Positions 1-64,000 of a DNA stretch of 64,000 nt are shown in pieces. Numbering within the stretch: position 1 is the stretch's first letter; every line of letters starts with the position of its first letter. The notes beneath the pieces were generated by a model. That model was not told the DNA's origin and did not search any database. It saw only the letters and a program-made list of their open reading frames with translations. Where the stretch lies: contig NZ_JAMXFC010000019.1 in NCBI RefSeq assembly GCF_025370755.1, positions 1 to 64,000 of the forward strand, written 5' to 3'. Source of the stretch: Laspinema sp. D2d (GTDB lineage: Bacteria; Cyanobacteriota; Cyanobacteriia; Cyanobacteriales; Laspinemataceae). Made by a program: the position numbers and the translations under genes.

Positions 1-20
1 CAGACCGAGGGCTTGACCTC
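1..20 (+). rRNA. rrl: 23S rRNA, 3' end (partial)
   Basis: The first twenty bases match the conserved 3' terminus of cyanobacterial 23S rRNA (the GACCGAGGGCTTGACCTC ending). Almost the whole gene lies upstream of the window. A spacer of about 70 bp separates it from the 5S gene on the same strand, as expected at the end of an rRNA operon. The exact mature 3' end is uncertain by a few bases. Confidence 0.8.
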
Positions 21-91
21 ATCACCGCTTCAATTTAATCTTTGATTTCTTTTCTTTATGCAGTCTTGAGGGTTTATCACTCTCACACCTT

Positions 92-211
92 TCCGGGTGC
101 CTATGGCTTCGTGGCCCCACGCCGATTCCTTCCCGAACTCGGACGTGAAACGCGACTGCGGCGAAGATACTTGGAGGGTTGCCTCCTGGGAAAATAGCTC
201 GGTGCCCGGTC
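92..211 (+). rRNA. rrf: 5S rRNA
   Basis: About 120 bases with the features of bacterial 5S rRNA. The 5' arm TCCGGGTGCC (92-101) pairs with GGTGCCCGGT (201-210), allowing G-U pairs, to close helix I. The internal CCGAACTCGGACGTGAAACG segment is the conserved loop B / helix III region, and GGAAAATAGCTC is the typical 3' half. It follows the 23S end directly and is followed by a hairpin terminator. A 94-residue reading frame on the opposite strand across this region is a chance product of the RNA gene. Confidence 0.95.
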
Positions 212-220
212 AATATTAGA

Positions 221-251
221 CAAAACCCCAATACGAAAGTGTTGGGGTTTT
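221..251 (+). terminator. rRNA operon hairpin terminator
   Basis: CAAAACCCCAA and TTGGGGTTTTG form a perfect 11-bp stem around a ten-base loop, ten bases after the 5S gene. The U-rich stretch after it is short, but the position just behind 5S fits the end of the rRNA transcript. It also lies downstream of the convergent DUF4230 gene and may serve both strands. Confidence 0.75.
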
Positions 252-290
252 GTAGTTTTAATTGAGTGTAAATCAGTTTATTCCTCTGAT

Positions 291-998
291 TTACACTCCC
301 CGACAAGCATTAATTCCGGGGGGTTGAGTATCTACAATAACTTCTTGATAGCCCGAACTATGTAAAATGTTTTCGACCACCTTTTTAGCCTGTTGATTAG
401 CGTTATCCAAAATATTATTGGTACAGACTTCTTTTTTAATTATAGCTAAAGCTTCTCTTTGCGCTCGTTCTTGTAGGTCTGATTCTACTGGACGGCCAAA
501 CCAACGGCGGAAATGTATAACAACATGAGAGCCCTCAACGTCAAGAAATGCTTTCATGATTCGAGGCGGTGGTAATATAATCCGAACCTTATGGTTGGCT
601 AGATCTATTTTTTTAACCTCAAGTTGATCTAAGTCTATTCCCGCTTGCACGGTTCCCACTGCTTCATAAACTACATGAGTGTCCCCTAAAGGTACCCGCT
701 CAAAAATTTTCCGTTCTTCTTTAAAATCCACTGTAGCTTTAGTAGACATCTGAGTAGTTGTCAGTTCATTTATATTTTGGAGTCCGCTAATTAGGATGTT
801 TCTGATTTCTACAGTTGTTTCGGTTGTAGGTAAAAGCGCCTGCTTTATAGAATAAAATGTACTCCGCACTGCTCCATTCAGTTGAAAAAGCAAAAATTGT
901 AGGAATAAAAACAATAGAATATAAATGATTATTTTTTGGAAAAGTGGATTTTCAAATGCCTTTCCAAATGAATGCCTTTGACTGTTGCTTGAATTCAT
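291..998 (-). CDS. DUF4230 domain membrane-anchored protein
   Basis: A 235-residue protein with one N-terminal membrane segment (about residues 22-43, very hydrophobic IIIYILLFLFLQFLLF) followed by an extracytoplasmic or lumenal domain. Residues ~85-200 resemble the DUF4230 family: the run VGTVQAGIDLDQLEVKKIDL and the following LPPPRI motif are typical, and such proteins are single-pass with no known activity. It is convergent to the rRNA operon and not obviously in an operon. Function is unknown; the family call rests on remembered motif similarity. Confidence 0.75.
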   Translation of the reverse strand: MNSSNSQRHSFGKAFENPLFQKIIIYILLFLFLQFLLFQLNGAVRSTFYSIKQALLPTTETTVEIRNILISGLQNINELTTTQMSTKATVDFKEERKIFERVPLGDTHVVYEAVGTVQAGIDLDQLEVKKIDLANHKVRIILPPPRIMKAFLDVEGSHVVIHFRRWFGRPVESDLQERAQREALAIIKKEVCTNNILDNANQQAKKVVENILHSSGYQEVIVDTQPPGINACRGV

Positions 999-1298
999 CC
1001 AAAAAACTCCTGGTATTTAGCTAGAAGAAACTTAAATACTGACAGCTATCGCCGATCACACTATCCGACCGACTAACCCAGCGATAAGCCTGATGGTATA
1101 GCAGCGCTTATCGTCTATTGTACACACAAAATTTTTCTGTCAATCATATTGTTTAAAATCTTAAATAATCTTTACTTATTTTTTTGATTTTTAGGTGTTA
1201 CATCTGGACAGTACAAAGTTCGCGGATACCCACTTGCAGCATACTCAGTTGCAGCAGCATGAGGATTGGATTACCTGACTCCCTCTTGTTAAATTATC
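999..1298. other. Intergenic region, divergent promoters expected
   Basis: Three hundred bases between the divergent DUF4230 and HTH genes. The middle part (1120-1195) is AT-rich and probably carries promoters. A short repeated motif TTGCAGCA(T) occurs twice near 1230-1260. I see no gene or RNA here. Confidence 0.5.
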
Positions 1299-1700
1299 AT
1301 GACTTTTGAGGAACTTGGAGCGATGACGATTGAGGAAGGTCTCGCGATCATAGAAACGGTACTCGATTATCAACGCCTCAACCACGTTCAAGAGATCGTG
1401 TTGCGTCAGTCTTGCAAAGGTCTCTCTTATCGCGAAATTTCTAAAACTACTGGGTATGACCCTGATTATTTAAAGGATCCAGGTGCTAAACTCAGGAAGT
1501 TACTCTCAGAAGCATTCGGAGAAAAGGTTAAAAAGGGTAATCTCCAGTCTGTTCTGAAGCGATATTTACGGCGGAATAAAATAACTGTACATCGCAATCA
1601 GGTTATTGGCGTGAATTTCAGTGGTGCAAGCTTATGCGGTTCGAGCCTGAGTGGTGCTAACCTAAGCGTAGCCAAGCTATATGGAACTTATAATAAGTGA
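1299..1700 (+). CDS. vWA-MoxR-associated type HTH protein with short pentapeptide tail
   Basis: 133 residues. The first ~85 residues match the HTH domain that in cyanobacteria stands at the N-terminus of vWA-MoxR-associated and other conflict/signalling proteins (pattern LNHVQEIVLRQSCKGLSYREI followed by a KLRKLLSEAFGEKV helix). Residues ~105-130 contain A(N/S)L-type pentapeptide repeats (FSGAS, LCGSS, LSGAN). The reading frame stops after only four or five repeats, and the next frame overlaps by 20 bp and encodes what is normally the C-terminal part of the same kind of protein. I infer that this is the 5' half of a frameshifted, shortened gene. No clear ribosome-binding site precedes the ATG. 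A second protein with this HTH occurs at 46261-46797. Confidence 0.7.
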   Translation: MTFEELGAMTIEEGLAIIETVLDYQRLNHVQEIVLRQSCKGLSYREISKTTGYDPDYLKDPGAKLRKLLSEAFGEKVKKGNLQSVLKRYLRRNKITVHRNQVIGVNFSGASLCGSSLSGANLSVAKLYGTYNK

Positions 1701-2160
1701 AGCTCAAGATAGTCAATCTGATTTCTACACAGGGAAAAGGCCGGATTATAAGGTTGGAGTAGACAAAGTTGAGAGCAACGCCGAACCGGGAATAAACCCG
1801 ATCGCCTATTCAAATTCTGAATCCAGTTCTCATTTCTGGAATGGTTGGCAGTTTCGATCCCAGGCAGAGGTGAAGATTGCAGAAGCACTCGATCGCGCGG
1901 GGGTTTTGTTTTTCCCGAACGCGACGGCGCGATTGACGACTCCGGAGGGTCGGACAAATCAAACTCCTCATTTTCTGGTTTGTTCTGAGGGTAAATTGGG
2001 GATTCTCGTCGTGGAGGGGGTGGAGGAGGATGAGGCAGAAACCGATCGCCTTCTGCAAACTCAGGGAATCCGCATCATCCACCATTACCCGGTTACCCAA
2101 TGTACGGAAGACAGTGATTGGGTGGTGTTGGAATTTTTACAAGCGTTGAGTCAAGCTTAG
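1681..2160 (+). pseudogene. Decayed DUF559-like nuclease domain, 3' half of split gene
   Basis: 159 residues; from residue ~53 the sequence WNGWQFRSQAEVKIAEALD begins the restriction-endonuclease-like domain found after pentapeptide repeats in many filamentous cyanobacteria. In relatives as I recall them the core reads PDFLV ... GI(L/I)EVDG followed by a YHP segment. Here it reads PHFLV ... GILVVEG and the YHP segment is missing, so both the Asp and the Glu of the PD-(D/E)XK centre appear lost. The frame overlaps the upstream HTH/pentapeptide frame by 20 bp in a different phase, and its own frame is closed just upstream by TAG at 1669-1671. I conclude it is a frameshifted and catalytically dead remnant; a separately translated protein is less likely. 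Confidence 0.65.
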
Positions 2161-2231
2161 AAATTCCTATTTCCCTCGCTTTTTTTCACCTTCAACCATT
2201 AGGAATGAGAACACAGAGCGTTTTTTCCTCT

Positions 2232-2801
2232 CTATTCAATGGGTGATTCTTCCGAGAATTGTTCTGGGGTTTCATCAAATTCATCGGGTTCATCGCTTTC
2301 GGAATTTTGTTCTTGTTGGAAGGGTAATTCTAGCTGTTTGGGTAGTTGATCTAGCTGGAAGTATTGATGGAATTTGGCGGTGACTTGCAGGGAGAACGAT
2401 CGCGTTTCGGGTTGTCTGCGTTTTCGGACAAACCCTTGTTGGACTAACTCTTGAACGTGCTGATAGGCTCCTGAACCGCGCAGTTCTACTAAGTCGGTTT
2501 GGCTGAGGGGGCCTTTGATAGCGATCGCTGCTAAGGTTCTCAAGGCACCGACGCCTAATTCTGCGGGAATTAAGCGATGCATGAAGTCTTGAAACGTTTC
2601 TCGCAGTTGCAAGCTGTAGCCGTTTTCGGTTTCTAGCACTTCTAAAGCGCTGTCTCGGTGAGCATAATCATTAATGAGTTGAATGAGTGCTTCTTCTGCG
2701 GTTTCTTTGTCGCAGTTGGCATATTCGGCAATTTCCGCGATCGCAAGCGGTTTCCCTTTTAAGTACAGTATGGCTTCAATCTGGCTGGCTAAACTTGACA
2801 T
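2232..2801 (-). CDS. scpB: Segregation and condensation protein B
   Basis: 189 residues from the ATG at 2801, chosen because the sequence MSSLASQIEAILYLKGKPL is the usual start and a GGAA motif precedes it; an upstream ATG at 2837 would add 12 residues. The protein has two winged-helix domains: residues ~1-75 and ~80-150, with the typical ELGVGALRTLAAIAIKGPL segment. ScpB dimers bind ScpA and SMC in the condensin complex that organises chromosomes. The C-terminal 25 residues are an acidic, Glu/Asp/Ser-rich tail. It does not neighbour scpA here. Confidence 0.9.
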   Translation of the reverse strand: MSSLASQIEAILYLKGKPLAIAEIAEYANCDKETAEEALIQLINDYAHRDSALEVLETENGYSLQLRETFQDFMHRLIPAELGVGALRTLAAIAIKGPLSQTDLVELRGSGAYQHVQELVQQGFVRKRRQPETRSFSLQVTAKFHQYFQLDQLPKQLELPFQQEQNSESDEPDEFDETPEQFSEESPIE

Positions 2802-2901
2802 TGACGATTTCCGTGCATCCAACACCTCTAACCACAAAATATTTTAAACGCTGTGGAGTTCGTTCGACATTTAACTTGTTTAGTTAAACGTTCTGAGTTT
2901 C

Positions 2902-3753
2902 TTAGTCTAACTGACGTCCGGTGAGTTCGACAAAAATATCTTCTAGGTTAGAAGGACGAACCATTAACCCGGTTTTGTCCGGTTGTTGTTCTAGGTAAGT
3001 GTTCGCGGCGGCAATGTCGGAGAAAAATTTATATTCCCACCGATCGCCTATTTGTTTCATCAGCAACCCTTCTCCATGTTTTTCTCTAAACTGTCTGAGT
3101 GTCCCCAATTCAATTAATTTTCCCCCATCCATAATCCCAATGCGATCGCACAGGTATTCCACTTCATCCATGTAATGGGTGGTGAGCAACATTGTCATCC
3201 CCTGGCGGTTTAAATCTTTAATAATTTCCCATAACCTGCGCCGAGTTTGGGGGTCAAGTCCTACGGTTGGCTCATCTAAAAATAAGATATCAGGTTGATG
3301 TAACAAGGCTCGGGCAATTTGTAAGCGCCGTTTCATGCCGCCTGATAGGGTTTTTACCAGGCTATCTTGCCGATCGCCGAGTTCGACATAATTCAGCCAT
3401 TGCTTGATTCTCTCTTGCCGTTCCCGGTTCGGAATATGATGGAGTCGCCCGTGAAACTCCATATTTTCCCAGACGGTGAGGTCATTATCCACACTGACTT
3501 GTTGTAATACAACGCCGATGCACTGCTTCACCTGGATGGGTTGACGATGTACATCATATCCGGCAATTTTGATACTCCCACTGCTGGGTTGTGTTAGGGT
3601 GGTGAGCATCCGAATTGTGGTGGATTTGCCTGCACCGTTGGGTCCTAGCAAGCCAAACATTTCTCCTGGTTCAATGGTAAACGATAAGTCGTTGACCACC
3701 GGGACTTTGTTATAAACTTTTTGGACGTTTTCGACGGTAACCGCAGCACTCAT
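2902..3753 (-). CDS. ABC transporter ATP-binding protein, DrrA/NatA-like
   Basis: 283 residues forming one complete ABC ATPase: Walker A GPNGAGKST (~37-45), Q-loop in VVLQQVSVD, signature LSGGMKRR (~139), Walker B ILFLDEPTVGLDP (~157), H-loop in LLTTHYMDE. The C-terminal ~65 residues, ending in the LEDIFVELTGR motif, are typical of the daunorubicin-resistance/ABC-2 exporter ATPases. It must work with a membrane permease, but none is encoded next to it, so substrate and direction are unknown; export is the usual role of this subfamily. It lies 100 bp upstream of scpB on the same strand. Confidence 0.9.
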   Translation of the reverse strand: MSAAVTVENVQKVYNKVPVVNDLSFTIEPGEMFGLLGPNGAGKSTTIRMLTTLTQPSSGSIKIAGYDVHRQPIQVKQCIGVVLQQVSVDNDLTVWENMEFHGRLHHIPNRERQERIKQWLNYVELGDRQDSLVKTLSGGMKRRLQIARALLHQPDILFLDEPTVGLDPQTRRRLWEIIKDLNRQGMTMLLTTHYMDEVEYLCDRIGIMDGGKLIELGTLRQFREKHGEGLLMKQIGDRWEYKFFSDIAAANTYLEQQPDKTGLMVRPSNLEDIFVELTGRQLD

Positions 3754-3792
3754 GGAAATTTAGGTCAAGTGGATTTTTCTTTCCTGACTGTA

Positions 3793-4071
3793 TCATGAAA
3801 GGTGAATTAGAGTATCTAAAAAGTCTTGTTCAGGCGGGGATTGCATTTCTTGTAAAGTTTGCCAACCAGCTTGCCAGAGGGTTTTATCTTTAAATTGGGT
3901 GGCATTAATCCAAAAGCGAACGTTGGGGTCACAAGCAGAAACCATTTCTGCAAACACCCATTTGCCTTCGTTTTTGCGATTCACCACTTGAAAATGTCTC
4001 CATCCCCAAGTTTTTTGTTTGGAAGTCCATTTGGACCCGACTAAATAGGGGAATTTTTGTTTTTTTGCCAT
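3793..4071 (-). CDS. Small tryptophan-rich protein (TIGR02450 family)
   Basis: 92 residues from the ATG at 4071, which is preceded by AAGGGTGAG; a GTG three codons upstream is possible. Six or more Trp residues and the arrangement LVGSKWTS ... WRHFQVV ... LWQAGWQTL match the small Trp-rich family TIGR02450, which has the pattern GSKWT-x-HF-x-GW. The function is not known. The gene sits 40 bp upstream of the ABC ATPase start on the same strand, so co-transcription is possible. Confidence 0.75.
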   Translation of the reverse strand: MAKKQKFPYLVGSKWTSKQKTWGWRHFQVVNRKNEGKWVFAEMVSACDPNVRFWINATQFKDKTLWQAGWQTLQEMQSPPEQDFLDTLIHLS

Positions 4072-4218
4072 TGTTCTCACCCTTAAAAATTTGATATGTA
4101 GCGCTTAAAACACTCACGAACAAAATACTCGCACTTCAAAAGAATGTACGCGAATAGTGTTGAGAAATGTTATTATATCAGCAAGCGCTCACCGAGGCGA
4201 TCGCCAAATTATGCCCGG

Positions 4219-4803
4219 TTAAGGGATTGACGGACGGCGGGACAACGACCAAGCGGCAATTCCACCGCCTATCAATCCGAATAAATGTCCTTCCCATGAG
4301 ACTCCTGCTTGTAGGGGTAAGACTCCGATGATAATTCCCCCATACAATACACCAACAATGATGGATAGAAAAATTGAGGGTAAGTTGCGTTCAAAAAAGC
4401 CGCGAGAGAGGAGATAACCTAAATAGCCGAATACGAGTCCACTCGCCCCGATATGCCATCCGGTAGAACCCAATAGCCAAACCCCTAATCCACTGACTAA
4501 CATGGTTACGGCAGTGACAACCCAAAAATCGCGAATTTCCCGCACCATGACGAACCAGCCTAGGGTCACAAATGGGATAGTATTAGCGATTAAATGGGGA
4601 AAGCCGCCATGCAAAAAAGGCATAAACATAATGCCTCGTAAAGTATCCGGGTGGCGAGGATAGACACCATAAAAGGTTAACGTTCCTCGGAATAGGAAGA
4701 GGTTGAGAATTTGGACAATCCACATGATGGCGACAAAGCCACCTAAAATCAGAATTTGGGTTTTTAGGGTGTCGGAGATCGCTTTGACATTGTTTTTGCT
4801 CAT
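4219..4803 (-). CDS. Rhomboid family intramembrane serine protease
   Basis: 194 residues with six predicted membrane segments. The catalytic Ser lies in GASGLVFG (~117-124) and the His in GHLFGLIGG near residue 172, the rhomboid Ser-His dyad; the H-x2-N of TM2 appears as HLIANTIPF. Rhomboids cut membrane proteins within or next to their membrane helices. The protein is at the short end of the family and has no extra soluble domain. The gene is 39 bp downstream of the S9 peptidase on the same strand. Confidence 0.88.
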   Translation of the reverse strand: MSKNNVKAISDTLKTQILILGGFVAIMWIVQILNLFLFRGTLTFYGVYPRHPDTLRGIMFMPFLHGGFPHLIANTIPFVTLGWFVMVREIRDFWVVTAVTMLVSGLGVWLLGSTGWHIGASGLVFGYLGYLLSRGFFERNLPSIFLSIIVGVLYGGIIIGVLPLQAGVSWEGHLFGLIGGGIAAWSLSRRPSIP

Positions 4804-4841
4804 TGTTCTGCCTCTGACTAGACAATTGGGCGGGGTTGTTG

Positions 4842-6776
4842 TTAGAAATTATCGATGGGGACGGGTTCTAAGTTTTCGGCGGGTTCAAAGCCAAAAATTC
4901 TTGAATAAAAGTAAAATTCTCCATCTAAAGCGCGTTTAATGTTTTCCGATCGCCGGAAACCATGTTGTTCCCCTTCAAAGGGAAGATAGGCGACGGGAAT
5001 ACCTTTTTGTTTTAACGCATTAACCATCGCTTCTGCTTGGTTTGGGGGAACAATTTTATCTTCTAATCCTTGGAAAAAGATGACGGGACAGGAAATGCGA
5101 TCGCAAGCATGGATGGGAGAACGATCAATATAAATTTGCTTCGCTTCTGGATAAGGACCAACTAATTTATCGAGATAGCGGGACTCAAATTTATGGGTTT
5201 CTTTTGCCAAAGCTTCTAAATCACTCACTCCATAATAGCTGGCACCAGCTTTGAAAACATCCCGGTAGGTGAGGGCACAGAGGGTTGTATAACCACCTGC
5301 ACTGCCTCCGGCGATCGCCAGTCGGTTGCTATCCACCCATCCTTGTTCCCCGAGATATTTTGCGCCATTGGCACAATCATCGACATCGACAATTCCCCAG
5401 CGATTCTCTAAGCGTTGTCGATACTCCCGTCCATATCCGCTACTGCCACCATAGTTGACATCCAGGATGGCAAATCCCCGGGAAGTCCAATATTGAATGC
5501 TTAAACTGAGACTGCTGCTGGCAGAGGAGGTGGGTCCGCCATGACTTTTGACTAATAGGGGCGGTAGTTCACCTTCGGGGGCAATATAATCCTGATTATT
5601 GGGAGGATAAAAGATGCCATAAGCGGTTAATCCGTTTTCTGTGGGAAATTCGACGGGTTGCGGTTGGGAGAGGTAGGCGCGATCCACGTTTAAGGTGGTG
5701 GATTTGCGGAGGATTTGTAATTCGCCGGTGTTGAGATGGTATTGCGCGATCGCCGTGGGTTCGGTGGGAGAACCGCCGATGAAGGCGACGCGATCGCCGT
5801 TGACTTGCAGGGAACTAAAGGAGGTGTAGGGGGTGGTGATTTCCTGGAGGATGCCGGTTGTCAGATTGATGCTGCCTAAATACCAGATCCCGAATTGGGT
5901 ATAAGTGCAAATCAGTTGACTGCTGCTGGCAAATCCATAAGTAGACATCCCAAACACCCATTGAGGGAGTCCGAATTCAGCAGACATTTCGCAGACGGGT
6001 TCAATAGTGCCGGTGGTAGGGTGCGATCGGTAGAGATTCCACCATCCTGAGCGATCAGATACAAAATACAGCGTACCATCCGGAGACCATTGCGGTTGAA
6101 AAATGGACTCGTTAACGCCTCCTGCAACGTGATGGGTTTCGCCGAGAGAACCATCGGGGTTAATTTGAGCAACCCACAGTTCAGTACCATCCCAGGGCAT
6201 ATTAGGATGATTCCAACTCAACCAACAGAGATATTGACCATCGGGACTCAGGCGCGGGGTGGCATAAAAGTCTTCTCCTGCCACTAAGACGCGCATCTGT
6301 GCACCATCTGCTAAATTAATACTAACTAAACTGGTAACGGGTTCTCCTGCGCTGGTATGGTCTTCTCGCACTGCAATTAAGCGTCCCCGGGGAGTATCGA
6401 CGGTCAAATCAGCGTAGCGCATATTCACTTCCGGGGTCAGGGGTTGTGGTTCCTCTCCCAGGGGTTGACAGTAGAGACGAGAATCGCTGAAGTTGGAGAA
6501 ATAAACAGTGCCATTGCTGAGGGTAAAAGCACCGCCACCATATTCACAAACGCGGGTGCGAACGTTGAAGGGTGCAGGAATGATATCCTGGATTTCTCCT
6601 TGAGGCGATCGCGCAACGAGGACATTTCTTCCTCCTTCTTGGGGTCGCATTTCCAGCCAATACAGGGTTTGATTCTCCCCAAAAATTTGCCCGAGTCCAA
6701 TACTCCCAGCGACGATCGCATCGGAGGTAATCGGGGATTTCCAGGAGCCATAGGGAGCAATTTGGGGATTAGACAT
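4842..6776 (-). CDS. S9 family prolyl-oligopeptidase-type peptidase
   Basis: 644 residues. Residues ~1-370 form a beta-propeller-like domain with repeated WSPDG and LSPDG blades; residues ~390-640 are an alpha/beta hydrolase. The nucleophile is in GGSAGGYT (~490), the acid in GLEDKIVP (~573) and the base in GEQHGFR (~606). The family cleaves short peptides or removes acyl-amino acids from N-termini. No signal peptide is visible, so it is probably cytoplasmic. Downstream lies the rhomboid gene, giving a possible two-protease unit. Confidence 0.9.
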   Translation of the reverse strand: MSNPQIAPYGSWKSPITSDAIVAGSIGLGQIFGENQTLYWLEMRPQEGGRNVLVARSPQGEIQDIIPAPFNVRTRVCEYGGGAFTLSNGTVYFSNFSDSRLYCQPLGEEPQPLTPEVNMRYADLTVDTPRGRLIAVREDHTSAGEPVTSLVSINLADGAQMRVLVAGEDFYATPRLSPDGQYLCWLSWNHPNMPWDGTELWVAQINPDGSLGETHHVAGGVNESIFQPQWSPDGTLYFVSDRSGWWNLYRSHPTTGTIEPVCEMSAEFGLPQWVFGMSTYGFASSSQLICTYTQFGIWYLGSINLTTGILQEITTPYTSFSSLQVNGDRVAFIGGSPTEPTAIAQYHLNTGELQILRKSTTLNVDRAYLSQPQPVEFPTENGLTAYGIFYPPNNQDYIAPEGELPPLLVKSHGGPTSSASSSLSLSIQYWTSRGFAILDVNYGGSSGYGREYRQRLENRWGIVDVDDCANGAKYLGEQGWVDSNRLAIAGGSAGGYTTLCALTYRDVFKAGASYYGVSDLEALAKETHKFESRYLDKLVGPYPEAKQIYIDRSPIHACDRISCPVIFFQGLEDKIVPPNQAEAMVNALKQKGIPVAYLPFEGEQHGFRRSENIKRALDGEFYFYSRIFGFEPAENLEPVPIDNF

Positions 6777-6790
6777 ATTCTATCTCTTAA

Positions 6791-6937
6791 TTACAATTCT
6801 TTTTTGGATTTAGGCAAACGTTTGATATAGTCGCGAATCACTTCGGACATGGATACTCCGCGTCGCTCTGCTTCTAATTGCAGGCGCTCTTTTTCCGGTG
6901 TGCTGATCCGAATTTGTAATAATTCCTCTCGGGCCAT
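6791..6937 (-). CDS. 48-residue ribbon-helix-helix (CopG/Arc-like) protein
   Basis: A short gene read directly from the sequence: ATG at 6937, TAA at 6791. The product begins MAREELLQIRISTPEKERL and continues with QLEAERRGVSMSEVIRDYIK before a basic end. The beta strand LLQIRIS and the helix pair joined by RRGVSMSEVIR are the ribbon-helix-helix fold of small DNA-binding repressors. It stands alone, 14 bp upstream of the S9 peptidase start, with no toxin beside it. It may regulate its own operon; this is inference. Confidence 0.7.
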   Translation of the reverse strand: MAREELLQIRISTPEKERLQLEAERRGVSMSEVIRDYIKRLPKSKKEL

Positions 6938-7059
6938 TTTCAAGGGTGTGGTTATAAAAAGAGTTACAATAAATTTTAGTACATTGTGATTTTAAGTGCA
7001 AGCGGTAAATATTTATTATTTTCTTAAAGTTTAGATTTTTAAGATTAAGTTAGAGAGGG

Positions 7060-7094
7060 TTGGAAGTTCCATCGGACTAGGATGGAACTTCCAA
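7060..7094 (-). terminator. Hairpin behind RND pump gene
   Basis: TTGGAAGTTCCAT and ATGGAACTTCCAA make a perfect 13-bp stem with a nine-base loop, starting five bases beyond the stop codon of the pump gene. The bases after it on the minus strand are pyrimidine-rich but not a clean U-run, so it may end transcription or protect the 3' end. Confidence 0.6.
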
Positions 7095-7099
7095 GTCAG

Positions 7100-10000
7100 T
7101 TAGCGTCGCCCAGAAGGGAGATTCTTGCGATCGCCTTGTTCTTGTTCTACTTTTTTCAAGTTTTGGGTCATCTGACCATTCCCATTGGAAACCGACTCCT
7201 GTTCTACAGGTTCTGTCGAAACTGTGCTGTCTGTTTCATCATGTCCTTTGTGCATTAACCGATATTGCGCTTTCATCGCAATGGTATAAAACACCGGAAT
7301 GACATACAAACTTAATACCGTAGAAACAAACATTCCGCCGACAACGGACATCCCGATCGCGACCCGGGCCGCTGCCCCCGCCCCCGTGGCAAATGCTAGG
7401 GGTAACAATCCGAAAATGGTAGAAAAAGCGGTCATCAAAATGGGACGAAATCTCACCCTAGCCGAATCGATCGCCGCCTTGGTAATTGAGAGTCCTTCTT
7501 CCCGACGCTGATTGGCAAATTCTACAATCAAAATAGAGTTTTTCGTTGCCAAACCAATCAGCATGATTAACCCAATTTGACTGTAAATGTTTAAGTCTAG
7601 CCCCGCCAGTAACAAGGCTGAAAATGCGCCTAAAAGAGACAAAGGAACAGCCAATAAAATGATAATTGGGTCAATGTAGCTTTCAAACTGAGCCGCTAAC
7701 ACCAAGAAAATAAAGACCAGGGATAACCCGAAGATAAATAGGGTCGATTGTCCGGATTCTCGATATTCCAAAGACTGACCCGCGAGAGTCACTCGCATAT
7801 CAGCCGGAATAACGGAAGGAGCTAAATTTTCCAAAGCATTTAAGGCATCTCCCAAGGTAAATCCTTGGGCGGGAGAACCCGAAATAGTTGCGGCCCGATA
7901 GCGATTATAGTGGTTAATTTGCGGGGGTGTCGTTGAAGGACTAACCGTCACCACACTACTGAGGGGAACCGACTGTCCCGACTCGGTGCGAATATAGGTT
8001 TGTTCGATATCTTGGGGAGAAGATCGGAATTCTTTTTCCGATTGAACAATCACCTCATACCGGCGGTTTCCTCGGTTAAAATTAGTGATTTGCTGTCCCC
8101 CAAACATGATTTGTAAGGTTCGGGAAATATCCTGGACCGAAATACCTAAATTTGCGGCTTGAGCGCGGTCAATGGTAATTAATAATTCGGGTTTAGTCAG
8201 GGTTAAATCTGTGTCAACGTTCATTAATTCCGGCAACTCATTGGCTTGATTTGCCAACTCTTCCGAAACCCGAGCCAGTTCCTCTAAATCAGTGCCTTGC
8301 AGCACAAATTCTACAGGTTGACTAAACCCCGCACCCGGTAAAGAAGGGGGATTAATGGGTAAAACGACCGCATCTGTAATCTGGGAAAACTGACCGAATA
8401 AGCGACCAATAATCTCCTGTTGAGACTGACCCGCTTCAGTTCGTTCCGCCCAAGGTTGGAGGCGAACAAAGGCAAATCCCTGATTCACTTGACCAGGAGT
8501 CCCCCGACCAAATGCACCAATGGTTAAATAACTTCTAACTTCCGGGATTTTACTATACGCCTCTTCTACCTGTCGCATCACATTATCGGTGTAATTAATC
8601 GTCACCCCTTGCGGACCTCGAACAATCGTAAAAATTGCCCCTCGGTCATCGCTGGGAATGAATTCTTTAGGGACTTGATTAAATAAGAAGACGGTCAAAG
8701 CTAAGGACCCAATAAAGGCAATGACGACAATCGCTTTAAAGGGCATGATTTTTCGCAAAGACCACCGATATACCCGTTCCATGCGATCAAAAAAGAATTC
8801 GATAATCGCAAATACTCCGCCTTTCATTTCTGCATCTCGCTTTAAAATGCGGGCAGATAATGCCGGTGCTAAGGTCAAGGCAACAAAAGAAGAAATTACC
8901 ACCGAACCTGCGAGAGTGAGGGCAAATTCGGTAAATAATCGCCCGGTATTTCCTCCGGAAAATCCCACCGGCACAAACACAGCAATTAACACAACGGTAG
9001 TGGCAATTACGGCAAAGACTACCTCACTCACTCCAAGCAAAGCTGCTTGGTAGGGTTTCATATTTTTCTCTTGAATATACCGGACAATATTTTCTAGGAC
9101 AACAATCGTATCATCCACGACTAACCCAGTCGCTAAGGTCAAGGAAAATAAAGTCAGGGTATTAATGGAATACCCGAGAATAAACATGATGGCAAATGCG
9201 CCTACCAAGGAAATGGGAATAGTGAGTGACGGAATTAAAGTCGATCGCCAGTCCCGTAGGAAGACAAAGATAATCAGAATAACCAGCAATGTTCCCAGAA
9301 AAAGGGAAGTCCAAACTTCATCAATGGCGAGTTCTACAAATTCCGAAGTATCAAAAGCTACCTGATAATTTAACCCTTCGGGGAAATTTTTGGAGAGTTC
9401 CTCCATTTTGGCTTTGGCACCGCGCGCCACATCAATTGTATTGGCACTGGAGAGCTTTACAACCCCTAGAGAAACTGCGGGAATGCCCTTAAAACGAACA
9501 AACGAGCGATCGCTTTCTGCACCAATTTCCGCCCGTCCCACATCTTTAAATCGAATTTGCGTCCCATCAGGATTGCGCTGAATAATTAAGTCTTCATATT
9601 CCAGCGGCGTTTGCAATCTCCCCAGAACCCGTACGGAATATTCCGATTGTTCTCCCTCGACTAAACCCCCGGGAATTTCTAAGTTTTCTTGACGTAAGGC
9701 ACGTTCAATATCCAAAACCGTCAAATTCCGCGCTGCCAACTTCACTGGGTCGATCCATAATCGCATCGCATAGCGCCGTTGACCCCCAATAAAGATGTTA
9801 CTGACCCCAGGAACAGTTTCCATATTGTCTGTAATAAACTGTTCGGCATAGTCACTTAATTCGAGGGAGGTATAATTTTCCCCAAATAAGGCAAACCACA
9901 CGATGGGAGAAACATCGCCTTCCTGTTTGGTGACTTGGGGAGTATCGACATCCTCGGGGAGTTGACGCAACGCCCGATCAACTCGCGATCGCACGTCTTG

Positions 10001-10312
10001 GGCGGCCAAATCAATATCGCGATCGAGGTTAAACTGAAGGGTAATGGAACTCACCCCTTCTCGACTTTGGGAAGTGAGAGTTTTAATCCCTTCAATCCCA
10101 TTTAGTTGACCTTCTAAAATTTCTGTAACTTCGGTTTCTACCACCAGAGGACTGGCACCGGGATAAACCGTGGATACTGTCACAACTGGCGGATCAATAC
10201 TGGGAAATTCCTGAACCGGCAATCTTGTATAACCGACTAACCCAATGATGATAATCAAGAGGGAACAGACGGAAGCGAAAACCGGGCGTTTGACAAAAAA
10301 AGTAGTAAACAT
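7100..10312 (-). CDS. RND multidrug/hydrophobe efflux pump, HAE1 type
   Basis: 1070 residues, the usual length for AcrB-like pumps. The N-terminus FFVKRPVFASV is the classic start, TM4 carries the proton-relay pair in GLVVDDTIVVLEN (~402-414), and the second half has GLATKNSILIVEFANQ (~925). Two large periplasmic loops are present. The pump takes substrates from the periplasm or inner membrane and works with the membrane fusion protein encoded just upstream, plus an outer-membrane TolC-like channel that is not in this window. The last ~50 residues are a polar Gln/Glu/Ser-rich tail. Substrate cannot be told from sequence. Confidence 0.95.
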   Translation of the reverse strand: MFTTFFVKRPVFASVCSLLIIIIGLVGYTRLPVQEFPSIDPPVVTVSTVYPGASPLVVETEVTEILEGQLNGIEGIKTLTSQSREGVSSITLQFNLDRDIDLAAQDVRSRVDRALRQLPEDVDTPQVTKQEGDVSPIVWFALFGENYTSLELSDYAEQFITDNMETVPGVSNIFIGGQRRYAMRLWIDPVKLAARNLTVLDIERALRQENLEIPGGLVEGEQSEYSVRVLGRLQTPLEYEDLIIQRNPDGTQIRFKDVGRAEIGAESDRSFVRFKGIPAVSLGVVKLSSANTIDVARGAKAKMEELSKNFPEGLNYQVAFDTSEFVELAIDEVWTSLFLGTLLVILIIFVFLRDWRSTLIPSLTIPISLVGAFAIMFILGYSINTLTLFSLTLATGLVVDDTIVVLENIVRYIQEKNMKPYQAALLGVSEVVFAVIATTVVLIAVFVPVGFSGGNTGRLFTEFALTLAGSVVISSFVALTLAPALSARILKRDAEMKGGVFAIIEFFFDRMERVYRWSLRKIMPFKAIVVIAFIGSLALTVFLFNQVPKEFIPSDDRGAIFTIVRGPQGVTINYTDNVMRQVEEAYSKIPEVRSYLTIGAFGRGTPGQVNQGFAFVRLQPWAERTEAGQSQQEIIGRLFGQFSQITDAVVLPINPPSLPGAGFSQPVEFVLQGTDLEELARVSEELANQANELPELMNVDTDLTLTKPELLITIDRAQAANLGISVQDISRTLQIMFGGQQITNFNRGNRRYEVIVQSEKEFRSSPQDIEQTYIRTESGQSVPLSSVVTVSPSTTPPQINHYNRYRAATISGSPAQGFTLGDALNALENLAPSVIPADMRVTLAGQSLEYRESGQSTLFIFGLSLVFIFLVLAAQFESYIDPIIILLAVPLSLLGAFSALLLAGLDLNIYSQIGLIMLIGLATKNSILIVEFANQRREEGLSITKAAIDSARVRFRPILMTAFSTIFGLLPLAFATGAGAAARVAIGMSVVGGMFVSTVLSLYVIPVFYTIAMKAQYRLMHKGHDETDSTVSTEPVEQESVSNGNGQMTQNLKKVEQEQGDRKNLPSGRR

Positions 10313-10362
10313 TGGGTTAGGGATTCGCGATTATTAAGGGCTAATTCCTGATTGTTTTAAAG

Positions 10363-10399
10363 AAAGTGAGAACTAATTTAAAAGTTAGATTCTCACTTT
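10363..10399 (-). other. Intra-operon hairpin between fusion protein and pump genes
   Basis: AAAGTGAGAACTAA and TTAGATTCTCACTTT pair with one bulged base. It sits in the 104-bp gap between the two cotranscribed genes and may lower read-through or stabilise the upstream mRNA. There is no strong U-run behind it. Confidence 0.5.
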
Positions 10400-10416
10400 A
10401 CTGAAATTACCGAGGC

Positions 10417-12345
10417 TTACCGCGATGGTGCTGCCTTCGGGGAAGATTCGGGATTCGCTGCCGGTGGTTCATCGACAATCGGACGAATCTGATCCCCATC
10501 GGAGAGCCGTTGTAAACCAGAAATGACAATGAGATCGCCGTTTGCCAGTCCTTCAATCACTTCCGCGCGATCGCCTTGGACTAATCCCAGTTGTACCGGC
10601 ACTCGTTCCGCAGTCGCCGGGTCCTCCCCTCGCGCCACAAAGATAAATCGCTCCTCCCCTTGGAACGTAATCGCCGTAGTTGGCACCACAATCCGATTGT
10701 TCCGTTCATCCCAAACCAACTTCGCCCTCACAAACTGGCGATCGCGTAATTGCCCTTGATTGGCAAAACTTGCCTTCGCTAAAATCGTTTGGGAATCAGA
10801 ATTCACCGTGGGAGAGACAAAACTCACTCTCCCCATACTCAAGGGTTGTCCGTTGGCATCAGTAATTTCCACCGGCATCCCCAACTTCAACTCAGGCCCG
10901 CGTTCCAGGGGAATTGACAGCCGCAATTCCAAAGCATCATTTTGGGTCAAAGTCGTTAATTCCTGCCCGACACTGACGACATCGCCCACTTTCGCTGGAA
11001 TATCGCCGACGATTCCCTCAAAGGGTGCGACGACATTGGCATCTTGTAACTGGACTTCCAACTCTCTCACTTGGGCGATCGCCTCTGCCAACTGTGCCTT
11101 AGCTTGGTCAATCTCCTCGGGTCGGGTCCCATTCTCTAATTGCCGTAACTCTTGCCTGGTTTCTTCGACTTCCGCTTCGGCGCGGGCAATTTCTTCGGGA
11201 CGTGCGCCATTTTCTCGCTGATTCAGCAATTGCTGGGCTTCCGCAACCTCCGCTTCCGCCTGAGCAATTTCTTCCGGGCGCGCCCCACTTTGTACCTGGG
11301 CTAACGCTTGTTCCGCCTCCGTCACTTGTAATTCAGCACCTACAATTTCCTCACGTCGCTGGTTTTCCAACTCCTCCACCCGTTGGCGAAATCGCTGTAA
11401 ATCCGCTTGAGCACGACGACTTTCCGTGACGACTTCATCAAAGCGATCGCGGGAAATTGCCCCTTGATCCGCTAATTCCCGATTCCGTTCCACCCGTTCC
11501 GTGGTTAATTCCACCCGCGCTTGAGCATCCGCAATTTGGGCTTCAGCTTGGGCGATTTCATCCCCCCGACTCCCCGCCCGTAAAGATTCCAGACGCGATC
11601 GCGCCTGTTGTAACCTAGCCTCCGCTTGAGCAATCTCTTCCGGACGATTCCCCGCTCGTAATTCCGCCAACCGCGCCTGAGCCTGCCGCAAACGCGCTTG
11701 TGCCTGAGCAATCTCTTCAGGACGAGTCCCCGCGAGGACCTCCGCCAATCGGGCCTCCGCTGCGGCTAAACGGGCCTCTCCTTGGGCTATTTCCTCCGGT
11801 CGGGTTCCCGCTTGTAACTCTGCCACCCGAGATTGCGCCCGAGCTTGGGCTGCCTGGGCTTGGCGAAGTCTAGCTTCAATTTCCCGGGTATCAATTCGGG
11901 CAATAATATCGCCTTGGGAGACTTTATCCCCCGCTTTGACCTCAATCTGGCTCACCCTTCCGGCCATTTCTGGGCGCACCACTGCTGCCTGTTGGGCCTC
12001 TAAGGTCCCGACAAACTCCGAGGTTTCCCTTAAATTGGTCATTTCCACGGTCGCTAATCGCACCGCTACCCCTTTGGGTTGTTCCGCTGCACCTTTCTGT
12101 TCGCTACTCGCCATTGCGGTTTGCCGCGATTGCCAAAAATACCAGCCGGTGCCACCCCCGGCGACTAATAACAACAGAAACAGAGCAGAAGCCAGCGATC
12201 GGCCCTGCCTACTAGCCCATTTAAACCGGCGTTTTTTATTGCGTAAGGGTTGGTCTAGCTGTTGCTCTAATTCGGTTTCATGAGCAACAGAATTTACAGG
12301 TTCTTTAGTTTTCAGTTCGGCATTAGAATCGTTAGGTGATTTCAT
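10417..12345 (-). CDS. RND membrane fusion (adaptor) protein with expanded repetitive hairpin
   Basis: 642 residues, against roughly 380-450 for most AcrA-type proteins. One membrane anchor at ~51-70 (ASALFLLLLVAGGGTGWYF), then a barrel-sandwich half (~93-150, VKAGDKVSQGDIIARIDT), a very long coiled-coil hairpin (~155-450), the second lipoyl half (VVAPFEGIVGDIPAKVGDVV, ~455) and beta-barrel and membrane-proximal domains. The extra length lies almost all in the hairpin, built of 26-residue repeats starting (A)G-x-RPEEIAQAEA. The protein links the inner-membrane pump to an outer-membrane channel across the periplasm. It is the second gene of a PadR-adaptor-pump operon, 86 bp after the regulator gene. 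Confidence 0.92.
   Translation of the reverse strand: MKSPNDSNAELKTKEPVNSVAHETELEQQLDQPLRNKKRRFKWASRQGRSLASALFLLLLVAGGGTGWYFWQSRQTAMASSEQKGAAEQPKGVAVRLATVEMTNLRETSEFVGTLEAQQAAVVRPEMAGRVSQIEVKAGDKVSQGDIIARIDTREIEARLRQAQAAQARAQSRVAELQAGTRPEEIAQGEARLAAAEARLAEVLAGTRPEEIAQAQARLRQAQARLAELRAGNRPEEIAQAEARLQQARSRLESLRAGSRGDEIAQAEAQIADAQARVELTTERVERNRELADQGAISRDRFDEVVTESRRAQADLQRFRQRVEELENQRREEIVGAELQVTEAEQALAQVQSGARPEEIAQAEAEVAEAQQLLNQRENGARPEEIARAEAEVEETRQELRQLENGTRPEEIDQAKAQLAEAIAQVRELEVQLQDANVVAPFEGIVGDIPAKVGDVVSVGQELTTLTQNDALELRLSIPLERGPELKLGMPVEITDANGQPLSMGRVSFVSPTVNSDSQTILAKASFANQGQLRDRQFVRAKLVWDERNNRIVVPTTAITFQGEERFIFVARGEDPATAERVPVQLGLVQGDRAEVIEGLANGDLIVISGLQRLSDGDQIRPIVDEPPAANPESSPKAAPSR
11055..11811 (-). 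repeat. 26-residue coding repeats in adaptor hairpin
   Basis: Seven copies of a ~78-bp unit encoding (A/N)G-x-R-P/G-E/D-E-I-A/D-x-A: four in tandem in the descending helix (residues ~179-282), then a non-repeated tip containing ELADQGAISRDRFDEV, then three in the ascending helix (~350-430). The near-symmetric split over both helices suggests paired lengthening of the hairpin by repeat duplication. Confidence 0.85.
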
Positions 12346-12431
12346 GGATTTCCCTGTTTTTGTTCGACTTGTTAATCAAAATGTTAAAGTTCTATCGGGG
12401 ATTTATTAATTAAGTAAGGGATTTAAACAGA

Positions 12432-13010
12432 TTAGGAAAGTTGGCGATCGCCGGAGTAATTTTTTCCTACCTGGGTTTGGGCTGTATCCCGATTCCCCTG
12501 TTGTTTCATTTCAATGGCAATTTGTGCTTGCACCCATTCGATTTCTGATTTCAAAACATCCCAATGTCGATTCCAAACAGCGACTTGATAGAAATCCTCC
12601 GGCAAAGCTTTTTCACTGAAACTTTTATATCGAGCACGACAAAGCCCTAAACGATGCTCCATTAATTCCAGCCTCATCTCCGGTTCTAAGTCACTGAAAA
12701 AGAAACATTTAATGGCAAAACGAGCGCGACTTTTCACCCAGCTATCCTGGGGATGTTCGAGCATTTTCTGCCGCCAGCGATCGCGCCCCGTGGGGGTAAT
12801 CCCATAAATCGTGCGACTGGGACCCGCGTCTCCAGATTCTCGGGCGATCGCCGCAATGTGACCCCGTTCCTCCAAGCGTTTCAGCAAGGGGTAAATGGCT
12901 CCATAGTTGACGCTCATGCAGCTACTCATAAATAGCTCCAGTTCTTGCTTCAACCTGTATCCATGTAGGGGATGGCGCTGCAGGAGTCCTAAAGCAGAGA
13001 GTTCAAGCAT
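12432..13010 (-). CDS. PadR family transcriptional regulator
   Basis: 192 residues. Residues 1-85 are the PadR winged helix: start MLELSALGLLQRHPLHGY, then SVNYGAIYPLLKRLEERGHI and the wing with RTIYGITPTGRDRW. Residues ~90-175 form the C-terminal helical dimerisation domain. PadR proteins usually repress nearby exporter or stress genes and release DNA on binding a small molecule. It is the first gene of the regulator-adaptor-pump operon, so auto-repression and pump control are likely. A perfect palindrome sits directly before the start codon, and a broken copy of this gene lies at 15290-15721. Confidence 0.9.
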   Translation of the reverse strand: MLELSALGLLQRHPLHGYRLKQELELFMSSCMSVNYGAIYPLLKRLEERGHIAAIARESGDAGPSRTIYGITPTGRDRWRQKMLEHPQDSWVKSRARFAIKCFFFSDLEPEMRLELMEHRLGLCRARYKSFSEKALPEDFYQVAVWNRHWDVLKSEIEWVQAQIAIEMKQQGNRDTAQTQVGKNYSGDRQLS

Positions 13011-13011
13011 T

Positions 13012-13028
13012 TATATCATTTTGATATA
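13012..13028. promoter_or_regulatory. Probable PadR operator palindrome
   Basis: TATATCA TTT TGATATA is a perfect 7+3+7 inverted repeat ending one base before the padR-like start codon (13010). PadR dimers bind AT-rich palindromes of this kind. A second imperfect inverted repeat, TAGGCTA-x5-TAGCCTA, follows at about 13030-13048 and may overlap the promoter. In duplicate copy B the first palindrome is degraded. Confidence 0.6.
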
Positions 13029-13277
13029 TGTAGGCTACAGTATAGCCTAATCGATTAAATTTTGTTAAGTTTCTGGGGAGGTCAATGTTTGCCCACACCC
13101 CCACAAGGTGCAGCCACAGTAATGCAGTCCCCACAGTGGGGGGCCAAAGATATTGGGTATATCATTATTTATTTATTTTGTCAAGTTTCATTGGAATGAA
13201 ATCTTTAGGGATTGTCCCTGTCGTTAGTCGGCACAGGCGGGCTTAGTTTGTGGAGCCAGACCCTTAAGGGTGCGGGT

Positions 13278-13546
13278 TTATTTTGACATTTCCACTAACT
13301 CGGACATCCCATTAATACAACCTAAAATTAATCCATCAATCCCACTGACTGGCAATATAGGGGTTTTTAATTGAGCCGCCAAATGCTCCCCGGTCACATT
13401 ACCTAAAAACCTTGTTTCTCCATGTTTTAATATCGCATCGGGCAACAAAATTGCATCGCCTAACTTTCTATTTTGCAACCCGTTGAGCAAATCTTGACCT
13501 GTTAAAACACCAGTAACGCTCATGGGTTGTCCCCAAAAATCACTAC
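13278..13546 (-). pseudogene. C-terminal fragment of DUF512/radical-SAM protein gene
   Basis: An 81-residue frame beginning at an internal Met (13523) matches the last 81 residues of the intact gene at 15986-17347 at 70 of 81 positions. The sequence upstream of 13546 is unrelated, so the radical SAM and PDZ parts are absent. It is a product of the local duplication and has no sign of its own promoter. Function is unlikely. Confidence 0.85.
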
Positions 13547-13643
13547 TGCACTGTGGACCCGGGACGGAGATTTTTCAGTCCCCGTTATCCCCTCAGAGGC
13601 TAAACAATTACGGAAAAATCCGCTCACGAGGCGCGAACAATAA

Positions 13644-13739
13644 ATCTTGACAGTGATTGTAGCCGGACGGAGCAATCAGGAAATTGCAAACTTTCTCTAC
13701 ATTGCTTCAGGTACTGTCAGAGTCCATTACATAGCAAAG
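13644..13739 (+). pseudogene. Relic of a LuxR/NarL-type HTH domain
   Basis: Thirty-two open codons on the plus strand read ILTVIVAGRSNQEIANFL and then YIASGTVRVHYIAK. This is the core of a LuxR-family helix-turn-helix (G-x-SNQEIA-x-L-x-I-x-x-GTV). A TAA stands directly before it and no start or receiver domain is in frame. It lies between the DUF512 fragment and the LEA-like gene, in sequence that does not belong to the duplication, so it is probably debris of a lost response-regulator gene. Confidence 0.55.
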
Positions 13740-13766
13740 AGTGGACCTTTTTCTAAGATCCACTCT
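13738..13766. terminator. Hairpin downstream of LEA-like gene
   Basis: AGAGTGGA and TCCACTCT form an 8-bp stem with a 13-base loop, about 57 bp beyond the LEA-like stop codon. No U-run follows on either strand, so the terminator role is only possible. Confidence 0.4.
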
Positions 13767-13822
13767 CTGTTAAACTCTCTTAGCCCTAACTTTCACAAGC
13801 TAGAGTTAAGTTCTTACTTTAC

Positions 13823-15016
13823 CTAGTCCTTAATGATTCTCTGGTCATTAATGACCACTTTGTCCTTAACTTCAGGACTGCCGGAGATGTGAATATCGCT
13901 CTCCTTTTCCTTGTTTTTCTCTGCGGCGGAGTCGGCTAGATATTGGGCAGATGACTTAATATCATGCCCTGCACCTTTAGCAGATTGGGCTGCTTTTTGG
14001 GCAGATGACTTAACATCATGCCCTATCCCTGGAGAAAATGGGGTTGGATTTGGGGCAGATGACTTAACATCATACCCTGCACCTTTAGCATAAGGCGTTG
14101 GATTTGGGGCCGATGACTTAACATCATGCTTAACATCCTGCGCTGCATCTTTAGCAGATTCGGCAGCATTGTGGGCCGATGACTTAACATCATGCTTAAC
14201 ATCCTGCGCTGCATTTTTAGCAGATTGGGCTGCGCTTTGAGCAGATGACTGAAGCGATTGGGCTGCGCTTTTTACAGATGGCTCAACTGCTTTCGCTGTA
14301 TCTTTTACAGTCGATCGCAGCTCCTTAGTTGCCCCCTCAATTTCCTGAGCTACAGCTTTGGCAGAAGGTTTAACTTCATCGGCAGTGCTCTTAATAGAGT
14401 CCGCTGCACTTTGTATAGAAGGCTTGACACCTTCCACGGTCTGCTTGACTGACTCTTTTACTTCTCTAATCGTAGGTTTGACTTCCTCGGATGCGCTTTT
14501 GACTGCATCTACTACAGAAGGCTTTGCTTCCCTAACTGTCTGATCGACAGATTCGGCTATACCTTTAATCGAAGGCTTGGTTTCCTCAACAGTCTCCTTA
14601 ACTGCTTCTGCTGTAGCCTTGATAGAGGGTTTAACGTCCTCAGCAGTTTCCTTTACTACTGTCCCTAACTCTTCTACCGTGTGGGTAATACCGTCAGCGA
14701 CCGTGTGTGCTGCATCCCCTAAATTATCTACAGCACGGTTAACCGTATCAGCAGTACCCTTACCAATGATAGCGCCAGCAACTGAGCCTGCTACCGCACC
14801 AACAATGCCTCCAGAGCGAGCACCGAGGATACCACCGACTGCTGCTCCAGCTATCCTCGCACCAATCCCTGAGCCTGATGATTCATCTTCCTGAGATTCT
14901 GCATTTTCGTTAGTCTGAGCCAGAAGTGGCTGGTTCTCGCTATTGTCCACATTTTTTTCTTCAGAGTCAGGATTATATGCAAAAGGCTTGTTAAAATGCG
15001 GGTTATTATTCGTCAT
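13823..15016 (-). CDS. LEA-like / apolipophorin-like amphipathic repeat protein
   Basis: 397 residues. The N-terminal ~45 residues are polar and disordered-looking. Residues ~48-90 are a glycine-zipper segment (GARIAGAAVGGILGARSGGI and onwards) that could insert in or lie on a membrane. Residues ~95-280 are a long amphipathic Ala/Lys/Glu/Val region with a recurring EEVKPSIK-x-x-A-x-SVK motif of 11- and 22-residue spacing. Residues ~280-375 hold a recent repeat built on DVKSSA with NPTP and AAQSAK variants. This is the composition of late-embryogenesis-abundant and YtxH-like stress proteins, which protect membranes and proteins on drying. The gene is flanked by 1-kb direct repeats. Desiccation protection is inference. 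Confidence 0.65.
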   Translation of the reverse strand: MTNNNPHFNKPFAYNPDSEEKNVDNSENQPLLAQTNENAESQEDESSGSGIGARIAGAAVGGILGARSGGIVGAVAGSVAGAIIGKGTADTVNRAVDNLGDAAHTVADGITHTVEELGTVVKETAEDVKPSIKATAEAVKETVEETKPSIKGIAESVDQTVREAKPSVVDAVKSASEEVKPTIREVKESVKQTVEGVKPSIQSAADSIKSTADEVKPSAKAVAQEIEGATKELRSTVKDTAKAVEPSVKSAAQSLQSSAQSAAQSAKNAAQDVKHDVKSSAHNAAESAKDAAQDVKHDVKSSAPNPTPYAKGAGYDVKSSAPNPTPFSPGIGHDVKSSAQKAAQSAKGAGHDIKSSAQYLADSAAEKNKEKESDIHISGSPEVKDKVVINDQRIIKD

Positions 15017-15061
15017 AAATATCCGGGGGTATTACTACACTCACTATGCTAACTATTAATT

Positions 15062-15125
15062 CCTAAGAAAATCTACTGCTAAAGAACTAGATCTTGCTGC
15101 TACTTAAGAAGTAGATTTTCTTAGG
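15062..15125. promoter_or_regulatory. Large inverted repeat upstream of LEA-like gene
   Basis: CCTAAGAAAATCTACT (15062-15077) and AGTAGATTTTCTTAGG (15110-15125) are perfect 16-bp arms, 32 bases apart. The right arm overlaps a smaller hairpin CTACTT-AAG-AAGTAG (15100-15114), so two exclusive folds are possible. It is 45-110 bp upstream of the LEA-like start codon and could lie in its 5' untranslated leader or be a remnant of a mobile repeat. Confidence 0.5.
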
Positions 15126-15289
15126 TACTTACCGCTACTGCGCTAGGAGATCGCTGTTCATTCGACCTTGAAGAACTTGAAGAAGCGGGAGGCGCGCGAT
15201 CGCACATCGGGCGCAGAGTCTTAAGCTTGGCTATCCCAAAATAACTCATTGAGCCAGACTTACTAACCGATTAATTGTTGATATTTAAA

Positions 15290-15721
15290 CCTAAGCTTTG
15301 TTGCACCCAGTCGATTTCTAATTTCAGAAAATCGAAATATCAATTCCAGACGACGACTTGATAGAAATCCTCCGGCAAGAAGGGTTTTTCTGAGAAACTT
15401 TTGTCTCGGGCACAACAAAGCATTAACCGAGGTTCCATTAATTCCCTCCGTTTCTCCGGTTCTAAGTCGTAGAAAAAGAAAAATTTAATCGCAAAACAAG
15501 GGCGACTTTTTACCCAGGTATCCTGGGGGTATTCGAGCATTTTCTCCAGCCAGCGATCGCCCCGACTGGGGGTAATACCATAAATCCTCCGATTAGGACC
15601 TGTGTCTCCAGATTACCGGGCGATCGCCCCAATGTCACCCCGTTGCTCCAAGCGTTTCAGCAAGGGGTAAATGGCTCCATAATTGACGCTGTAGGAGTCC
15701 TAAAACAGAGACTTCAAGCCT
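15290..15721 (-). pseudogene. padR-like pseudogene
   Basis: Second copy of the regulator at 12432-13010. Lesions visible: the start codon ATG is changed to AGG (15719-15721), about 65 bp of the winged-helix region are deleted between short GCGCT/ACGCT repeats, and an in-frame TAA replaces a Glu codon (near 15613). Only a 66-codon stretch (15340-15540) remains open, matching the C-terminal dimerisation domain. It cannot encode a DNA-binding protein. Confidence 0.85.
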
Positions 15722-16254
15722 TTATAATCATTTTGATATATCCAGGCTACAGTATAGCTTAATTGATTAAATTTTGTTAAGTTTATGGGTGATGCCCAGG
15801 TGGGCCGACAGGCAGGCATGGTCCAGCTACAAGAACTCAGCCCCCACAGGCGCAGGATAAAGATGCTTTTAACATCAAAATTTAGTTATTTTGTTAAGTA
15901 TTAATAAAATGAAATCTCGGGCGATTGCCCATGTAGTTAGCGGGGCGGAGTTGGTTTGTGGAGCCAGACCCTTGAGGGTGCGGGCTTATTTTGACATCTC
16001 CACCAACTCAGATAGCCCATTAATACAACTTAAAATCAGCCCCTCAATTCCACTCACGGGTAATATTGGCGTTTTTAATTGAGCCGCCAAATCTTCTACT
16101 GTCATATTATCTAAAAACCTAGATTCTCCATGTTTTAACATGACATCCGGCAGCAAAATGGCATCGCCTAACTTTCTATTTTGCAATCCGTGGAGCAAAT
16201 CTTGACCTGTTAAAACGCCAGTCACACTCATGGTTTGTCCCCAGAAATCGCTAC
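15290..16254 (-). repeat. Direct repeat copy B: broken padR-like gene plus DUF512 C-terminus
   Basis: Partner of the block at 12515-13546, same orientation, with a ~65-bp deletion in the padR-like part. In this copy the DUF512 gene is intact and the padR-like gene is broken, the reverse of copy A. Confidence 0.85.
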
Positions 16255-17347
16255 AGAGGGCTACCATTTCTATCTGTAACCCTTCTACCGAATTTAATCG
16301 GTCTACAATCGGTTGAAAGGCTTTTTCTACGGCATTTCCCACTACCCAGGTGAATTGTCGCGGAGGAGATACGTTGGGCGGCAATAATTCCGTAGCAATT
16401 TCCTCAAATTCATCTAAGAATTGTCGGATAGAACCGACGCCGTTGCCGATTTGGGGATAGTCTTCATAGTCGGATTCTAGGGGTACTTCTTCCCCGGCAA
16501 TCAAGAACCATTCATCGGCTAACCAGGCAAAGTTAGATCCTAATTTTTTGCTGAATTTCGGTTGTAAGGCTTGCACTTGTTGGATGACTTCTCGGGCTTT
16601 TTCGGCAGTTACGGGGATGAGTTCATCTTCCTCGGGACGAAAGCGAGTTAAGCCGACGGGGACGACGGCGACGGAGGCGACGGCAGGAATATCTCCCTTA
16701 CCAAATTTAGCGAGGTCTAAGAGGGTGGTTTCGAGGTGTTTTTCATCATTAATGCCGGGACAAACAACGACTTGAGCATGAATTTGTAAGCGTTTTTGTT
16801 GAAACCACTTTAATTGGTCGAGAATCTGGCTGGCGCGAGGATTTTTTAATAAGCGAGTGCGAATTTCGGGTTCCGTGGCATGGACGGAAACATAGAGGGG
16901 AGAGAGGCGCATTTGTTCGATGCGGTTCCACTCTTTTTGACTGAGGTTGGTGAGGGTGAGGTAGGAACCGTAGAGGAAGCTGAGGCGATAGTCATCGTCT
17001 TTGAGATAGAGGGTATCTCTCATTCCTGGGGGTTTTTGGTCGATGAAGCAAAAGGGACAGCGATTATTACATTGAATCAGTCCATCAAATAAGGCGGATT
17101 CAAATTCCAGTCCCAGGTCTTCATCATAGTCTTTTTCGATTTCTACTTGATGGGTTTTGCCTCGGGTGTCGATGACTTCGAGTTCAAGGAGTTCATCGGT
17201 ACAGAGAAATTGATAATCAATTAAGTCTCGGGGTTTTTGTTGGTTGATAGAAACGATCGCATCGCCAGGTTCAAACCCAATTTCGGCAGCGATGGAGTCG
17301 GGAATCACTTTGGTAATGACGGCAGGACGGATGGCAGATTCACTCAT
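15986..17347 (-). CDS. PDZ / radical SAM / DUF512 protein (TIGR03279 family)
   Basis: 453 residues. Residues ~8-60 are a PDZ-like domain (PDSIAAEIGFEPGDAIVSIN), followed by a radical SAM core with the CNNRCPFCFIDQ cluster motif (C-x3-C-x2-C, ~90-102) and the DUF512 domain (~235-450). The family is nearly universal in cyanobacteria; the iron-sulfur centre and SAM use are predicted but no reaction is established. The last 81 residues are duplicated as a fragment at 13278-13546. It lies 82 bp downstream of the giant kinase gene, same strand. Confidence 0.88.
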   Translation of the reverse strand: MSESAIRPAVITKVIPDSIAAEIGFEPGDAIVSINQQKPRDLIDYQFLCTDELLELEVIDTRGKTHQVEIEKDYDEDLGLEFESALFDGLIQCNNRCPFCFIDQKPPGMRDTLYLKDDDYRLSFLYGSYLTLTNLSQKEWNRIEQMRLSPLYVSVHATEPEIRTRLLKNPRASQILDQLKWFQQKRLQIHAQVVVCPGINDEKHLETTLLDLAKFGKGDIPAVASVAVVPVGLTRFRPEEDELIPVTAEKAREVIQQVQALQPKFSKKLGSNFAWLADEWFLIAGEEVPLESDYEDYPQIGNGVGSIRQFLDEFEEIATELLPPNVSPPRQFTWVVGNAVEKAFQPIVDRLNSVEGLQIEMVALCSDFWGQTMSVTGVLTGQDLLHGLQNRKLGDAILLPDVMLKHGESRFLDNMTVEDLAAQLKTPILPVSGIEGLILSCINGLSELVEMSK

Positions 17348-17428
17348 GGAATTTTAGCGAGTCAGGTAGATGTTGGGTGGATTTTAAACCCCGGTAGCTT
17401 AAAGAAACCGGGTTTTGAATAGGCTGGG

Positions 17429-20400
17429 TTAACTAAACCTTGTGCGCGGTTGCAGGGGAATCTCCATCACAAATTCGGTTCCGCTTCCCGGTGCACTGGT
17501 ACAGGTGAGTTCCCCCCCATGTGCTTCGACAACAATTTGATAGCTAATGGATAACCCTAAACCCGTCCCGGAACCCACAGGTTTGGTGGTGAAAAAGGGG
17601 TCGAAAATCCGCCTCAAGACTTCATCACTCATTCCTGGACCATTATCGGAAATACGAACGATCGCCGAGTTGCGACTACTGAGTTCGGTATGAATCTGAA
17701 TCGTGGGTGTCGCTGTATTTTCGTCTTTTTCTAAGGCATAAATCGCATTACTCAAAATATTCATAAACACCTGATTCAGTTCCGAGGCGTAACAGGTGAC
17801 CCGGGGTAAGGTGCCATAGTTTTCTATAACCTGAATTCCTCGCTGTTCTCCTTCGCATCGCAGTCGCGGTTGCAAAATCATCAAGGTACTTTGGATACCT
17901 TCATGAATGTCTACGGGTTTCATATCCGCTTCATCATGACGGGCAAAGTTTCGTAGAGAGAGGACAATATTCCGAATCCGTTCTGCACCTCCTTTCATGG
18001 AATCAAGCAGTTTCTGCAAGTCTTCGACCAGAAATTCTAGGTCGAGTTCTTCCAAGGTTTCGGTGATAATTGGGGTGGGATTAGGGTATTCCTGCTGATA
18101 AGTTTCAATTAAATTCAGCAGTTCTTGAACATATTGGGACGCAGGGGTGAGGTTGCCATAAATGAATCCAACGGGATTATTAATCTCATGAGCTACACCG
18201 GCGACCATTTGTCCGAGTCCAGACATTTTTTCGCTTTGAATCAGTTGTGCTTGGGTGCGTTGCAGTTCATGTAAAGTTTGTTCGAGGCGGGTATTTTTTT
18301 CGTTTAACTCCTGAGTTCGTTGTTGGACTTTTTGCTCAACAGAAGCATATAAGAGGGCATTTTCTAGGGAAATTGCGGCTTGTGCGGAAAGGAGTCTTAA
18401 GACTTCTAAACGGTTGCTGGTAAAAGCTCCAGTTGTGAGATTATTTTCTAAGTAGAGGATGCCAATTAATTGACCGCGATCGAGGATAGGGAGACACAGA
18501 ACCGATTTTAAGTTATGGGAAATAATATACGGATCAGCGGTGAATTTGCCTTCAGTGGCGGCATCGGTGAGGACGACATCGGATTTGGTCCGTTCAACAT
18601 AGTTGATGATGGTGACGGGGACTTGATCCGGTTCCAGCGATCGCCCTCCCAGGGTTCCCGGTGCAGATTCAGCGATAATAACTTCTTCGCGATCAACGGA
18701 TGCTTCAGCGGCGATTGTGAGTTTACCTTCTGCGGGTAAGATTAAACAGCCTTTTTGTGCACCGGCATTTTCGATGGAGATTTTCATCAATTTTGCCAGC
18801 AATTTATCCAAGACAATTTCTCCAGAAATGGCTTGGGATGCTTTCATCACTGAGGCTAAATCGAGGATACCGGCATGATTGTCCGTGGTGGTATGAATCG
18901 CTGTGGTTCGCGTGTCGATCGCCCCAGGATTCCCCGGGGCTTTAGTCAGTAATTGCGGATAAATCGCCTCTAGTTCAGTGACTTTTCTCACTGCACCCCA
19001 GCGTTGATATCCATAGTAGGCTTCTCGCAAATGAACTCGGCCATATTTTTGTTTATTCCGTTGGAACCAATATTGTGCCGCCAGTTCGTTGGCTAAAGCT
19101 TCGTTCTGGATAAACTCATATTTGCGGGCGGATTCTATAGCGCGATCGTACAAGTCAAGGGCTTCCTCTTCATCTCCCGCAATTCGGGCGAGTTCCGCTG
19201 CCACTAACAGATATTTATGCTCAAAGTTATCGGGACAATTTTCAGCCCAAACTTTCATCTGTTGTTGATTAGCGGCGATTTTTTGCTCATATTCCGCTTG
19301 TTCTTCTGGTGATGCTTTTGCATAGAGTGAACAAAACAGCAGCGATTGATAAAAATTATAGTCGGTCGTAGGCAGAGTGCCGGTAATATACAGCAGATAT
19401 TTTTCCGCTTCTAAGGCACAATTCTTGGCTTCTTCTAGGCGATTATAGAGATAGAGTACCTGTAATTTTCGGATTAAATAATTACAGAGCGCATAAAATT
19501 TGTTGTCCTGATAACAGCCTGCCAAATACTCGGCTTCGCTGGTTTCTTCAAATGAAAATTCTAGGGGATCGGGTGTGATTTTCATTAAATTACAGAGGAT
19601 CAGTTGCAAGCCTAGGGAGAGATCACTTGAGACTTGGTTTTTGGTTTTTTGGGTAAAATGAAAACAAGAAGTTGTTTCCCTGTTAATTTGGGCTAGATTT
19701 TGGCCCTCAAAAAACCCATTGAGAAGGGTATTATTCAGAAGATATCCGGCATATTCTAAATCCCCCGATTCCAATGCGGCTTGATAGCCTTCTTTATTGA
19801 GACGATTGGATTCTTTAATGTGTTTAAACCAGAAGCTCAAGCAATTAGCAAATCCAGCGCAAGCCTTACCTTTCAGTTCAAGGCTTCCCCATTTTTCAAT
19901 CAAATTTAGGGCTAATAATCCAAATTCATAGCCGGATTTATAGTCTCCGAAAACTGAATTTAGCAATACTCCGTAGTTAGTATAAGAAATACAAGACTCT
20001 GGGATACTGCCATATTCCAGAGAAAGATTCACCCCTTTGAGGACGATCGCCGTCCAAAGTTGCGGGTCAATCAAGTAGGCTGGAGCTGCAACAGTGGTGA
20101 GCAGTTTTAAAGCTATTTTGGTCTCGGGGCGAGTGGTTTGAGGTTCATCGATTAACCGGGCAATCTCTTTTCCTTCCCATTTGGATTTTGCCGCGACAAA
20201 TTCGGCCCCGATCGCCGTGGGGATATCGGTTTCTGGTAGTTCAATTCCCAGGAGTGCAAGGGCTTTCCGTCCGGTTTGTATCCCTTGGCTATATTCACCG
20301 CGCAAGACATATTGAAGTAACAGAAGATTGTTGACTTCTGCCTTTTCTAAAACTGAGTGAGTCCGGTTGAGGGTTTCCTTAATAAAAGTTTCGGATTCTT

Positions 20401-22834
20401 CAAAATTGCCATTGAGGTATTCCACCAATGAGCGTTGTTTATAGAGTTCCAAGGCTAACTCATAATCGCCGTCCCAAATGGTGTCGGTGAGACGGTCCAT
20501 CCCCGCTTTTAAATATTGCTGGGCGGCGACATAGGCGGTGGCATTTTTAGCTTTTTTGGCCGCTTCTAAATTTAAAGTCGCCAATTCGATGATTTCTGCC
20601 TCTTCATCAATCAGCGATCGGCCTACATTCAAATGATCCACCAGTTCAAAGATTTTATCGGACCAATATTCTTCCGGGGTACTGGCGACTAACATCCGGC
20701 CAATTTGCAGGTGAACTGCCTTTTTTTGCGAGTCTTCAATTAAAGCATAAGCCGCCTGCTGTACTCGGTCATGTAAAAACTTGTAACTCAGAATTAATAG
20801 CGGATTAATCGAACTGGGATCCGTGACTTCTTCTGGGGTAATGGGTAGGATTAATCCCTCTGCGATCGCCGGAGACATATCGGAAAAAGTTCCAAATGAT
20901 TCCTTAGCATAAATTAAGGACAAGGTATTTAAGTCAAATTGGTTCCCTAAACAGGACCCTAACCGTAAAACCTCTTGGGTCGCTTCCGGTAACTTCCGCA
21001 ATTTGCTGACCATCAATTCGACCACATTATCTGTAATCCCTACTGCCTTAATTTGGTCGATATCCCATTGCCATCCTCCAATTTGGTTGGTACCGGCATT
21101 GGGATTAAACGTGAGCAAATTTTCCTGATACAGGGTCTTCAAAAATTGATTGACAAAGAAGGGATTCCCTTGGGTTTTCTGCACCACCAATTCCGCCAAA
21201 GGTTGTACCGTGGTCCGGTCCTGATGCAACGTCTCACTAATTAGTTGGGTGATTTGGTCAATTCCCAACGGTGTTAAAGTCATTTGATTAATGGTCGCCC
21301 CTTGTTTGCGCAATCCATCCAAGGTGAGGGTCAATGGATGCGTGGGGTTGACTTCGTTATCCCGATAAGCTCCAATGGGAAATAGATACCGGGTCTGTTC
21401 ATCAGTCATCATTAACTCAATGAGCTTGAGTGTTGCAGAATCTGCCCACTGCAAATCATCTAGGAAAATAACTAACGGATGTTGTTGGGTGCAGAAGACG
21501 CGAATAAAGTTTTGAAAAACTAAATTAAATCGGTTTTGAGATTCACTCGGACCCAGTTGATTGACGGGATGCTGAGGACCAATAATTAGCTCAACTTCTG
21601 GAATAACATCAATAATAATTTGACCGTTAGAACCGAGGGCATTTAAAAGATTCCCTTTCCAAACCTTTAGCTTTTTTTCGCTTTCGGTCAAGAGTTGTTC
21701 GACTAAATCAGAAAAGGCACTAACGATCGCTGAGTAGGGAACATATCGCTGGAATTGGTCAAATTTCCCAGAAATAAAGTAGCCTTTTTTCTGATTAATT
21801 TTATGTTTAATTTCATCAACTAACGCTGATTTTCCAATCCCCGAATATCCCCCCACTAAAATCATTTCTGTATGGCCGCCCATGACCCGCTCAAAAGCAT
21901 TCATAAATCGTTCGATTTCCGATTGCCTACCATACAATTTTTTGGGAATTTGAAATTTATCGGAAATATCCAGCCTTCCTAGGGGGAACTCGGAAATGGT
22001 CCCGGTGGTTCTCAGTTGGCTGAGACATTCCTCTAAATCAGCTTTTAACCCCCAGGCACTTTGATAGCGGTCTTCGGGACTTTTAGCTAATAATTTGAGG
22101 ATAATGTCCGAAAGAGCTTTGGGCACCTCTGGGTTATGGTGATGAGGGGGAACTGGCTCGATCGCAATGTGACAATGGACTAATTCGATCGCATCGGTGG
22201 TTTCAAAGGGCAGGCGATCGCTCAAAAGTTCATACAGCGTTACCCCCAATGAGTAAAAATCACTGCGGCGATCGAGCGATCGGTTCATTCTGCCAGTTTG
22301 TTCTGGGGACATATAAGCCAAAGTCCCCTCTAAAGCCGCAGACTTTTCCACGGTAGGATGTTCTCGGGTCAATACCGTAGAGATACTAAAATCGATGACT
22401 TTCAATTGTCCCGTAACCGGGTTATAGGCGATATTCGCTGGATTAATATCTTTGTGAATAATATTAGCCGAGTGGAGTTCGGCTAAACTTTCGGCAATTT
22501 TAATGGTCAGGTTGAGAAATCCCAGAAGGGTAAATTTTTGGGATGTAATGAGTTGTCTTAAGGATTCTCCCCCAAAATCCTCTAAACTCATCATTAAGGT
22601 ATTTTGATACTTTTCCAGGCTATACGCTTTAATAACCCCATTTAAATTAAAAGAGCGAATTAATTCATATTCTTGTTGATAACTGGCGAGTTCTTGGTCC
22701 GTGGGATAGTCTTTATGGAGAACTTTCAGGATAACGGGTTGTCCATCGAACTCTCGGCGTCCTCGATAGACCAGGGTATTGGAACTTTCATAAATTTTGG
22801 CAAGAATTTGATAGCCTGGAACTGATAGCATCAT
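17429..22834 (-). CDS. Multi-domain Ser/Thr kinase - AAA ATPase - GAF - histidine kinase
   Basis: 1801 residues from the ATG at 22834, preceded by AAGGGAGA; an upstream ATG would add 18. Order: Ser/Thr kinase (~1-270) with ILKVL lysine, HKDINPANI catalytic loop (~128) and DFS in place of DFG (~146); an AAA/ATPase (~290-560) with Walker A GGYSGIGKSAL (~333) and Walker B VIFLDDLQWAD (~461); a long alpha-helical TPR-like region (~560-1300); GAF (~1330-1490); coiled coil; HisKA with VAHEINNPVGF (~1550); HATPase with N box near 1690, DNGPGMS and GTGLGLS. Such hybrid kinases are widespread in filamentous cyanobacteria and are thought to join Ser/Thr and His phosphorylation to a ligand sensed by GAF. 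No transmembrane segment is evident, and no receiver is encoded beside it. Confidence 0.93.
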   Translation of the reverse strand: MMLSVPGYQILAKIYESSNTLVYRGRREFDGQPVILKVLHKDYPTDQELASYQQEYELIRSFNLNGVIKAYSLEKYQNTLMMSLEDFGGESLRQLITSQKFTLLGFLNLTIKIAESLAELHSANIIHKDINPANIAYNPVTGQLKVIDFSISTVLTREHPTVEKSAALEGTLAYMSPEQTGRMNRSLDRRSDFYSLGVTLYELLSDRLPFETTDAIELVHCHIAIEPVPPHHHNPEVPKALSDIILKLLAKSPEDRYQSAWGLKADLEECLSQLRTTGTISEFPLGRLDISDKFQIPKKLYGRQSEIERFMNAFERVMGGHTEMILVGGYSGIGKSALVDEIKHKINQKKGYFISGKFDQFQRYVPYSAIVSAFSDLVEQLLTESEKKLKVWKGNLLNALGSNGQIIIDVIPEVELIIGPQHPVNQLGPSESQNRFNLVFQNFIRVFCTQQHPLVIFLDDLQWADSATLKLIELMMTDEQTRYLFPIGAYRDNEVNPTHPLTLTLDGLRKQGATINQMTLTPLGIDQITQLISETLHQDRTTVQPLAELVVQKTQGNPFFVNQFLKTLYQENLLTFNPNAGTNQIGGWQWDIDQIKAVGITDNVVELMVSKLRKLPEATQEVLRLGSCLGNQFDLNTLSLIYAKESFGTFSDMSPAIAEGLILPITPEEVTDPSSINPLLILSYKFLHDRVQQAAYALIEDSQKKAVHLQIGRMLVASTPEEYWSDKIFELVDHLNVGRSLIDEEAEIIELATLNLEAAKKAKNATAYVAAQQYLKAGMDRLTDTIWDGDYELALELYKQRSLVEYLNGNFEESETFIKETLNRTHSVLEKAEVNNLLLLQYVLRGEYSQGIQTGRKALALLGIELPETDIPTAIGAEFVAAKSKWEGKEIARLIDEPQTTRPETKIALKLLTTVAAPAYLIDPQLWTAIVLKGVNLSLEYGSIPESCISYTNYGVLLNSVFGDYKSGYEFGLLALNLIEKWGSLELKGKACAGFANCLSFWFKHIKESNRLNKEGYQAALESGDLEYAGYLLNNTLLNGFFEGQNLAQINRETTSCFHFTQKTKNQVSSDLSLGLQLILCNLMKITPDPLEFSFEETSEAEYLAGCYQDNKFYALCNYLIRKLQVLYLYNRLEEAKNCALEAEKYLLYITGTLPTTDYNFYQSLLFCSLYAKASPEEQAEYEQKIAANQQQMKVWAENCPDNFEHKYLLVAAELARIAGDEEEALDLYDRAIESARKYEFIQNEALANELAAQYWFQRNKQKYGRVHLREAYYGYQRWGAVRKVTELEAIYPQLLTKAPGNPGAIDTRTTAIHTTTDNHAGILDLASVMKASQAISGEIVLDKLLAKLMKISIENAGAQKGCLILPAEGKLTIAAEASVDREEVIIAESAPGTLGGRSLEPDQVPVTIINYVERTKSDVVLTDAATEGKFTADPYIISHNLKSVLCLPILDRGQLIGILYLENNLTTGAFTSNRLEVLRLLSAQAAISLENALLYASVEQKVQQRTQELNEKNTRLEQTLHELQRTQAQLIQSEKMSGLGQMVAGVAHEINNPVGFIYGNLTPASQYVQELLNLIETYQQEYPNPTPIITETLEELDLEFLVEDLQKLLDSMKGGAERIRNIVLSLRNFARHDEADMKPVDIHEGIQSTLMILQPRLRCEGEQRGIQVIENYGTLPRVTCYASELNQVFMNILSNAIYALEKDENTATPTIQIHTELSSRNSAIVRISDNGPGMSDEVLRRIFDPFFTTKPVGSGTGLGLSISYQIVVEAHGGELTCTSAPGSGTEFVMEIPLQPRTRFS

Positions 22835-23093
22835 TCCGTTCTCCCTTAGAATCTGCTGCTTCCCTATTATATGCTTAGTCCATGCCAAACTATCAAATCT
22901 CCCCCTTGTAGTGGGGTTAAGTACAAGATGGGGTTGTAAATTACCTCAGATTGATCGGTTATTGCTTTGATCAACCCGTTATCTGTCTGAGGTACGGTAA
23001 CGTGGATGGCATGGAATAACCCAATCAACCTATTCTTTTCTGCCCCTCCCTTAAACCCTTGGAAATGAGCAGACTGGCCTTCTGTACCCTGAA

Positions 23094-24194
23094 CTAGGGT
23101 TGTATCCAACCCAAAGCCAGCGTAATTAAAATGACACAGCCAAAGGCTATTCGATACCAAATAAAAACCCAGGTACTCTGGGTTTTTAAGAAATTAATCA
23201 GCCATGCGATGGAAAGATAAGAAAAGAGGGCGGATGAAATTAATCCTCCCACCAGAGGGACCATGCCGATGTTGTCCAAATTAGAGGTCAACAGATCCTT
23301 GAGTTCGACTAATCCAGCTAAGGTAATCGCAGGAATGCCCAGCAAAAAGGAAAACCGGGCGGCAGTGGTGCGATCTAATCCCATGAATAATCCGGCAGTA
23401 ATGGTAGAACCGGACCGAGAGAACCCAGGAACCAAGGCGAGGACCTGGGCGAGTCCCATTAATAGACCATCTTGAAGACTCAGTTGCCCAAAGTTGCGTT
23501 TTCGCGTCCCAAACCGTTCAGCAATCCCGAGCAAAATTGCCATTAAGATGGAGACAACGCCGATCGCGGTGATAGTCCGAAGATTTTCCTCGTAAAACTC
23601 GGGAATCACATATTTAATAATTAACCCAAATACGATAATGGGTATCGATCCGACGAGAATGCCTAGGACAATCCGAAAGTCCTGATCATCATATTCACGT
23701 CGCACCAGGGCCCGCACGGCTCCATTGCCTAGGGTACTCAAATCAGGCCAAAAATACCAGAGCACGGACCCAATACTTCCCAGTTGCAGGATAGCGGTGA
23801 AGGCAACGCCGGGATCTCCCCAACCCAGGGCCACGGGGACAACTTGTAAATGGGCGGTACTGCTAATCGGGATAAATTCGGTCATTCCCTGAACGAACCC
23901 CAGGACGATCGCCTGAAATAGATTGATCGTCGTTTCCGGTTCAGTGCTCTTGATCAGATCCGAAGCAGTTTCAGTGGTTGCTAAGAGTTGGGGACTCCCA
24001 GGGAACCCAGATAGGCCATTGGTCATGTCGGTTAGGCCGCTGGATCCTAAGAGTTCGCTACTGAGTGCTTTGGTTGTACAGGCGATCGCCATGCCGAGGG
24101 CCGTGAAACTTCCTAGGGTGAAAAACTGATTGCGTGATAGTCCCATGAATTTTGCCGATGTTATCTGTCTGGAAAATCTAAACTTGACCTTCAT
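23094..24194 (-). CDS. uppP: Undecaprenyl-diphosphate phosphatase
   Basis: 366 residues, about 90 longer than typical UppP because of an N-terminal extension with a first hydrophobic segment (~25-45) and a linker. The catalytic motifs are GFVQGMTEFIPISSTAHL (~98-115) and PGFSRSGSTIT (~254). The enzyme recycles the lipid carrier for peptidoglycan and O-antigen synthesis in the plasma membrane and gives some bacitracin resistance. The start is uncertain: neither the ATG at 24194 nor the one at 24146 has a clear ribosome-binding site. It is transcribed divergently from the DUF3120 gene. Confidence 0.92.
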   Translation of the reverse strand: MKVKFRFSRQITSAKFMGLSRNQFFTLGSFTALGMAIACTTKALSSELLGSSGLTDMTNGLSGFPGSPQLLATTETASDLIKSTEPETTINLFQAIVLGFVQGMTEFIPISSTAHLQVVPVALGWGDPGVAFTAILQLGSIGSVLWYFWPDLSTLGNGAVRALVRREYDDQDFRIVLGILVGSIPIIVFGLIIKYVIPEFYEENLRTITAIGVVSILMAILLGIAERFGTRKRNFGQLSLQDGLLMGLAQVLALVPGFSRSGSTITAGLFMGLDRTTAARFSFLLGIPAITLAGLVELKDLLTSNLDNIGMVPLVGGLISSALFSYLSIAWLINFLKTQSTWVFIWYRIAFGCVILITLALGWIQP

Positions 24195-24600
24195 AGTGGA
24201 TGGATTTATTCCAGGAGAAGTTCTAAATCTTCTTTTTTCCTAGATTGTTTAAGTTGACATGAGCGTTGAGCCACTCTGCCCTAGGCTGTTGTCCCCTGTT
24301 GAGAATGCCTCAAAGCAGAACACACGCATTATATTCTCAATTGGGAATTTAAGATGTAGCAACAAGCTGGAGCGCAAAATTTTGCATTGATTCTATAAAA
24401 TCCCCGGTCATTTATGACCGATCGCCTCGGTTGGTCCGGTTTTTTCCCCAGGAATTTCAGGAATCGAGTAAAATTTAGACAGGGAAATCCCCTAGGGGGG
24501 GATATTTCTTGTGATATCTTAAATAAGATGAAGTTAAGTAAAGAATATTAAAGAATTGTTAAATCGATCCTGGTCTTCCTACACCTCCTCTGGAGCAGCC
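24195..24600. other. Divergent intergenic region with palindromes
   Basis: Regulatory space between uppP and the DUF3120 gene. It holds two perfect palindromes: GCAAAATTTTGC (24374-24385) and CGGTCA-TTTA-TGACCG (24405-24420). They may be binding sites; no known regulator is recognised. No gene seen. Confidence 0.45.
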
Positions 24601-25284
24601 GTGAAATCTGCAAGCCTTAGTCTGAATCGTTCATTTACCTCAATCGGGATCGGTCAACGGTGGCGCATATTTGCCGCTGCCGCCTTTCTGGTATCGGTCC
24701 CCGTGTTTTTTGAAGCCCCTTTAGTCCGCCATCTGCCCCTACTGGCCGTTGCCTTGAGTCTGGGGTGGTTAGGGCTGGCGCAAGTGTTGCGATCGCGAGA
24801 TGAGAGCCAGATTTGGGGTGATTTATTAATCGGATTTACCGGCAGTTGGTTGGCTGGAGCCATCTACTGGGGATGGTTTCGATGGGAACCTATGCTGCAC
24901 TTACCCCTAGAGGCGATCGGGCTACCCGTGGCTCTGTGGTGTCTGTGGCGCGGTCAACTGGCGATCGGGAGTTGGTTTTATTTAGGGTCCTTATTCGGTA
25001 CCACCGTCACCGACGTTTATTTTTATGTAGTAAACTTAATTCCGCACTGGCGACAGTTGATGCAAGTCGAACCCGAACTGGCGATTCCGATTTTTCAGAG
25101 TGCGATCGCCCTCGTCAACACCCCCTGGGGCTGTGGTTGGGCTGCGGTCCTCGGAATGCTCTTACTCGCTGTGGGGAGTTTACCCTTGCGCTCGGATCAG
25201 CTAAAATGGTGGGCGTTTGGGGGTGCAGTATTGAGTACAATTGTGGTAGACAGCTTGTTTTGGCTGGCAGCCCTAGCCGCCTAA
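24601..25284 (+). CDS. DUF3120 family membrane protein
   Basis: 227 residues from a GTG start at 24601, selected because GGAG lies seven bases upstream; a TTG at 24556 would add 15 residues without such a site. Six to seven hydrophobic helices, including FAAAAFLVSVPVFFEAPLVR and the polar motif GSLFGTTVTDVYFYVVNLIP. It matches the cyanobacterial DUF3120 family, whose members are predicted multi-pass membrane proteins of unknown function. Nothing next to it suggests a role. Confidence 0.8.
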   Translation: MKSASLSLNRSFTSIGIGQRWRIFAAAAFLVSVPVFFEAPLVRHLPLLAVALSLGWLGLAQVLRSRDESQIWGDLLIGFTGSWLAGAIYWGWFRWEPMLHLPLEAIGLPVALWCLWRGQLAIGSWFYLGSLFGTTVTDVYFYVVNLIPHWRQLMQVEPELAIPIFQSAIALVNTPWGCGWAAVLGMLLLAVGSLPLRSDQLKWWAFGGAVLSTIVVDSLFWLAALAA

Positions 25285-25504
25285 AGGGTCAATTAGAGCT
25301 TGAATATCCCCTCTTACAGGGTTAAGCATCTGACTTAAAAAGGGGTAAGCATTGTTGAAGGGGACCTGTTCCAACTGAAAAACACCCCCCCCGGAACCCA
25401 CAACTTTCCTAAAGCTTTCCTCAGAAAGGTGGTAGACCGTCAGTCTAGGGTTACTCCTTTTAAAATTAAGAGCGTTACAATTCCATAACGTTGGTGCTTA
25501 ACCT

Positions 25505-26497
25505 GTGGCAAATCTCCCACCTACTCCTCATCTCGTACTGCGAACTGAAGCAGGGAACCGCTATCTCCCGTTAGTGGGAGGTAACTGTTGGACTATTGGA
25601 CGAAGTGAAGATAATAATTTCGCAATTGGGGACCGCTGGATGTCCCGCGCCCATGCCATGCTGCAGTGTATGGACACCGGGGAATTTTATTTGATCGACC
25701 TCGGAAGTCGTAATGGATCCTTTGTCAATGGTCGCCGGGTGAGTATCCCCGTGATCTTGCACAATAGCGATCGCCTGACCTTCGGCCAAACCGACCTCGA
25801 ATTCTTCTGTCCCACCAGCGATATCAGCGAATGCTCGGAAGAGTTAGGAACCGCGAAGGATTTTACCGTCACTGCCGCTTTACACGTGCGCCGGTTAATC
25901 TCCGTCATGGTCGTTGATATCCGAAATTTTACCGTTTTGACCCAACAACTCGATGAGAAAATCCTCTCAGAAGTAATTGGGACCTGGTTCCGTTGTGCCG
26001 GGAATATTATTCGCGATCGCGGCAGTTGGGTCGATAAATATATTGGCGATGCCGTCATGGCAGTCTGGTTTCACAGCACCCAAGAAGTCAGCGACGAAGA
26101 GATGCTGCGAATTTTCCAGGCCCTCAATTCCTTACATGAGATTACTGAAGACCTCAACAAACGCTATCCCCTGCCCTTTCCTCTCCGAATAGGGGCCGGA
26201 GTCAATACCGGATATGGCATGGTAGGCAATACCGGATCCGGCGATCGGCCCGACTACACCGCATTAGGAGATACCGTCAATGCCGCCTTTCGCTTGGAGT
26301 CCGCCACCAAAGAAATTGGCCTAGATATTGCCCTGGGTGAAACGACTTATAAATACTGTAGGACCGTCCCTGGACATCAGGACTTATTCAAGCAGCATAG
26401 CGTCCTTCTCAAGGGCTACGAAAAGCCAACCATCACCTATGCTTGCTCCTTCGCCAACCTGGAGGCGTTTTTGCGTTCCCAAGCCGCCAACCGCTAA
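25505..26497 (+). CDS. FHA domain - adenylate/guanylate cyclase
   Basis: 330 residues from a GTG start. Residues ~10-105 are an FHA phosphothreonine-binding domain (WTIGRSEDNNFAIGD, SRAHAML, DLGSRNGSFVNG). Residues ~130-315 are a class III cyclase domain: metal-binding Asp in VVDIRNFTVL, the second in YIGDAVMAVW, and GDTVNAAFRLE with the transition-state Asn and Arg. A cytoplasmic enzyme making cAMP (or cGMP), with the FHA domain likely tying activity to Ser/Thr phosphorylation. Substrate choice cannot be read safely. It stands alone. Confidence 0.9.
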   Translation: MANLPPTPHLVLRTEAGNRYLPLVGGNCWTIGRSEDNNFAIGDRWMSRAHAMLQCMDTGEFYLIDLGSRNGSFVNGRRVSIPVILHNSDRLTFGQTDLEFFCPTSDISECSEELGTAKDFTVTAALHVRRLISVMVVDIRNFTVLTQQLDEKILSEVIGTWFRCAGNIIRDRGSWVDKYIGDAVMAVWFHSTQEVSDEEMLRIFQALNSLHEITEDLNKRYPLPFPLRIGAGVNTGYGMVGNTGSGDRPDYTALGDTVNAAFRLESATKEIGLDIALGETTYKYCRTVPGHQDLFKQHSVLLKGYEKPTITYACSFANLEAFLRSQAANR

Positions 26498-26578
26498 AAT
26501 TCCCCTTTTAAATCAAAATTAAGGACTTCCTGCAATTAGGGGAAGTCACCGCATCGGTGGGGGCAATTTCTGTACTGC

Positions 26579-26598
26579 CCCGCCTTTCATGGGGCGGG
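26579..26598. terminator. GC-rich hairpin between cyclase gene and psbU
   Basis: CCCGCC-tttcatgg-GGCGGG makes a compact 6-bp GC stem about 80 bp beyond the cyclase stop and 125 bp before psbU. No U-run follows. It may separate the two transcripts. Confidence 0.4.
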
Positions 26599-26722
26599 AC
26601 CCCTTTGATCCAGACCCTCTCGGGAAAAAATCTGCGGATTTGGAAGAAATCCAAAAAAAATCTGTAGGTAAAATGGTAGTCTCTATTAAAAGGCTGTTTA
26701 TGAGAAACAAAGGAATAAAGTT

Positions 26723-27151
26723 ATGCAAAGATTGGTTCGCCTGGTCGCAGTCTTCGGCTTAGTCGTGGGTTGTTTGGGATGGTTAGGATTTCCCCAGAAT
26801 GCCGTCGCGGCTGGCTGGAGCGGGGTCTCCTTGCAATCGACCATGTTAGTAGCCCAAACCCAGTATCGCAATCCCGTCGATGATAAGCTGGCGACTGAGT
26901 TTGGCGAAAAAATTGACTTAAATAACACCAACGTTCGGGCTTTCCGGCAGTATCGGGGACTATATCCGACCCTGGCTGGGCTAATTGTCCAAAATGCCCC
27001 CTACGAGAAAGTTGAGGATGTTTTAAACATTGCCAGCCTGAGCGATCGCCAAAAAGAATTGCTACAAGCCAATCTGGATAATTTTACCGTCACTGACCCT
27101 GAAGTCTCGTTAATTGAAGGCGACGATCGCATCAATAACGGCTATTACTAA
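26723..27151 (+). CDS. psbU: Photosystem II 12 kDa extrinsic protein PsbU
   Basis: 142 residues. A signal peptide (~1-29, [16 protein letters not shown] ... NAVAA) sends it to the thylakoid lumen, and the mature part carries helix-hairpin-helix-like segments ([20 protein letters not shown] and [18 protein letters not shown]) as in PsbU. It stabilises the oxygen-evolving manganese cluster together with PsbO and PsbV. An AGGA ribosome-binding site lies nine bases before the ATG, and a TAAAAT -10-like box is at about 26669. Single-gene transcript. Confidence 0.96.
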
Positions 27152-27324
27152 ACGATGTCCTGTTCCGATAGAACAGAGATCGTTAATTTCGTCCTTTGTC
27201 AACTAAGGTAATATAAAGAGCTTCTATAGCGCTTCTAAATCATTGGAGCAATAGGCGTTAGGTCCTTTTCCCCCGAGATAAAACCCCGGAGGGTTAGGGA
27301 GAAATTGGCGCTACCGCGACCGGA

Positions 27325-29091
27325 ATGATCCAAATGATTTACCCTGGCCTATATAATCGGCTCAACTACTTGACAAGGGGCGATTTTTCATTGAGCAATC
27401 CGTCACAGTTCGATCCCGGTCTCAATCAGACGATACCCACCGCTTTTGATGTATTGGTCGTCGGTGCTGGTGCTGCGGGTTTGTATGCAGCCCTGTGCCT
27501 CCCCGATACTTACCGCGTGGGTTTAATTGCGAAAGATAGCTTGCCCTTGTCCGCAAGCGATTGGGCGCAAGGGGGTATAGCCGCTGCGATCGCCTCCGAT
27601 GATTCCCCCAAGTTCCATATCGAAGATACCCTCGTTGCCGGTGCGGGGTTGTGTGATCTGGAGGCGGTCAAGTTTCTCGCCGAACAAGCACCGGACTGTG
27701 TTCAAAACTTGCTCAAACTGGGCGTCGCCTTTGACCGGGACAATCAAGGCACCCTGGCATTAACCCTAGAAGCGGCTCATTCCCATCGCCGAGTGCTTCA
27801 TGCGGCAGATACCACGGGTCGAGCCATTGTCAGCGTCCTGAGCAGTCGTGTTTTGAGCTGCCCTCATATTCAGGCGATCGAAAATGCCGTTGTTTTGAAT
27901 CTGTGGATCAACCCTGAAACCCAACGCTGTCAAGGCGTTCGCCTGGTGTATCAGGGTGAGATTTATTGGGTCCGTGCCGGTGCCGTAGTGCTCGCCACCG
28001 GGGGCGGTGGTCAAGTCTTCGCCCAAACGACCAATCCTTCGGTAAGTACCGGGGATGGGGTGGCAATGGCATGGCGTGCCGGTGCTGTGTTAAGAGATTT
28101 AGAATTTTTTCAGTTTCATCCCACCGCCCTCACCAAAGCAGACGCCCCGAGATTTTTAATCAGTGAGGCGGTCCGGGGTGAAGGCGCTCATTTGCTGGAC
28201 GATCGCGGATATCGCTTCATGTTTGACTACCATCCCGCAGGAGAACTCGCGCCGCGAGATGTGGTCAGTCGGTCTATTTTTATGCATCTCCAGAATTGGG
28301 GAAGCCATACCACTCCAGGATGTGTTTGGCTGGATTTGCGACCCATTCCGGACGAACGGATTCGTCATCGCTTTCCGAATATTATCCAGGTTTGTCAAAC
28401 TTGGGGAGTGGATTTGTTTAAGGAACCGATTCCGGTGGCCCCAGCGGCCCATTACTGGATGGGGGGGATTCAAACGGATTTGTACGGACGCACTTCGATT
28501 CCCGGTTTATATGCCGTGGGTGAAACGACCAATACGGGGGTGCATGGTGCGAATCGGTTAGCGAGTAATTCTTTGTTGGAATGTCTGGTGTTTGGGGCTC
28601 AGTTAGGGGCCATCGAAATTGCTCCGAATCCGGGAGAATGGGTTCGGGAAGAGACCGTTACTTTAGAGATTAGTCGGTTGGGGAAAGATTTACCAGCACA
28701 ACAAGCTTATATTCAAGAACTGCGGCGATCGCTCCCGTTGCTGGTTTGGCAAAGTGCCGGAATTGTGCGGGGACAAGCAGCCTTAGAAGCGGCGATCGGG
28801 CAAATTAACATCTGGCAAGGCGAATTTGCCGCTCTTCCTATTTCTCAATATTTATTAAATCCGGTGGAGGGTCAGGGGGTCTGTTTTTCTATTCCCCATG
28901 TCAATGAACTGCTCGTTCAATGGTCGGAAACCCGTAATTTACTGGATGGAGCGTACTTGATTCTCACGAGTGCAATGTTTAGAACCGAAAGTCGGGGCGG
29001 GCACTATCGATTAGATTATCCCCATACCGATCCTAATTGGCAAGCTCATACGGTAGTTCAGAACCAATCTTGGCGCAGGGTTCCCCTGTGA
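27325..29091 (+). CDS. nadB: L-aspartate oxidase
   Basis: 588 residues. N-terminal FAD-binding fold with VVGAGAAGLYAAL (~46-58), the SDWAQGGIAAA motif, the HSHRRVLHAADTTGRAI segment, and HPTAL ... LISEAVRGEGAHL and GVHGANRLASNSLLE toward the C-terminus, which all fit NadB rather than succinate dehydrogenase flavoprotein. The enzyme oxidises L-aspartate to iminoaspartate, the first step of de novo NAD synthesis. The first ~30 residues are not conserved in the family, so the true start may be internal, for example the ATG at 27334. nadA and nadC are not nearby. Confidence 0.94.
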   Translation: MIQMIYPGLYNRLNYLTRGDFSLSNPSQFDPGLNQTIPTAFDVLVVGAGAAGLYAALCLPDTYRVGLIAKDSLPLSASDWAQGGIAAAIASDDSPKFHIEDTLVAGAGLCDLEAVKFLAEQAPDCVQNLLKLGVAFDRDNQGTLALTLEAAHSHRRVLHAADTTGRAIVSVLSSRVLSCPHIQAIENAVVLNLWINPETQRCQGVRLVYQGEIYWVRAGAVVLATGGGGQVFAQTTNPSVSTGDGVAMAWRAGAVLRDLEFFQFHPTALTKADAPRFLISEAVRGEGAHLLDDRGYRFMFDYHPAGELAPRDVVSRSIFMHLQNWGSHTTPGCVWLDLRPIPDERIRHRFPNIIQVCQTWGVDLFKEPIPVAPAAHYWMGGIQTDLYGRTSIPGLYAVGETTNTGVHGANRLASNSLLECLVFGAQLGAIEIAPNPGEWVREETVTLEISRLGKDLPAQQAYIQELRRSLPLLVWQSAGIVRGQAALEAAIGQINIWQGEFAALPISQYLLNPVEGQGVCFSIPHVNELLVQWSETRNLLDGAYLILTSAMFRTESRGGHYRLDYPHTDPNWQAHTVVQNQSWRRVPL

Positions 29092-29239
29092 TGGTTCTGC
29101 TATTTCTCCCGATTACTCTTTCTTTCGTGGATTCACAGGTTTGGCTCTCCTATAAATATTAAAATGAAGCGTCAGGAGTAGGCCAGAGTTTAAAGCAACG
29201 GGAGGGTTTATCCCTAAATCTTGAGGACCAGTCTGAGAC

Positions 29240-29464
29240 CTAAATGCAGCGGGTTCCAGCTCCAGGGGTTTCCCCCTGGGGCTTACCGTTACTCGGTCTT
29301 GGCGGTTCATATTCGGCAATGGAAATCTCCAAATTCGAGCCGGTGGTATTCCGGAGCGATTCAGGAGTCCAACTCGATTGCAGGCTCGTGACGACTAGAG
29401 TTGTCCCTAGCAAGCTGCTGATTGAAAATAGAGTGATTGTACTAGACCGAAGGAACGTAAACAT
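29240..29464 (-). CDS. Short secreted protein resembling the start of a DUF928 protein
   Basis: 74 residues from an ATG with AAGGGTG five bases before it. Residues ~1-28 form a signal peptide (SSTITLFSISSLLGTTLVV). The end, EYEPPRPSNGKPQGETPGAG followed by TRCI, resembles the N-terminal boundary of DUF928 proteins, which then continue for some 150 residues. Here a TAG stops the frame at once and no continuation is seen in the other frames. It is either a truncated relic or a small secreted peptide. Confidence 0.4.
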   Translation of the reverse strand: MFTFLRSSTITLFSISSLLGTTLVVTSLQSSWTPESLRNTTGSNLEISIAEYEPPRPSNGKPQGETPGAGTRCI

Positions 29465-29905
29465 AACACCCTTGACCCCATAAAATAACCTTCCTACTAG
29501 ATGTCCCCCTGTTGTATTAGTTTATCAGTAGATTCACGGATTTGTCCAGTAGCTGAAAAAAATTTTTTAAGGAGTGGTCCCGTGGATTTACTGAAGAAGT
29601 TTTTCCGGGGTTAGCCCTAGGTTTGGGGGTGAAAACCTGTGATTTCAATCAAATTCATCCGCCTTGAACCCCGCTCAGGTTGAGGGGTATCCGTATTTAC
29701 TCGGACTCTCCTAGGGGAAATCGTTAGATCGGTTTTGAAATGTTTAGTAACCTTGACAATTCGGTTAATGGAGAGGGTTTATGTCGTGATTGATTCAATT
29801 CTTAACATAGATTAATACTTTCCATAATTAATGCGAATATCCCCCCCGTTTTATTGCGGCTCTAGGGTGGCACAATTAAGGCGATCTAGATCGAGAGAAA
29901 ACCCG
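29465..29905. other. Intergenic region without recognised gene
   Basis: About 440 bp. There is an AT-rich patch near 29560-29575 and a ten-codon frame from GTG at 29583 behind AAGGAG, too short to call. Nothing else is recognisable. Confidence 0.4.
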
Positions 29906-32308
29906 TCAATATCCTGGATCCTTGAGCTTCTCCGGTCCTGAAGTTTCAGAAACCTCATAAAATTCATATTGATTTTTACCGAGTTCTTTAGAACGGTACA
30001 TTGCTGCATCTGCAAGCTTAATTAAAAGATCTGCATCTTCCCCGTTTAAAGGGTATAAGCTAATTCCGATACTGGCGGTGACATGAATCAAGTCTCCCGC
30101 GATCGCCACGGGTTCCCCCAAGGTCGTCATAATCTTCTGAGCGACACTCGCCACATCTTGGGGGCGAGGAATGGCCGGTAAAATCACGGTAAACTCATCT
30201 CCCCCCAGACGCGCCACCGTGTCACTCCCCCGCAAACAGGCGGTGAGTCGTCGTGCCACTTCTTTTAATAACAGGTCCCCGCTGTCATGTCCGAGGGTAT
30301 CATTAATTTGTTTAAATCCATCTAAATCAATAAATAAAACCGCTACAATTTGGTGATTAATTGCGGCCCATTCTAAGGCTTGGTTGAGCCGTTCTGAGAA
30401 CAATTTGCGATTAGGAAGATTGGTTAGGGTATCGTGATAGGCTTGGTGGCGTAGGCGGTCTTCTGAGACTTTTAATTCTTGGTAAGACTGAGCTAACTCT
30501 GATGCGGTCCGTTTGAGTTCTTCTTCCATTTTTTTGCGTTCAGTGATGTCTCGAATCACCCCAACTAGAAAGATATTCCCGGCTGAATCTTTATGCAAAG
30601 ACCGTTTTGTCGCAATATAATGGATTGTTCCCGTAGCATCCGTCAACTGAGCTTCATTTTCATGGGGTAAACCCGTGGTTAAGACCCATTCATCTTCCTG
30701 CCAAAACAGATTGGCTTCAGTAGTGGAAAAAATTTCATAATCTGACTTTTCAAGAACCACGGGTAAAGGATAGCCAATGAGTTGACAATAGGCTTCATTT
30801 AAGACAATCCAGCGATGGTTTTTATCCTTAACAAAAATGGGGTCGGGGATAGTATTGATGATTTGGTCTAAAAAGTCTTTGGATTCGGCAAAAGAGCGTT
30901 TTAATTTTTCTTCATGATAAGCAATATAAGACGTGAGCAATCCCGCTGAACCCAGGAGGGTTAAGAGGGGAGGAATTAAGGGGACCCACCAGCCGAGGAT
31001 AAAGAGCAGGGTAGCGGTCCCAAACAGGATGAGGGAAGCCAGGAGGATGCTGCCCGTTAGGCGAATGGGCGATCGCCCAGTTGAGCTAATCAGGGCACCG
31101 GCGATCGCCCAGAGCACAATCCACAGCCATTCGATAGATTCAGACCAGAAAACAATCGAGGGAGGACGGTCATTTAAGGCCGCACTTAGGATTTGGCTAA
31201 CAAAATTAGCATGAAGCTGGACCCCAAAGATTTTTCGAGGGGCGGGGAACAATCCTGCACTATTAGGGGTGTAGAAAAAATCATTGAGACTCGTAGCCGT
31301 CGAACCGATCAAGACCACGCGATCGCGCACCGATTCTGGGGGAACCTTACCCTGTAAAACATCCTGCATGGACACCTCCTGATAGGGCACCAGTTCAGAG
31401 TTATCCGGGGAACCCAGATGAAAGTTAGCCAGCACTTGATAACCGCCATTATCTTGGCTGATATAGGGTCCATCATTACCCTCAAACCGGGGAAAGGTGT
31501 GGGGACCCAGTTGGAAATGGTCCGGATGTTCCGATGAAGGTTGCGGTTTAATCCCTTCCCCTTCCAGATAGAGTAAGGCCAGCTTTAAGGCAAAACTTTG
31601 GTAGGATTTGTCCTCACTCCAGAGATAAAGCAGATTACGACGGACTTTGCCATCGAAATCGATCGCCACATTGTTAAATCCCACCGCCCCCAATTCCACC
31701 AAGACTTTCGGAGGCCGGACCCCAACGAGGTTTTTGGCGATGGGAACCTCTTCAATCCCAATCAGATTGGGGGTGGTGGCAAAGACCTGTTGTAACTCAG
31801 CGTGACCCGGTTCTACTGGAATATCCCGATAGAGATCCAGACCGATCGCCCGGGGAGAGTAGCTATCCAGTTTTTGCAGCAGTTCGGCTAAGACGCGATC
31901 GGAAATCGGCCAGCTTTGAAATTCCCGGATATCCGTTTCGTTAATTCCCACAATCAGGATGCGATCGTCCCTCGGTTCCGGGGGACGCCACCGAAACATC
32001 TGGTCATAAGCCCCCCATTCCAGAGACTGTAACAGTCCTGTAGAGCGCAGAATTAACACAAACCCGGCAACACCGACAACCGCCTTAAGGGGAAGCCAGA
32101 GGCTCCCACTCCAGTCGGGAAGTCTTTGTTGCCACCGTTCTCTCAGGGCTGTCCATCGAAGTTTTGGACCTTTAAGGGGCTGCATTTTCATCAAATACCG
32201 GCTTTCTCTGGAATTTAATCTGCTCAAAAAAAGGACTGGGATCCGGACTTTCCCACTGCGAGTCCAGCCTAAAACCGCATTGGGAATTTCTCGGATCCTG
32301 GGGTTCAC
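29906..32308 (-). CDS. CHASE2 - PAS - GGDEF diguanylate cyclase
   Basis: 800 residues. A first membrane segment (~75-92) and the CHASE2 sensory domain (~95-390, AYDQMFRWRPPEPRDDRILIV start), three more membrane helices (~395-465), a PAS domain (~478-590, INTIPDPIFVKDKNHRWIVL), then GGDEF (~630-790) with an intact RLGGDEFTVIL motif (~704). The enzyme should make c-di-GMP in response to an extracytoplasmic signal read by CHASE2. The GTG start at 32308 lies only six bases after the stop of the VKOR gene, with AAGG before it, which suggests translational coupling; an internal ATG at 32191 is the alternative. Confidence 0.9.
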   Translation of the reverse strand: MNPRIREIPNAVLGWTRSGKVRIPVLFLSRLNSRESRYLMKMQPLKGPKLRWTALRERWQQRLPDWSGSLWLPLKAVVGVAGFVLILRSTGLLQSLEWGAYDQMFRWRPPEPRDDRILIVGINETDIREFQSWPISDRVLAELLQKLDSYSPRAIGLDLYRDIPVEPGHAELQQVFATTPNLIGIEEVPIAKNLVGVRPPKVLVELGAVGFNNVAIDFDGKVRRNLLYLWSEDKSYQSFALKLALLYLEGEGIKPQPSSEHPDHFQLGPHTFPRFEGNDGPYISQDNGGYQVLANFHLGSPDNSELVPYQEVSMQDVLQGKVPPESVRDRVVLIGSTATSLNDFFYTPNSAGLFPAPRKIFGVQLHANFVSQILSAALNDRPPSIVFWSESIEWLWIVLWAIAGALISSTGRSPIRLTGSILLASLILFGTATLLFILGWWVPLIPPLLTLLGSAGLLTSYIAYHEEKLKRSFAESKDFLDQIINTIPDPIFVKDKNHRWIVLNEAYCQLIGYPLPVVLEKSDYEIFSTTEANLFWQEDEWVLTTGLPHENEAQLTDATGTIHYIATKRSLHKDSAGNIFLVGVIRDITERKKMEEELKRTASELAQSYQELKVSEDRLRHQAYHDTLTNLPNRKLFSERLNQALEWAAINHQIVAVLFIDLDGFKQINDTLGHDSGDLLLKEVARRLTACLRGSDTVARLGGDEFTVILPAIPRPQDVASVAQKIMTTLGEPVAIAGDLIHVTASIGISLYPLNGEDADLLIKLADAAMYRSKELGKNQYEFYEVSETSGPEKLKDPGY

Positions 32309-32314
32309 CTTGAG

Positions 32315-33283
32315 TTAGGGACTCGGTAAGACGTTTTTAAAGTTACTTGGCCCTTGATAGCCGGACAATGCCGCTAATTCAGAGAGCGATCGCACCCCTG
32401 GATATTTTTCCCCGTTAATGATCCAGGTGGGAAATCCCTCAATTCCAACGGCTTTGCAGACTTGAGGTTGGGGATTTTTGCCGCGCGGATCGCATTCAAT
32501 GTAGTTAATCTCACTCACGGCTTCTCGTCCGAACAGTTCCTTTTGTTCATGGCAGTGCGGACACCAATAGGCGCTATAGTTTTTGGCCCCTACGGCAGTC
32601 AGATGTCGGGCTAAGGCGATTTCAGCTTCACCGGATGAGGTAGAAATCGGCCAGCCGGTATTGGAGGGCGGGGTTCCAGCCTGACGCTGAACAATCGAGT
32701 TATCTGCGGAAGCGGGAGACCCTGGGTTATTGACATTGGCATAGACACCCAAAGCTCCAATCAGGGTAATCATGCCGACAATAATGCCGGTAAAGAAGAG
32801 TTGACCGCGATCGGGCCAATCTCGCCCAATCAGGGTTAAGACAAACAGCAACACCGAAAATACCCCTGAAGCCACGCAGTAAGGACAGAGCGCTTGCAGG
32901 GTAAACAACATGACATAAGTCAGGTATAGACTAAATACCAGCATGGTGCAGGCGATCGCAAACATCAGCAACCAAGAGGTGTTGTCTACCTGCGATTTCA
33001 AATCTTTTTGGGTCTCTTCTTTGATCAACAAAGGAGCCAAGGCCAAAATCGCCATAGTGGTATAGCCTAAAAACCCAAATAGGGTCAGAGGCAACCCAAA
33101 GATTTTGGCATATTCGCTTTCCAGGACAATTTGGCAGCCGGTGGTCGGACAAACCGCCGCAGCGGATCCAGTAAACTCAACGACGGTCAAAAAAGCGGTT
33201 TCTAAAAGACCCAAAACGGCGATCGCGCCGATGATATAACGCGACCAGCGGTAAATCCACGGAGTAGAACGTCGGCGTCTCAT
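32315..33283 (-). CDS. VKOR-thioredoxin fusion, disulfide-bond forming
   Basis: 322 residues from the ATG at 33283. Four to five membrane helices form the vitamin K epoxide reductase domain with the loop cysteines CPTTGC (~45-50) and the active pair CPYC (~134-137). A linker leads to a periplasmic or lumenal thioredoxin-like domain with WCPHC (~240). This is the cyanobacterial VKOR-Trx type (LTO1-like), which passes electrons from protein thiols to plastoquinone and helps photosystem II assembly. First gene of a pair with the CHASE2-PAS-GGDEF gene. Confidence 0.93.
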   Translation of the reverse strand: MRRRRSTPWIYRWSRYIIGAIAVLGLLETAFLTVVEFTGSAAAVCPTTGCQIVLESEYAKIFGLPLTLFGFLGYTTMAILALAPLLIKEETQKDLKSQVDNTSWLLMFAIACTMLVFSLYLTYVMLFTLQALCPYCVASGVFSVLLFVLTLIGRDWPDRGQLFFTGIIVGMITLIGALGVYANVNNPGSPASADNSIVQRQAGTPPSNTGWPISTSSGEAEIALARHLTAVGAKNYSAYWCPHCHEQKELFGREAVSEINYIECDPRGKNPQPQVCKAVGIEGFPTWIINGEKYPGVRSLSELAALSGYQGPSNFKNVLPSP

Positions 33284-34116
33284 AAGCAAAATTTAGTAAT
33301 GTGCAAACCGAGAATTGTTAACCCTCGGAGGAAACGAGCATCACAGGGGTTTAACCCGAGTGAGCATTGATATTGAGGATGACTATCGCCTTGGGGTAAG
33401 TTGGCTTGGGGTGCTTTTGTGATGCACTTTCAACGGGACAATTACCGCCTCAAACGTTTTACCCTGTACGCATCATATTTTTGGGGTAGGTACCCCTTCC
33501 ATTCCGGGAGTCATACCCGCTTAAATTATGGTATCGGTCCGTACTATTGTTGAACAGACTCTCTTCATCAGGGTAAAACTCTTGAACACTCTAGTTTTAG
33601 AGCCAGGAATTGGCTTCGCCTTCCTGGATATAGCACCTCTCAAGGCATTGGACAATTTTTACCGGGAGTGGGAGCAAAATGCTCCCTAAGACTTGAAGGG
33701 AGCATCTTGCTCCCACCCCTTAATTCGATTGTCAGAATGATTAAGACTTGCTATGGGGTAGGGACCTGTTGCCGATCACTGAGTCAGTTAAGACTTGGGC
33801 GGGTCAATGACCTGAAGAGGCAAGGGATTTAGAATCGTTCCTCTCGACGAACGATCGCCTTCAATTGCTCAAGTAGCAAAGCCAGGACAATTTGATTGTG
33901 GCATATTCGCTCAGGGGAAGGGGGAATGCTCAACCCCAAAGGGTAAATGCCGCCGTGATGAAGGGGAGGGATAAGAGATGAAGGGGGAGGGAGACCAAAT
34001 GAGTGAGGAAGGATGATTTCAGGAACCCGGATGACAACGCCGGATCAGTATCAGGATGAGGGATGAATTTTTCCCCTTCATCCTGATGCCTTCATGGAGT
34101 TGTTTTCAAAAGGCCC
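33284..34116. other. 830-bp intergenic region with inverted repeats
   Basis: No convincing coding frame on either strand. It carries a CCAGGAA-x11-TTCCTGG hairpin near 33604-33628, the long inverted repeat at 33668-33716, and a purine-rich GGGGGAGG stretch around 33960-34000. It looks like a spacer filled with repeat elements. Confidence 0.5.
33668..33716. repeat. Nested inverted repeat (GGGAGCA...TGCTCCC element)
   Basis: GTGGGAGCAAAATGCTCCCT (33668-33687) and AGGGAGCATCTTGCTCCCAC (33697-33716) pair at 19 of 20 positions around a nine-base loop. Each arm is itself a small palindrome (GGGAGCA/TGCTCCC), so a cruciform or two small hairpins can form. It resembles short interspersed palindromic repeats of filamentous cyanobacteria. 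Confidence 0.75.
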
Positions 34117-34968
34117 TCACCCCGAATGCAGCTTGATAGCCGCCAGTGACGGGGAAGGAGTGTCTAGGGAGAGACTCCGGCGAGTAGCTTCTACAAATTG
34201 ACTGACGCGGATGGGATCAACGGGTTGTTCCAGTTGTCCATGTCGTTTGAGGGAACTACAGACAATAACCCCATCGGCTGCCTGCATTAGGGTAGAAATG
34301 TTCTCCCAGTTGGCACCGCTGCCAATAAAGACCGGAGTACCTTTCGCCGCCGCGATCGCCAGTTCTAAATCTTCAAAAGAAGGGGGGTTCCCAGTGGCCC
34401 AACCGGAGAGAATCACCCCATCAGCTAAACCGCGCTCAATGGTTTCTTGCACAGCGGTGGTGAGATTGGGGGAACCCAAGGGCCGCGCGTGTTTCACCAA
34501 AACATCGGCCAGGATTTTGACCTCGCTGCCGAGTTCTCGCCGGTAGCGTAGGAGTTGATGTGCTTGTCCTTCGATTAAGCCTTGGTCCGTCGCCATGACC
34601 CCAGTGAGGACATTGACCCGGATAAAGCTGGCACCGACACAGGAGGCGATCGCCAATCCACTCAGGCCATCATTTCGCAAAACATTGATTCCGATCGGCA
34701 CCGTTACCAAGTTCATCAGCCGATCCACGATCAGGGTCATGGCACTCACGACGGCTGGATCGACCTGGCCGTTCGTAAATGGAGCATCAAAGAAATTTTC
34801 GACAATAATGCCATCAACCCCGCCTGAGGCCAACGCTGTGGCCTCTCGCTCGGCTCGCTCAATGACAGTTTTGAGGCTGCCCCCCCACCTCGGAGAGGTC
34901 GGCAGGGGCAGTAAATGGACAACACCAATAATCGGATTCGGGGTTTTGAAGAGCTGTTTTAAGTCCAC
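34117..34968 (-). CDS. btpA: BtpA/SgcQ family protein, photosystem I biogenesis
   Basis: 283 residues from GTG at 34968, chosen because the family begins MDL-x-QLFKTP-x-PIIGVVHLLPLP; 13 more residues would be possible upstream. TIM-barrel fold expected, with GGVDGIIVENFFDAPF (~55-70) and the phosphate-binding end AAKGTPVFIGSGANWENI. In Synechocystis BtpA is needed to stabilise the PSI reaction-centre proteins; it is a peripheral thylakoid protein. The enzymatic activity, if any, is unknown. Stand-alone gene. Confidence 0.9.
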   Translation of the reverse strand: MDLKQLFKTPNPIIGVVHLLPLPTSPRWGGSLKTVIERAEREATALASGGVDGIIVENFFDAPFTNGQVDPAVVSAMTLIVDRLMNLVTVPIGINVLRNDGLSGLAIASCVGASFIRVNVLTGVMATDQGLIEGQAHQLLRYRRELGSEVKILADVLVKHARPLGSPNLTTAVQETIERGLADGVILSGWATGNPPSFEDLELAIAAAKGTPVFIGSGANWENISTLMQAADGVIVCSSLKRHGQLEQPVDPIRVSQFVEATRRSLSLDTPSPSLAAIKLHSG

Positions 34969-35387
34969 GTTGTTACTATCTCGGACGCCACAAGAACGTT
35001 CGGTCAACCAATATACTGACCAAGACTTTTAAGTAAGTCTTGACCCGCTCAAAGCGGGACTGTTGGATTCCGGCATGGAGTGCGATCGCGATTCCTCGGG
35101 CCTAATAAATTAAGCAGGTATCGCGAGGTCAGACCCAGGCAGATTTTACCAACTGAGGACCCAAGGCGTGCCTCGGATTGCCTCCCTGAGTCGTTAGACT
35201 CACTCAGTAAGCTATGTTCATTGTACTGCCGTGGCGAACGAAAGCTATCAAGTCATGAAATCTGCCCGTTGTCATGACTGGGGAACGCTACATCGGCCCG
35301 ATCTCAGCATGGAAACGGTTCAGGTTAAGTTTTGTAGCCTCAGCCCCTGTATCAGGACAAATACGGAGAACAGGGCGATCGCCCTGA

Positions 35388-35430
35388 CTGGTATTAAAAA
35401 GGGTATCAACCTTTTTAATACCAGGTTTTT
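35388..35430 (+). terminator. Strong orphan intrinsic terminator
   Basis: CTGGTATTAAAAAGG (35388-35402) pairs perfectly with CCTTTTTAATACCAG (35410-35424), 15 bp with a seven-base loop, followed by GTTTTTGG. No recognised plus-strand gene ends before it, so it marks an unassigned transcript from the 35.0-35.4 kb region. Confidence 0.7.
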
Positions 35431-35504
35431 GGAGATGTTTTGCAGCAAATGTCCGGAAGTGTCTTCAAAACCCCTGAAAAATTTAAGGATTGACATCCGT
35501 GCAA

Positions 35505-35609
35505 TCACTGAGTTAATATAGAACTCGAAAGCACAAGCGACATCCCCAAAGCAGTCGCGGCTACCAGAATTAGAAGTTCCAAGGACAAGGCTAACCCCCA
35601 CCGCCTCAA
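35505..35609 (-). CDS. Possible 34-residue membrane peptide
   Basis: From a TTG at 35609, with AGGTAGG about ten bases upstream, a frame encodes MRRWGLALSLELLILVAATA and continues LGMSLVLSSSILTQ. Two basic residues followed by one clean hydrophobic helix is the pattern of small thylakoid or plasma-membrane proteins. I cannot match it to a known Psb, Psa or Pet subunit. It could also be chance. Confidence 0.25.
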   Translation of the reverse strand: MRRWGLALSLELLILVAATALGMSLVLSSSILTQ

Positions 35610-35795
35610 TCGGGGACCTACCTGGAATCATTCACAGTGTTCATTGTTCACCCTCGGTCTGGGTTAGAGCTACTCTAGCCCAGTTTTTCTTTGGAAATTA
35701 TGCCGCCACTCTCAAGGGCAGTAGCGATACATTAAAATTGCGTTTACCATAGAAAAATTAAACCCCCCACCACTGGAAGGGCCAAGGCATCGAGT

Positions 35796-36983
35796 ATGAC
35801 TGTAGCAGAACCCATTGCAGCTCGCTCCAAAAAAACCGGCATCCCCCATCGAATCGCCAACTGGCTGGAAACTCACTGGGTCACCCCTGCCTATGCCGGT
35901 TGGCTACTGTTAATCCTAGCGATATTTTTCTTTGCCGCTGCAACCAATACAATGGCAGGATGGCTCTATGTCATCAGTGGTGTGAGTTTTGCGTTGTTGG
36001 GAACTGCCGCCTGGTTGCCGGTGCGATCGCTCCAGGATTTACAAGTCCAGCGCACCCCCATCGAACCCGTGAGTGCTGGGGAAGACCTCACCCTTGATCT
36101 GGCGATCGCCAATGAGACGGCAAAGCCAAAAATCTTGGTGCAAGTCGAGGATATGATTCCTTTCGTGTTGGGAAAACCCATGAAATCGGCCATCGAAGAA
36201 ATCCCCCCGCATGGCATTCATCATTGGGTCTACTACTACCCCACCCAACGACGGGGGATTTATCGCTGGCATGAGGTCCAGTTAAGATCAGCCACTCCCC
36301 TGGGTTTATTTTGGTGCAGGCGATCGCGGCAAGTCCCCGCTACCGCAGTGGTCTATCCCCAAGTTTTACCCCTGACTCGCTGTCCTCTGGTCGATCGCAT
36401 GGGTCAAGAAGATAGCCTCCTGGTTCATAGCGATCGGCGCGCTGAAATGGCTACAGAAGGCATCACCCGTACAGTCCGACCCTACCGATATGGCGACCCC
36501 ACTCGCTTAATCCATTGGCGCAGCAGTGCGCGCCTCGGGGAACTGCGGGTCCGGGAATTAGAAGTGTCCACTGGGGGACAAGAAGTCATTATCGCCCTGG
36601 ATAGCGGTAGTTCTTGGAATTTAGAAGATTTTGAAGCCGCCGTCATCGCCGCAGCTTCTTTATACTGCTATGCCGAACGCTGCCAACTCAATGTCCGACT
36701 TTGGACTGCCGGAACTGGCTTGGTTCATGGCAATAACCGAGTTTTAGAGGCTTTAGCCGCAACCCAAGCTAGAGAAGAAGATGCAACGGTAGGAGAACCT
36801 CCCTTTTTACCCTTAATCTGGCTGACTCAAAATAGCGCCAGTGTGAATCAGTTACCCCGAGGCAGTCGCTGGGTCTTCTGGCCGTCGGAGGGTCAAAAAG
36901 CCCCAGTAAATCCCAATTTTCTAGGGCTGGAAATTCAAGGGGATAAACCGTTACAGCTTCAGTTGCAGTCATCGGAAGGATGA
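35796..36983 (+). CDS. DUF58 domain protein
   Basis: 395 residues. Two membrane helices near the N-terminus (~33-75) and a large cytoplasmic or periplasmic part ending in the DUF58 signature: RPYRYGDPTRLIHWRSSARL (~230-249) and the following RVRELEV, then a vWA-like fold starting VIIALDSGSSW. DUF58 proteins often work with MoxR AAA ATPases and transglutaminase-like proteins; none of those partners lies in this window. Role unknown. Confidence 0.85.
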   Translation: MTVAEPIAARSKKTGIPHRIANWLETHWVTPAYAGWLLLILAIFFFAAATNTMAGWLYVISGVSFALLGTAAWLPVRSLQDLQVQRTPIEPVSAGEDLTLDLAIANETAKPKILVQVEDMIPFVLGKPMKSAIEEIPPHGIHHWVYYYPTQRRGIYRWHEVQLRSATPLGLFWCRRSRQVPATAVVYPQVLPLTRCPLVDRMGQEDSLLVHSDRRAEMATEGITRTVRPYRYGDPTRLIHWRSSARLGELRVRELEVSTGGQEVIIALDSGSSWNLEDFEAAVIAAASLYCYAERCQLNVRLWTAGTGLVHGNNRVLEALAATQAREEDATVGEPPFLPLIWLTQNSASVNQLPRGSRWVFWPSEGQKAPVNPNFLGLEIQGDKPLQLQLQSSEG

Positions 36984-37009
36984 AGGTTCCGGCTTCATCC
37001 TTGATGGTT

Positions 37010-37870
37010 TTATGGGGTTTGAGTGGCTAATACCGCTTCACAAATCGGCGATCGCAGGGCTTCTACATAACTCGGCCACCCAATTATGATTGGTTGTTTG
37101 TGAATCAAGGTATCTGATGACAGTGCAGAGGGTTCAAAACTCAAGGGTTTTCCCTCTAAATCACAACAGACTAACCCCGCTGCTTTGGCGAGGGCCACGG
37201 GACCAGCGGTATCCCACAGTTTGACTCGACCATTGAGATAGAGATAGAGTCCGGCGCGCCCAAAAATGACTTCCATCACTTTCAGACCAAAACTTCCGAG
37301 GGAAGAATAACAAACGCCAGGGACTAATTGGGCGATCGCCTCCCCAAAATTCCGTTGGTCGCGATCGCCAAGCATAATTGGACAGGCAGAGGAGTTCGGT
37401 GGTGGCGGTTCCACAGGAGATAAGGGTTCCACGGCTGAACCTCCGACAGCTTGAAACAGTCCCCAGTCGGTCCCGCCATAATACATCTGATCTAAAGCTG
37501 GGGCGTAAATCCAACCGGCGATCGGTTGAAAATTGGAGAGTAAGCCAATCATCACCGAGTAATGGGGCTTCCCTTGAATAAATCCTTCGGTGCCATCGAG
37601 GGGGTCAATGCACCAAAGTTGTTCGCGATCGCCATTAAATGCCAGTCGCGATCGCTCGTTTTCTTCCGTAATAATTCCATCTTGGGGAAATAACTCAGAA
37701 AATCCCGCAGTTAATAGGCGATCGAGTTCTCGATCTATGCTGGTGACATAATCTTCTGGCCCTTTTTCCGAAACGGAGTAGGGTTGTTTCGCCAAGTCTT
37801 CAGCCCGGGTCCCACATTGGTAGATTAACTCTCGAATTTTTCGCTCTAGCTCAACGGAGAAAGTTTGCAT
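37010..37870 (-). CDS. Inositol monophosphatase family (CysQ-like) phosphatase
   Basis: 286 residues. Mg-binding motifs of the Li-sensitive phosphatase superfamily: the acidic TEENER loop (~70), DPLDGTEGFIQG (~91-102) and WDTAGPVALAKAAGL (~222). The GTEGF form is nearer to 3'(2'),5'-bisphosphate nucleotidases (CysQ/Hal2) than to classic inositol monophosphatases (GTxNF). It probably removes the 3'-phosphate of PAP from sulfate assimilation, but inositol- or fructose-phosphate substrates are not excluded. It is convergent with the DUF58 gene, with a 26-bp gap. Confidence 0.85.
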   Translation of the reverse strand: MQTFSVELERKIRELIYQCGTRAEDLAKQPYSVSEKGPEDYVTSIDRELDRLLTAGFSELFPQDGIITEENERSRLAFNGDREQLWCIDPLDGTEGFIQGKPHYSVMIGLLSNFQPIAGWIYAPALDQMYYGGTDWGLFQAVGGSAVEPLSPVEPPPPNSSACPIMLGDRDQRNFGEAIAQLVPGVCYSSLGSFGLKVMEVIFGRAGLYLYLNGRVKLWDTAGPVALAKAAGLVCCDLEGKPLSFEPSALSSDTLIHKQPIIIGWPSYVEALRSPICEAVLATQTP

Positions 37871-38042
37871 ATAAACAGTATCAATAGGATTTGACTCAGG
37901 CTTATTCTAACCCTAGGACTTGTTTCTGAATAATCTTGGAATTAATCACACTATTGTGTTTTCGATGGGTGATTCCCAGGGGTCCTAAATGAGTCGAGGG
38001 CCAATCGGGATGGATTGAGGCAATTTTTCCCGCGACAGCGAA

Positions 38043-38228
38043 CTAGGAATAAAATTTTTTTAAGTGTGCTTTAGCCTCTGGTTGTTTTCCTTGCAAGGCT
38101 AGAATGCTGGCGATGCTGTAGGGGACCTCAATATCCTCCGGCTGACGGGAAATTCTCTCCTGATACTCTTCTAACTGTTGTTGGCGTTTTTGATTTCCCC
38201 CCAGCATGAAACCAAAGAGTTCTCCAGG
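38043..38228 (-). pseudogene. TPR-like tail cut off by an in-frame stop
   Basis: Directly after the TAA of the upstream gene the same frame stays open for 61 codons. It encodes PGELFGFMLGGNQKR, then QQQLEEYQERISRQPEDIEV and IASILALQGKQPEAKAHLKK, the pattern of one tetratricopeptide repeat. I recall relatives in which such a segment forms the C-terminus of the membrane protein encoded at 38229-39029. One base change (for example CAA to TAA) would explain the break. An internal ATG at 38207 could give a separate 54-residue protein. Confidence 0.6.
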
Positions 38229-39029
38229 TTAAGGAACTAAAGATCTCGCATCGATTGTTTCTGTTGGTTCTATCCCCAAAAAGCTGTGAATTTCTTGAGT
38301 GATCCGGAGTTTTCCCTCATATCCGGAACTGTAATAGCACGTTAAGGCAAAGGTTTCTCCAGAGGTAAGCATCACTTTGATGATATAGGTTTTGTGACCA
38401 CTACGGCGACTAATACCCGGTTCCACATAACTCCGGGCAATATTCCCCAGGGGATGTTCAATCCGTTTGGTCCCTAAAAGTCCTCGCCAAGTAAGAATAA
38501 ATTGATTGGAGCGTTTATCCAATTTTAGGATAATGATTTGGCCGAAGCAGGCCATGATTAACAGACCCATCCCACAGAAGAAGAGGAAGGATGTAATCAT
38601 CAACCCAAACATATTTCGAGAGATCGTCAAGTTGGACTGGGTTGAATCTTGCACAAATTGGTTGATGCGATCGGCTTGTTTCTGATGAGCGCGGCGATTG
38701 GAACTCAAAAAATCATGAAGGGGAATGAGTCTTCCTGGAAGGAGGAGAACGACTTTGTAAGCGGTATTCCGGTTACGACTGTTACGCACGACAACCTCAG
38801 CCCCTTGTAAGTCTTTTACAGGAAAGGTTTGGCGGTGGGTTTGCCAGAAACTGGACTGGCTGACTTCACAGTGACCTGAATCTGGCAGGCGATCGCAGAT
38901 CACACGGTATCTCCCTATCTTGTGACTCTCCTCCACCCCGACAAGTATAACTATCCCCCCCACCATCCAAATCAACAAGGGGATGATTTGTAGTTTTAAC
39001 TGAGTTGAGGTTCGTTGTATAAATTTCAT
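38229..39029 (-). CDS. Two-TM membrane protein, probably truncated
   Basis: 266 residues. A first membrane helix (~14-32, IIPLLIWMVGGIVILVGV), a ~110-residue external domain with the phrase TFPVKDLQGAEVVV, a second helix (~143-167) and a cytoplasmic PH-like part (GNIARSYVEPGISRRSG). It belongs to an uncharacterised cyanobacterial membrane protein type. The stop at 38229 seems premature, as a TPR-like tail follows in the same frame. It lies behind the ycf35 terminator, so it needs its own promoter. Confidence 0.6.
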   Translation of the reverse strand: MKFIQRTSTQLKLQIIPLLIWMVGGIVILVGVEESHKIGRYRVICDRLPDSGHCEVSQSSFWQTHRQTFPVKDLQGAEVVVRNSRNRNTAYKVVLLLPGRLIPLHDFLSSNRRAHQKQADRINQFVQDSTQSNLTISRNMFGLMITSFLFFCGMGLLIMACFGQIIILKLDKRSNQFILTWRGLLGTKRIEHPLGNIARSYVEPGISRRSGHKTYIIKVMLTSGETFALTCYYSSGYEGKLRITQEIHSFLGIEPTETIDARSLVP

Positions 39030-39077
39030 CTACACTCCCCCGATATTCCTGGCCGCAATTTTATCTCACCCTAAACA

Positions 39078-39112
39078 GAAAAAACGGGCTAACCTATGGT
39101 AGGTTAACCCGT
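39078..39112 (-). terminator. ycf35 intrinsic terminator
   Basis: On the minus strand ACGGGTTAACCTA and TAGGTTAGCCCGT pair over 13 positions (one G-U) with a three-base loop, followed by TTTTTT. It begins 25 bp after the ycf35 stop codon and should end the ycf46-ycf35 transcript. Confidence 0.85.
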
Positions 39113-39136
39113 AATTCAAGGGAACGCGCTCTATGT

Positions 39137-39487
39137 TTACTGAACAACGAGCTTAACGTTAGCGTTTTGCAGACCGGGACGACGAACTTCATTGAGAGTC
39201 TTATTAACCGCGTACTTCTGGTTAATAGCGTTGATCAATTCGGTCTGGTTGTGCTTCTTAGCAACACCCCACAGGTCAGCGATCAAGTCGTAGGTGCCGT
39301 CGCTGTTGCGAGACCAGCCCAGATCATATTCGCCTTCGAGAACTGCAACCAAGTCGGAACGAACACGCTGTCCATTGTAACCACGAACGTCCGCATCGGA
39401 TTTAACGCTGATGCCTAAGTCGCGCAGAGAAGTCTTGAGGATTTCGGCATCGGTGATTTTGGTACGAAGAGTGCTAAAGTGAGACAT
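39137..39487 (-). CDS. ycf35: DUF1257 protein Ycf35
   Basis: 116 residues starting MSHFSTLRTKITDAEILK, the conserved start of Ycf35/DUF1257. A strong GGAGG lies eight bases before the ATG. The protein is encoded in red-algal plastids and nearly all cyanobacteria; its function is unknown. It lies 138 bp downstream of ycf46 on the same strand and ends at an intrinsic terminator. Confidence 0.93.
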   Translation of the reverse strand: MSHFSTLRTKITDAEILKTSLRDLGISVKSDADVRGYNGQRVRSDLVAVLEGEYDLGWSRNSDGTYDLIADLWGVAKKHNQTELINAINQKYAVNKTLNEVRRPGLQNANVKLVVQ

Positions 39488-39625
39488 TTGGATTTCCTCC
39501 AGTAAGATAGTTAAAGAAACGACAACATTTGGGTTTGAAGGGAACCGCGATCGCGGTTTTCGGACACTGCTAACCCGGGTATATATGGGTTAGCCTTTGC
39601 TCCTGGAAAACCCAGGAGAAAGCTT

Positions 39626-41140
39626 TTAGAACTCCATCCGCTGGTATTCAGCGACGGAAGAAGCAGCTGGTCTAGCACGCTGTCTGGCCCAATCTCTCAG
39701 GGCGGTGACCTGTTCGGTCATAGTCTTCGACAGCGGTAGCGTAGACTTAATCGAAGCGATGATGTCTAGCTGCGTAAATTCTCTGTCTTGAGCAAACGCC
39801 TCGTACATGGCTGCAATCACAGCTTGTTCGATTTCTGCCCCGGAAAATCCATCCGAGACTTTCGCCAATTGCTCGATATCGAAGCGATCGATCTCTCGAC
39901 GCCGTTTGCTCAAGTGAATCTTAAAAATTTCTTGGCGTTCTTCATTGTTGGGAAGATCAACGAAGAAGATTTCGTCAAATCGTCCCTTTCTGAGGAACTC
40001 GCCCGGTAGTCTTTCGACTCGGTTGGCTGTAGCCATCACAAACACGGGGGAGGTTTTTTCTTGCATCCAGGTTAGGAAGGAACCAAAGATGCGACTAGAT
40101 GTGCCTCCATCGGAGTCCGATGATCCACCGCTTCCACCAAATGCTTTATCTAATTCATCGATAAATAGTAGCACGGGGGAAATGGATTCGGCTGTTTTCA
40201 AGGCGTTGCGGAGGTTGGCTTCCGATCGCCCCACCATCGAACCGTCATACACACGACCCATGTCCAATCGGAGTAAGGGTAAACCCCATAGGCGGGCCGT
40301 CGTTTTGGCAATCATTGACTTGCCACAACCCGGAACCCCGAGAATTAACATCCCTTTCGGTTGAGGTAAACCATATTCTCGCGCCCTTTCCGTAAAGGCA
40401 TTAGACCGTTGTCTGAGCCAGCGTTTCAGTTCTTCCAGACCTCCAACTGAATCTAGGGTTTCGTCCTCTTCTATATAATCGAGAATCCCATTACGTCGAA
40501 TGAGTTGTTTTTTCTCGGATAGGACGATATCTACTTCAGCTTCCGTCAGTTTTCCGCTCGTGACTTGCGCTTTGCGATAGACTTTTTCGGCTTCATCTCG
40601 CGTCAGACCTAGGGCGGCTTTTAAAAGTTTTTCCCGCGTTTCAGTCGTGATTTTACGAGTCCGACTCGTCTCTAGTTGCTGGGATAGCACCTGATTGAGT
40701 TCTGCCAAGTCCGGCAGAGCAAAGTCAATGACAACAACTTCTTTCTCAAGCTCAATGGGAACTTGCTGGAGCGGTGACATGAGGATGATGGCTTTTTGCG
40801 TGCCTTTAAAGCTGGCGATCGCATCTCTCAACCATCGGGTGGTTGCTGGAGAATCGATAAAGGGATGTAAATCTTTGAAGATAAACAAACCAGGCTCGCG
40901 CTGCCGTACCACCCACTCAATGGCCGCTTCTGGCGACACAGTATTGTGTTGGGTAACGTTGCGGGGTTGACCATACTCCACTATCCCGTGCGTTACAGTC
41001 CAGATAAAGACTTTACGCTGGGGCTTGATCTGAGCAATCGTTGCGATCGCCTGCTCGGCCCGTTCTTCCTCGGAGGTCACGAGGTAGATTAAAGGATATT
41101 GAGCTTGGATTAAGATATTGAGCTCTTCTTTCATGACCAT
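39626..41140 (-). CDS. ycf46: AAA+ ATPase Ycf46
   Basis: 504 residues. Residues ~1-230 are the family-specific N-terminal region (start MKEELNILIQAQYPLIYLVT after two residues); the AAA module covers ~255-440 with Walker A GVPGCGKSMIAK (~268), Walker B LLFIDELDKAFGG (~325) and the second region of homology ending in EFLRKGRFDE. Ycf46 is chloroplast-encoded in red algae; a Synechocystis homologue (Slr0374) has been linked to inorganic-carbon use. Two ATGs (41140, 41134) are close; AGAAGG favours the first. Confidence 0.92.
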   Translation of the reverse strand: MVMKEELNILIQAQYPLIYLVTSEEERAEQAIATIAQIKPQRKVFIWTVTHGIVEYGQPRNVTQHNTVSPEAAIEWVVRQREPGLFIFKDLHPFIDSPATTRWLRDAIASFKGTQKAIILMSPLQQVPIELEKEVVVIDFALPDLAELNQVLSQQLETSRTRKITTETREKLLKAALGLTRDEAEKVYRKAQVTSGKLTEAEVDIVLSEKKQLIRRNGILDYIEEDETLDSVGGLEELKRWLRQRSNAFTERAREYGLPQPKGMLILGVPGCGKSMIAKTTARLWGLPLLRLDMGRVYDGSMVGRSEANLRNALKTAESISPVLLFIDELDKAFGGSGGSSDSDGGTSSRIFGSFLTWMQEKTSPVFVMATANRVERLPGEFLRKGRFDEIFFVDLPNNEERQEIFKIHLSKRRREIDRFDIEQLAKVSDGFSGAEIEQAVIAAMYEAFAQDREFTQLDIIASIKSTLPLSKTMTEQVTALRDWARQRARPAASSVAEYQRMEF

Positions 41141-41240
41141 CGACCTTCTACAAACGGTGCCAACAATATTGCTAGATCTTTATTGCCCCTGGGTTTAGAT
41201 GCGGAGCACTAAATTTACTTCCCGGTGGAAGTGTTTGGGT

Positions 41241-41591
41241 TTAGCAGGGAACGAGTTGTTCCTCACCTTGTTGATCCGTGTTCGCGGTAACCGCTGGCAC
41301 TTTCTCAACCGTCAACCCTTCGTCAGCCAATATACTCGGCTGGTTTTTGAGGGATACCATTTCTCCATCGCGCATCACGATTGAGCTGGTGCAGTCGGGA
41401 CAGTTATAGACCCTATGGGTGCGCCCGTGGAATGACTCTAGTTCGTCTACCACGCCGGGGTGAGTCAGGTAAAAATCTATGGCTCGTTCGGCAATGGTTG
41501 ACATTGGCTCGGAGTCTACTGCGGCTCGTATTTTGAGCTGGCGATGCAGTTCTGGTGGCAGATACAATGTAACCTTTTGCTTGTCTTGCAT
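41241..41591 (-). CDS. Ribbon-helix-helix protein with CPDC motif
   Basis: 116 residues. Residues ~5-48 (QKVTLYLPPELHRQLKIRAA and the MSTIAERAIDFYL helix) form a ribbon-helix-helix DNA-binding domain. A Cys pair NCPDC at ~68-72 could bind a metal with other ligands, such as the His of HGRTHRVY. The rest is Gln/Glu-rich. It is 100 bp upstream of ycf46 on the same strand and may regulate the ycf46-ycf35 unit; that is inference. Confidence 0.75.
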   Translation of the reverse strand: MQDKQKVTLYLPPELHRQLKIRAAVDSEPMSTIAERAIDFYLTHPGVVDELESFHGRTHRVYNCPDCTSSIVMRDGEMVSLKNQPSILADEGLTVEKVPAVTANTDQQGEEQLVPC

Positions 41592-42685
41592 AGGACGCTG
41601 AATTGATTTACCCGGGTATGTGAACCATGTTAGCGATTCATTTCCAGACTGTCAAGATGCTAAACCACTTTGATGGCACTATTGTAACATTTCGTTACAA
41701 TTACCTCTGAAAATTCAGTCCAATCAAGAGCCATTTTTACCGGGTTTTACGCTATTAGTAGAGATGAGATGCGGTGTTAATACTAGATGTAGTGTCAACA
41801 GCCTTGATGTCGGGGAATGCGGTTATGGGAGGCGATCGGGCTTCCAAATCGGGATTAAGAGGATCCAATCCGTCTAATAGAGGATCCATTCCCAGTCCTG
41901 GAGCCAGAGTTGAGACCCCACAAACCCGAGGAAAGCAACAAAAAGGGAGCCAGGTAACCAGACCTTTCCTTAAAATGGCTCACAGGGATTGTCCAGTCCC
42001 GAACTCAGCGAGTCGCTGTTTGGGAGGGCGGTGAGGTCACCGGAATGGAGAAAATAGCTTGGTGGTGGGGTGGAGCGAAGGAAGTGGAAAAGCTCCGGAG
42101 GCTAACCCATCATTAGGGATTTCCATAAAAAAATGGGGCATTAGAGGTCTTAAGGAATTCCGAAGCCCCCCTTCCATTAAATATTTATTCCTCTAGCTTA
42201 CCCCCATCCTCGGGGGACGAGATGAGGATATCAAGGGCGGTTGAGGAAATCTCCCCGAGAAGATTTTATTTTTTGGAGTCCCTTAGTACATGGCGGTTTG
42301 TCAGTTTTAGAAGTCGCTCTATAAAGGTTATGTGTAAGTCCTGGCTTAGAGAAAGCTCAAATATGCAGGCAGGGTATCCGAGAGATTCCGAACTCATTCT
42401 TGATACCATGAGATCCATAACCCCAGGCTTTCACTGAAAGTCCATCAGAGCCATATTTAATTAAAGTCCCGGGGTTTTCCGTTTTTTTCCGGGTTTTTCC
42501 GACTTGTCAATATTAGCAGTATCAGCTTACAATGACAACAAAGAAACAAATCTCATAGGTTCACATAATGGGATCAACAAGCATTAAATATATGATTGTA
42601 ATACCTCCAACTAAATAAAGCTATATTTGACTATGATTTTGGATTTTTTTAATTTATTAGGTTAATCCTAGAGGTCTAATAACAT
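41592..42685. other. 1.1-kb region without recognised gene
   Basis: The frames of 71-86 codons here have no conserved look. There is a run GGAGGCGATCGGG near 41827, and a possible stem GGGGC...GCCCC around 42132-42168. From about 42470 the sequence turns AT-rich, marking the edge of the accessory island. A structured RNA in 41850-42180 is possible but I could not match tmRNA, RNase P, SRP or 6S. Confidence 0.4.
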
Positions 42686-43417
42686 ATGGAAAATTTAGTC
42701 TCAAAAATACGGACAGATTTAAACGCCTACCAGACTCACGTATCTGAGAAATTAATAGATCTCAGAAGTCAAGGTCTAATCTCGGAAACCGAATTCAAAA
42801 AAATTATTGTTGACGCGCAATTAACAGCCAAATCTATTATAGATGGATTAGCTTCTCAAGATAAATATACTGAAAAAGCTACCGAGATTTATGTTTACAG
42901 TTTGTTAGATAAATACAGGAATAAGATAGAGAATAAAATCCGGAAAATTGAAGAAAAACAAAAGGTTATAAAATTTCCTGGGAAGCAAGGAATTATCGAA
43001 ATTTATTTTAAAAATGAAGCTGGGCAATTAATAATTCCAGATAAAATGGATAGAGAAATTGCAGAGACATTTTTAGAAAATGTTTTGAAAATTCCGGCAA
43101 AATCAGTAACTATTGTTGTCGGACATCTAATTCGTATTCTCAAAATCAGATTAGAAGAGAAAAAAGGGCATCATTTTTTTAACAGCAATGCTTATACCAA
43201 TAAATTAGAACAAGAGAAAAAAGTAATTGAAATGATTTATCAAGAATTTGGTAAATTTATTGGGCAAATAGTTGATGGAGAATATCCGGACGAAGACAAG
43301 TATAAATATCAAAATGAGTTGTTAGAGGAAATGGTAAAAGTAGCTATAGATAGACAAAATTTGAATCAAGGTTTTTTAGATAAGTTGTTTTCGATCCTAA
43401 ATAGTAAATTAAATTAA
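42686..43417 (+). CDS. Unrecognised protein, paralogous to ORF at 44984
   Basis: 243 residues, Lys/Glu/Ile-rich. Residues ~1-95 are helical and probably coiled-coil; residues ~103-218 resemble the protein at 44984-45394 over nearly its full length (shared anchors Y-x2-NE-x-G...IP...R-x-I...F...L...P...VTIV-x-G and later FG-x2-I...YP...Y-x-NEL). No catalytic motif is recognised and no membrane segment is present. AGAGGT lies about 13 bases before the ATG. First gene of the AT-rich island and without HIP1 sites, unlike the flanking core genes. Function unknown. Confidence 0.75.
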   Translation: MENLVSKIRTDLNAYQTHVSEKLIDLRSQGLISETEFKKIIVDAQLTAKSIIDGLASQDKYTEKATEIYVYSLLDKYRNKIENKIRKIEEKQKVIKFPGKQGIIEIYFKNEAGQLIIPDKMDREIAETFLENVLKIPAKSVTIVVGHLIRILKIRLEEKKGHHFFNSNAYTNKLEQEKKVIEMIYQEFGKFIGQIVDGEYPDEDKYKYQNELLEEMVKVAIDRQNLNQGFLDKLFSILNSKLN

Positions 43418-43449
43418 ATTAAAGTAAACTTTATACAACCTTATTGGTA

Positions 43450-43758
43450 ATGCTTGAATTTTGCACTTCTTTCATCTTAATTATTGTCTTAGTTTATCCC
43501 GCTCAAAAATTTATTATCTTAGTCGCTCGTTTGCTCAACAAACACCTGCCAGAAAATACCCCACTACTACCTAATTTACCCATGAAAACTGCTACATCTC
43601 AGCTCAAACTTAAACAAGGTCATGCAAATCCTAAAGAAACACAATTAGCAGTACGAGGAGCTATTGTAGTTTCTGGTTTTATTGCCGCTGCAATCACGGG
43701 ATTTACTTGGTGGATTCCTATACTGATATGGGTGGTTATTATCAGAAGTGTTGAATGA
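43450..43758 (+). CDS. Small membrane protein truncated by IS insertion
   Basis: 102 residues from the ATG at 43450. Two membrane segments: ~3-26 (TSFILIIVLVYPAQKFIILV) and ~73-98 (IVVSGFIAAAITGFTWWIPI), joined by a basic loop. The last codons RSVE and the stop come from the left terminal repeat of the IS element. Without the IS and one target copy the frame would run on as ILVSFVDANS to a TAA at 44958, giving 109 residues with a full second helix. The truncated product may still insert in the membrane. 32 bp downstream of the 243-residue protein gene. Confidence 0.7.
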   Translation: MLEFCTSFILIIVLVYPAQKFIILVARLLNKHLPENTPLLPNLPMKTATSQLKLKQGHANPKETQLAVRGAIVVSGFIAAAITGFTWWIPILIWVVIIRSVE

Positions 43759-44914
43759 GTTTTAAGAGAAACCTAAAAATAGATACACTAATCCTGTCAA
43801 CTGCTAATTTTAGCCATTCAAAACGAGTTTTTTGAACCAGTGGACATAGCTGATATTTTCAGACATAAAAGCCTGTAAATACCTTAACTTATCTAAGGGT
43901 TTACTTCCAAAGCTAATGGGGATTTCCACTAACTGAAGGAGCAGATAGCAAATCAATGCAGCATAAATTTGGATCGAGATACCGTTGGGATTTTTTGTGA
44001 TTAAACGAGATAGCTTTAAATGCATTTTTAAAAACTTCCACAGTAATTCAATCTGCCATCTCCTTCGATAAATTTCTCCGATTTCTTCATTACTATATGC
44101 TAATTCTCCTGATTCCGGCAAATTAGTCATAAATCTAAATTCTGTCCGACTTTCTAAATCACAAAAAGTCACAACTCTGACTTGAACAGTTCGCTTACCG
44201 CTCCAGACTTCATAAGTTCCATCTTCTTTTAGATTCAGGGTAGAATTGTTTTTAATTCGTAGTACAAAATACTGATTTTCTTTTTTCAGTAATTCTTGAA
44301 CTCGCTCGGAGCTTGAAAATCCTCTATCCATTACAGCAACTCCATTCTGAGGCGTAGCTGCTATGGTTTCGTCTCCATATTCACTATCGTGACCTTGGCC
44401 AAAATGAATGTGTACTCCGTCAATGATTCCGCGTTCATTGTCAGTTCCTGCAAATAACTTGACTTGATGGTATTCCTGTTGCCATAATAATTTACTGGTT
44501 AAGGTAACTATTGTTGAATCGAGTGGGAATAAAATCAGCTTGTCTTTGCCTTTTTTTCGTTTTACATCGTCTTTTAATTTTTGAAACAACTTTTCAAATA
44601 TACCAACATCTCTATTCTTACTGGCTTTTGAAAAAGTTGATTTATCTATAGGAATATTTCGGCTGTTTAACCGAAAAAATAGCGAAGTCATCGTATCGAG
44701 ACTTTGGTCAAAACTAAAACCTAACCAGCAGGAGACAAATGTGAAAGTGTCCAACACCGGATAATCATCTTTGGGCAGGTCCGCAAGATAGCGTTTTATA
44801 ATTTTAGGAAAGTTAGAAAATGTCATTCCAGTTAGAATTTTCAGTTTTTATCAGTTTCGTATTATAGTTTATTCGGGAAATTTTTGCAACTTTTTCTATC
44901 ATTCAACACTTCTG
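43743..44914. mobile_element. Complete IS4-family insertion sequence (1172 bp)
   Basis: Ends CAGAAGTGTTGAATGA (43743-43758) and TCATTCAACACTTCTG (44899-44914) are perfect 16-bp terminal inverted repeats. They are flanked by identical 9-bp target duplications GGTTATTAT (43734-43742 and 44915-44923). One full transposase gene lies inside on the minus strand. Perfect ends and target copies show a recent, probably still mobile insertion. It splits a row of plus-strand genes. Confidence 0.95.
43810..44826 (-). CDS. IS4-family DDE transposase
   Basis: 338 residues, full length. DDE centre: first Asp in ILFPLDSTIVTLTS (~102), second in GVAVMDRGFSSSE (~165), and the YREK signature as YRRRWQIELLWKFLK (Y-x2-R-x3-E-x6-K, ~252-266) with the catalytic Glu. 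It cuts and pastes the element that encloses it. No frameshift or stop is visible, so it is probably active. Its direction is opposite to the interrupted operon. Confidence 0.93.
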   Translation of the reverse strand: MTFSNFPKIIKRYLADLPKDDYPVLDTFTFVSCWLGFSFDQSLDTMTSLFFRLNSRNIPIDKSTFSKASKNRDVGIFEKLFQKLKDDVKRKKGKDKLILFPLDSTIVTLTSKLLWQQEYHQVKLFAGTDNERGIIDGVHIHFGQGHDSEYGDETIAATPQNGVAVMDRGFSSSERVQELLKKENQYFVLRIKNNSTLNLKEDGTYEVWSGKRTVQVRVVTFCDLESRTEFRFMTNLPESGELAYSNEEIGEIYRRRWQIELLWKFLKMHLKLSRLITKNPNGISIQIYAALICYLLLQLVEIPISFGSKPLDKLRYLQAFMSENISYVHWFKKLVLNG

Positions 44915-44983
44915 GGTTATTATTTTAATTTTAGTCAGTTTTGTTGATGCGAATTCATAAAAATAGTTTAGGAGATAAAACTA

Positions 44984-45394
44984 ATGATTGACGATAAGAT
45001 TACTGTAGCTGGAAAATCTGTTCCTGTTTACTATGAAAATGAGCGTGGAGAAATAGTAATTCCCAGCGATATTGAACGGAAAATAGTGTTAGGGTTTGTT
45101 GGTAGAGCTTTAGCAACTCCAGTTACAGCAGTTACTATTGTGATTGGAGAGGCTTGGCGTGATATTCGTTTGACCTATGAAAGAGTTGTACAAGATATAG
45201 ATGTTGAAGTTTCCAGAACAAAAATTGAAGCTGAAAACAGAAAAATGAAAGATATTTTTGAGATTTTTGGCAGGGAAATTGCTGGTTTAGAATGTTTACC
45301 ACCCAGTTACCCTGAATCAGTAAAAAAAATGTATCGAAATGAACTTATTAAAAAGATGGAAAAAAGGTTGCAAGCTATTAGCAACAAAGACTAA
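44984..45394 (+). CDS. Unrecognised protein, short paralogue of ORF at 42686
   Basis: 136 residues with AGGAG nine bases before the ATG. Residues ~12-126 align with residues ~103-218 of the protein encoded at 42686-43417, with the core SVPVYYENERGEIVIPSD and the AVTIVIG strand, and a C-terminal helical part. It lacks the coiled-coil N-terminus of the larger paralogue. No catalytic motif seen. Before the IS insertion it would have followed the small membrane protein gene by 23 bp, forming one operon. Function unknown. Confidence 0.75.
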   Translation: MIDDKITVAGKSVPVYYENERGEIVIPSDIERKIVLGFVGRALATPVTAVTIVIGEAWRDIRLTYERVVQDIDVEVSRTKIEAENRKMKDIFEIFGREIAGLECLPPSYPESVKKMYRNELIKKMEKRLQAISNKD

Positions 45395-45405
45395 TTATCA
45401 AGCCA

Positions 45406-45678
45406 ATGAGTTACCTAAGAATATCGGGATTATCTAGTTTTAAGAAGCAGGTAGGAAAAAACATGAAAAGAAGAGATGACTCAAATCCAAACTTTCATTT
45501 GGCCACTAAAAAGGATAATAAGATCCAAATAGCAAGTAATGGTTTAGTTAAATTTGCTAGTGAAATTGTCCAAACTGAGGAGTCATTAAAAATTTTTTAC
45601 AACTCTGAGGTTAGCAAGAGTATTGTTCTTAGAACAGAATTTGAAATTTGGGATGAGTATGATCGCAAAAAGGGTTAG
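45406..45678 (+). CDS. Small unrecognised protein
   Basis: 90 residues, basic N-terminal half (FKKQVGKNMKRRDDSNPNF) and acidic end, no membrane segment. It begins 11 bp after the stop of the preceding gene and shares its AT-rich composition, so it is likely co-transcribed. I recognise no domain; an internal ATG at 45463 is an alternative start. Confidence 0.55.
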   Translation: MSYLRISGLSSFKKQVGKNMKRRDDSNPNFHLATKKDNKIQIASNGLVKFASEIVQTEESLKIFYNSEVSKSIVLRTEFEIWDEYDRKKG

Positions 45679-45721
45679 CCTGATGATATAGTTAAACCGA
45701 TTCTCTTGAATTGAACGAAAA

Positions 45722-46234
45722 GTGAAACCCTATCTCAAGTCAATATCTGGAATAACTTACCCTCAATTTCTAGCAATTATGGGATTGATTTTTGGTGTTT
45801 GTATTTTAGTGGTTTCCTTCGAGGTAGTGGAAGGTTTTTTCACATCTCAAAACTTGTCATCATCCAGCAAAAGTACACCGCACAACTCCGCTCCCAAACA
45901 AACAATCGTTAGATATTATCAGTTAGCAACCACAAATAGGCAAGAAGCTATCAAGCTACTCAGCGACCCTTGGCGACGACAAGCAGCCACCCAAATTAAC
46001 GATAACTGGTGGAATTCTATTAGACGAGTTGAAGTGTATGCTTTTAAAACTTTTGCGAAAAATAATAGTAAAGCCAAAATCAAGGTCTGGTTAAAATATC
46101 AGATGAAAAATGGTCAAACTCCATGTGAAAGTTTGATTTTTAATTTAATCTTTGATAGGAGTAGAAATCAATGGCTCATGGATAGTGTTGAACCCAACAG
46201 TGTCATCCAGAATCCCTATTGCAATAGTAAATAA
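45722..46234 (+). CDS. Membrane-anchored protein with NTF2-like outer domain
   Basis: 170 residues from a GTG. One membrane helix (~14-36, FLAIMGLIFGVCILVVSFEV), a Ser/Lys-rich linker, then a domain (~58-165) of the type IVRYYQLATTNRQEAIKLLS ... NDNWWNSIRRVEVYAF ... LKYQMKNGQTPCESLIFNLI ... WLMDSVE. The same kind of domain stands at the C-terminus of many cyanobacterial Ser/Thr kinases and TPR proteins outside the membrane. Likely a sensory or protein-binding module. Last gene of the island, convergent with the HTH gene by a 26-bp gap. Confidence 0.6.
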   Translation: MKPYLKSISGITYPQFLAIMGLIFGVCILVVSFEVVEGFFTSQNLSSSSKSTPHNSAPKQTIVRYYQLATTNRQEAIKLLSDPWRRQAATQINDNWWNSIRRVEVYAFKTFAKNNSKAKIKVWLKYQMKNGQTPCESLIFNLIFDRSRNQWLMDSVEPNSVIQNPYCNSK

Positions 46235-46260
46235 TCTTTCTTCATCCCATCGCAGCTAAT

Positions 46261-46797
46261 TTATTCCATCCACTCCTGAACTTCATTGAACGGTAAATCC
46301 AGAGATTCAGCAATTTGTTCGGCGGTTAAGCCCAGTTGACTCAACTTTTCAACCGCCTTGAATTTTGTCTCTCGCAATACCTCTTCAACCCGGTATTTAT
46401 CCTTCTTTATAGTATGTTTTTCCTTAAATTCAGCATCGAAATTGTCTCTATTTTTCAAGTCACCAGTTTCAGGTTGGTTGCAAATATTGATATGTTCAAT
46501 ATTAACAGAATTACTGATAATATGATGCTGATAATTTACAAATCCTAAACGCTCAACTGTGGCGACTAAGTTAGACCTATTTAACTTTTCGCCAAACACC
46601 TCCGATAACAATCGCCACAGTTCGTATCCCTCATCCCTAGCATGACCCGTAGTGCATCCGTACTTTTTGGCGATCGCAGCATACTTCTGTCCGTTAAGGA
46701 CTCCCGTTAAAATCGCCAATTGCAGACTATCTAGGTGTTCTCCGGTTTCCCTAAAGACTAACTCATCAATCGACTTTACCACTGCTTGCCAGTCCAT
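46261..46797 (-). CDS. vWA-MoxR-associated type HTH protein
   Basis: 178 residues. Residues ~1-90 carry the same HTH type as the protein at 1299 (LDSLQLAILTGVLNGQKYAA, then a KLNRSNLVATVERLGF end). Residues ~92-140 are low-complexity and charged. The C-terminus AVEKLSQLGLTAEQIAESLD and then LPFNEVQEW is a second short HTH-like motif, also found at the end of Rpn/PD-(D/E)XK-transposase proteins. In other genomes this N-terminal HTH is fused to ATPase, protease or TPR effectors; here no effector is attached. It may regulate the adjacent island. Confidence 0.65.
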   Translation of the reverse strand: MDWQAVVKSIDELVFRETGEHLDSLQLAILTGVLNGQKYAAIAKKYGCTTGHARDEGYELWRLLSEVFGEKLNRSNLVATVERLGFVNYQHHIISNSVNIEHINICNQPETGDLKNRDNFDAEFKEKHTIKKDKYRVEEVLRETKFKAVEKLSQLGLTAEQIAESLDLPFNEVQEWME

Positions 46798-47019
46798 GTA
46801 CTCCTAATGACTCTTCTTAAACATCTTCATCTTCTCCCATTATCCGACATTTTCCTTCCCTGTGACCGCGCATCAAAGAATAGGGGGTTGACAAAAGTGA
46901 TGGCGATCGCCTACACTCCCATCGATAGCTTCAACATTGCTATAGACATGACTAAAAAATCAATTTTAACAAAAAAGCACCCAAACCCAGGGATGAGGGG
47001 ACTCTAACCCATCACAGGG

Positions 47020-47808
47020 TCATTCCCTTATTCCTTGCTCTCTTAACTGTGTATCCACCCAAGCTGCTTCAGATTCAGAGAAAGCGGGGATAGGTTGCGT
47101 GCTATAATCAATCACAAAGTCATATCCCGCCCGGTCATATAACTGATTTAATAACTGGTTTAAATCAATTATCGGTTCCGTATCCCCAGAACGTAGCGGG
47201 AGGGGAAACGTGGGAATTGTCTCGGGTAAATTAAACAGAGATAAGTCTGCATAAGGACGGCGATCGCCTCGACTGACCAGAATCCGATAATGCGCCTCCA
47301 CATCGTTTCCTAAAACCGGCATCGGTTCCCCACCCCGCAACAGGTCAATTTCCACCAAATGAGTCCGACTGGCTAAAATGCGGCTCCGCTTTTCTTCATA
47401 CACCTCGCGCCCTTTTCTTCGGCGCTTATTTGCCGGAGAAAGCACCTTGATCGCCGTTACTACTTCCCCGGTTGCCATCTCCCGCACTTCTAAATAGGCC
47501 TCCCGAAATTCCATCCTCATCGGCACTTCCACCGGCAGAGGTTTTTGAGTCGGAGGCGCTGCTACTGCTACATTAGAATCTTGCTGTGGCGTAAGAGGGC
47601 GACGCTCCACCACGACATCAGGAATTCCCACCAATAAACTATCATTTGCAGCACTTTCATACACCCGTTTTTCGATAGCAACTCGATATTTGGGTCGCAA
47701 CTGAGGGACTAATAAATCTGCGATTTCTATCATTAAACGACTATGAACCTCGGGCCAAAAATTTGGCCCTTCTAAATATGGGTTCATCCCTGGAAATGGA
47801 GAAGGCAT
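47020..47808 (-). CDS. DUF4058 family protein
   Basis: 262 residues with the family start MPSPFPGMNPYLEGPNFWPE followed by VHSRLM, and the core phrases AIEKRVYE and IKVLSPANKRRRKGREVYEE. DUF4058 proteins are abundant in filamentous cyanobacteria and some other bacteria, often in many copies, with a predicted nuclease-like fold; no activity is known. It lies downstream of thrS but is separated from it by a long inverted repeat. Confidence 0.9.
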   Translation of the reverse strand: MPSPFPGMNPYLEGPNFWPEVHSRLMIEIADLLVPQLRPKYRVAIEKRVYESAANDSLLVGIPDVVVERRPLTPQQDSNVAVAAPPTQKPLPVEVPMRMEFREAYLEVREMATGEVVTAIKVLSPANKRRRKGREVYEEKRSRILASRTHLVEIDLLRGGEPMPVLGNDVEAHYRILVSRGDRRPYADLSLFNLPETIPTFPLPLRSGDTEPIIDLNQLLNQLYDRAGYDFVIDYSTQPIPAFSESEAAWVDTQLREQGIRE

Positions 47809-47920
47809 AATTTAACTCCCTATTTCAGCACTGTTTTATCGCTATCCTTGTCCTACTTGATAAATTCTGCTGCTACACTCTCCCGTTTTGGGCTGCCATC
47901 GGTTGGGGGTGAGGGCGACA

Positions 47921-47966
47921 AGTATAGATTTAGGAAAAGTAGGATTATCCGCCCTAAATCTATACT
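47921..47966. repeat. Perfect inverted repeat between thrS and DUF4058 gene
   Basis: AGTATAGATTTAGG (47921-47934) and CCTAAATCTATACT (47953-47966), 14 bp with an 18-base loop, twelve bases after the thrS stop codon. No U-run on the minus strand, so either a terminator-like mRNA end structure or a small mobile repeat remnant. Confidence 0.6.
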
Positions 47967-47977
47967 AAAAATGGGAA

Positions 47978-49804
47978 CTAGAAATTGGTGCGATCGCGAT
48001 TGGCAACCTTCATCTTTTCAATCACCTCTGCCACCGCCATCGTTCCCAACTCCCCACCGGCGCGGGTGCGAATACTTAACTGATTCGCTTCCACTTCTTT
48101 AGCCCCAACTACAGCCATCACCGGAATCTTTTCCTTTTCTCCATTGCGAATCAGCTTCCCTAAACGCTCTCCACTGGTATCGGCTTCAGCCCGAATTCCC
48201 TCAATTCGCATCCGAGTGGCTACCTCTTTCGCAAAGGGTAGAAATTCATCACTCACCGGCAATAAGCGCATTTGAATTGGTGCTAACCAGAAGGGGAAAT
48301 CTCCGGCATATTCCTCAATTAAAATCCCAATCAGCCGTTCCAATGACCCAAAAGGTGCACGGTGAATCATCACCGGACGTTTGCGCGTGCCATCTTCGCC
48401 CACATATTCTAATTGGAAGCGTTCCGGCAAGTTGTAGTCCACTTGGACGGTTCCTAACTGCCACTCACGTTCAAGCGCATCCTGGAAAATAAAATCCAGT
48501 TTTGGCCCATAAAATGCCGCTTCTCCTGGCGCTTCAAAAGACTCCATCCCTAGGGTATCAACAGCGCGACGGATGGCATTTTCGGCCTTATTCCATGCCT
48601 CATCCGACCCGATATATTTATCAGATTCGGGGTCACGGAAACTCAACCGGGCTTTAAAGTTTTTCAGTTGCAAACTATTAAAGACCGATAAGATTAAATC
48701 CACCACACTCAGGAATTCATCATCCAGTTGTTCTGGAGTCACGAACAGGTGAGAATCATCCACGGTAAAGCCGCGAACTCGGGTTAATCCCCCCAATTCT
48801 CCCGATTGTTCATAGCGGTAAACAGTGCCAAATTCCGCGAGACGCATGGGTAAATCCCGATAGGAACGCAACTCGTTTTTATAAATTTGGATATGGAACG
48901 GACAGTTCATGGGTTTAAGCACAAACCCCCGTTCTTCTGCGGCGGATTCTTCATCCTCTGCCATCATGGGGAACATATCCTCTTTATATTGTTGCCAATG
49001 ACCGGAGGTTTTAAATAGGTCAATTCTGGCAATATGAGGGGTGACAACGCCGAGATATCCGCGTTTGACTTGTTCCTGTTTGAGGAAGTCTTCGAGCACA
49101 CTGCGTAAAACGGTGCCTTTGGGGGTCCATAAGGGTAATCCGGGACCTACGGGGTCGGCAAACAAAAAGAGTCCGAGTTCTTTGCCGAGTTTGCGGTGAT
49201 CTCGTTTGAGGGCTTCTTCTTTGCGTCTCTTGTATTCGGTGAGTTGTTCGGGGGTTTCCCAGGCGGTGCCGTAGATGCGCTGGAGTTGTTGTTTGCTGGC
49301 ATCGCCGCGCCAGTAGGCCCCAGCTAAACTTTCGAGTTCGATCGCCTTGGGGTGAAGTTCGCTGGTATTTTCAACATGGGGACCCGCACACAAATCCCAC
49401 CATTCTTCCCCGAGGTGATAAATGGTAATCGGTTCTTGTTTGATGTCCCCGAGAATTTCTAACTTGTAGGGTTCATTAATGGCTTTGATGCGTCTTTCCG
49501 CTTCTTCTCGGGTGACTTCTTCACGGGTGACGGGTAATTTCCGGTTGATGATTTTGACCATCTCTTTTTTGATGGCTTTGAGGTCCTGTTCAGTGAAGGT
49601 CTCAGGATTGTCAAAATCATAATAAAATCCATTATCAATCCAAGGTCCAATAGTCACTTGGGCCTTGGGGAAAAGCTTCTGGACTGCCATCGCCATCACA
49701 TGAGAGGTGGTGTGGCGAATCTTTTTGAGTTGCTCAGATTCGCTGGTACGCGGCAAGTAAATTTTTTCGGCGGGTGCTTCGACAGCCGGAGATGAGTTAG
49801 CCAT
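47978..49804 (-). CDS. thrS: Threonine-tRNA ligase
   Basis: 608 residues. It lacks the N-terminal TGS domain, as in other cyanobacteria, and begins near the editing domain with HTTSHVMAMAVQKLFPKA (~32-49, zinc/editing HxxxH type). Catalytic class II core: the zinc ligand in MNCPFHI, motif 2 FGTVYRYEQSGELGGLTRVR, motif 3 HRAPFGSLERLIGIL; the anticodon-binding domain follows from ~500 (RLLPVSDEF). Charges tRNA-Thr in the cytoplasm. It is divergent from the DUF2605 gene; no T-box is visible upstream. Confidence 0.96.
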   Translation of the reverse strand: MANSSPAVEAPAEKIYLPRTSESEQLKKIRHTTSHVMAMAVQKLFPKAQVTIGPWIDNGFYYDFDNPETFTEQDLKAIKKEMVKIINRKLPVTREEVTREEAERRIKAINEPYKLEILGDIKQEPITIYHLGEEWWDLCAGPHVENTSELHPKAIELESLAGAYWRGDASKQQLQRIYGTAWETPEQLTEYKRRKEEALKRDHRKLGKELGLFLFADPVGPGLPLWTPKGTVLRSVLEDFLKQEQVKRGYLGVVTPHIARIDLFKTSGHWQQYKEDMFPMMAEDEESAAEERGFVLKPMNCPFHIQIYKNELRSYRDLPMRLAEFGTVYRYEQSGELGGLTRVRGFTVDDSHLFVTPEQLDDEFLSVVDLILSVFNSLQLKNFKARLSFRDPESDKYIGSDEAWNKAENAIRRAVDTLGMESFEAPGEAAFYGPKLDFIFQDALEREWQLGTVQVDYNLPERFQLEYVGEDGTRKRPVMIHRAPFGSLERLIGILIEEYAGDFPFWLAPIQMRLLPVSDEFLPFAKEVATRMRIEGIRAEADTSGERLGKLIRNGEKEKIPVMAVVGAKEVEANQLSIRTRAGGELGTMAVAEVIEKMKVANRDRTNF

Positions 49805-50098
49805 TTGCTTTGGATTTTAATCGCGGATTTGTATTACCTTCTGTTCTATTTTAAAGGGTCGGTTCCCCAATGGGAGTGGTTGGCTGAAGTTGTTGCGACA
49901 GGAGGCCCACGGAGAGGGGGCAGTTGAAGTGGGGAATTATGCAGATTAGAGGGTAAATGTCAAGGGTAAGAGGGGAACTCTAAGGCGATCGCCAATTGTT
50001 ACCAGGCGATCGCTAACCCCTTGTAAACTCTGTCGCATAATGTTAAGTTTTGTAAAATAAGTTAAAATTAGCCTCAGTACCCCGATTATCTAAAAATC

Positions 50099-50416
50099 AT
50101 GCTCAATCCCAATCTTCCCGAGCCTAACTTACTCAAAACTCTACTAGAACCGTTATTAGAGGATTTTCAATATTGGTTTGCCCGATCGCGCAAGTTATTG
50201 GAAAATGAGGAAATCTCCTTTTTGGGGAAAGAGGGCCAAACCGAGTTACTCGCTAGAGTGCAATATGCACAGCAAGAAGTCACCACAGCTCAAATGCTAC
50301 TCAGGGCCACGGAGGGTCAGGTGGGCGTAGAAATGGAAGTGCTGATGCCGTGGCACAAATTGCTAACGGAATGCTGGCAAGTGTCGATGCGGTTTCGCAT
50401 GGAAAATTCCGTCTAG
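50099..50416 (+). CDS. DUF2605 family protein
   Basis: 105 residues, soluble and helical. The phrases LLKTLLEPLLEDFQYWFARS and LLENEEISFLG are those of DUF2605, a cyanobacteria-only family with no known function. It is followed after 153 bp by a DUF2973 gene, a pair often found together, so they may act together. Confidence 0.85.
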   Translation: MLNPNLPEPNLLKTLLEPLLEDFQYWFARSRKLLENEEISFLGKEGQTELLARVQYAQQEVTTAQMLLRATEGQVGVEMEVLMPWHKLLTECWQVSMRFRMENSV

Positions 50417-50569
50417 GCGGTCCTCGGTGGCAGTGGCCTCGACTAACCCTAAATTAAATCCCTAGATCCCCTGGAAGATTAGACACTGAGTGCTTCCCTT
50501 GAGAAACACGCTTTAATCTACCCCCCTGAGTTACCCCTTAATCACCTGACTGTGCCGGAGAATATCAAT

Positions 50570-50890
50570 ATGCTGCACTTAGTTTACATTTTTGCCTTTA
50601 CCATTTTGGCGTTTCTCGCCGTCGGAAACTTGATTCGCAGTTTGGTCATGCTGAGTAGTGAATCCAGAACCTATCCACCAGGACGGTGGAACTCAGGGTC
50701 TCCGAATTCAATAATGGGACGGTATCAACGTCCGGTCCCCCATCCCGAACTGCTGGATGCGTCAGGAAATGTAGTCAATGAACCGTTAATGGTGATGAAA
50801 TCCATGACAATGGATGATGCCCGAGAACGCCTAGATGCTTTATATGAAGCTTCACCGGGAGGATCTGGGGAGAGCAAGGAAGAAAAATAA
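50570..50890 (+). CDS. DUF2973 family membrane protein
   Basis: 106 residues from the ATG at 50570, which has GGAGA eight bases before it; a GTG at 50552 is less likely. One N-terminal membrane helix (LVYIFAFTILAFLAVGNLI) and a polar tail with the conserved PHPELLDASGNVVNEPLMV block. Matches DUF2973 of cyanobacteria. Function unknown; forms a conserved pair with the DUF2605 gene upstream. Confidence 0.85.
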   Translation: MLHLVYIFAFTILAFLAVGNLIRSLVMLSSESRTYPPGRWNSGSPNSIMGRYQRPVPHPELLDASGNVVNEPLMVMKSMTMDDARERLDALYEASPGGSGESKEEK

Positions 50891-51019
50891 AAATCAGAGG
50901 GTTGAGATTGGAGATTTTAGAAGTCTAAACTCTGACTCATACAATGCAAGGGTTGCGGTGAACTGAGGGTGTTGACCGGCTTTTGACATGGGTTAACAGA
51001 AAACAACAGGCTTTGGCTC

Positions 51020-51670
51020 CTAAAAGGTTGCTAGAACTTCCCGAACCCAGGTGCGAAAGGCTTTCATGGTTTTATTTCTGCCTGCAGTTTTGGCTTGTTC
51101 TAAATATTGGGGAATGACCTCAGTTAGGGGAAAATTGGGAAAATTTTGACTGTGATCGCATTCTTGATAGATACCATCTTCTTGCAGGCGGCTAATTTTG
51201 AGGGTTCCTTTCTCAAACTGCCATAATTCCCCTACACCTAACCCTTGATAAATCATCACATGGGTGCGCGAGGTGACATCAATTTCTAAAGCTAAATCTG
51301 GAGGCGGATCTACCGTCAAATCTAATCGGTCCTTACCACGGACTGCTGCCTCATTTTGGATATAAAAGCAATTATCGGGTTCAATGCATTGTGCCATGAC
51401 TTGATTTTTAAATGTAGTCGAACCCAGAGGACAAAATTCAAGGTCGAGTTCTTCTAGGAGAATTTGTACTAAGTTGGTTATATAGAGTTTTGCCCTTTCG
51501 TGTTCTGGTAGTGGAGTCATGATTTCTAAGGTTCCTTTGTCGTAAGCAATTCGCGCTCCTCGATGTTCACCTAAGTCTTCTAAAATGGCTTCAAATTCTT
51601 TCCAGCTTACCTCTTTGAGTAGGACTCGCTGTCCCGGGGGAACGGTGATTCTATTAATTTCTAATAGCAT
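51020..51670 (-). CDS. Uma2 family putative endonuclease
   Basis: 216 residues from the ATG at 51670 with GGAGT in front. PD-(D/E)XK-like fold of the Uma2/DUF820 family: WKEFEAILEDLGE..., the LEIMTPLPEHE element, EPDNCFYI and PPPDLALEIDVTS with the catalytic Asp and Glu, then VGELWQFEKGTLKI. These genes are present in tens of copies in filamentous cyanobacteria; nuclease activity is predicted only. Catalytic residues look intact here. Confidence 0.9.
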   Translation of the reverse strand: MLLEINRITVPPGQRVLLKEVSWKEFEAILEDLGEHRGARIAYDKGTLEIMTPLPEHERAKLYITNLVQILLEELDLEFCPLGSTTFKNQVMAQCIEPDNCFYIQNEAAVRGKDRLDLTVDPPPDLALEIDVTSRTHVMIYQGLGVGELWQFEKGTLKISRLQEDGIYQECDHSQNFPNFPLTEVIPQYLEQAKTAGRNKTMKAFRTWVREVLATF

Positions 51671-51708
51671 TTTTAACTCCAAAAATGATTTTTATTAAGC
51701 ATTTCTAT

Positions 51709-52149
51709 TCAATCTAATTTTTGAATAAAATCTAACAATTGGTGAGGGACAAGAACTAACTCACCGGATGTCAATCGGTCTATCTCGATCCAGAGGGCTT
51801 TTCCTTGGCGGTTTCCTTCAAAGAAGGGGACAGAATCGAGTTCATAAAATTTGCGATCTCTAAAATCACAGCGATAGAGTTGAATAATTTCATGGCCCGG
51901 TTTGCCGTTATATATAAAAATATTTTCTAGGCAACCTAGGTAGTGAATATTGGTTAATTCTCCTTTGACTTCTTCTTGAAATTCCCGTTTTAAAGCTTCC
52001 AGGCTAGTTTCGCCAAAGTCAAGACCGCCTCCTAAAGGACGATAAAATGATTGGTGTTTGACTGAATCATAGCCTTCGGAAACAAACAGGCGATTTTTGT
52101 CTTGAATTAGACCTAATGTAATGACGCGAATTTTAGGTTTTTTAGTCAT
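51709..52149 (-). CDS. NUDIX hydrolase
   Basis: 146 residues with a complete Nudix box, GGGLDFGETSLEALKREFQE and then EV (G-x5-E-x7-R-E-x2-E-E, ~40-61), which binds Mg and cuts nucleoside-diphosphate-linked compounds. The residues around the box do not identify the substrate. It starts 66 bp after the DUF3531 gene on the same strand and is followed by the Uma2 gene after 38 bp. Confidence 0.88.
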   Translation of the reverse strand: MTKKPKIRVITLGLIQDKNRLFVSEGYDSVKHQSFYRPLGGGLDFGETSLEALKREFQEEVKGELTNIHYLGCLENIFIYNGKPGHEIIQLYRCDFRDRKFYELDSVPFFEGNRQGKALWIEIDRLTSGELVLVPHQLLDFIQKLD

Positions 52150-52215
52150 TTTTTTAGAAATAAAATCAAATTAAATTTTCCCAGTAAATTAAGCTGGGAA
52201 AATTGAATAATTTAA

Positions 52216-52668
52216 CTAATTATCATCAGCGAATCGGGAACGACTGTCACTATCAGCGACGGGCCAATCAGCATTTTCTCCACCAATAATCAGGCGTTCA
52301 ATGACTACAAATTCTTGACTGAGGCGATCAAGGGCATTAATGAGAACATCAAGGGCGATCGCATCACTGGTCCCGAGGTCAAACCAGCAGCGTGCCCAGG
52401 TCCCATTATATTCAAAATCTCCCATATTGTGCATCAGCGCCATCAAACTTTTTTCAGCAGTCACCGAATCATACTGCATATAGCTTATTTCTAATCCGGT
52501 GTCCTGAACTTGGAGATTTTCTGCATTAAATCCCCCCAGTTTGCCGAGAAAAAACCAAGAATCGAAGACTTCCTCAACGTACTGTTTTTCACTTTTGCCT
52601 GGACTGGTGCTAAACTCCAACCAGATCCAGACATCAAAGGGGTTAAACTCCCGAAACTCTACTTGCAT
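52216..52668 (-). CDS. DUF3531 family protein
   Basis: 150 residues, start MQVEFREFNPFDVWIWLEFS as in the DUF3531 family of cyanobacteria and plant plastids. Soluble, acidic C-terminal tail. No known function. It is preceded by an intrinsic terminator of the upstream TPR gene, so it is the first gene of its own transcript, perhaps with the Nudix gene. Confidence 0.85.
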   Translation of the reverse strand: MQVEFREFNPFDVWIWLEFSTSPGKSEKQYVEEVFDSWFFLGKLGGFNAENLQVQDTGLEISYMQYDSVTAEKSLMALMHNMGDFEYNGTWARCWFDLGTSDAIALDVLINALDRLSQEFVVIERLIIGGENADWPVADSDSRSRFADDN

Positions 52669-52704
52669 ATTTCTCTTTCTCTACATCAAGGGGAGATTAA
52701 AGGT

Positions 52705-52749
52705 CAAAAAACCGACGTTTAATAGATTAACATATCTAGGCGTCGGTTT
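52705..52749 (-). terminator. Intrinsic terminator downstream of TPR gene
   Basis: Read on the minus strand, AAACCGACG and CGTCGGTTT make a 9-bp stem with a 23-base AT-rich loop, followed by a T-run. It lies ~125 bp after the TPR-protein stop and before the DUF3531 start. Confidence 0.65.
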
Positions 52750-52773
52750 ATTCTTGTTCAATCAGTGGCCGAA

Positions 52774-52841
52774 GAAAGCAGGTTTCACCGCCCCGAAGAT
52801 TTATGGCGGATTCCCAGAATTTTTATCAAGAAACCTGCTTT
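52774..52841. repeat. Long-loop inverted repeat next to TPR gene
   Basis: AAAGCAGGTTTC (52775-52786) pairs with GAAACCTGCTTT (52830-52841), a 12-bp perfect stem with a 43-base insert, then TTAACTTTTT on the plus strand. Together with the adjacent terminator it gives two hairpins in a row. Confidence 0.55.
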
Positions 52842-52874
52842 TTAACTTTTTCGAGGGAGAGGGTTTCTAGGTTC

Positions 52875-53801
52875 TCAGGAGGCAGAAGCTAACTCTTGCA
52901 TTTTGCGAACGTTGCGATCGCGTTCTCGTTGCAGTTGCCGTCTTAAAGTTTCGGGAAATTGCTCATTGGCTTGAGCCAGGGCCGTCTGAAAATTAGATTC
53001 AGCTTGTTGCAGCAATTCCATATTATTCAAATCGTTGCCTTTTTTAACTAAGATTTGCCCTTTGAGATAAAACAGTTCTGGATTGTTTGGGGTGATCTCT
53101 AAAGCCCGATTCACTGCTGATAAAGCTTGATCAACCTGCTCTAAATCGCGATAGCCCAAGGCGATTCCCCGATAGGCTAAATAAGAAGGAGCCGCATAAT
53201 TTTCCAGGCGGGCGATCGCATCATCGGCATTGGCAAAGGGTAGATTCACGGCTAACATTAAATCCATGAATCCTTTAATCAGATTCAACTCTGGGTCATT
53301 CGCCTCAATTTTTTCTGCCGCATCAAAATGCTTGAACACTTCTCGCAGTTTAGCCATTGCTTTGGGAACGCCGCGCAATGTTCCTTCCGTACTCAAAATA
53401 TAAGCGCCCTCTAAAAAATGCCCGACAGCTATATAAAGATTGCCGCGTAAGGGATTTTCGGTTAACAAAGATTCGGCAGTGGTGCGAGTGCGGGTTGCAT
53501 AATCATTTAAGCGATCCCAGTCTTCATCTAAATAGGCTAAAGCCCCTTGCATCGCATAGACTAAGGGTTCATTGGGTTCGCTTTGTTCAGCTTGTTGAAG
53601 TTTGCGGAGTGCCTCTTGATAATTTCCCTGTTCAAAGAGGGTTCTAAATGCGGCTTCAGTCTGATCGCCAATTTCATGACGATTTTCGGTGCGGAAGGGG
53701 TCTAAAGCCAGAGTTGGACTGATATTGAAAGTCAAGGCAATCGCCGCAGTGCCTGCGATCGCAGCGAGTAACCGACCCGCCATAGAAAACCGATAGTTCA
53801 T
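52875..53801 (-). CDS. Secreted TPR protein
   Basis: 308 residues. A signal peptide (~1-32, MAGRLLAAIAGTAAIALTFN region) sends it to the periplasm or lumen. TPR units are at ~52-85 (ALRKLQQAEQSEPNEPLVYA), ~140-190 and ~205-255 (QALSAVNRALEITPNNPELF). A homologous TPR protein is widespread in cyanobacteria (Sll0314-like), with a role in protein interaction but no established function. Starts divergently from the ABC ATPase gene. Confidence 0.82.
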   Translation of the reverse strand: MNYRFSMAGRLLAAIAGTAAIALTFNISPTLALDPFRTENRHEIGDQTEAAFRTLFEQGNYQEALRKLQQAEQSEPNEPLVYAMQGALAYLDEDWDRLNDYATRTRTTAESLLTENPLRGNLYIAVGHFLEGAYILSTEGTLRGVPKAMAKLREVFKHFDAAEKIEANDPELNLIKGFMDLMLAVNLPFANADDAIARLENYAAPSYLAYRGIALGYRDLEQVDQALSAVNRALEITPNNPELFYLKGQILVKKGNDLNNMELLQQAESNFQTALAQANEQFPETLRRQLQRERDRNVRKMQELASAS

Positions 53802-54106
53802 ACTCTACCTCGTCTGTTTTGCCTCGATGATGCCAAAAAATTCTAAATCCCTATTGAGTCGCGATCGACTCAGGCCGGTTCTTTCCATTTTAGAATCCCA
53901 ATCCCGTTACAGGAGAAGTCCGGACTAAAAAGTGATGTGTTCTACACTAGGCAGGTAGTGACGCCCTGATTAGGGGCAAGTTCCAAACTATTGCACAGTA
54001 GTGTAATCCGGTTAAGTTTGTCAAAATAGAATAGACATCTGAACAGTAGAATGCTGTTGAGTCTGTGCAATCTCGTTTAATCCCCCTATTGTGGACAAGG
54101 GTTTCA
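53802..54106. other. Divergent intergenic region
   Basis: About 305 bp between the TPR gene and the ABC ATPase gene. It contains related motifs GTGTTCTACACT (53937-53948) and CACAGTAGTGTAAT (~53995-54005), possible operator-like repeats. No gene seen. Confidence 0.4.
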
Positions 54107-54781
54107 ATGCTTTATCTGAAAAACCTAACTTACCATCCCACCGCGACTCCCACGCCGATTCTCAAGGCCATTGACCTAGAATTTGCCCCACAACAGTTAG
54201 GCTTGATTATTGGGCCAAGCGGTTCTGGTAAATCCACCTTGTTAGAAATTTTGGGAGGGTTGGCGGAAAAAACCCAAGGTGACATTTTTTGGCGGGATCA
54301 ACTGTTGACTCCCGCCCATTTGCAACAATTAGGGGGGTTGGTGTTTCAGTTCCCTGAACGGCATTTTTGTTGTGGGACCCTGCTGGAGGAGTTGCGCTTA
54401 GGGCATCCAGAACTGGGGTCTGAACGGGTTCATGAGGCCCTCAAAGAAGTGGGTTTGGATGGCTTGTCGTTGCAAACAGCGCCTCAATCCCTCAGTGGTG
54501 GACAGCAACGCCGACTAGCATTGGCAGTACAATTAATCCGGCAGCCTCATTTGCTGTTACTGGATGAACCGACGGCAGGTTTAGATTGGTCCATGCGGCG
54601 CAATTTAGTCATGTTGTTGGCGAAGTTGAAGAAGCATTGGAGTTTGTTGGTGGTGACCCATGATGCGGGGGACTTGTTGGCGATCGCCGATTGCTGTTGG
54701 ACCCTGAATCATGGGGAACTGCAAAGTGTCGAACCGAATAAACTCGCCATCAGCACTCAACTCTCGGTGGTCAGTTCTTGA
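54107..54781 (+). CDS. ABC transporter ATP-binding protein (energy-coupling type)
   Basis: 224 residues from the ATG at 54107, with AAGGG seven bases upstream; a GTG at 54065 would add 14. Walker A GPSGSGKST (~41), signature LSGGQQRR (~131), Walker B LLLLDEPTAGLDW (~150), H-loop VVTHD. The Q-loop region GGLVFQFPERHFCCGTLLEE with QFPE is typical of ECF-type (CbiO/EcfA) ATPases. It would energise uptake of a vitamin or metal together with membrane components not present here; in cyanobacteria such single ATPases are common. Substrate unknown. Confidence 0.85.
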   Translation: MLYLKNLTYHPTATPTPILKAIDLEFAPQQLGLIIGPSGSGKSTLLEILGGLAEKTQGDIFWRDQLLTPAHLQQLGGLVFQFPERHFCCGTLLEELRLGHPELGSERVHEALKEVGLDGLSLQTAPQSLSGGQQRRLALAVQLIRQPHLLLLDEPTAGLDWSMRRNLVMLLAKLKKHWSLLVVTHDAGDLLAIADCCWTLNHGELQSVEPNKLAISTQLSVVSS

Positions 54782-54944
54782 GCGATCGCCCAATTCTAGC
54801 TTTTTATCGCCGGTCTCAATTCCACTGCTAACCCCCGATTTCTGAGAACCCCAGGTTTTTGATCAGGGGTTCGAGTCCTTCTGGAATTCCACCTTACCTC
54901 AACCTCCCCCAGCCCCCAACCTGCTTGTATTTGAACGACTAACT

Positions 54945-55751
54945 ATGAGTGAATCTTACAAACCCCTTCTGCCAGAAAATCTCAAATTATGGGAAAAAAC
55001 GATGAATTGGCAGCCCGATGCAGGTCATCTGCTGGAATTTCAAAGCTTATATGAAGGGATTCTGGAAGGGAATCAATCCCTCAATTTAACTCGGATTACT
55101 GCACCAGATGAGTTTTGGGAAAAGCATCTGTGGGATTCTCTGCGGGGAATTACGCCCTTATTATCTCAACCCTTCGGTTCTGCCTCTGAGGAAGTCTCTT
55201 CGTCCATAACGGAGAGGGTTCCTGGGGAAGGAGGGAAGGGGTCAGTTCGGGCGATCGATATTGGAACTGGGGCGGGTTTTCCGGGGTTGCCGGTGGCGAT
55301 CGCTTGTCCTGAGTGGCAGGTAACTCTCCTGGACTCCACTCGCAAAAAAATTACCTTTCTTCAAAGTTTAATTAACCAGTTGGGGATGGAAAATGCTAAG
55401 GCGATCGTCGGCAGAGTGGAAGATATGGGTCGTGCAGTTGAACATCGGGAACAGTATGATTTTGCCTTCGCGCGGGCGATCGGGCCGACGATGGTTTGTG
55501 CAGAATATGCCCTGCCGTTGCTGAAAGTAGGCGGGTTGGGGATTTTGTATCGCGGTCATTGGACTGAGGAAGAAGCGCAAGTCGTTTCGGCTGGAATTGA
55601 GCAATTGGGTGGGATAGTGGATTTTGTGGAGAAATTCACGACCCCGCTAACGGATAGTGTTCGCACTTGTGTTTATTTGAGAAAGGTTGCACCAACTCGT
55701 CCTGAATTTCCTCGCGCTGTGGGGATACCCGCTCAAAATCCTCTGCTGTAA
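54945..55751 (+). CDS. rsmG: 16S rRNA (guanine527-N7)-methyltransferase
   Basis: 268 residues, about 50 more than E. coli RsmG. Early conserved part NQSLNLTRITAPDEFWEKHL, SAM-binding AIDIGTGAGFPGLPVAIACP (~103-122), then LDSTRKKITFL and FAFARAIG. The enzyme methylates G527 of 16S rRNA. A Ser/Glu/Gly-rich insert (~75-100, SASEEVSSSITERVPGEGGK) precedes the SAM motif, and the last ~15 residues are an extension. It follows the ABC ATPase gene after 160 bp on the same strand. Confidence 0.93.
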   Translation: MSESYKPLLPENLKLWEKTMNWQPDAGHLLEFQSLYEGILEGNQSLNLTRITAPDEFWEKHLWDSLRGITPLLSQPFGSASEEVSSSITERVPGEGGKGSVRAIDIGTGAGFPGLPVAIACPEWQVTLLDSTRKKITFLQSLINQLGMENAKAIVGRVEDMGRAVEHREQYDFAFARAIGPTMVCAEYALPLLKVGGLGILYRGHWTEEEAQVVSAGIEQLGGIVDFVEKFTTPLTDSVRTCVYLRKVAPTRPEFPRAVGIPAQNPLL

Positions 55752-55944
55752 TCGGAGGGCGGACTGTCTCAGGTTGTAGGACATGGGGGAATGTGAGAGT
55801 AGACTGAACAGACGGGCATCTGTAGGAAATAGCCGGTGTTGGTAAGGATTGAGACAGGACTGAAGTTGTTACTCCGACAGCGGGATAACGACTGAATTCG
55901 TTACTATAAATCGGGAGAGGCTGCGGTTTCGGGGTTTTTATGGA

Positions 55945-57423
55945 TTAAGAGGCGGTAACGACGCGATCGCGACCGGCAGCTTTAGCTTGATAGAGGGCGA
56001 CATCGGCGGCACGGAGAACAGCGAGTCCAGTTTTACCATGTTCAGGAAAGCTGGCAACCCCTAAAGAAAGGGTGATGCAGCCGAGGGATTGTCCAGCATA
56101 TTCCACTTGTAATAATTTTATCTTTTTTCGCAATTGTTGGGCCCGCTCTTGAGTAACTATTAAAGGTGCTTCGGGTAAAATTAAAGTAAACTCCTCGCCT
56201 CCATAGCGACAGGGGATATCCGTAGGGCGGATATTTTTTTGGAAAAACTCTCCCAATTGTCGTAAGACTTGATTTCCCGCTTCGTGACCAAAGGTATCAT
56301 TAAATTGTTTAAAGTGATCCACATCGATCATGATCAGGGAGAGGGGATAAGCTTTCAGTTCAGCTTGATAGACTTCCCGTTCCAGGGCTTCTTCTAAATA
56401 GCGGCGATTGTATAAACCTGTTAGGGGGTCGCGGATGCTTTGGTTATGCAGGGTTTCGCGCAATTTTAAATTCGCTAAGGCTAGGGCAATATGTTCCGCA
56501 ACGGTCATGGCTAACAGTTGGGTTGTATTCGATAACGGTCCTTTATCTGGGGCACATAAATAGAGGACGCCTAGGGCTTTTCCTTGAGCCATCATCGGGA
56601 CGCAGCAATATTCAGCGGGTAAGAGATTTTGATGGAGATGTTGACAAATTAATCCATTTTGCATATTCCCGACAAAATGCACCCGCCCCCGTCGCAAAGC
56701 CCAACATTCATTGGGCGCAAATACTTTCTGACTGCTAAAAGTAATCCCCCAACTAGCAACGACATCGAGCAAATTATTGAGGGAGTTAATAATAAAAACG
56801 GCACCGGGAATGTTGGGAAAAAGTAATTTACAGGATTGGGCGATCGCACTGTAGGCTTCTTTAACCGTTAGGCAAGCTTGGAGTAAATCGCTCATTTCAC
56901 TGAGCAAGATTAATTCTCGCTGACGCACTTCTAATTCTAGGGTTTTTTGATGCAATGCTTCTTGGGCTTGCTTGCGTTCCTCAATTTCTTCTAGGGCGCG
57001 ATCGCGCATAGATCGATAATCCTGAAGGCGGCGAGTGAGGTCCGTGACATCTTCGATGGCTAAAAGAGCGTAAAACCCCTGACCCTCAAAAGATTTAACC
57101 CCGGTTACTGTGGTATGTTGGATCCGAAATTCCCCATCGGGAAGAGGGGCTGGAATCAGGTGTTTATGCAGTTGGGAAGAAAAAATAGTGGGAGGACCGC
57201 CTTCAAATACTTGTTGAAGACGGTGGTGATACTTCGGTTGAATTAAATGAGGAAAGCGATCGCCCAAATTCTTGCCCACGATTTCGCTTTTTGAAATTTT
57301 TGTCCAATCCTCTAGGCAACTATTCCAAAACAGAACAATAAAATCTTCCCGCAGGACGCAAGCCCCCACGGGAACTCGGTCGAGAATTCCAAATTTATCC
57401 TCAACCTGTTGGATCTCATTCAT
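55945..57423 (-). CDS. PAS - GAF - GGDEF diguanylate cyclase
   Basis: 492 residues. PAS-like (~10-130, LDRVPVGACVLREDFIVLFW), a helical linker (~140-180), GAF (~175-320, with SWGITFS and GRVHFVGN) and GGDEF (~330-490) with an intact GGEEF motif (~407) in the phrase CRYGGEEFTLILPEAP. No membrane helix; a cytoplasmic c-di-GMP synthase. Its ATG overlaps the stop of the cheC-like gene (ATGA), so it is the third gene of a translationally coupled operon. Confidence 0.9.
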   Translation of the reverse strand: MNEIQQVEDKFGILDRVPVGACVLREDFIVLFWNSCLEDWTKISKSEIVGKNLGDRFPHLIQPKYHHRLQQVFEGGPPTIFSSQLHKHLIPAPLPDGEFRIQHTTVTGVKSFEGQGFYALLAIEDVTDLTRRLQDYRSMRDRALEEIEERKQAQEALHQKTLELEVRQRELILLSEMSDLLQACLTVKEAYSAIAQSCKLLFPNIPGAVFIINSLNNLLDVVASWGITFSSQKVFAPNECWALRRGRVHFVGNMQNGLICQHLHQNLLPAEYCCVPMMAQGKALGVLYLCAPDKGPLSNTTQLLAMTVAEHIALALANLKLRETLHNQSIRDPLTGLYNRRYLEEALEREVYQAELKAYPLSLIMIDVDHFKQFNDTFGHEAGNQVLRQLGEFFQKNIRPTDIPCRYGGEEFTLILPEAPLIVTQERAQQLRKKIKLLQVEYAGQSLGCITLSLGVASFPEHGKTGLAVLRAADVALYQAKAAGRDRVVTAS

Positions 57424-58034
57424 TCTTCCTCACTCTCTTCTATCATCTCTAGGGCTGTTAGTAAGGCATCAAAGGACCCGACCTTAAAAATTAAGATAAT
57501 ATCTCCCGCAATTTGGAGCTGTTCAATGGTAAATCGAGCCTGAGCTAATAACACGGTAGTATTAGGTTCTAATTGCTTAGAACCCAACAAGTGTTCGACC
57601 GTATCTTCTAAATACATGGGTAAGGAATAATTCAGATGCTGTCTGAGCAAATTACTCATGGAACCCATTACCCCATTGATTACAATATTGCCTATTTCCG
57701 TTAAGGTGCCAATTTTGACAGCATCCAAGTCAGGGGTTCCAACTTCCTCATTGGTCAACAAAGCCACTAATTTAGAGGCGCTATCTGTAGGAAAAACAAG
57801 CTGGGCTAGACCACTGAATGAGCCACTAAAGCCAAGGCGTACCGCTGAAACTAGAGAAACTCCCAGACGATTTTCCAGTTCCTGCTTCATTTGCCCGGGG
57901 GAAAACACGCGGATAAATGGAACCTGCAAGCGGATGTGGCACTCAATCATTTCATTGAGGACACTTGCTGCTCTGCCAACACCAATGTTGACCAATTCCT
58001 GCAAGGTATCCAGTTGGTCAACGGTTAAATTCAT
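57420..58034 (-). CDS. cheC: CheC-like phosphatase
   Basis: 204 residues. Two CheC/CheX/FliY active-site motifs with E-x2-N: LQELVNIGVGRAASVLNEM (~9-27) and LTEIGNIVINGVMGSMSN (~109-126). CheC dephosphorylates response regulators, classically CheY. Both flanking overlaps are four-base ATGA junctions, with the receiver gene before it and the GGDEF gene behind. The likely substrate is the receiver protein encoded just upstream. Confidence 0.9.
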   Translation of the reverse strand: MNLTVDQLDTLQELVNIGVGRAASVLNEMIECHIRLQVPFIRVFSPGQMKQELENRLGVSLVSAVRLGFSGSFSGLAQLVFPTDSASKLVALLTNEEVGTPDLDAVKIGTLTEIGNIVINGVMGSMSNLLRQHLNYSLPMYLEDTVEHLLGSKQLEPNTTVLLAQARFTIEQLQIAGDIILIFKVGSFDALLTALEMIEESEEE

Positions 58035-58408
58035 CGCGCATTCTCCTCTGTAAAACCCAATATTTTTTTCAGGGTATTATTCAATTCATCTGGTTTAGGC
58101 GGCTTATTAATCACTGCCTTTGCTCCCAATTCAAAACAGTGTTGACGGGAGGTTTCTTGAATATCCGCTGTTATGACAATCACAGGAATGGTATATTCAT
58201 GCTCTTTTAAAAAGGTTAAAACATCCCATCCGTCAAATTCCGGCATCAATAAATCTAATAAAATACAATCGGGCATTTCTTCATCTAACAGGCCGATCGC
58301 CTCGCGTCCATTGGAGGCTTCTCGGGTAAGGTATCCCTGTTTCTGTAAGGATTTACAGATAACCCGACGGGTAAATTGTGCATCATCTACAATCAAAATT
58401 AACGGCAT
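58031..58408 (-). CDS. Single-domain response regulator
   Basis: 125 residues, only a receiver domain: acidic pair in LIVDDAQFT, phospho-Asp in ILLDLLMPEFDG (~52), Thr/Ala in VIVITAD and the Lys in VINKPPKP (~103). CheY-like. First gene of the REC-CheC-GGDEF operon, with an ATGA overlap to the next gene. The kinase that phosphorylates it is not encoded here. Confidence 0.93.
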   Translation of the reverse strand: MPLILIVDDAQFTRRVICKSLQKQGYLTREASNGREAIGLLDEEMPDCILLDLLMPEFDGWDVLTFLKEHEYTIPVIVITADIQETSRQHCFELGAKAVINKPPKPDELNNTLKKILGFTEENAR

Positions 58409-59091
58409 CGTTCTATTATTTACACCAGAGTAACGGCAAGGTTTATATCCTTTTTTGAGGTCCTTTTTGAATACAAGGTATGAAACATCGGTGCATTGAG
58501 ACGATCCCTCCTACGAGCACCCATTACATTCATTAGAGTAGCGCAATCGTTAGGCGATCGCCTCTCTTAGTCTCAGACAGATCAAGCGCTACATCTGCCG
58601 ATTGAATCACTCCGATCGCAGTGTAAGGTAATTTCCTCTATCAACCTTAAACTATTCTTCATAGCTTGGGGACCTCTTCGGAATCCATCGTTGTATTCCC
58701 GCCATCCCCCCTAAGTCAATCACGCGAGTTAATGATCCCAATCCTCAAGCATCGGTTCAGTGCCATGAAGACAACCGGGTTGGTCTGCAAATAGCTTCGC
58801 TAATTAGCAACAAATTAGGAACAAAAGCCCGGTTTCTGGTCCTACTGACTTAATCTTGTCTGAATGCCCTAGAATTGGGGTGACAACGGATACAAAGCTC
58901 ATCCGGTCAATACCCTTACCCATTGGGACACCGCGTTGCTTCCAGAGCAACCCCAGCCTGAGATGAAAGAATCTGCACCCCGATTTTTCGGATTCCTACC
59001 CGATTCAATTCTTTCTGCTGGGAACTGATTTGACTATCATGGCAGAAAAGCGCAAAGAAAAATTTATTAGTTTGATTAAGGCTAGGGTCTG
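58409..59091. other. 680-bp intergenic region
   Basis: No gene recognised. A CCCGGTTTCTGG motif (58828-58840) belongs to the AAACCCGGTTTCT repeat family also seen at 61838-61910 and 17403-17415. The frames across 59005-59091 are shadows of the next gene. Confidence 0.45.
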
Positions 59092-59652
59092 GTGATCATT
59101 ATTTGTCCGGGAATTCATGATCAGAAGCTGACGGAAAGTTTTGTAGCAAGGTTGCTGCCGAACGGAGACTCGTCGGGTGCAACTCCCCAGGTTTGGATTC
59201 TCCCCCCTTGCGATCGCCCTTACTTTCCCCTGGAAATCTGGCAGTTTTTGCACCAAAGGGGGGCGATCAACTTGTCTAACCTGGCATCCCCTGAACCCCT
59301 GATCTGGATTGGATTCAGCGCTGGAGTCGTGGGGGCGATCGGGGCTGCCTGGGGATTACATTCTCTTCAATGTCCGGTTAAAGCCTTTATTGCCATTGAT
59401 GGCTGGGGGGTGCCCTTATTTGCTCCCTTTCCGATTCACCGAGTCAGTCACGATTATTTTACCCACTGGAGTTCCGCCCTCTTGGGACGAGGATGCGAGA
59501 GTTTCTATGCGGATCCCCCGGTGGACCATTTGGCGTTGTGGAACTCCCCCGAGTCTGCGATCGGTCGGTGTATTCCCCCTGACGGTTCTATCTCGTCACC
59601 CCACCGAACCACAGCGGTAGAATTTGTAAGGTGGGCGATCGCAAGAGGGTGA
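59092..59652 (+). CDS. Small alpha/beta-hydrolase-like protein
   Basis: 186 residues from a GTG. Begins IIICPGIHDQKLTESFVARL; a nucleophile-elbow motif GFSAGVVGAIGAAWGL lies at ~74-89 (G-x-S-x-G); AFIAIDGWGVPLFAP follows and a possible catalytic His sits in VDHLALW (~142). The short length leaves little room for a cap. It resembles a conserved cyanobacterial hypothetical. Ester hydrolysis is possible but not established. Confidence 0.65.
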   Translation: MIIICPGIHDQKLTESFVARLLPNGDSSGATPQVWILPPCDRPYFPLEIWQFLHQRGAINLSNLASPEPLIWIGFSAGVVGAIGAAWGLHSLQCPVKAFIAIDGWGVPLFAPFPIHRVSHDYFTHWSSALLGRGCESFYADPPVDHLALWNSPESAIGRCIPPDGSISSPHRTTAVEFVRWAIARG

Positions 59653-60106
59653 ACCCAGCGGAATGAAGGGGAAATTTTGGCCGTCAGTAAGGAGTAGGAA
59701 GGGTTAGCCGCAGGAAGAAAAAGCGTTGCACGAAAACAGGCGATCGCTGGCTGTCAAAAATACGAGATAATGGCTACAGCAAGAACCAACCGAGGACCGA
59801 CTCCCCGTGCAACGCTACAGGAAGGGAGTAATACAGTTTTTTTGTATGTAAATTTATATTAACTCCAAAAACCATAAGTCAAAAGAATAATTATTTATGA
59901 ATATAATAGACTCAAGTCTATATAGCGACCCTAAATGAATTTGACACTGGATCTAAGCCCCATACCCTTAGAGTGCTGCACCTGGAAGCTATGCCGTTGG
60001 CACAGCCTGCGCGTAAGCGCTATAGCTTTGCATCAAGCTTCGCTATCTCTAGGTCAAACTGATTTAGACGCGCTATATTAAAGGGTTATTCTGAGGAGAA
60101 AGGGCA
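59653..60106. other. Intergenic region with palindromic repeat
   Basis: Between the hydrolase-like and LysR genes. 59987-60046 is a cluster of nested short palindromes: AAGCTAT...ATAGCTT, TGCC-gt-TGGCA-like and GCGCgtaaGCGC, typical of the interspersed GCTATGCC...AAGCGCTATAGC repeats of filamentous cyanobacteria. 59830-59930 is AT-rich. No gene seen. Confidence 0.55.
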
Positions 60107-61039
60107 TTGAAGCAGTCAACCCTGCACCAGCTTAGAGTCTTTGAAGCCGTAGCTCGTCACAAGAGCTTTACTCGTGCTGCTGAAGAACTATTTTTAACGC
60201 AACCCTCGGTTTCGATGCAAGTGAAACAGTTGGCGAAGTCGGTGGGAATGGCACTGTTTGAACAAGTCGGGAAACGGCTGTATTTGACTGAAGCGGGAGA
60301 AGAATTATTAGGGACTTGTCGAGACATTTTTGATCGCCTTTCCCAATTTGAAATGACGGTGGCGGATCTCCAAGGTCTCAAACAGGGACAATTAAAACTG
60401 AGCGTGATTACAACTGCTAAATATGTCATTCCCCGATTACTCGGGCCATTTTGTCAACGCTATCCGGGAATTGATGTCTCCCTCAAGGTGACAAACCATG
60501 AAGGATTGCAAGAACGCCTCAATGATAATCTCGATGATCTGTATATTTTAAGCCAACCTCCGGCAACTCCGGATGTCTTCTGTCATGAGTTTCTGGACAA
60601 TCCCCTGGTGGTGTTGGCACCGATGAGTCATCCCTTGGCATCCCAGAAAAATATCCCGATTGAACGCTTGAATGGAGAGCCATTTATTATGCGCGAACCG
60701 GGTTCGGGAACGAGACAAGCGGTGCAAAAAATGTTTGAAGATCGGGGGGTGGCGGTGAAGGTACGCCTGGATCTGGGAAGTAATGAAGCGATCAAACAGG
60801 CGATCGCTGGAGGATTAGGAATTTCTGTGCTTTCTCGTCATGTTTTGACCCTGGATGGTTGGCAAAATCAACTGACAATTCTGGATGTGGAGGGTTTTCC
60901 CATTCCGCGACAGTGGTATGCCATTTATCCCAGTGGTAAACAACTGTCTGTGGTGGCGCGGACCTTTTTTGAATATCTCCTGAATGAAGGGAAACAGGCG
61001 ATTGAAAGTTCAACGAGACTACACCAGCAGATGGAATGA
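60107..61039 (+). CDS. LysR family regulator, CmpR/RbcR-like
   Basis: 310 residues from a TTG, kept because the family starts MKQ-x-TLHQLRVFEAVARH and no ATG is near; AGGAG lies twelve bases upstream. The winged HTH (~1-62) has SFTRAAEELFLTQPSVSMQV; the effector domain covers ~95-295. Close in pattern to the cyanobacterial CmpR/NdhR/RbcR group that senses carbon metabolites (2-phosphoglycolate, RuBP, 2-oxoglutarate) and controls carbon-uptake or Rubisco genes. No such gene is next to it, so the target is unknown. Confidence 0.9.
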   Translation: MKQSTLHQLRVFEAVARHKSFTRAAEELFLTQPSVSMQVKQLAKSVGMALFEQVGKRLYLTEAGEELLGTCRDIFDRLSQFEMTVADLQGLKQGQLKLSVITTAKYVIPRLLGPFCQRYPGIDVSLKVTNHEGLQERLNDNLDDLYILSQPPATPDVFCHEFLDNPLVVLAPMSHPLASQKNIPIERLNGEPFIMREPGSGTRQAVQKMFEDRGVAVKVRLDLGSNEAIKQAIAGGLGISVLSRHVLTLDGWQNQLTILDVEGFPIPRQWYAIYPSGKQLSVVARTFFEYLLNEGKQAIESSTRLHQQME

Positions 61040-61102
61040 ATCTCCTGTTGCAGCAAAATCCGGCGAACCCATCCCAGGGCGATCGCCGGATTATTCTTGA
61101 CC

Positions 61103-61681
61103 TTAATTGGAAACCTCAGTCATTTCAATGACCCGCCCTTGGCGGTCTTTCACCAAGAAATTTAGGGGCTTTTCTCGACGGATTTTGTACTTAACTCCGC
61201 TCATCTGCACCCGTAATAGCAACTGTTCGAGGCAGTCATGGTCAAACCCTACATGGCGTTGTCGGTTCTTGCTACCTAAACTCGCCCCAGAAATAACGTG
61301 CAGTTGAGTGTTTTTCTGTAATTGATACCACAGTCCATCGGGTCCAGCCAGGGTTTGAGTCGCCGAAGACCCCATTGGAGAGGACATATAAAGGGGGTCG
61401 ATGCCAGTGCCGCCCAGGGTTTGCTCGTAATTATAGTAATAATGTAAAGGGACTTCCGCCGCAGGTAATTCCAGCAACCCTTCATAAAGCTGTCGGGCAG
61501 TCTCTAAATCAGAAACCATGATGGTGTAAACTTTCGGGGCGCTGGTGAGGAACATCCACATCGCCACACCATAGGCGGCGAGTAGCATCACCATAATCCC
61601 CTGGGTAGAAAAGAGGCTATCCAGAGGCAGGGATGGCAGCAACGAGCTTAATGTCGGAGGAACGCTAACAGTTAGAGCCAT
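61103..61681 (-). CDS. Membrane-anchored VOC/glyoxalase-like protein
   Basis: 192 residues from the ATG at 61681; a longer frame to 61789 has no family support. One membrane helix near the N-terminus (~28-46, GIMVMLLAAYGVAMWMFLTS), then a vicinal-oxygen-chelate-like fold: KVYTIMVSDLETARQLYEGL (~50-69) and HVGFDHDCLEQLLLRV (~141-156), ending FLVKDRQGRVIEMTE. Metal ligands are not fully clear, so enzymatic activity is uncertain. Convergent with the LysR gene. Confidence 0.75.
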   Translation of the reverse strand: MALTVSVPPTLSSLLPSLPLDSLFSTQGIMVMLLAAYGVAMWMFLTSAPKVYTIMVSDLETARQLYEGLLELPAAEVPLHYYYNYEQTLGGTGIDPLYMSSPMGSSATQTLAGPDGLWYQLQKNTQLHVISGASLGSKNRQRHVGFDHDCLEQLLLRVQMSGVKYKIRREKPLNFLVKDRQGRVIEMTEVSN

Positions 61682-62065
61682 GTACGTTTCAATAGGGTAA
61701 ACCGAGGTTGAGATCGAGCGATCGCTTGCACAGTCGGGGTGATGCCCCCCTTTATTGTAGGTCAATCTGATTGTAATTAATTGTAACAAAGGGGGACAGA
61801 ACTCATCACCGCATTCTTTTGGACTTCGGTCCCCTACCCTAGAAACCCGGTTTCTGAATCGATATTTCGCTCTTTTATCGACCCATTTTCCTCAAAACCC
61901 AGTTTCTAGGCGTTCGTTCTCATTCGGTTGAGGTTAGGGATGCAAATTCCCCACAACTGTGGATATATTACAGACATCCATCGGAGAGATCTGGAGTCGT
62001 TTAGGGACTTCAACCCCCCTTGTGGGTGATGCAACTGACCCGTTTTGATTCGTGAGTTCGAGCTT
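61682..62065. other. Intergenic region with repeat element
   Basis: Gene-free stretch between two divergent genes. It carries the inverted repeat at 61838-61910. Nothing else is recognised. Confidence 0.45.
61838..61910. repeat. CCTAGAAACCCGGTTT inverted repeat
   Basis: CCTAGAAACCCGGTTT (61838-61853) and AAACCCAGTTTCTAGG (61895-61910) pair except at two positions, with a 41-base spacer. Related AAACCGGGTTT motifs occur at 17403 and 58828, so this is a dispersed repeat in this genome. Confidence 0.65.
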
Positions 62066-62725
62066 ATGCAACCGCCTGTTTTTTCGGAATGTCAACACCC
62101 TCTGGTGCAGTCTTTGTTTCAAAGAAGCGATCGCGAACTGCTGACCCTGTTTCAGCGCCATCCTGATGAAGGCAAATACTTCACCGCCATTTTTGGACGC
62201 TATAGCTCCATTGTCTATACCCTAATTCAACATCAAGCTAAATCCCCAGTGCAAGGAGACTATCTCTTTGCCATGACTTGGCGGCATATCTACCACGAAC
62301 TCCGGGGGTTGGATTTACGCTTTGAAGAAGGTGCTTCTACCCCCTTTACCTTGCAAACTTGGCTGATTAATATGACCGCTTGGTGTATCGAACACGCGGA
62401 ATTACCCCCCGTCGAATCCATCCACTATTCCTTGCAGACTTCCCCACCTCCGTTATGGTGTTATGTGGAACAAGCTTTAGATTTACTCTCTCCCCTGTTG
62501 CGGATTACGGTATTAATGGCACAGACTTTTCACTGGAGTGAAACTCGCATTTCGGCTTATCTGCAAGCAGAAGGAGAAACGATCGCCCCAGGGGAGGTTA
62601 AGGCATTACTCGAAGAAGGGTATCAACGCTTAGAATCAGCCTTACCGAAGGATATTAGAATCATCTATTTGGAGGCTTTTCCCCCTCATTCCAATTCTGC
62701 CCCCGCTTTACAAAACGCGACCTAA
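62066..62725 (+). CDS. Sigma-70-like protein (cyanobacterial)
   Basis: 219 residues from the ATG at 62066. Resembles atypical ECF-like sigma factors of cyanobacteria: LIQSLF-type start (HPLVQSLFQRSDRELLTLFQ), a region-2-like part AIFGRYSSIVYTLI ... YLFAMTWRHIYHELRGLDLR, and a region-4-like C-terminal part (ALDLLSPLLRITVLMAQTFH ... ISAYLQAEGETIAPGEVKAL). Binding to RNA polymerase is likely but not shown by a hard motif. Stand-alone gene. Confidence 0.65.
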   Translation: MQPPVFSECQHPLVQSLFQRSDRELLTLFQRHPDEGKYFTAIFGRYSSIVYTLIQHQAKSPVQGDYLFAMTWRHIYHELRGLDLRFEEGASTPFTLQTWLINMTAWCIEHAELPPVESIHYSLQTSPPPLWCYVEQALDLLSPLLRITVLMAQTFHWSETRISAYLQAEGETIAPGEVKALLEEGYQRLESALPKDIRIIYLEAFPPHSNSAPALQNAT

Positions 62726-62732
62726 TCTCATC

Positions 62733-62756
62733 AGGACAAGGCAGATGCCTTGTCCT
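62733..62756. repeat. Perfect palindrome AGGACAAGGCA-GA-TGCCTTGTCCT
   Basis: Eleven-bp arms with a two-base centre, seven bases after the sigma-like stop codon. It can act as a 3' mRNA hairpin, and similar GGACAAGGCATGCCTTGTCC elements are dispersed in cyanobacterial genomes. Confidence 0.65.
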
Positions 62757-62883
62757 AAATCATATTTTATGCGTCGGGATCGACCCCTAACGCCCGTAAT
62801 TAGGTGGATTTTATGGTGTTTTTAGTTTAGCAATTTTAGGAAGTTCCAGGCTATCCCCGATTCTCGCCCATCGCTTATCAAAC

Positions 62884-62915
62884 AAAAACGCACGAGTTGA
62901 GAGGACTCGTGCGTT
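62884..62915 (-). terminator. hli intrinsic terminator
   Basis: On the minus strand AACGCACGAGT and ACTCGTGCGTT form a perfect 11-bp stem with a seven-base loop, followed by TTTGTTT. It lies ~75 bp beyond the hli stop codon. Confidence 0.8.
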
Positions 62916-62990
62916 ACAAAGGCTTGTCTATGAGAAAGTTGATTTTGAGATATCGAGCTTTAGCTCGTTATTTTATAAATTTTGAAAAAA

Positions 62991-63188
62991 TTAGATTACT
63001 CCATTTTTGGTTAAAACTTCAAAGGCGAGTAATGAAACAAAACCAATCATTGCCAGCCTTCCGTTGAGTCGTTCGGCGTAGGGGGTAAAACCCGTGCGCG
63101 GGGTGTCATCAACGTACATTTTCGGCTCGATCGCAAAGTTGTTGAGTTTATCGCTTTCGCTGATCACGACTCCCTTTGTGGTGTTCAT
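62991..63188 (-). CDS. hli: High-light-inducible protein (one-helix LHC-like)
   Basis: 65 residues from the ATG at 63188, with GGAG ten bases upstream; the longer frame to 63290 runs into the promoter. The C-terminal helix has the chlorophyll-binding motif ERLNGRLAMIGFVSLLAFEV (E-x2-N-x-R-x-A-M). Hlips bind chlorophyll and carotenoid at photosystem II assembly intermediates and quench excess energy. An HLR1 element upstream and a strong terminator downstream define a single-gene, light-stress-regulated transcript. Confidence 0.93.
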   Translation of the reverse strand: MNTTKGVVISESDKLNNFAIEPKMYVDDTPRTGFTPYAERLNGRLAMIGFVSLLAFEVLTKNGVI

Positions 63189-63232
63189 GGTTATTGGCTC
63201 CTTAAGTTGGTTTGGTGAACCCCTTGGTTGCT

Positions 63233-63250
63233 TCTGTAAATAAATGTAAC
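63233..63250 (-). promoter_or_regulatory. HLR1-type RpaB binding site upstream of hli
   Basis: Minus strand GTTACATT-TA-TTTACAGA: two direct (G/T)TTACA(A/T)(A/T) repeats two bases apart, the published HLR1 consensus, perfect in the first repeat and differing only at the last two positions of the second. It is 45 bp before the hli start codon, where RpaB would control high-light induction. Confidence 0.65.
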
Positions 63251-63376
63251 AGAGATTATGAAGTTTTGCAACAATATTTCGGAAATTCATTAAAATTCAT
63301 AAACTCTTGTTGACAACTGGCAACTTTTTGGATAAAAAATAGGAGGATTAACAACAACGCGAATCCCCGGAAAAGC

Positions 63377-64000
63377 CTACTGCCACTCGCCTTGTAAGGT
63401 AAAGGCTGCCCAATAAAAAGGGGCCTGCCATCGTTGTTGTTCCCAAAGTTCGATTTGGGCCGATCGCAGCGCAGCCGCTGGCGTTAACCCTTGTTGGAGC
63501 ATTTTCTGGTAAAAATTCACCATCAGCCTTGCGGTGGCTTCATCATCCACACTCCACAGACTAACGAGGACCCGAGGTGCACCGGCATACATAAACCCCC
63601 GGGTTAACCCCACCAGGCCCTCCCCTCGGATTTCCTGCCCTAACCCAGTTTCACAGGCACTCAACACGATTAATTCTGCGGGTAAGTTGAGGTTGAAAAT
63701 TTCATGCAGGCGCAAAAACCCATTTAACGGTTCCCCCTGTGGATTTAACAGAGAAAACACTAACCCCGATAACTCCGGATTCACACTATTCAGCAGTCCG
63801 TGGGTGGCAAAATGAACGATCCGATATTGACTTAGTTCGGGATTAGTCGCCGCTTCGCGACTGGCTTCAAACCCGAAAGCTTTTCGGCGTTCGGATTCGG
63901 GAACCAGGGCGAGAATTTCTTCGGCTTCGAGTTTGGTATAGGGGAGTCGGCTAAATTCAACTTGCGAGGGACCCGTTAGGGGTTCAGATTTAATCCCGAG
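63377..64000 (-). CDS. CHAT domain protein, C-terminal part (partial)
   Basis: The frame is open to the window edge, so the N-terminal part (probably TPR repeats) is missing. The 207 visible residues are a CHAT caspase-like protease domain: catalytic His in RIVHFATHGLLN, Cys in VLSACETGLGQEIRGEGLVG, then LTRGFMYAGAPRVLVSLWSV and the C-terminal FYWAAFTLQGEW. CHAT proteases act in cell-death and conflict systems and cut partner proteins once activated. Both catalytic residues are intact. The partner gene is outside this window. Confidence 0.88.
   Translation of the reverse strand, partial: LGIKSEPLTGPSQVEFSRLPYTKLEAEEILALVPESERRKAFGFEASREAATNPELSQYRIVHFATHGLLNSVNPELSGLVFSLLNPQGEPLNGFLRLHEIFNLNLPAELIVLSACETGLGQEIRGEGLVGLTRGFMYAGAPRVLVSLWSVDDEATARLMVNFYQKMLQQGLTPAAALRSAQIELWEQQRWQAPFYWAAFTLQGEWQ

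Follow-up and report, generated by a model that had tools for sequence, protein, structure and literature searches.

This locus raises the question of how a segment of about 1 kb came to stand in two direct copies on either side of an unrelated LEA-like gene, with an intact padR in one copy and the full DUF512 gene joined to the other. We analyzed a window of 64,000 nucleotides from Laspinema sp. D2d (contig NZ_JAMXFC010000019.1, positions 1 to 64,000), for which a first-pass annotation had proposed duplication followed by complementary loss. Copy A (12528-13546, minus strand, 1019 bp) comprises a DUF512 3' fragment, an intergenic stretch and codons 1 to about 161 of an intact padR, and copy B (15301-16254, minus strand, 954 bp) the 3' end of the full DUF512 gene, an intergenic stretch and a decayed padR. 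The copies are about 81-85% identical by Blast, in one piece of 81% over 576 columns (E 9e-153) and another of 84% over 390 columns (E 1e-118), which bears out the two direct copies reported around the LEA-like gene. Because the intergenic stretch matches (200/261 identical) as well as the DUF512 3' end (230/270) and padR (354/418), the similarity is not confined to coding motifs. Homology stops abruptly at both ends, beyond which it falls to the level of shuffled sequence (121/200 and 126/200 shuffles were as good). The DUF512-side ends agree with those first given; the padR-side ends are 11-13 bp shorter, at 12528 and 15301 against 12515 and 15290.

The locus was compared among eight Laspinema genomes and two outgroups (G008 and G009). 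Both outgroups have one padR-DUF512 pair with no LEA-like gene between, in a single-copy DUF512-padR-HlyD-RND order with DUF512 and padR spaced by 108 bp and 197 bp, and this single order is ancestral. In the window the efflux genes that are the usual neighbors of padR span 7100-12345 on the minus strand (HlyD-type 10417-12345, RND-type 7100-10312). Where the locus lies on one contig, as in six Laspinema genomes, DUF512 and padR-A are 2975-6257 bp apart and the HK-DUF512, padR-HlyD and HlyD-RND gaps measure 81-360 bp. The two-copy layout recurs within Laspinema, and no relative that has it keeps both padR copies intact. In a tree of the copies, all 15 fall inside the Laspinema clade (98/99), and therefore both flanks are resident DNA. 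Copies A and B do not form two separate clades in this tree; constraining either set to group together costs 15-16 log units but is not rejected (AU p 0.161 and 0.128). Because the tree leaves A and B unseparated, the case for a single duplication is built on shared ends and not on the tree. The padR-side end of the homology is identical in G000, G002, G004 and G007. Several separate assemblies show this layout with identical ends, and in G005 one 7.69-Mb contig runs across the locus; an assembly artefact is thus scarcely credible, despite a mixed A/B stretch in G001 (680 contigs) that may be a misjoin; the A position of that genome carries a B-like DUF512 end.

The DNA between the copies has relatives elsewhere. 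The LEA-like cassette (13733-15277, minus strand) has its own upstream region and terminator and is homologous to Microcoleaceae cassettes, being 82.6% identical to that of G045 over 1618 columns and 84-85% identical to that of G276, whereas DUF512 in these two genomes is 67-77% identical. Non-coding DNA upstream of the gene is still 72-80% identical to the foreign relatives, and the LEA segment had no match at 1e-8 in any of six other members of the family. In the LEA tree the Laspinema genes group in a single clade (100/100), which is nested among those of Microcoleaceae and of an uncultured Coleofasciculus (G206). The cassette has relatives in Microcoleaceae and Coleofasciculaceae, and all 13 non-Laspinema LEA loci examined have other neighbors. 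The DNA enclosed by the copies, recognized from the start as unrelated to them, is thus foreign and horizontally acquired, its relatives lying in other families, so that the tandem rearrangement first suggested is too narrow a description.

The LEA-like gene itself (13823-15016, minus strand) encodes 397 amino acids, with amphipathic repeats and, close to the N-terminus, a stretch rich in glycine. Like known LEA-like and apolipophorin-III-like repeat proteins, the product is rich in Ala, Ser and Lys, shows hydrophobic periodicity at 11, 18 and 22 residues and exceeds the Pfam cut-off for ApoLp-III; it differs from them in that no LEA family model was among its matches up to E 0.01. The gene is kept under purifying selection in five of the eight Laspinema genomes (variable columns by codon position 33/16/82) and is absent from G003 and G005. 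At a guess, the protein may act in drying or osmotic stress. The gene has spread between cyanobacterial families, several of which are known from soil crusts and mats. A literature search found no paper combining LEA protein, horizontal gene transfer, desiccation, cyanobacteria and Microcoleus, though one may still be in print.

A fragment of a LuxR/GerE-type response regulator (13547-13727, plus strand), antisense to the LEA-like gene, separates that gene from copy A and had been overlooked in the first-pass annotation. Its GerE domain, in the G001 reading, matches PF00196 with E 1.3e-12 over profile positions 2-37 of 57 only. The fragment is interrupted by a stop in the window, and the gene is intact in L136. 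It is joined to the LEA terminator as in G206. The right junction (13546/13547), where this foreign DNA on the regulator side meets DUF512, is shared to the base by G000, G001 and G002, and at most two bases match across the joint, which therefore carries no homology signature for the route of integration. The left junction zone (15278-15301) is the final stretch of about 25 bp ahead of the LEA cassette, past the end of the homology between padR-B and padR-A.

A mobile element that transposed or integrated site-specifically, with the 1-kb repeats as a long target duplication, could account for the differing neighbors of the cassette across families and for an inverted repeat with 23-nt arms (15062-15125) upstream of the LEA-like gene. 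That repeat lies within the foreign cassette; terminal inverted repeats at the ends of the insert and a transposase were not found, nor do the copies enclose any ORF for a transposase or integrase. Moreover, how far the cassette homology extends differs from family to family, and 1 kb far exceeds the target duplications of known transposons. A mobile element is thus very unlikely.

These results point instead to one insertion-duplication in the ancestor shared by the sampled Laspinema, followed by loss of the spare padR, a reading to which we give a probability of about 0.6. Direct repeats of resident DNA flank an insert of foreign origin, and the neighboring genes are reciprocally truncated, with full DUF512 and the spare padR on one side and the DUF512 fragment and full padR on the other. 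The insert occupies the point where the two copies meet, no similarity persists past the repeat ends, and we infer that duplication and insertion were a single event. A foreign segment consisting of the LEA-like gene, its own promoter region and terminator and a leftover piece of a LuxR-type regulator would have integrated at the DUF512-padR-HlyD-RND locus, leaving about 1.02 kb of resident DNA, from about codon 366 of DUF512 to about codon 161 of padR, on both sides of the insert. One flank would then have held the whole of DUF512 and the other a padR beside the efflux genes. The route may have been a single crossover of a circle with local homology, or sister chromatids may have been joined through a foreign fragment.

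The same anatomy would result from two steps, an ordinary tandem duplication of about 1 kb and, as a separate later event, entry of the LEA segment at the copy junction, and several further inserts in the DUF512-padR interval make a later insertion plausible. Against this, the insert lies at the copy junction and not elsewhere in about 2 kb of repeats, and none of the eight Laspinema genomes has a bare tandem repeat; we regard two steps as possible but doubtful.

Insertion-duplication would also account for how the flanking genes fared. The full-length DUF512/TIGR03279 radical SAM gene (15986-17347, minus strand, 453 aa) scores 766 bits against a TIGR03279 cut-off of 574.7, and the 3' fragment (13278-13546, minus strand, 81 aa) scores 66.5; both are as first described. 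The start of the fragment is retained in three genomes, G000, G001 and G002, and falls on an identical base in each, at about codon 366, which argues that it was truncated by the duplication breakpoint and did not decay later. The second DUF512 would accordingly have lacked its 5' end from the outset, and we reject reciprocal decay of DUF512 in view of the common start: of the complementary loss proposed at first, the decay of padR-B holds and that of DUF512 does not. With G001 excluded, because its fragment follows the pattern of the full gene (2/1/14), differences in the fragment are less biased to third positions than those in the full gene (35:34 versus 28:91, Fisher p 2e-4), in keeping with a non-functional piece.

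For padR the decay is real. PadR-A (12432-13010, minus strand), adjoining the HlyD-RND genes, encodes an intact PadR-family regulator of 192 aa whose winged-helix domain matches PF03551 (E 2e-17; 63.4 bits, curated cut-off 27), and it is intact in all eight Laspinema genomes. The padR-B pseudogene (15271-15721, minus strand) has the reported AGG in place of the ATG start, 65-bp deletion (at codon 11) and in-frame TAA, to which we add a TGA and a 3-bp insertion. It was detected in seven of the eight genomes and is broken in all seven, mostly by different lesions; it was not found in the fragmented G001 assembly. Differences fall mainly in third positions in padR-A (31/25/106) as against padR-B (65/44/61; Fisher p 7e-8). 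Linked to the efflux genes, padR-A would have stayed under purifying selection, and padR-B, apart from its presumed target genes, would have been lost through mostly different mutations in each lineage. The surviving duplicate is thus the regulator copy beside its efflux genes. In relatives examined, cyanobacterial padR likewise adjoins HlyD or RND genes; Laspinema adds a second, dead padR beyond a foreign insert.

PadR-B also has a short tail and stop of its own directly before the cassette. The tail differs from padR-A at 15 of 27 bases (counted by eye) and resembles a PadR C-terminus; it would not be expected from simple copying of padR-A, which is a point against a one-event origin. In a search bearing on a tail derived from the donor, 4 of 380 genomes outside the genus matched at 1e-5, with 44-50% identity, and no padR stood beside LEA in the non-Laspinema LEA loci searched, among which no such donor was found. 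The tail would suit a history in which LEA entered downstream of padR before a larger duplication took place and one LEA copy was deleted. Such a history requires an extra, traceless deletion of LEA from the second copy, and in no relative does LEA lie between padR-A and HlyD; we consider it decidedly unlikely.

Gene capture between duplicated flanks is clear here, but it is ordinary in kind. In E. coli conjugation experiments, 56 of 60 clones yielded a duplication-diagnostic PCR product, and 14 sequenced clones had duplications of 109-950 bp, which were attributed to a circle integrating by single crossover (PMC3240628). This Campbell-type insertion-duplication by a (re)circularized molecule likewise leaves foreign DNA between resident direct copies of about 0.1-1 kb; the Laspinema case is natural and ancient, with no vector and no circle seen. 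Homology-facilitated illegitimate recombination also joins foreign to resident DNA with little or no homology; its joints are mostly 3-10 bp, and its products usually show a deletion rather than a duplication (PMC3240628). The Laspinema locus has a duplication and lacks the deletion, which is usual but not invariable in such products. The homologous anchor that this process uses in the donor was not found in the non-Laspinema LEA loci searched; the unusual tail of padR-B also bears on this point. In transformation-generated merodiploids, DNA uptake can lead to tandem duplications by bridging sister chromatids, but these are about 100-900 kb and repeat-driven (PMC3784515), whereas that in Laspinema is about 1 kb and has foreign DNA at its joint. 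The locus offers a natural record, across several genomes, of foreign DNA entering without a visible mobile element and leaving duplicated flanks behind.

The DUF512-padR interval gained further inserts within the genus: a glycosyltransferase gene, a set of ParA/Mrr-like genes and a metallophosphoesterase gene, the last of which adjoins LEA in Symplocastrum and Tychonema. It is conceivable, if rather improbable, that the self-made repeat turned the locus into a repeated landing site where more genes entered after the first capture, and that LEA and metallophosphoesterase form a loose, element-free set moving between cyanobacterial families. The order is LEA-regulator-metallophosphoesterase in Laspinema versus metallophosphoesterase-LEA in Symplocastrum and Tychonema. 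We rejected circular permutation of the donor order, since the metallophosphoesterase occurs only in G003, G005, G006 and G007 and is 92% identical to that of Tychonema, a closer match than the LEA cassette shows; its separate arrival at a later date is the simpler account. Beyond the junction of G000, G001 and G002, G006 retains about 45 bp of G206-like sequence, which implies either that the original insert was longer or that G006 received a second piece. The LEA and RND trees conflict over G006, which makes exchange inside the genus likely.

The first-pass annotation had described a direct duplication enclosing the LEA-like gene, and two direct copies are indeed present, copy A at 12528-13546 and copy B at 15301-16254. 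Each contains the DUF512 3' end, intergenic sequence and the greater part of padR; these are 85%, 77% and 85% identical between the copies, respectively, and the similarity ends abruptly on both sides. On the minus strand the order is histidine kinase, DUF512, padR-B (the spare padR of copy B), LEA-like gene, a fragment of a LuxR-type response regulator gene (opposite strand), DUF512 fragment, padR-A, HlyD and RND. The HlyD-type gene contains, at 11095-11808, several internal direct repeats of ~78 nt encoding a PEEIAQAEARL-like motif. Every lesion that the annotation had listed in padR-B was found in the window. The duplicated-flank structure is real and old, and the locus is well explained in outline as capture of a foreign LEA-like gene between two copies of resident sequence, after which the spare regulator decayed; as a kind of event, such capture is ordinary.

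We compared the window (G000, contig 16) with seven other Laspinema genomes, including Laspinema olomoucense D3b (G002) and L. palackyanum D2a (G004). Intact padR-A occurs in all eight. A padR-B remnant, broken every time, is present in seven of the eight and was not found in the other, G001. Lineages carry different padR-B lesions, except for two deletions common to G003 and G005, and the G006 copy retains its ATG, so padR-B probably died several times. Against a consensus built from all copies, differences at codon positions 1/2/3, compared by Fisher tests, numbered 31/25/106 for padR-A, 65/44/61 for padR-B, 18/10/91 for full DUF512 and 13/22/34 for the DUF512 fragment (G001 left out). Variable columns of the LEA-like gene numbered 33/16/82 (five genomes, first 265 codons). 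Two genomes from other genera of the family (G008 and G009) carry DUF512-padR-HlyD-RND in one copy without the LEA-like gene; four further family genomes outside the genus (G010-G013) gave no padR match.

The LEA-like gene is complete in five of the eight Laspinema genomes (G000, G002, G004, G006 and G007), interrupted by a contig end in G001 and not found in G003 or G005. Of 388 genomes in the order, 21 have LEA relatives at E 1e-50, and GTDB contigs yield 29 LEA loci, the last five being weak and not genes of cyanobacterial filaments. Homology to Microcoleaceae cassettes begins at about the stop codon of padR-B and ends with the LEA terminator. Cross-family similarity is higher for the cassette than for DUF512, though only modestly so against the most conserved part of DUF512 (77%). 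Patchy distribution, nesting in the tree and non-coding similarity carry the case that the LEA-containing middle segment is foreign DNA. LEA neighbours vary between families: judged by sequence type, they are leuC/leuD-like genes in Coleofasciculaceae and other genes in Microcoleaceae. An uncultured Coleofasciculus (G206) has LEA followed by the same regulator fragment with an identical joint, and Symplocastrum torsivum has an intact regulator ~5.6 kb from LEA. The ~126 bp at the LEA start, including an inverted repeat (15062-15125), is single in the window and tandemly doubled in G002, G004, G006 and G007.

One insertion-duplication event accounts for the position of the insert at the copy junction and for the truncation of each flanking gene on one side only. 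Homology ends at an identical base on the padR side in G000, G002, G004 and G007, and on the DUF512 side in G000, G001 and G002. In G003 and G005, copy B is cut off before the padR-side end, and G006 lacks that region but retains the padR-B tail. The DUF512-side end region is gone in G003, G005, G006 and G007, and G004 has lost the DUF512 fragment. The insertion-duplication reading does not explain the unusual tail of padR-B or the longer foreign end in G006. In PMC3240628, a recircularised molecule integrating by single crossover left duplications of 109-950 bp, a close laboratory parallel to the Laspinema locus, and homology-facilitated illegitimate recombination proper had deletions as its general outcome. 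PMC3784515 indicates that transformation can also produce duplications by bridging of sister chromatids.

The available part of a Laspinema population genomics paper (PMC9500459) makes no mention of the DUF512-padR-LEA locus. The DUF512-padR interval kept changing after capture. A metallophosphoesterase gene precedes copy A in G003 (L037), G005 (L034), G006 (L035) and G007 (L033); it has 92% identity to a gene near LEA in Tychonema, and a relative adjoins LEA in Symplocastrum. After DUF512, G004 (L032:6531-8219) carries a ~2-kb set, with a matching stretch in G005, encoding a ParA-like ATPase, an unknown protein and a weakly Mrr-like protein, with weak matches only in PADLOC. The set is 97% identical between these two genomes, whereas their DUF512 is 91-92% identical to that of the window, and it may have been exchanged recently between the two species. 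In the same interval, G001 and G007 carry a GT61 gene, and a further ~0.75-kb stretch is present in G001, G002, G003 and G007. In G001 (L038, contig C505), copy A has a B-like DUF512 end and then a stretch that in other genomes follows full DUF512, a mixed structure that reflects either exchange between copies or misassembly.

Follow-up and report, generated by a model that had tools for sequence, protein, structure and literature searches.

Between two conserved flanking genes, the genome of the cyanobacterium Laspinema sp. D2d carries an AT-rich island of five plus-strand genes and one minus-strand helix-turn-helix (HTH) gene, and the question raised by this locus is whether these genes belong together and, if so, what they might do for their host. 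The window, i.e., the whole stretch of 64,000 nucleotides that was analysed, has the following features at this site:

41241..41591, minus strand: small ribbon-helix-helix gene, conserved, flanking the variable site on its left
42686..43417, plus strand: g1, 243 residues, an N-terminal helical domain fused to a g3-type domain, a fusion found here only
42686-42973: N-terminal domain of g1, a predicted three-helix bundle
about 42995-43339: g3-type domain within g1, paralogous to g3
43450..43742, plus strand: g2, a membrane protein gene whose 3' end is interrupted by the insertion sequence (IS)
43743..44914, minus strand: IS4-family insertion sequence of 1172 bp with 16-bp perfect terminal inverted repeats
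43810-44826: transposase gene of the insertion sequence, IS4 family (NF033592, 2.6e-52)
44924..44960, plus strand: 3' remnant of g2, cut off by the insertion sequence; the empty-site frame has 109 residues
44984..45394, plus strand: g3, 136 residues, consisting of the domain common to g1 and g3
45406..45678, plus strand: g4, 90 residues, a small soluble protein
45722..46234, plus strand: g5, 170 residues, one transmembrane (TM) segment and an outer domain
46261..46797, minus strand: HTH protein gene, 178 residues, of a family that adjoins the cassette divergently elsewhere
47020..47808, minus strand: DUF4058 gene, conserved, flanking the variable site on its right

The five plus-strand genes listed by the first-pass annotation were all recovered with the positions and lengths it gave them, four directly as open reading frames (243, 136, 90 and 170 residues) and the fifth (109 residues) from the IS flanks joined by script. 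The low GC content it had described is likewise seen, with 0.29-0.37 in the island core as against about 0.45-0.50 outside and 0.39 in intervals overlapping the edges, and so is the absence of the octamer GCGATCGC, which occurs 82 times in the 64 kb and is missing from 41043 to 46670, a stretch of 5.6 kb that is the longest octamer-free gap of the window (the next is 3.0 kb). The HTH gene, as had been said, lies convergent at the end of the island. As to marks of an integration site, the window contains no tRNA and the interval 41500-47500 no Rfam family, and no inverted repeat common to the loci was found upstream of g1.

That the island contains a real unit is near certain. Beyond the window, the cassette is present in five genomes that represent three additional families of the order. 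The gene order g1-g2-g3-g4 is identical in the six genomes of four host families, where g1, g2 and g3 overlap or follow one another at very small distances, and g5 is part of the cassette in four of the six. Of 391 genomes of the order, 6 are matched by a g3 profile and these same six by a g1 profile, which has one further weak stray (G647, E = 0.004), around which inspection revealed no cassette; g2 was found in 5 of 283 genomes, every one of them cassette-bearing. The survey of gene neighborhoods in other cyanobacteria that had been recommended was thus positive, and homologs scattered without a conserved neighborhood, the outcome that would have spoken against a system, were not what it returned. 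Each gene has dN/dS below 1 in all pairs for which dS could be measured (0.08-0.67 overall; 0.19-0.44 for the closely related G044 and G487), and the cassette genes are under purifying selection.

The supposition that the island was horizontally acquired is supported by the absence of the cassette from seven congeneric species and by the conflict of its tree with the host families. The four gene trees agree in grouping the copy of G656 (family f2) with that of G451 (f20) and not with that of G574 (f2), and a host-family topology forced on the cassette tree is rejected (AU p = 3e-7); each of the six cassette copies also has a higher AT content than the DNA around it. It moves as a block between filamentous cyanobacteria; ancient duplication and loss in place of transfer is possible but less economical. 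In a phylum-wide sample the window alone was matched, plus one stray at 0.003, and no wider homologs were found in bacterial genome contigs, viral contigs, plasmids or phages; a match at L008 (E 0.005), on a contig that codes for a histidine kinase but lacks the cassette, was dropped. Because the cassette was not found on plasmids or phages, nothing ties it directly to an invader.

The 243- and 136-residue proteins had been taken to share a domain, and their alignment confirms it (30% identity across 115 residues, E = 3e-13). The further idea of a conserved pair of long and short paralogs was not borne out, the g3-type domain being fused to g1 in the window only; in the five other genomes g1 is the N-terminal helical domain without it, and such a pair was rejected as the core of the system. 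Extra copies of the g3 domain thus comprise the whole one fused to g1 in the window and one or two short C-terminal ones behind g3 in G656 and G574. The fusion of g1 and g3 domains in the window suggests that the two proteins might act together. The N-terminal domain of g1 is modeled as a three-helix bundle (pLDDT 84), and in the other genomes g1 ends in an amphipathic basic tail, which suggests peripheral membrane binding. The model of g3 has a beta-beta-alpha-beta-beta arrangement and two long helices (pLDDT 82); contact of g3 with the membrane is possible too, because all six have a hydrophobic segment some 20 residues long (34-54 in the window).

The linkage to the membrane proposed at the outset holds in that two of the five genes, g2 and g5, code for membrane proteins. 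In g2, two long hydrophobic regions, the second of them long enough for two helices, surround a lysine-rich loop with an invariant K-x-K-x-G-x-A motif, giving two, possibly three, hydrophobic segments. The small protein g4 has a conserved C-terminus with the pattern E-S-x-K ... S ... W-x-x-Y-x-R. In g5, the N-terminal ~33 residues, with SISG-x2-YPxF and one TM segment, are constant (55% identity over the first 33 residues between the window and G656), while the outer domain that follows is exchangeable, being NTF2-like in the window and SPOR-like in three other genomes. The description of the 170-residue protein as one with a TM segment and an outer domain of the Ser/Thr-kinase type proved correct: it has one TM segment, and its outer domain matches the domain at the C-terminal end of a Ser/Thr kinase-like protein of the same genome (E = 1.4e-4). 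The SPOR family, which binds peptidoglycan, is represented by scores (PF05036) of 22.9 bits in G574, 17.8 in G656 and 15.0 in G451, and the G574 copy alone is above the Pfam cut-off of 21.

Attempts to connect these proteins to known families gave a consistent result. No credible match was obtained for g1-g4 in Pfam, NCBIfam or PADLOC; for g2 in particular, the copies of the window, G044, G656 and G451 have no Pfam family and that of the window no PADLOC family, and the system components of PADLOC-DB 2.0.0 returned weak stray matches only. Searches with g3 against PHROGs, against the PDB by sequence and against the PDB and viral models by fold returned nothing credible, and Foldseek with the g1 and g3 models against the PDB gave no match at E <= 0.001, so that the structural comparison advised for the common domain found no known fold. 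No catalytic or known effector domain was matched in g1-g4, and weak matches to LSDAT_euk (0.02), to an apolipoprotein-like family (on a coiled coil) and to Csm2 (0.01) were dropped as chance. The statement that no family could be recognised therefore stands for g1-g4 in these libraries, and as far as the libraries reach they are unrecognised components, whose function we infer from context.

That context includes genes with HTH domains and, in some genomes, signal-transduction ATPases with numerous domains (STAND). The HTH gene is divergent and directly beside g1 in five genomes and convergent at the 3' end in the window. A single HTH family adjoins the cassette in four of the six genomes, with 7-28 copies of the family per genome, and the chance of such adjacency in all four is roughly 7e-10, with the reservation that G044 and G487 represent one lineage; the HTH genes of G656 and G451 belong to another HTH subfamily, with similarity over 33 columns only. 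Fusion partners of the HTH protein are NB-ARC in G574 and, in G044 and G487, pentapeptide repeats together with an otherwise unassigned C-terminal domain that, judging from its motif, is putatively nuclease-like. In G451 an EAD4-NB-ARC-TPR protein starts ~1.1 kb from the cassette-side HTH gene, and in G044 ParDE lies beside the cassette's HTH gene, with a Uma2 gene also adjoining.

Around the insertion site, all seven sister species have a left flank with 95-97% identity to that of the window, and homology ends at about 41890-41953; the right flank resumes at 47016-47029 in six of the seven, the match in the remaining one (G006) being recovered only from 48418, on a separate contig. Four species with both flanks on one contig have 7-10 kb of other DNA between them. 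At this site, G002 codes for a MoxR AAA ATPase, vWA_CoxE, iSTAND (PF19995, 2.8e-27) and a HEAT protein, a set whose families correspond to the iSTAND ternary conflict system described by Kaur et al. 2020 (PMC7159879). By visual comparison of translations, the set recurs in G004 and G007 and in part in G003; G007 additionally has HepT/nucleotidyltransferase genes, a toxin-antitoxin pair, at the site, and G005 has HTH-AAA_35, AAA_35-vWA and a DUF3368 protein. Thus, the cassette occupies a slot used by its relatives for conflict systems, which is an association and not proof. Since the same site holds conflict systems in sister species, the cassette is a good candidate for a membrane-based defense system; the co-location amounts to guilt by association, and the site could accept any cargo. 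Of the two roles that had been floated, defense or signaling, the former gains indirect support from the hotspot and from the HTH/STAND genes that adjoin the cassette.

Taken as a whole, the locus is, somewhat more likely than not, a horizontally moving, membrane-anchored conflict cassette of multicellular cyanobacteria, probably of an anti-phage or cell-suicide type. A more specific proposal, to be held tentatively, is that of a new anti-invader system with four undescribed families, a tether with a swappable periplasmic domain and control by an HTH-STAND sensor, wherein the four families may be read as a helical adaptor, a two-TM effector, an alpha/beta partner and a small helper. In the working suggested for the conflict cassette, g1, with its helical bundle and amphipathic basic tail, g3 and g4 would constitute a cytoplasmic or peripheral complex on the membrane protein g2, a complex that we infer partly from the g1-g3 fusion in the window. 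The exchangeable outer domain of g5 would tie this complex to the periplasm or the cell wall, making g5 an envelope anchor or sensor, and the adjoining HTH protein, which bears a STAND ATPase in some genomes, might sense the invader and/or control the cassette, i.e., act as sensor or switch. Once triggered, g2 as the presumed membrane effector, together with g3, would perturb the membrane, and the infected cell would cease to grow or die.

Comparable arrangements are found among known conflict systems. EACC1, described as System 4 by Kaur et al. 2020 (PMC7159879), is a membrane-associated conflict system made up of two genes, and the cassette resembles it in having a small constant component, a membrane segment, short alpha+beta extensions and, next door, a protein with exchangeable domains, as well as in favoring multicellular bacteria. 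It differs in having four core genes instead of two and in occurring in cyanobacteria instead of actinobacteria; none of the seven g3-type domains contains an EACC1 domain (Pfam scan to E 0.5), and neither the cassette nor the adjoining HTH genes code for a caspase or cNMP-cyclase protein as in EACC1 (Pfam). The iSTAND MoxR-vWA ternary systems, some of which are membrane-proximal with cell-wall-binding domains (PMC7159879), share the chromosomal site with the cassette, in sister species, and no MoxR, vWA or iSTAND protein is present in the window cassette. Systems with TRADD-N/Death-like domains (PMC8195603) likewise occur in multicellular cyanobacteria and have ECF-like HTH or STAND partners, pentapeptide repeats, and HEAT or TPR; no TRADD-N or Death-like domain was seen in the g1 N-domain or g3 (Pfam; Foldseek of both models). 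SLATT proteins are two-TM pore-forming effectors of conflict systems (PMC7159879), and g2 parallels them as a small two-TM protein in a conflict-like neighborhood, but it has no SLATT match (Pfam) and the cassette has no nucleotide-signal enzyme. The cassette is assigned to none of these four kinds, because the tested defining features of all four were not found in it, and what it has in common with conflict systems at large is a sporadic distribution, horizontal transfer and location in a conflict-system hotspot.

The same observations may be set against other readings. With membrane proteins making up two of the five genes, and with outer domains of g5 that are SPOR-like (22.9 bits in G574) or Ser/Thr kinase-like, the cassette might instead be an accessory envelope or signaling device that adjusts the envelope, the septum or filament behavior as a sporadic niche trait. 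This appears rather unlikely given how very sporadic the cassette is (6 of 391 genomes), its transfer across families, its exchange with conflict systems at one site and its HTH-STAND adjacency. Less probable still is a toxin-antitoxin or addiction-like module that holds the island in place without a specific defense role, in which, for example, g2 would be a membrane toxin and g4 or g1 its antidote. Such a module would accord with the short overlapping genes, low GC and mobility, with the toxin-antitoxin genes that adjoin in G044, the HepT/nucleotidyltransferase pair at the site in G007 and the tandem partial g3 copies in G574 and G656, but a typical module would not need as many as four or five conserved genes, among them one whose product has a periplasmic domain, and no known toxin or antitoxin family was matched. 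At the far end lies the view that unrelated small genes have merely piled up at a hotspot as debris, for which one might cite the AT-rich DNA, the IS inside it and the g1 fusion found in the window only. It is scarcely credible for genes that keep a conserved order, occur exclusively together, are under purifying selection and have congruent trees, and the presence of the cassette in five other genomes refutes it; the local, IS-damaged copy alone may be decaying.

Conflict systems are thought to be important for the protection of filaments in filamentous bacteria. If the conflict reading is confirmed, the conflict repertoire of these bacteria would gain a membrane-based immune or cell-suicide system, and one whose core has no known protein family. 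The cassette is a small, clonable set of genes, and intact copies exist in other genomes. The copy in the window may be impaired, because the IS removes the last residues of g2, putting RSVE in place of its last ~11, and parts g1-g2 on one side from g3-g5 on the other. The IS is bounded by a 9-bp target duplication, GGTTATTAT, at 43734-43742 and 44915-44923, and its transposase shares ~56-60% identity with IS4 transposases found on plasmids of cyanobacteria, IS4Sa among them.

The site that holds the cassette, between the ribbon-helix-helix gene (41241..41591) and the DUF4058 gene (47020..47808), is a variable slot in the genus: at the equivalent position in the sister species (loci L062-L065 and L069) lie MoxR-vWA-iSTAND systems, HepT/nucleotidyltransferase pairs or AAA_35/vWA proteins. 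A short distance upstream of the window cassette is a non-coding stretch (~42112-42296) that matches dozens of sites across genomes of the genus at about 70-100% identity and is a member of a dispersed intergenic repeat family.

Behind g3, the third cassette gene, short ORFs in tandem in two other genomes (L020 8313-8826; L019 7713-7898) repeat only its C-terminal half, which suggests that this half functions or is selected independently. Adjoining the cassette of genome G487 are two small ORFs (L018 5831-6524) without a Pfam match, resembling a toxin C-terminus and an immunity-like partner.

The window also carries a second member of the cassette-adjacent HTH gene's family (1299-2160, + strand), comprising a 133-aa HTH protein with pentapeptide-like repeats and an overlapping second ORF encoding a putative C-terminal nuclease-like domain. 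In G044 and G487, also cassette-bearing, this domain is part of a single HTH fusion protein, and the ORF pair looks like a single gene broken by a frameshift.
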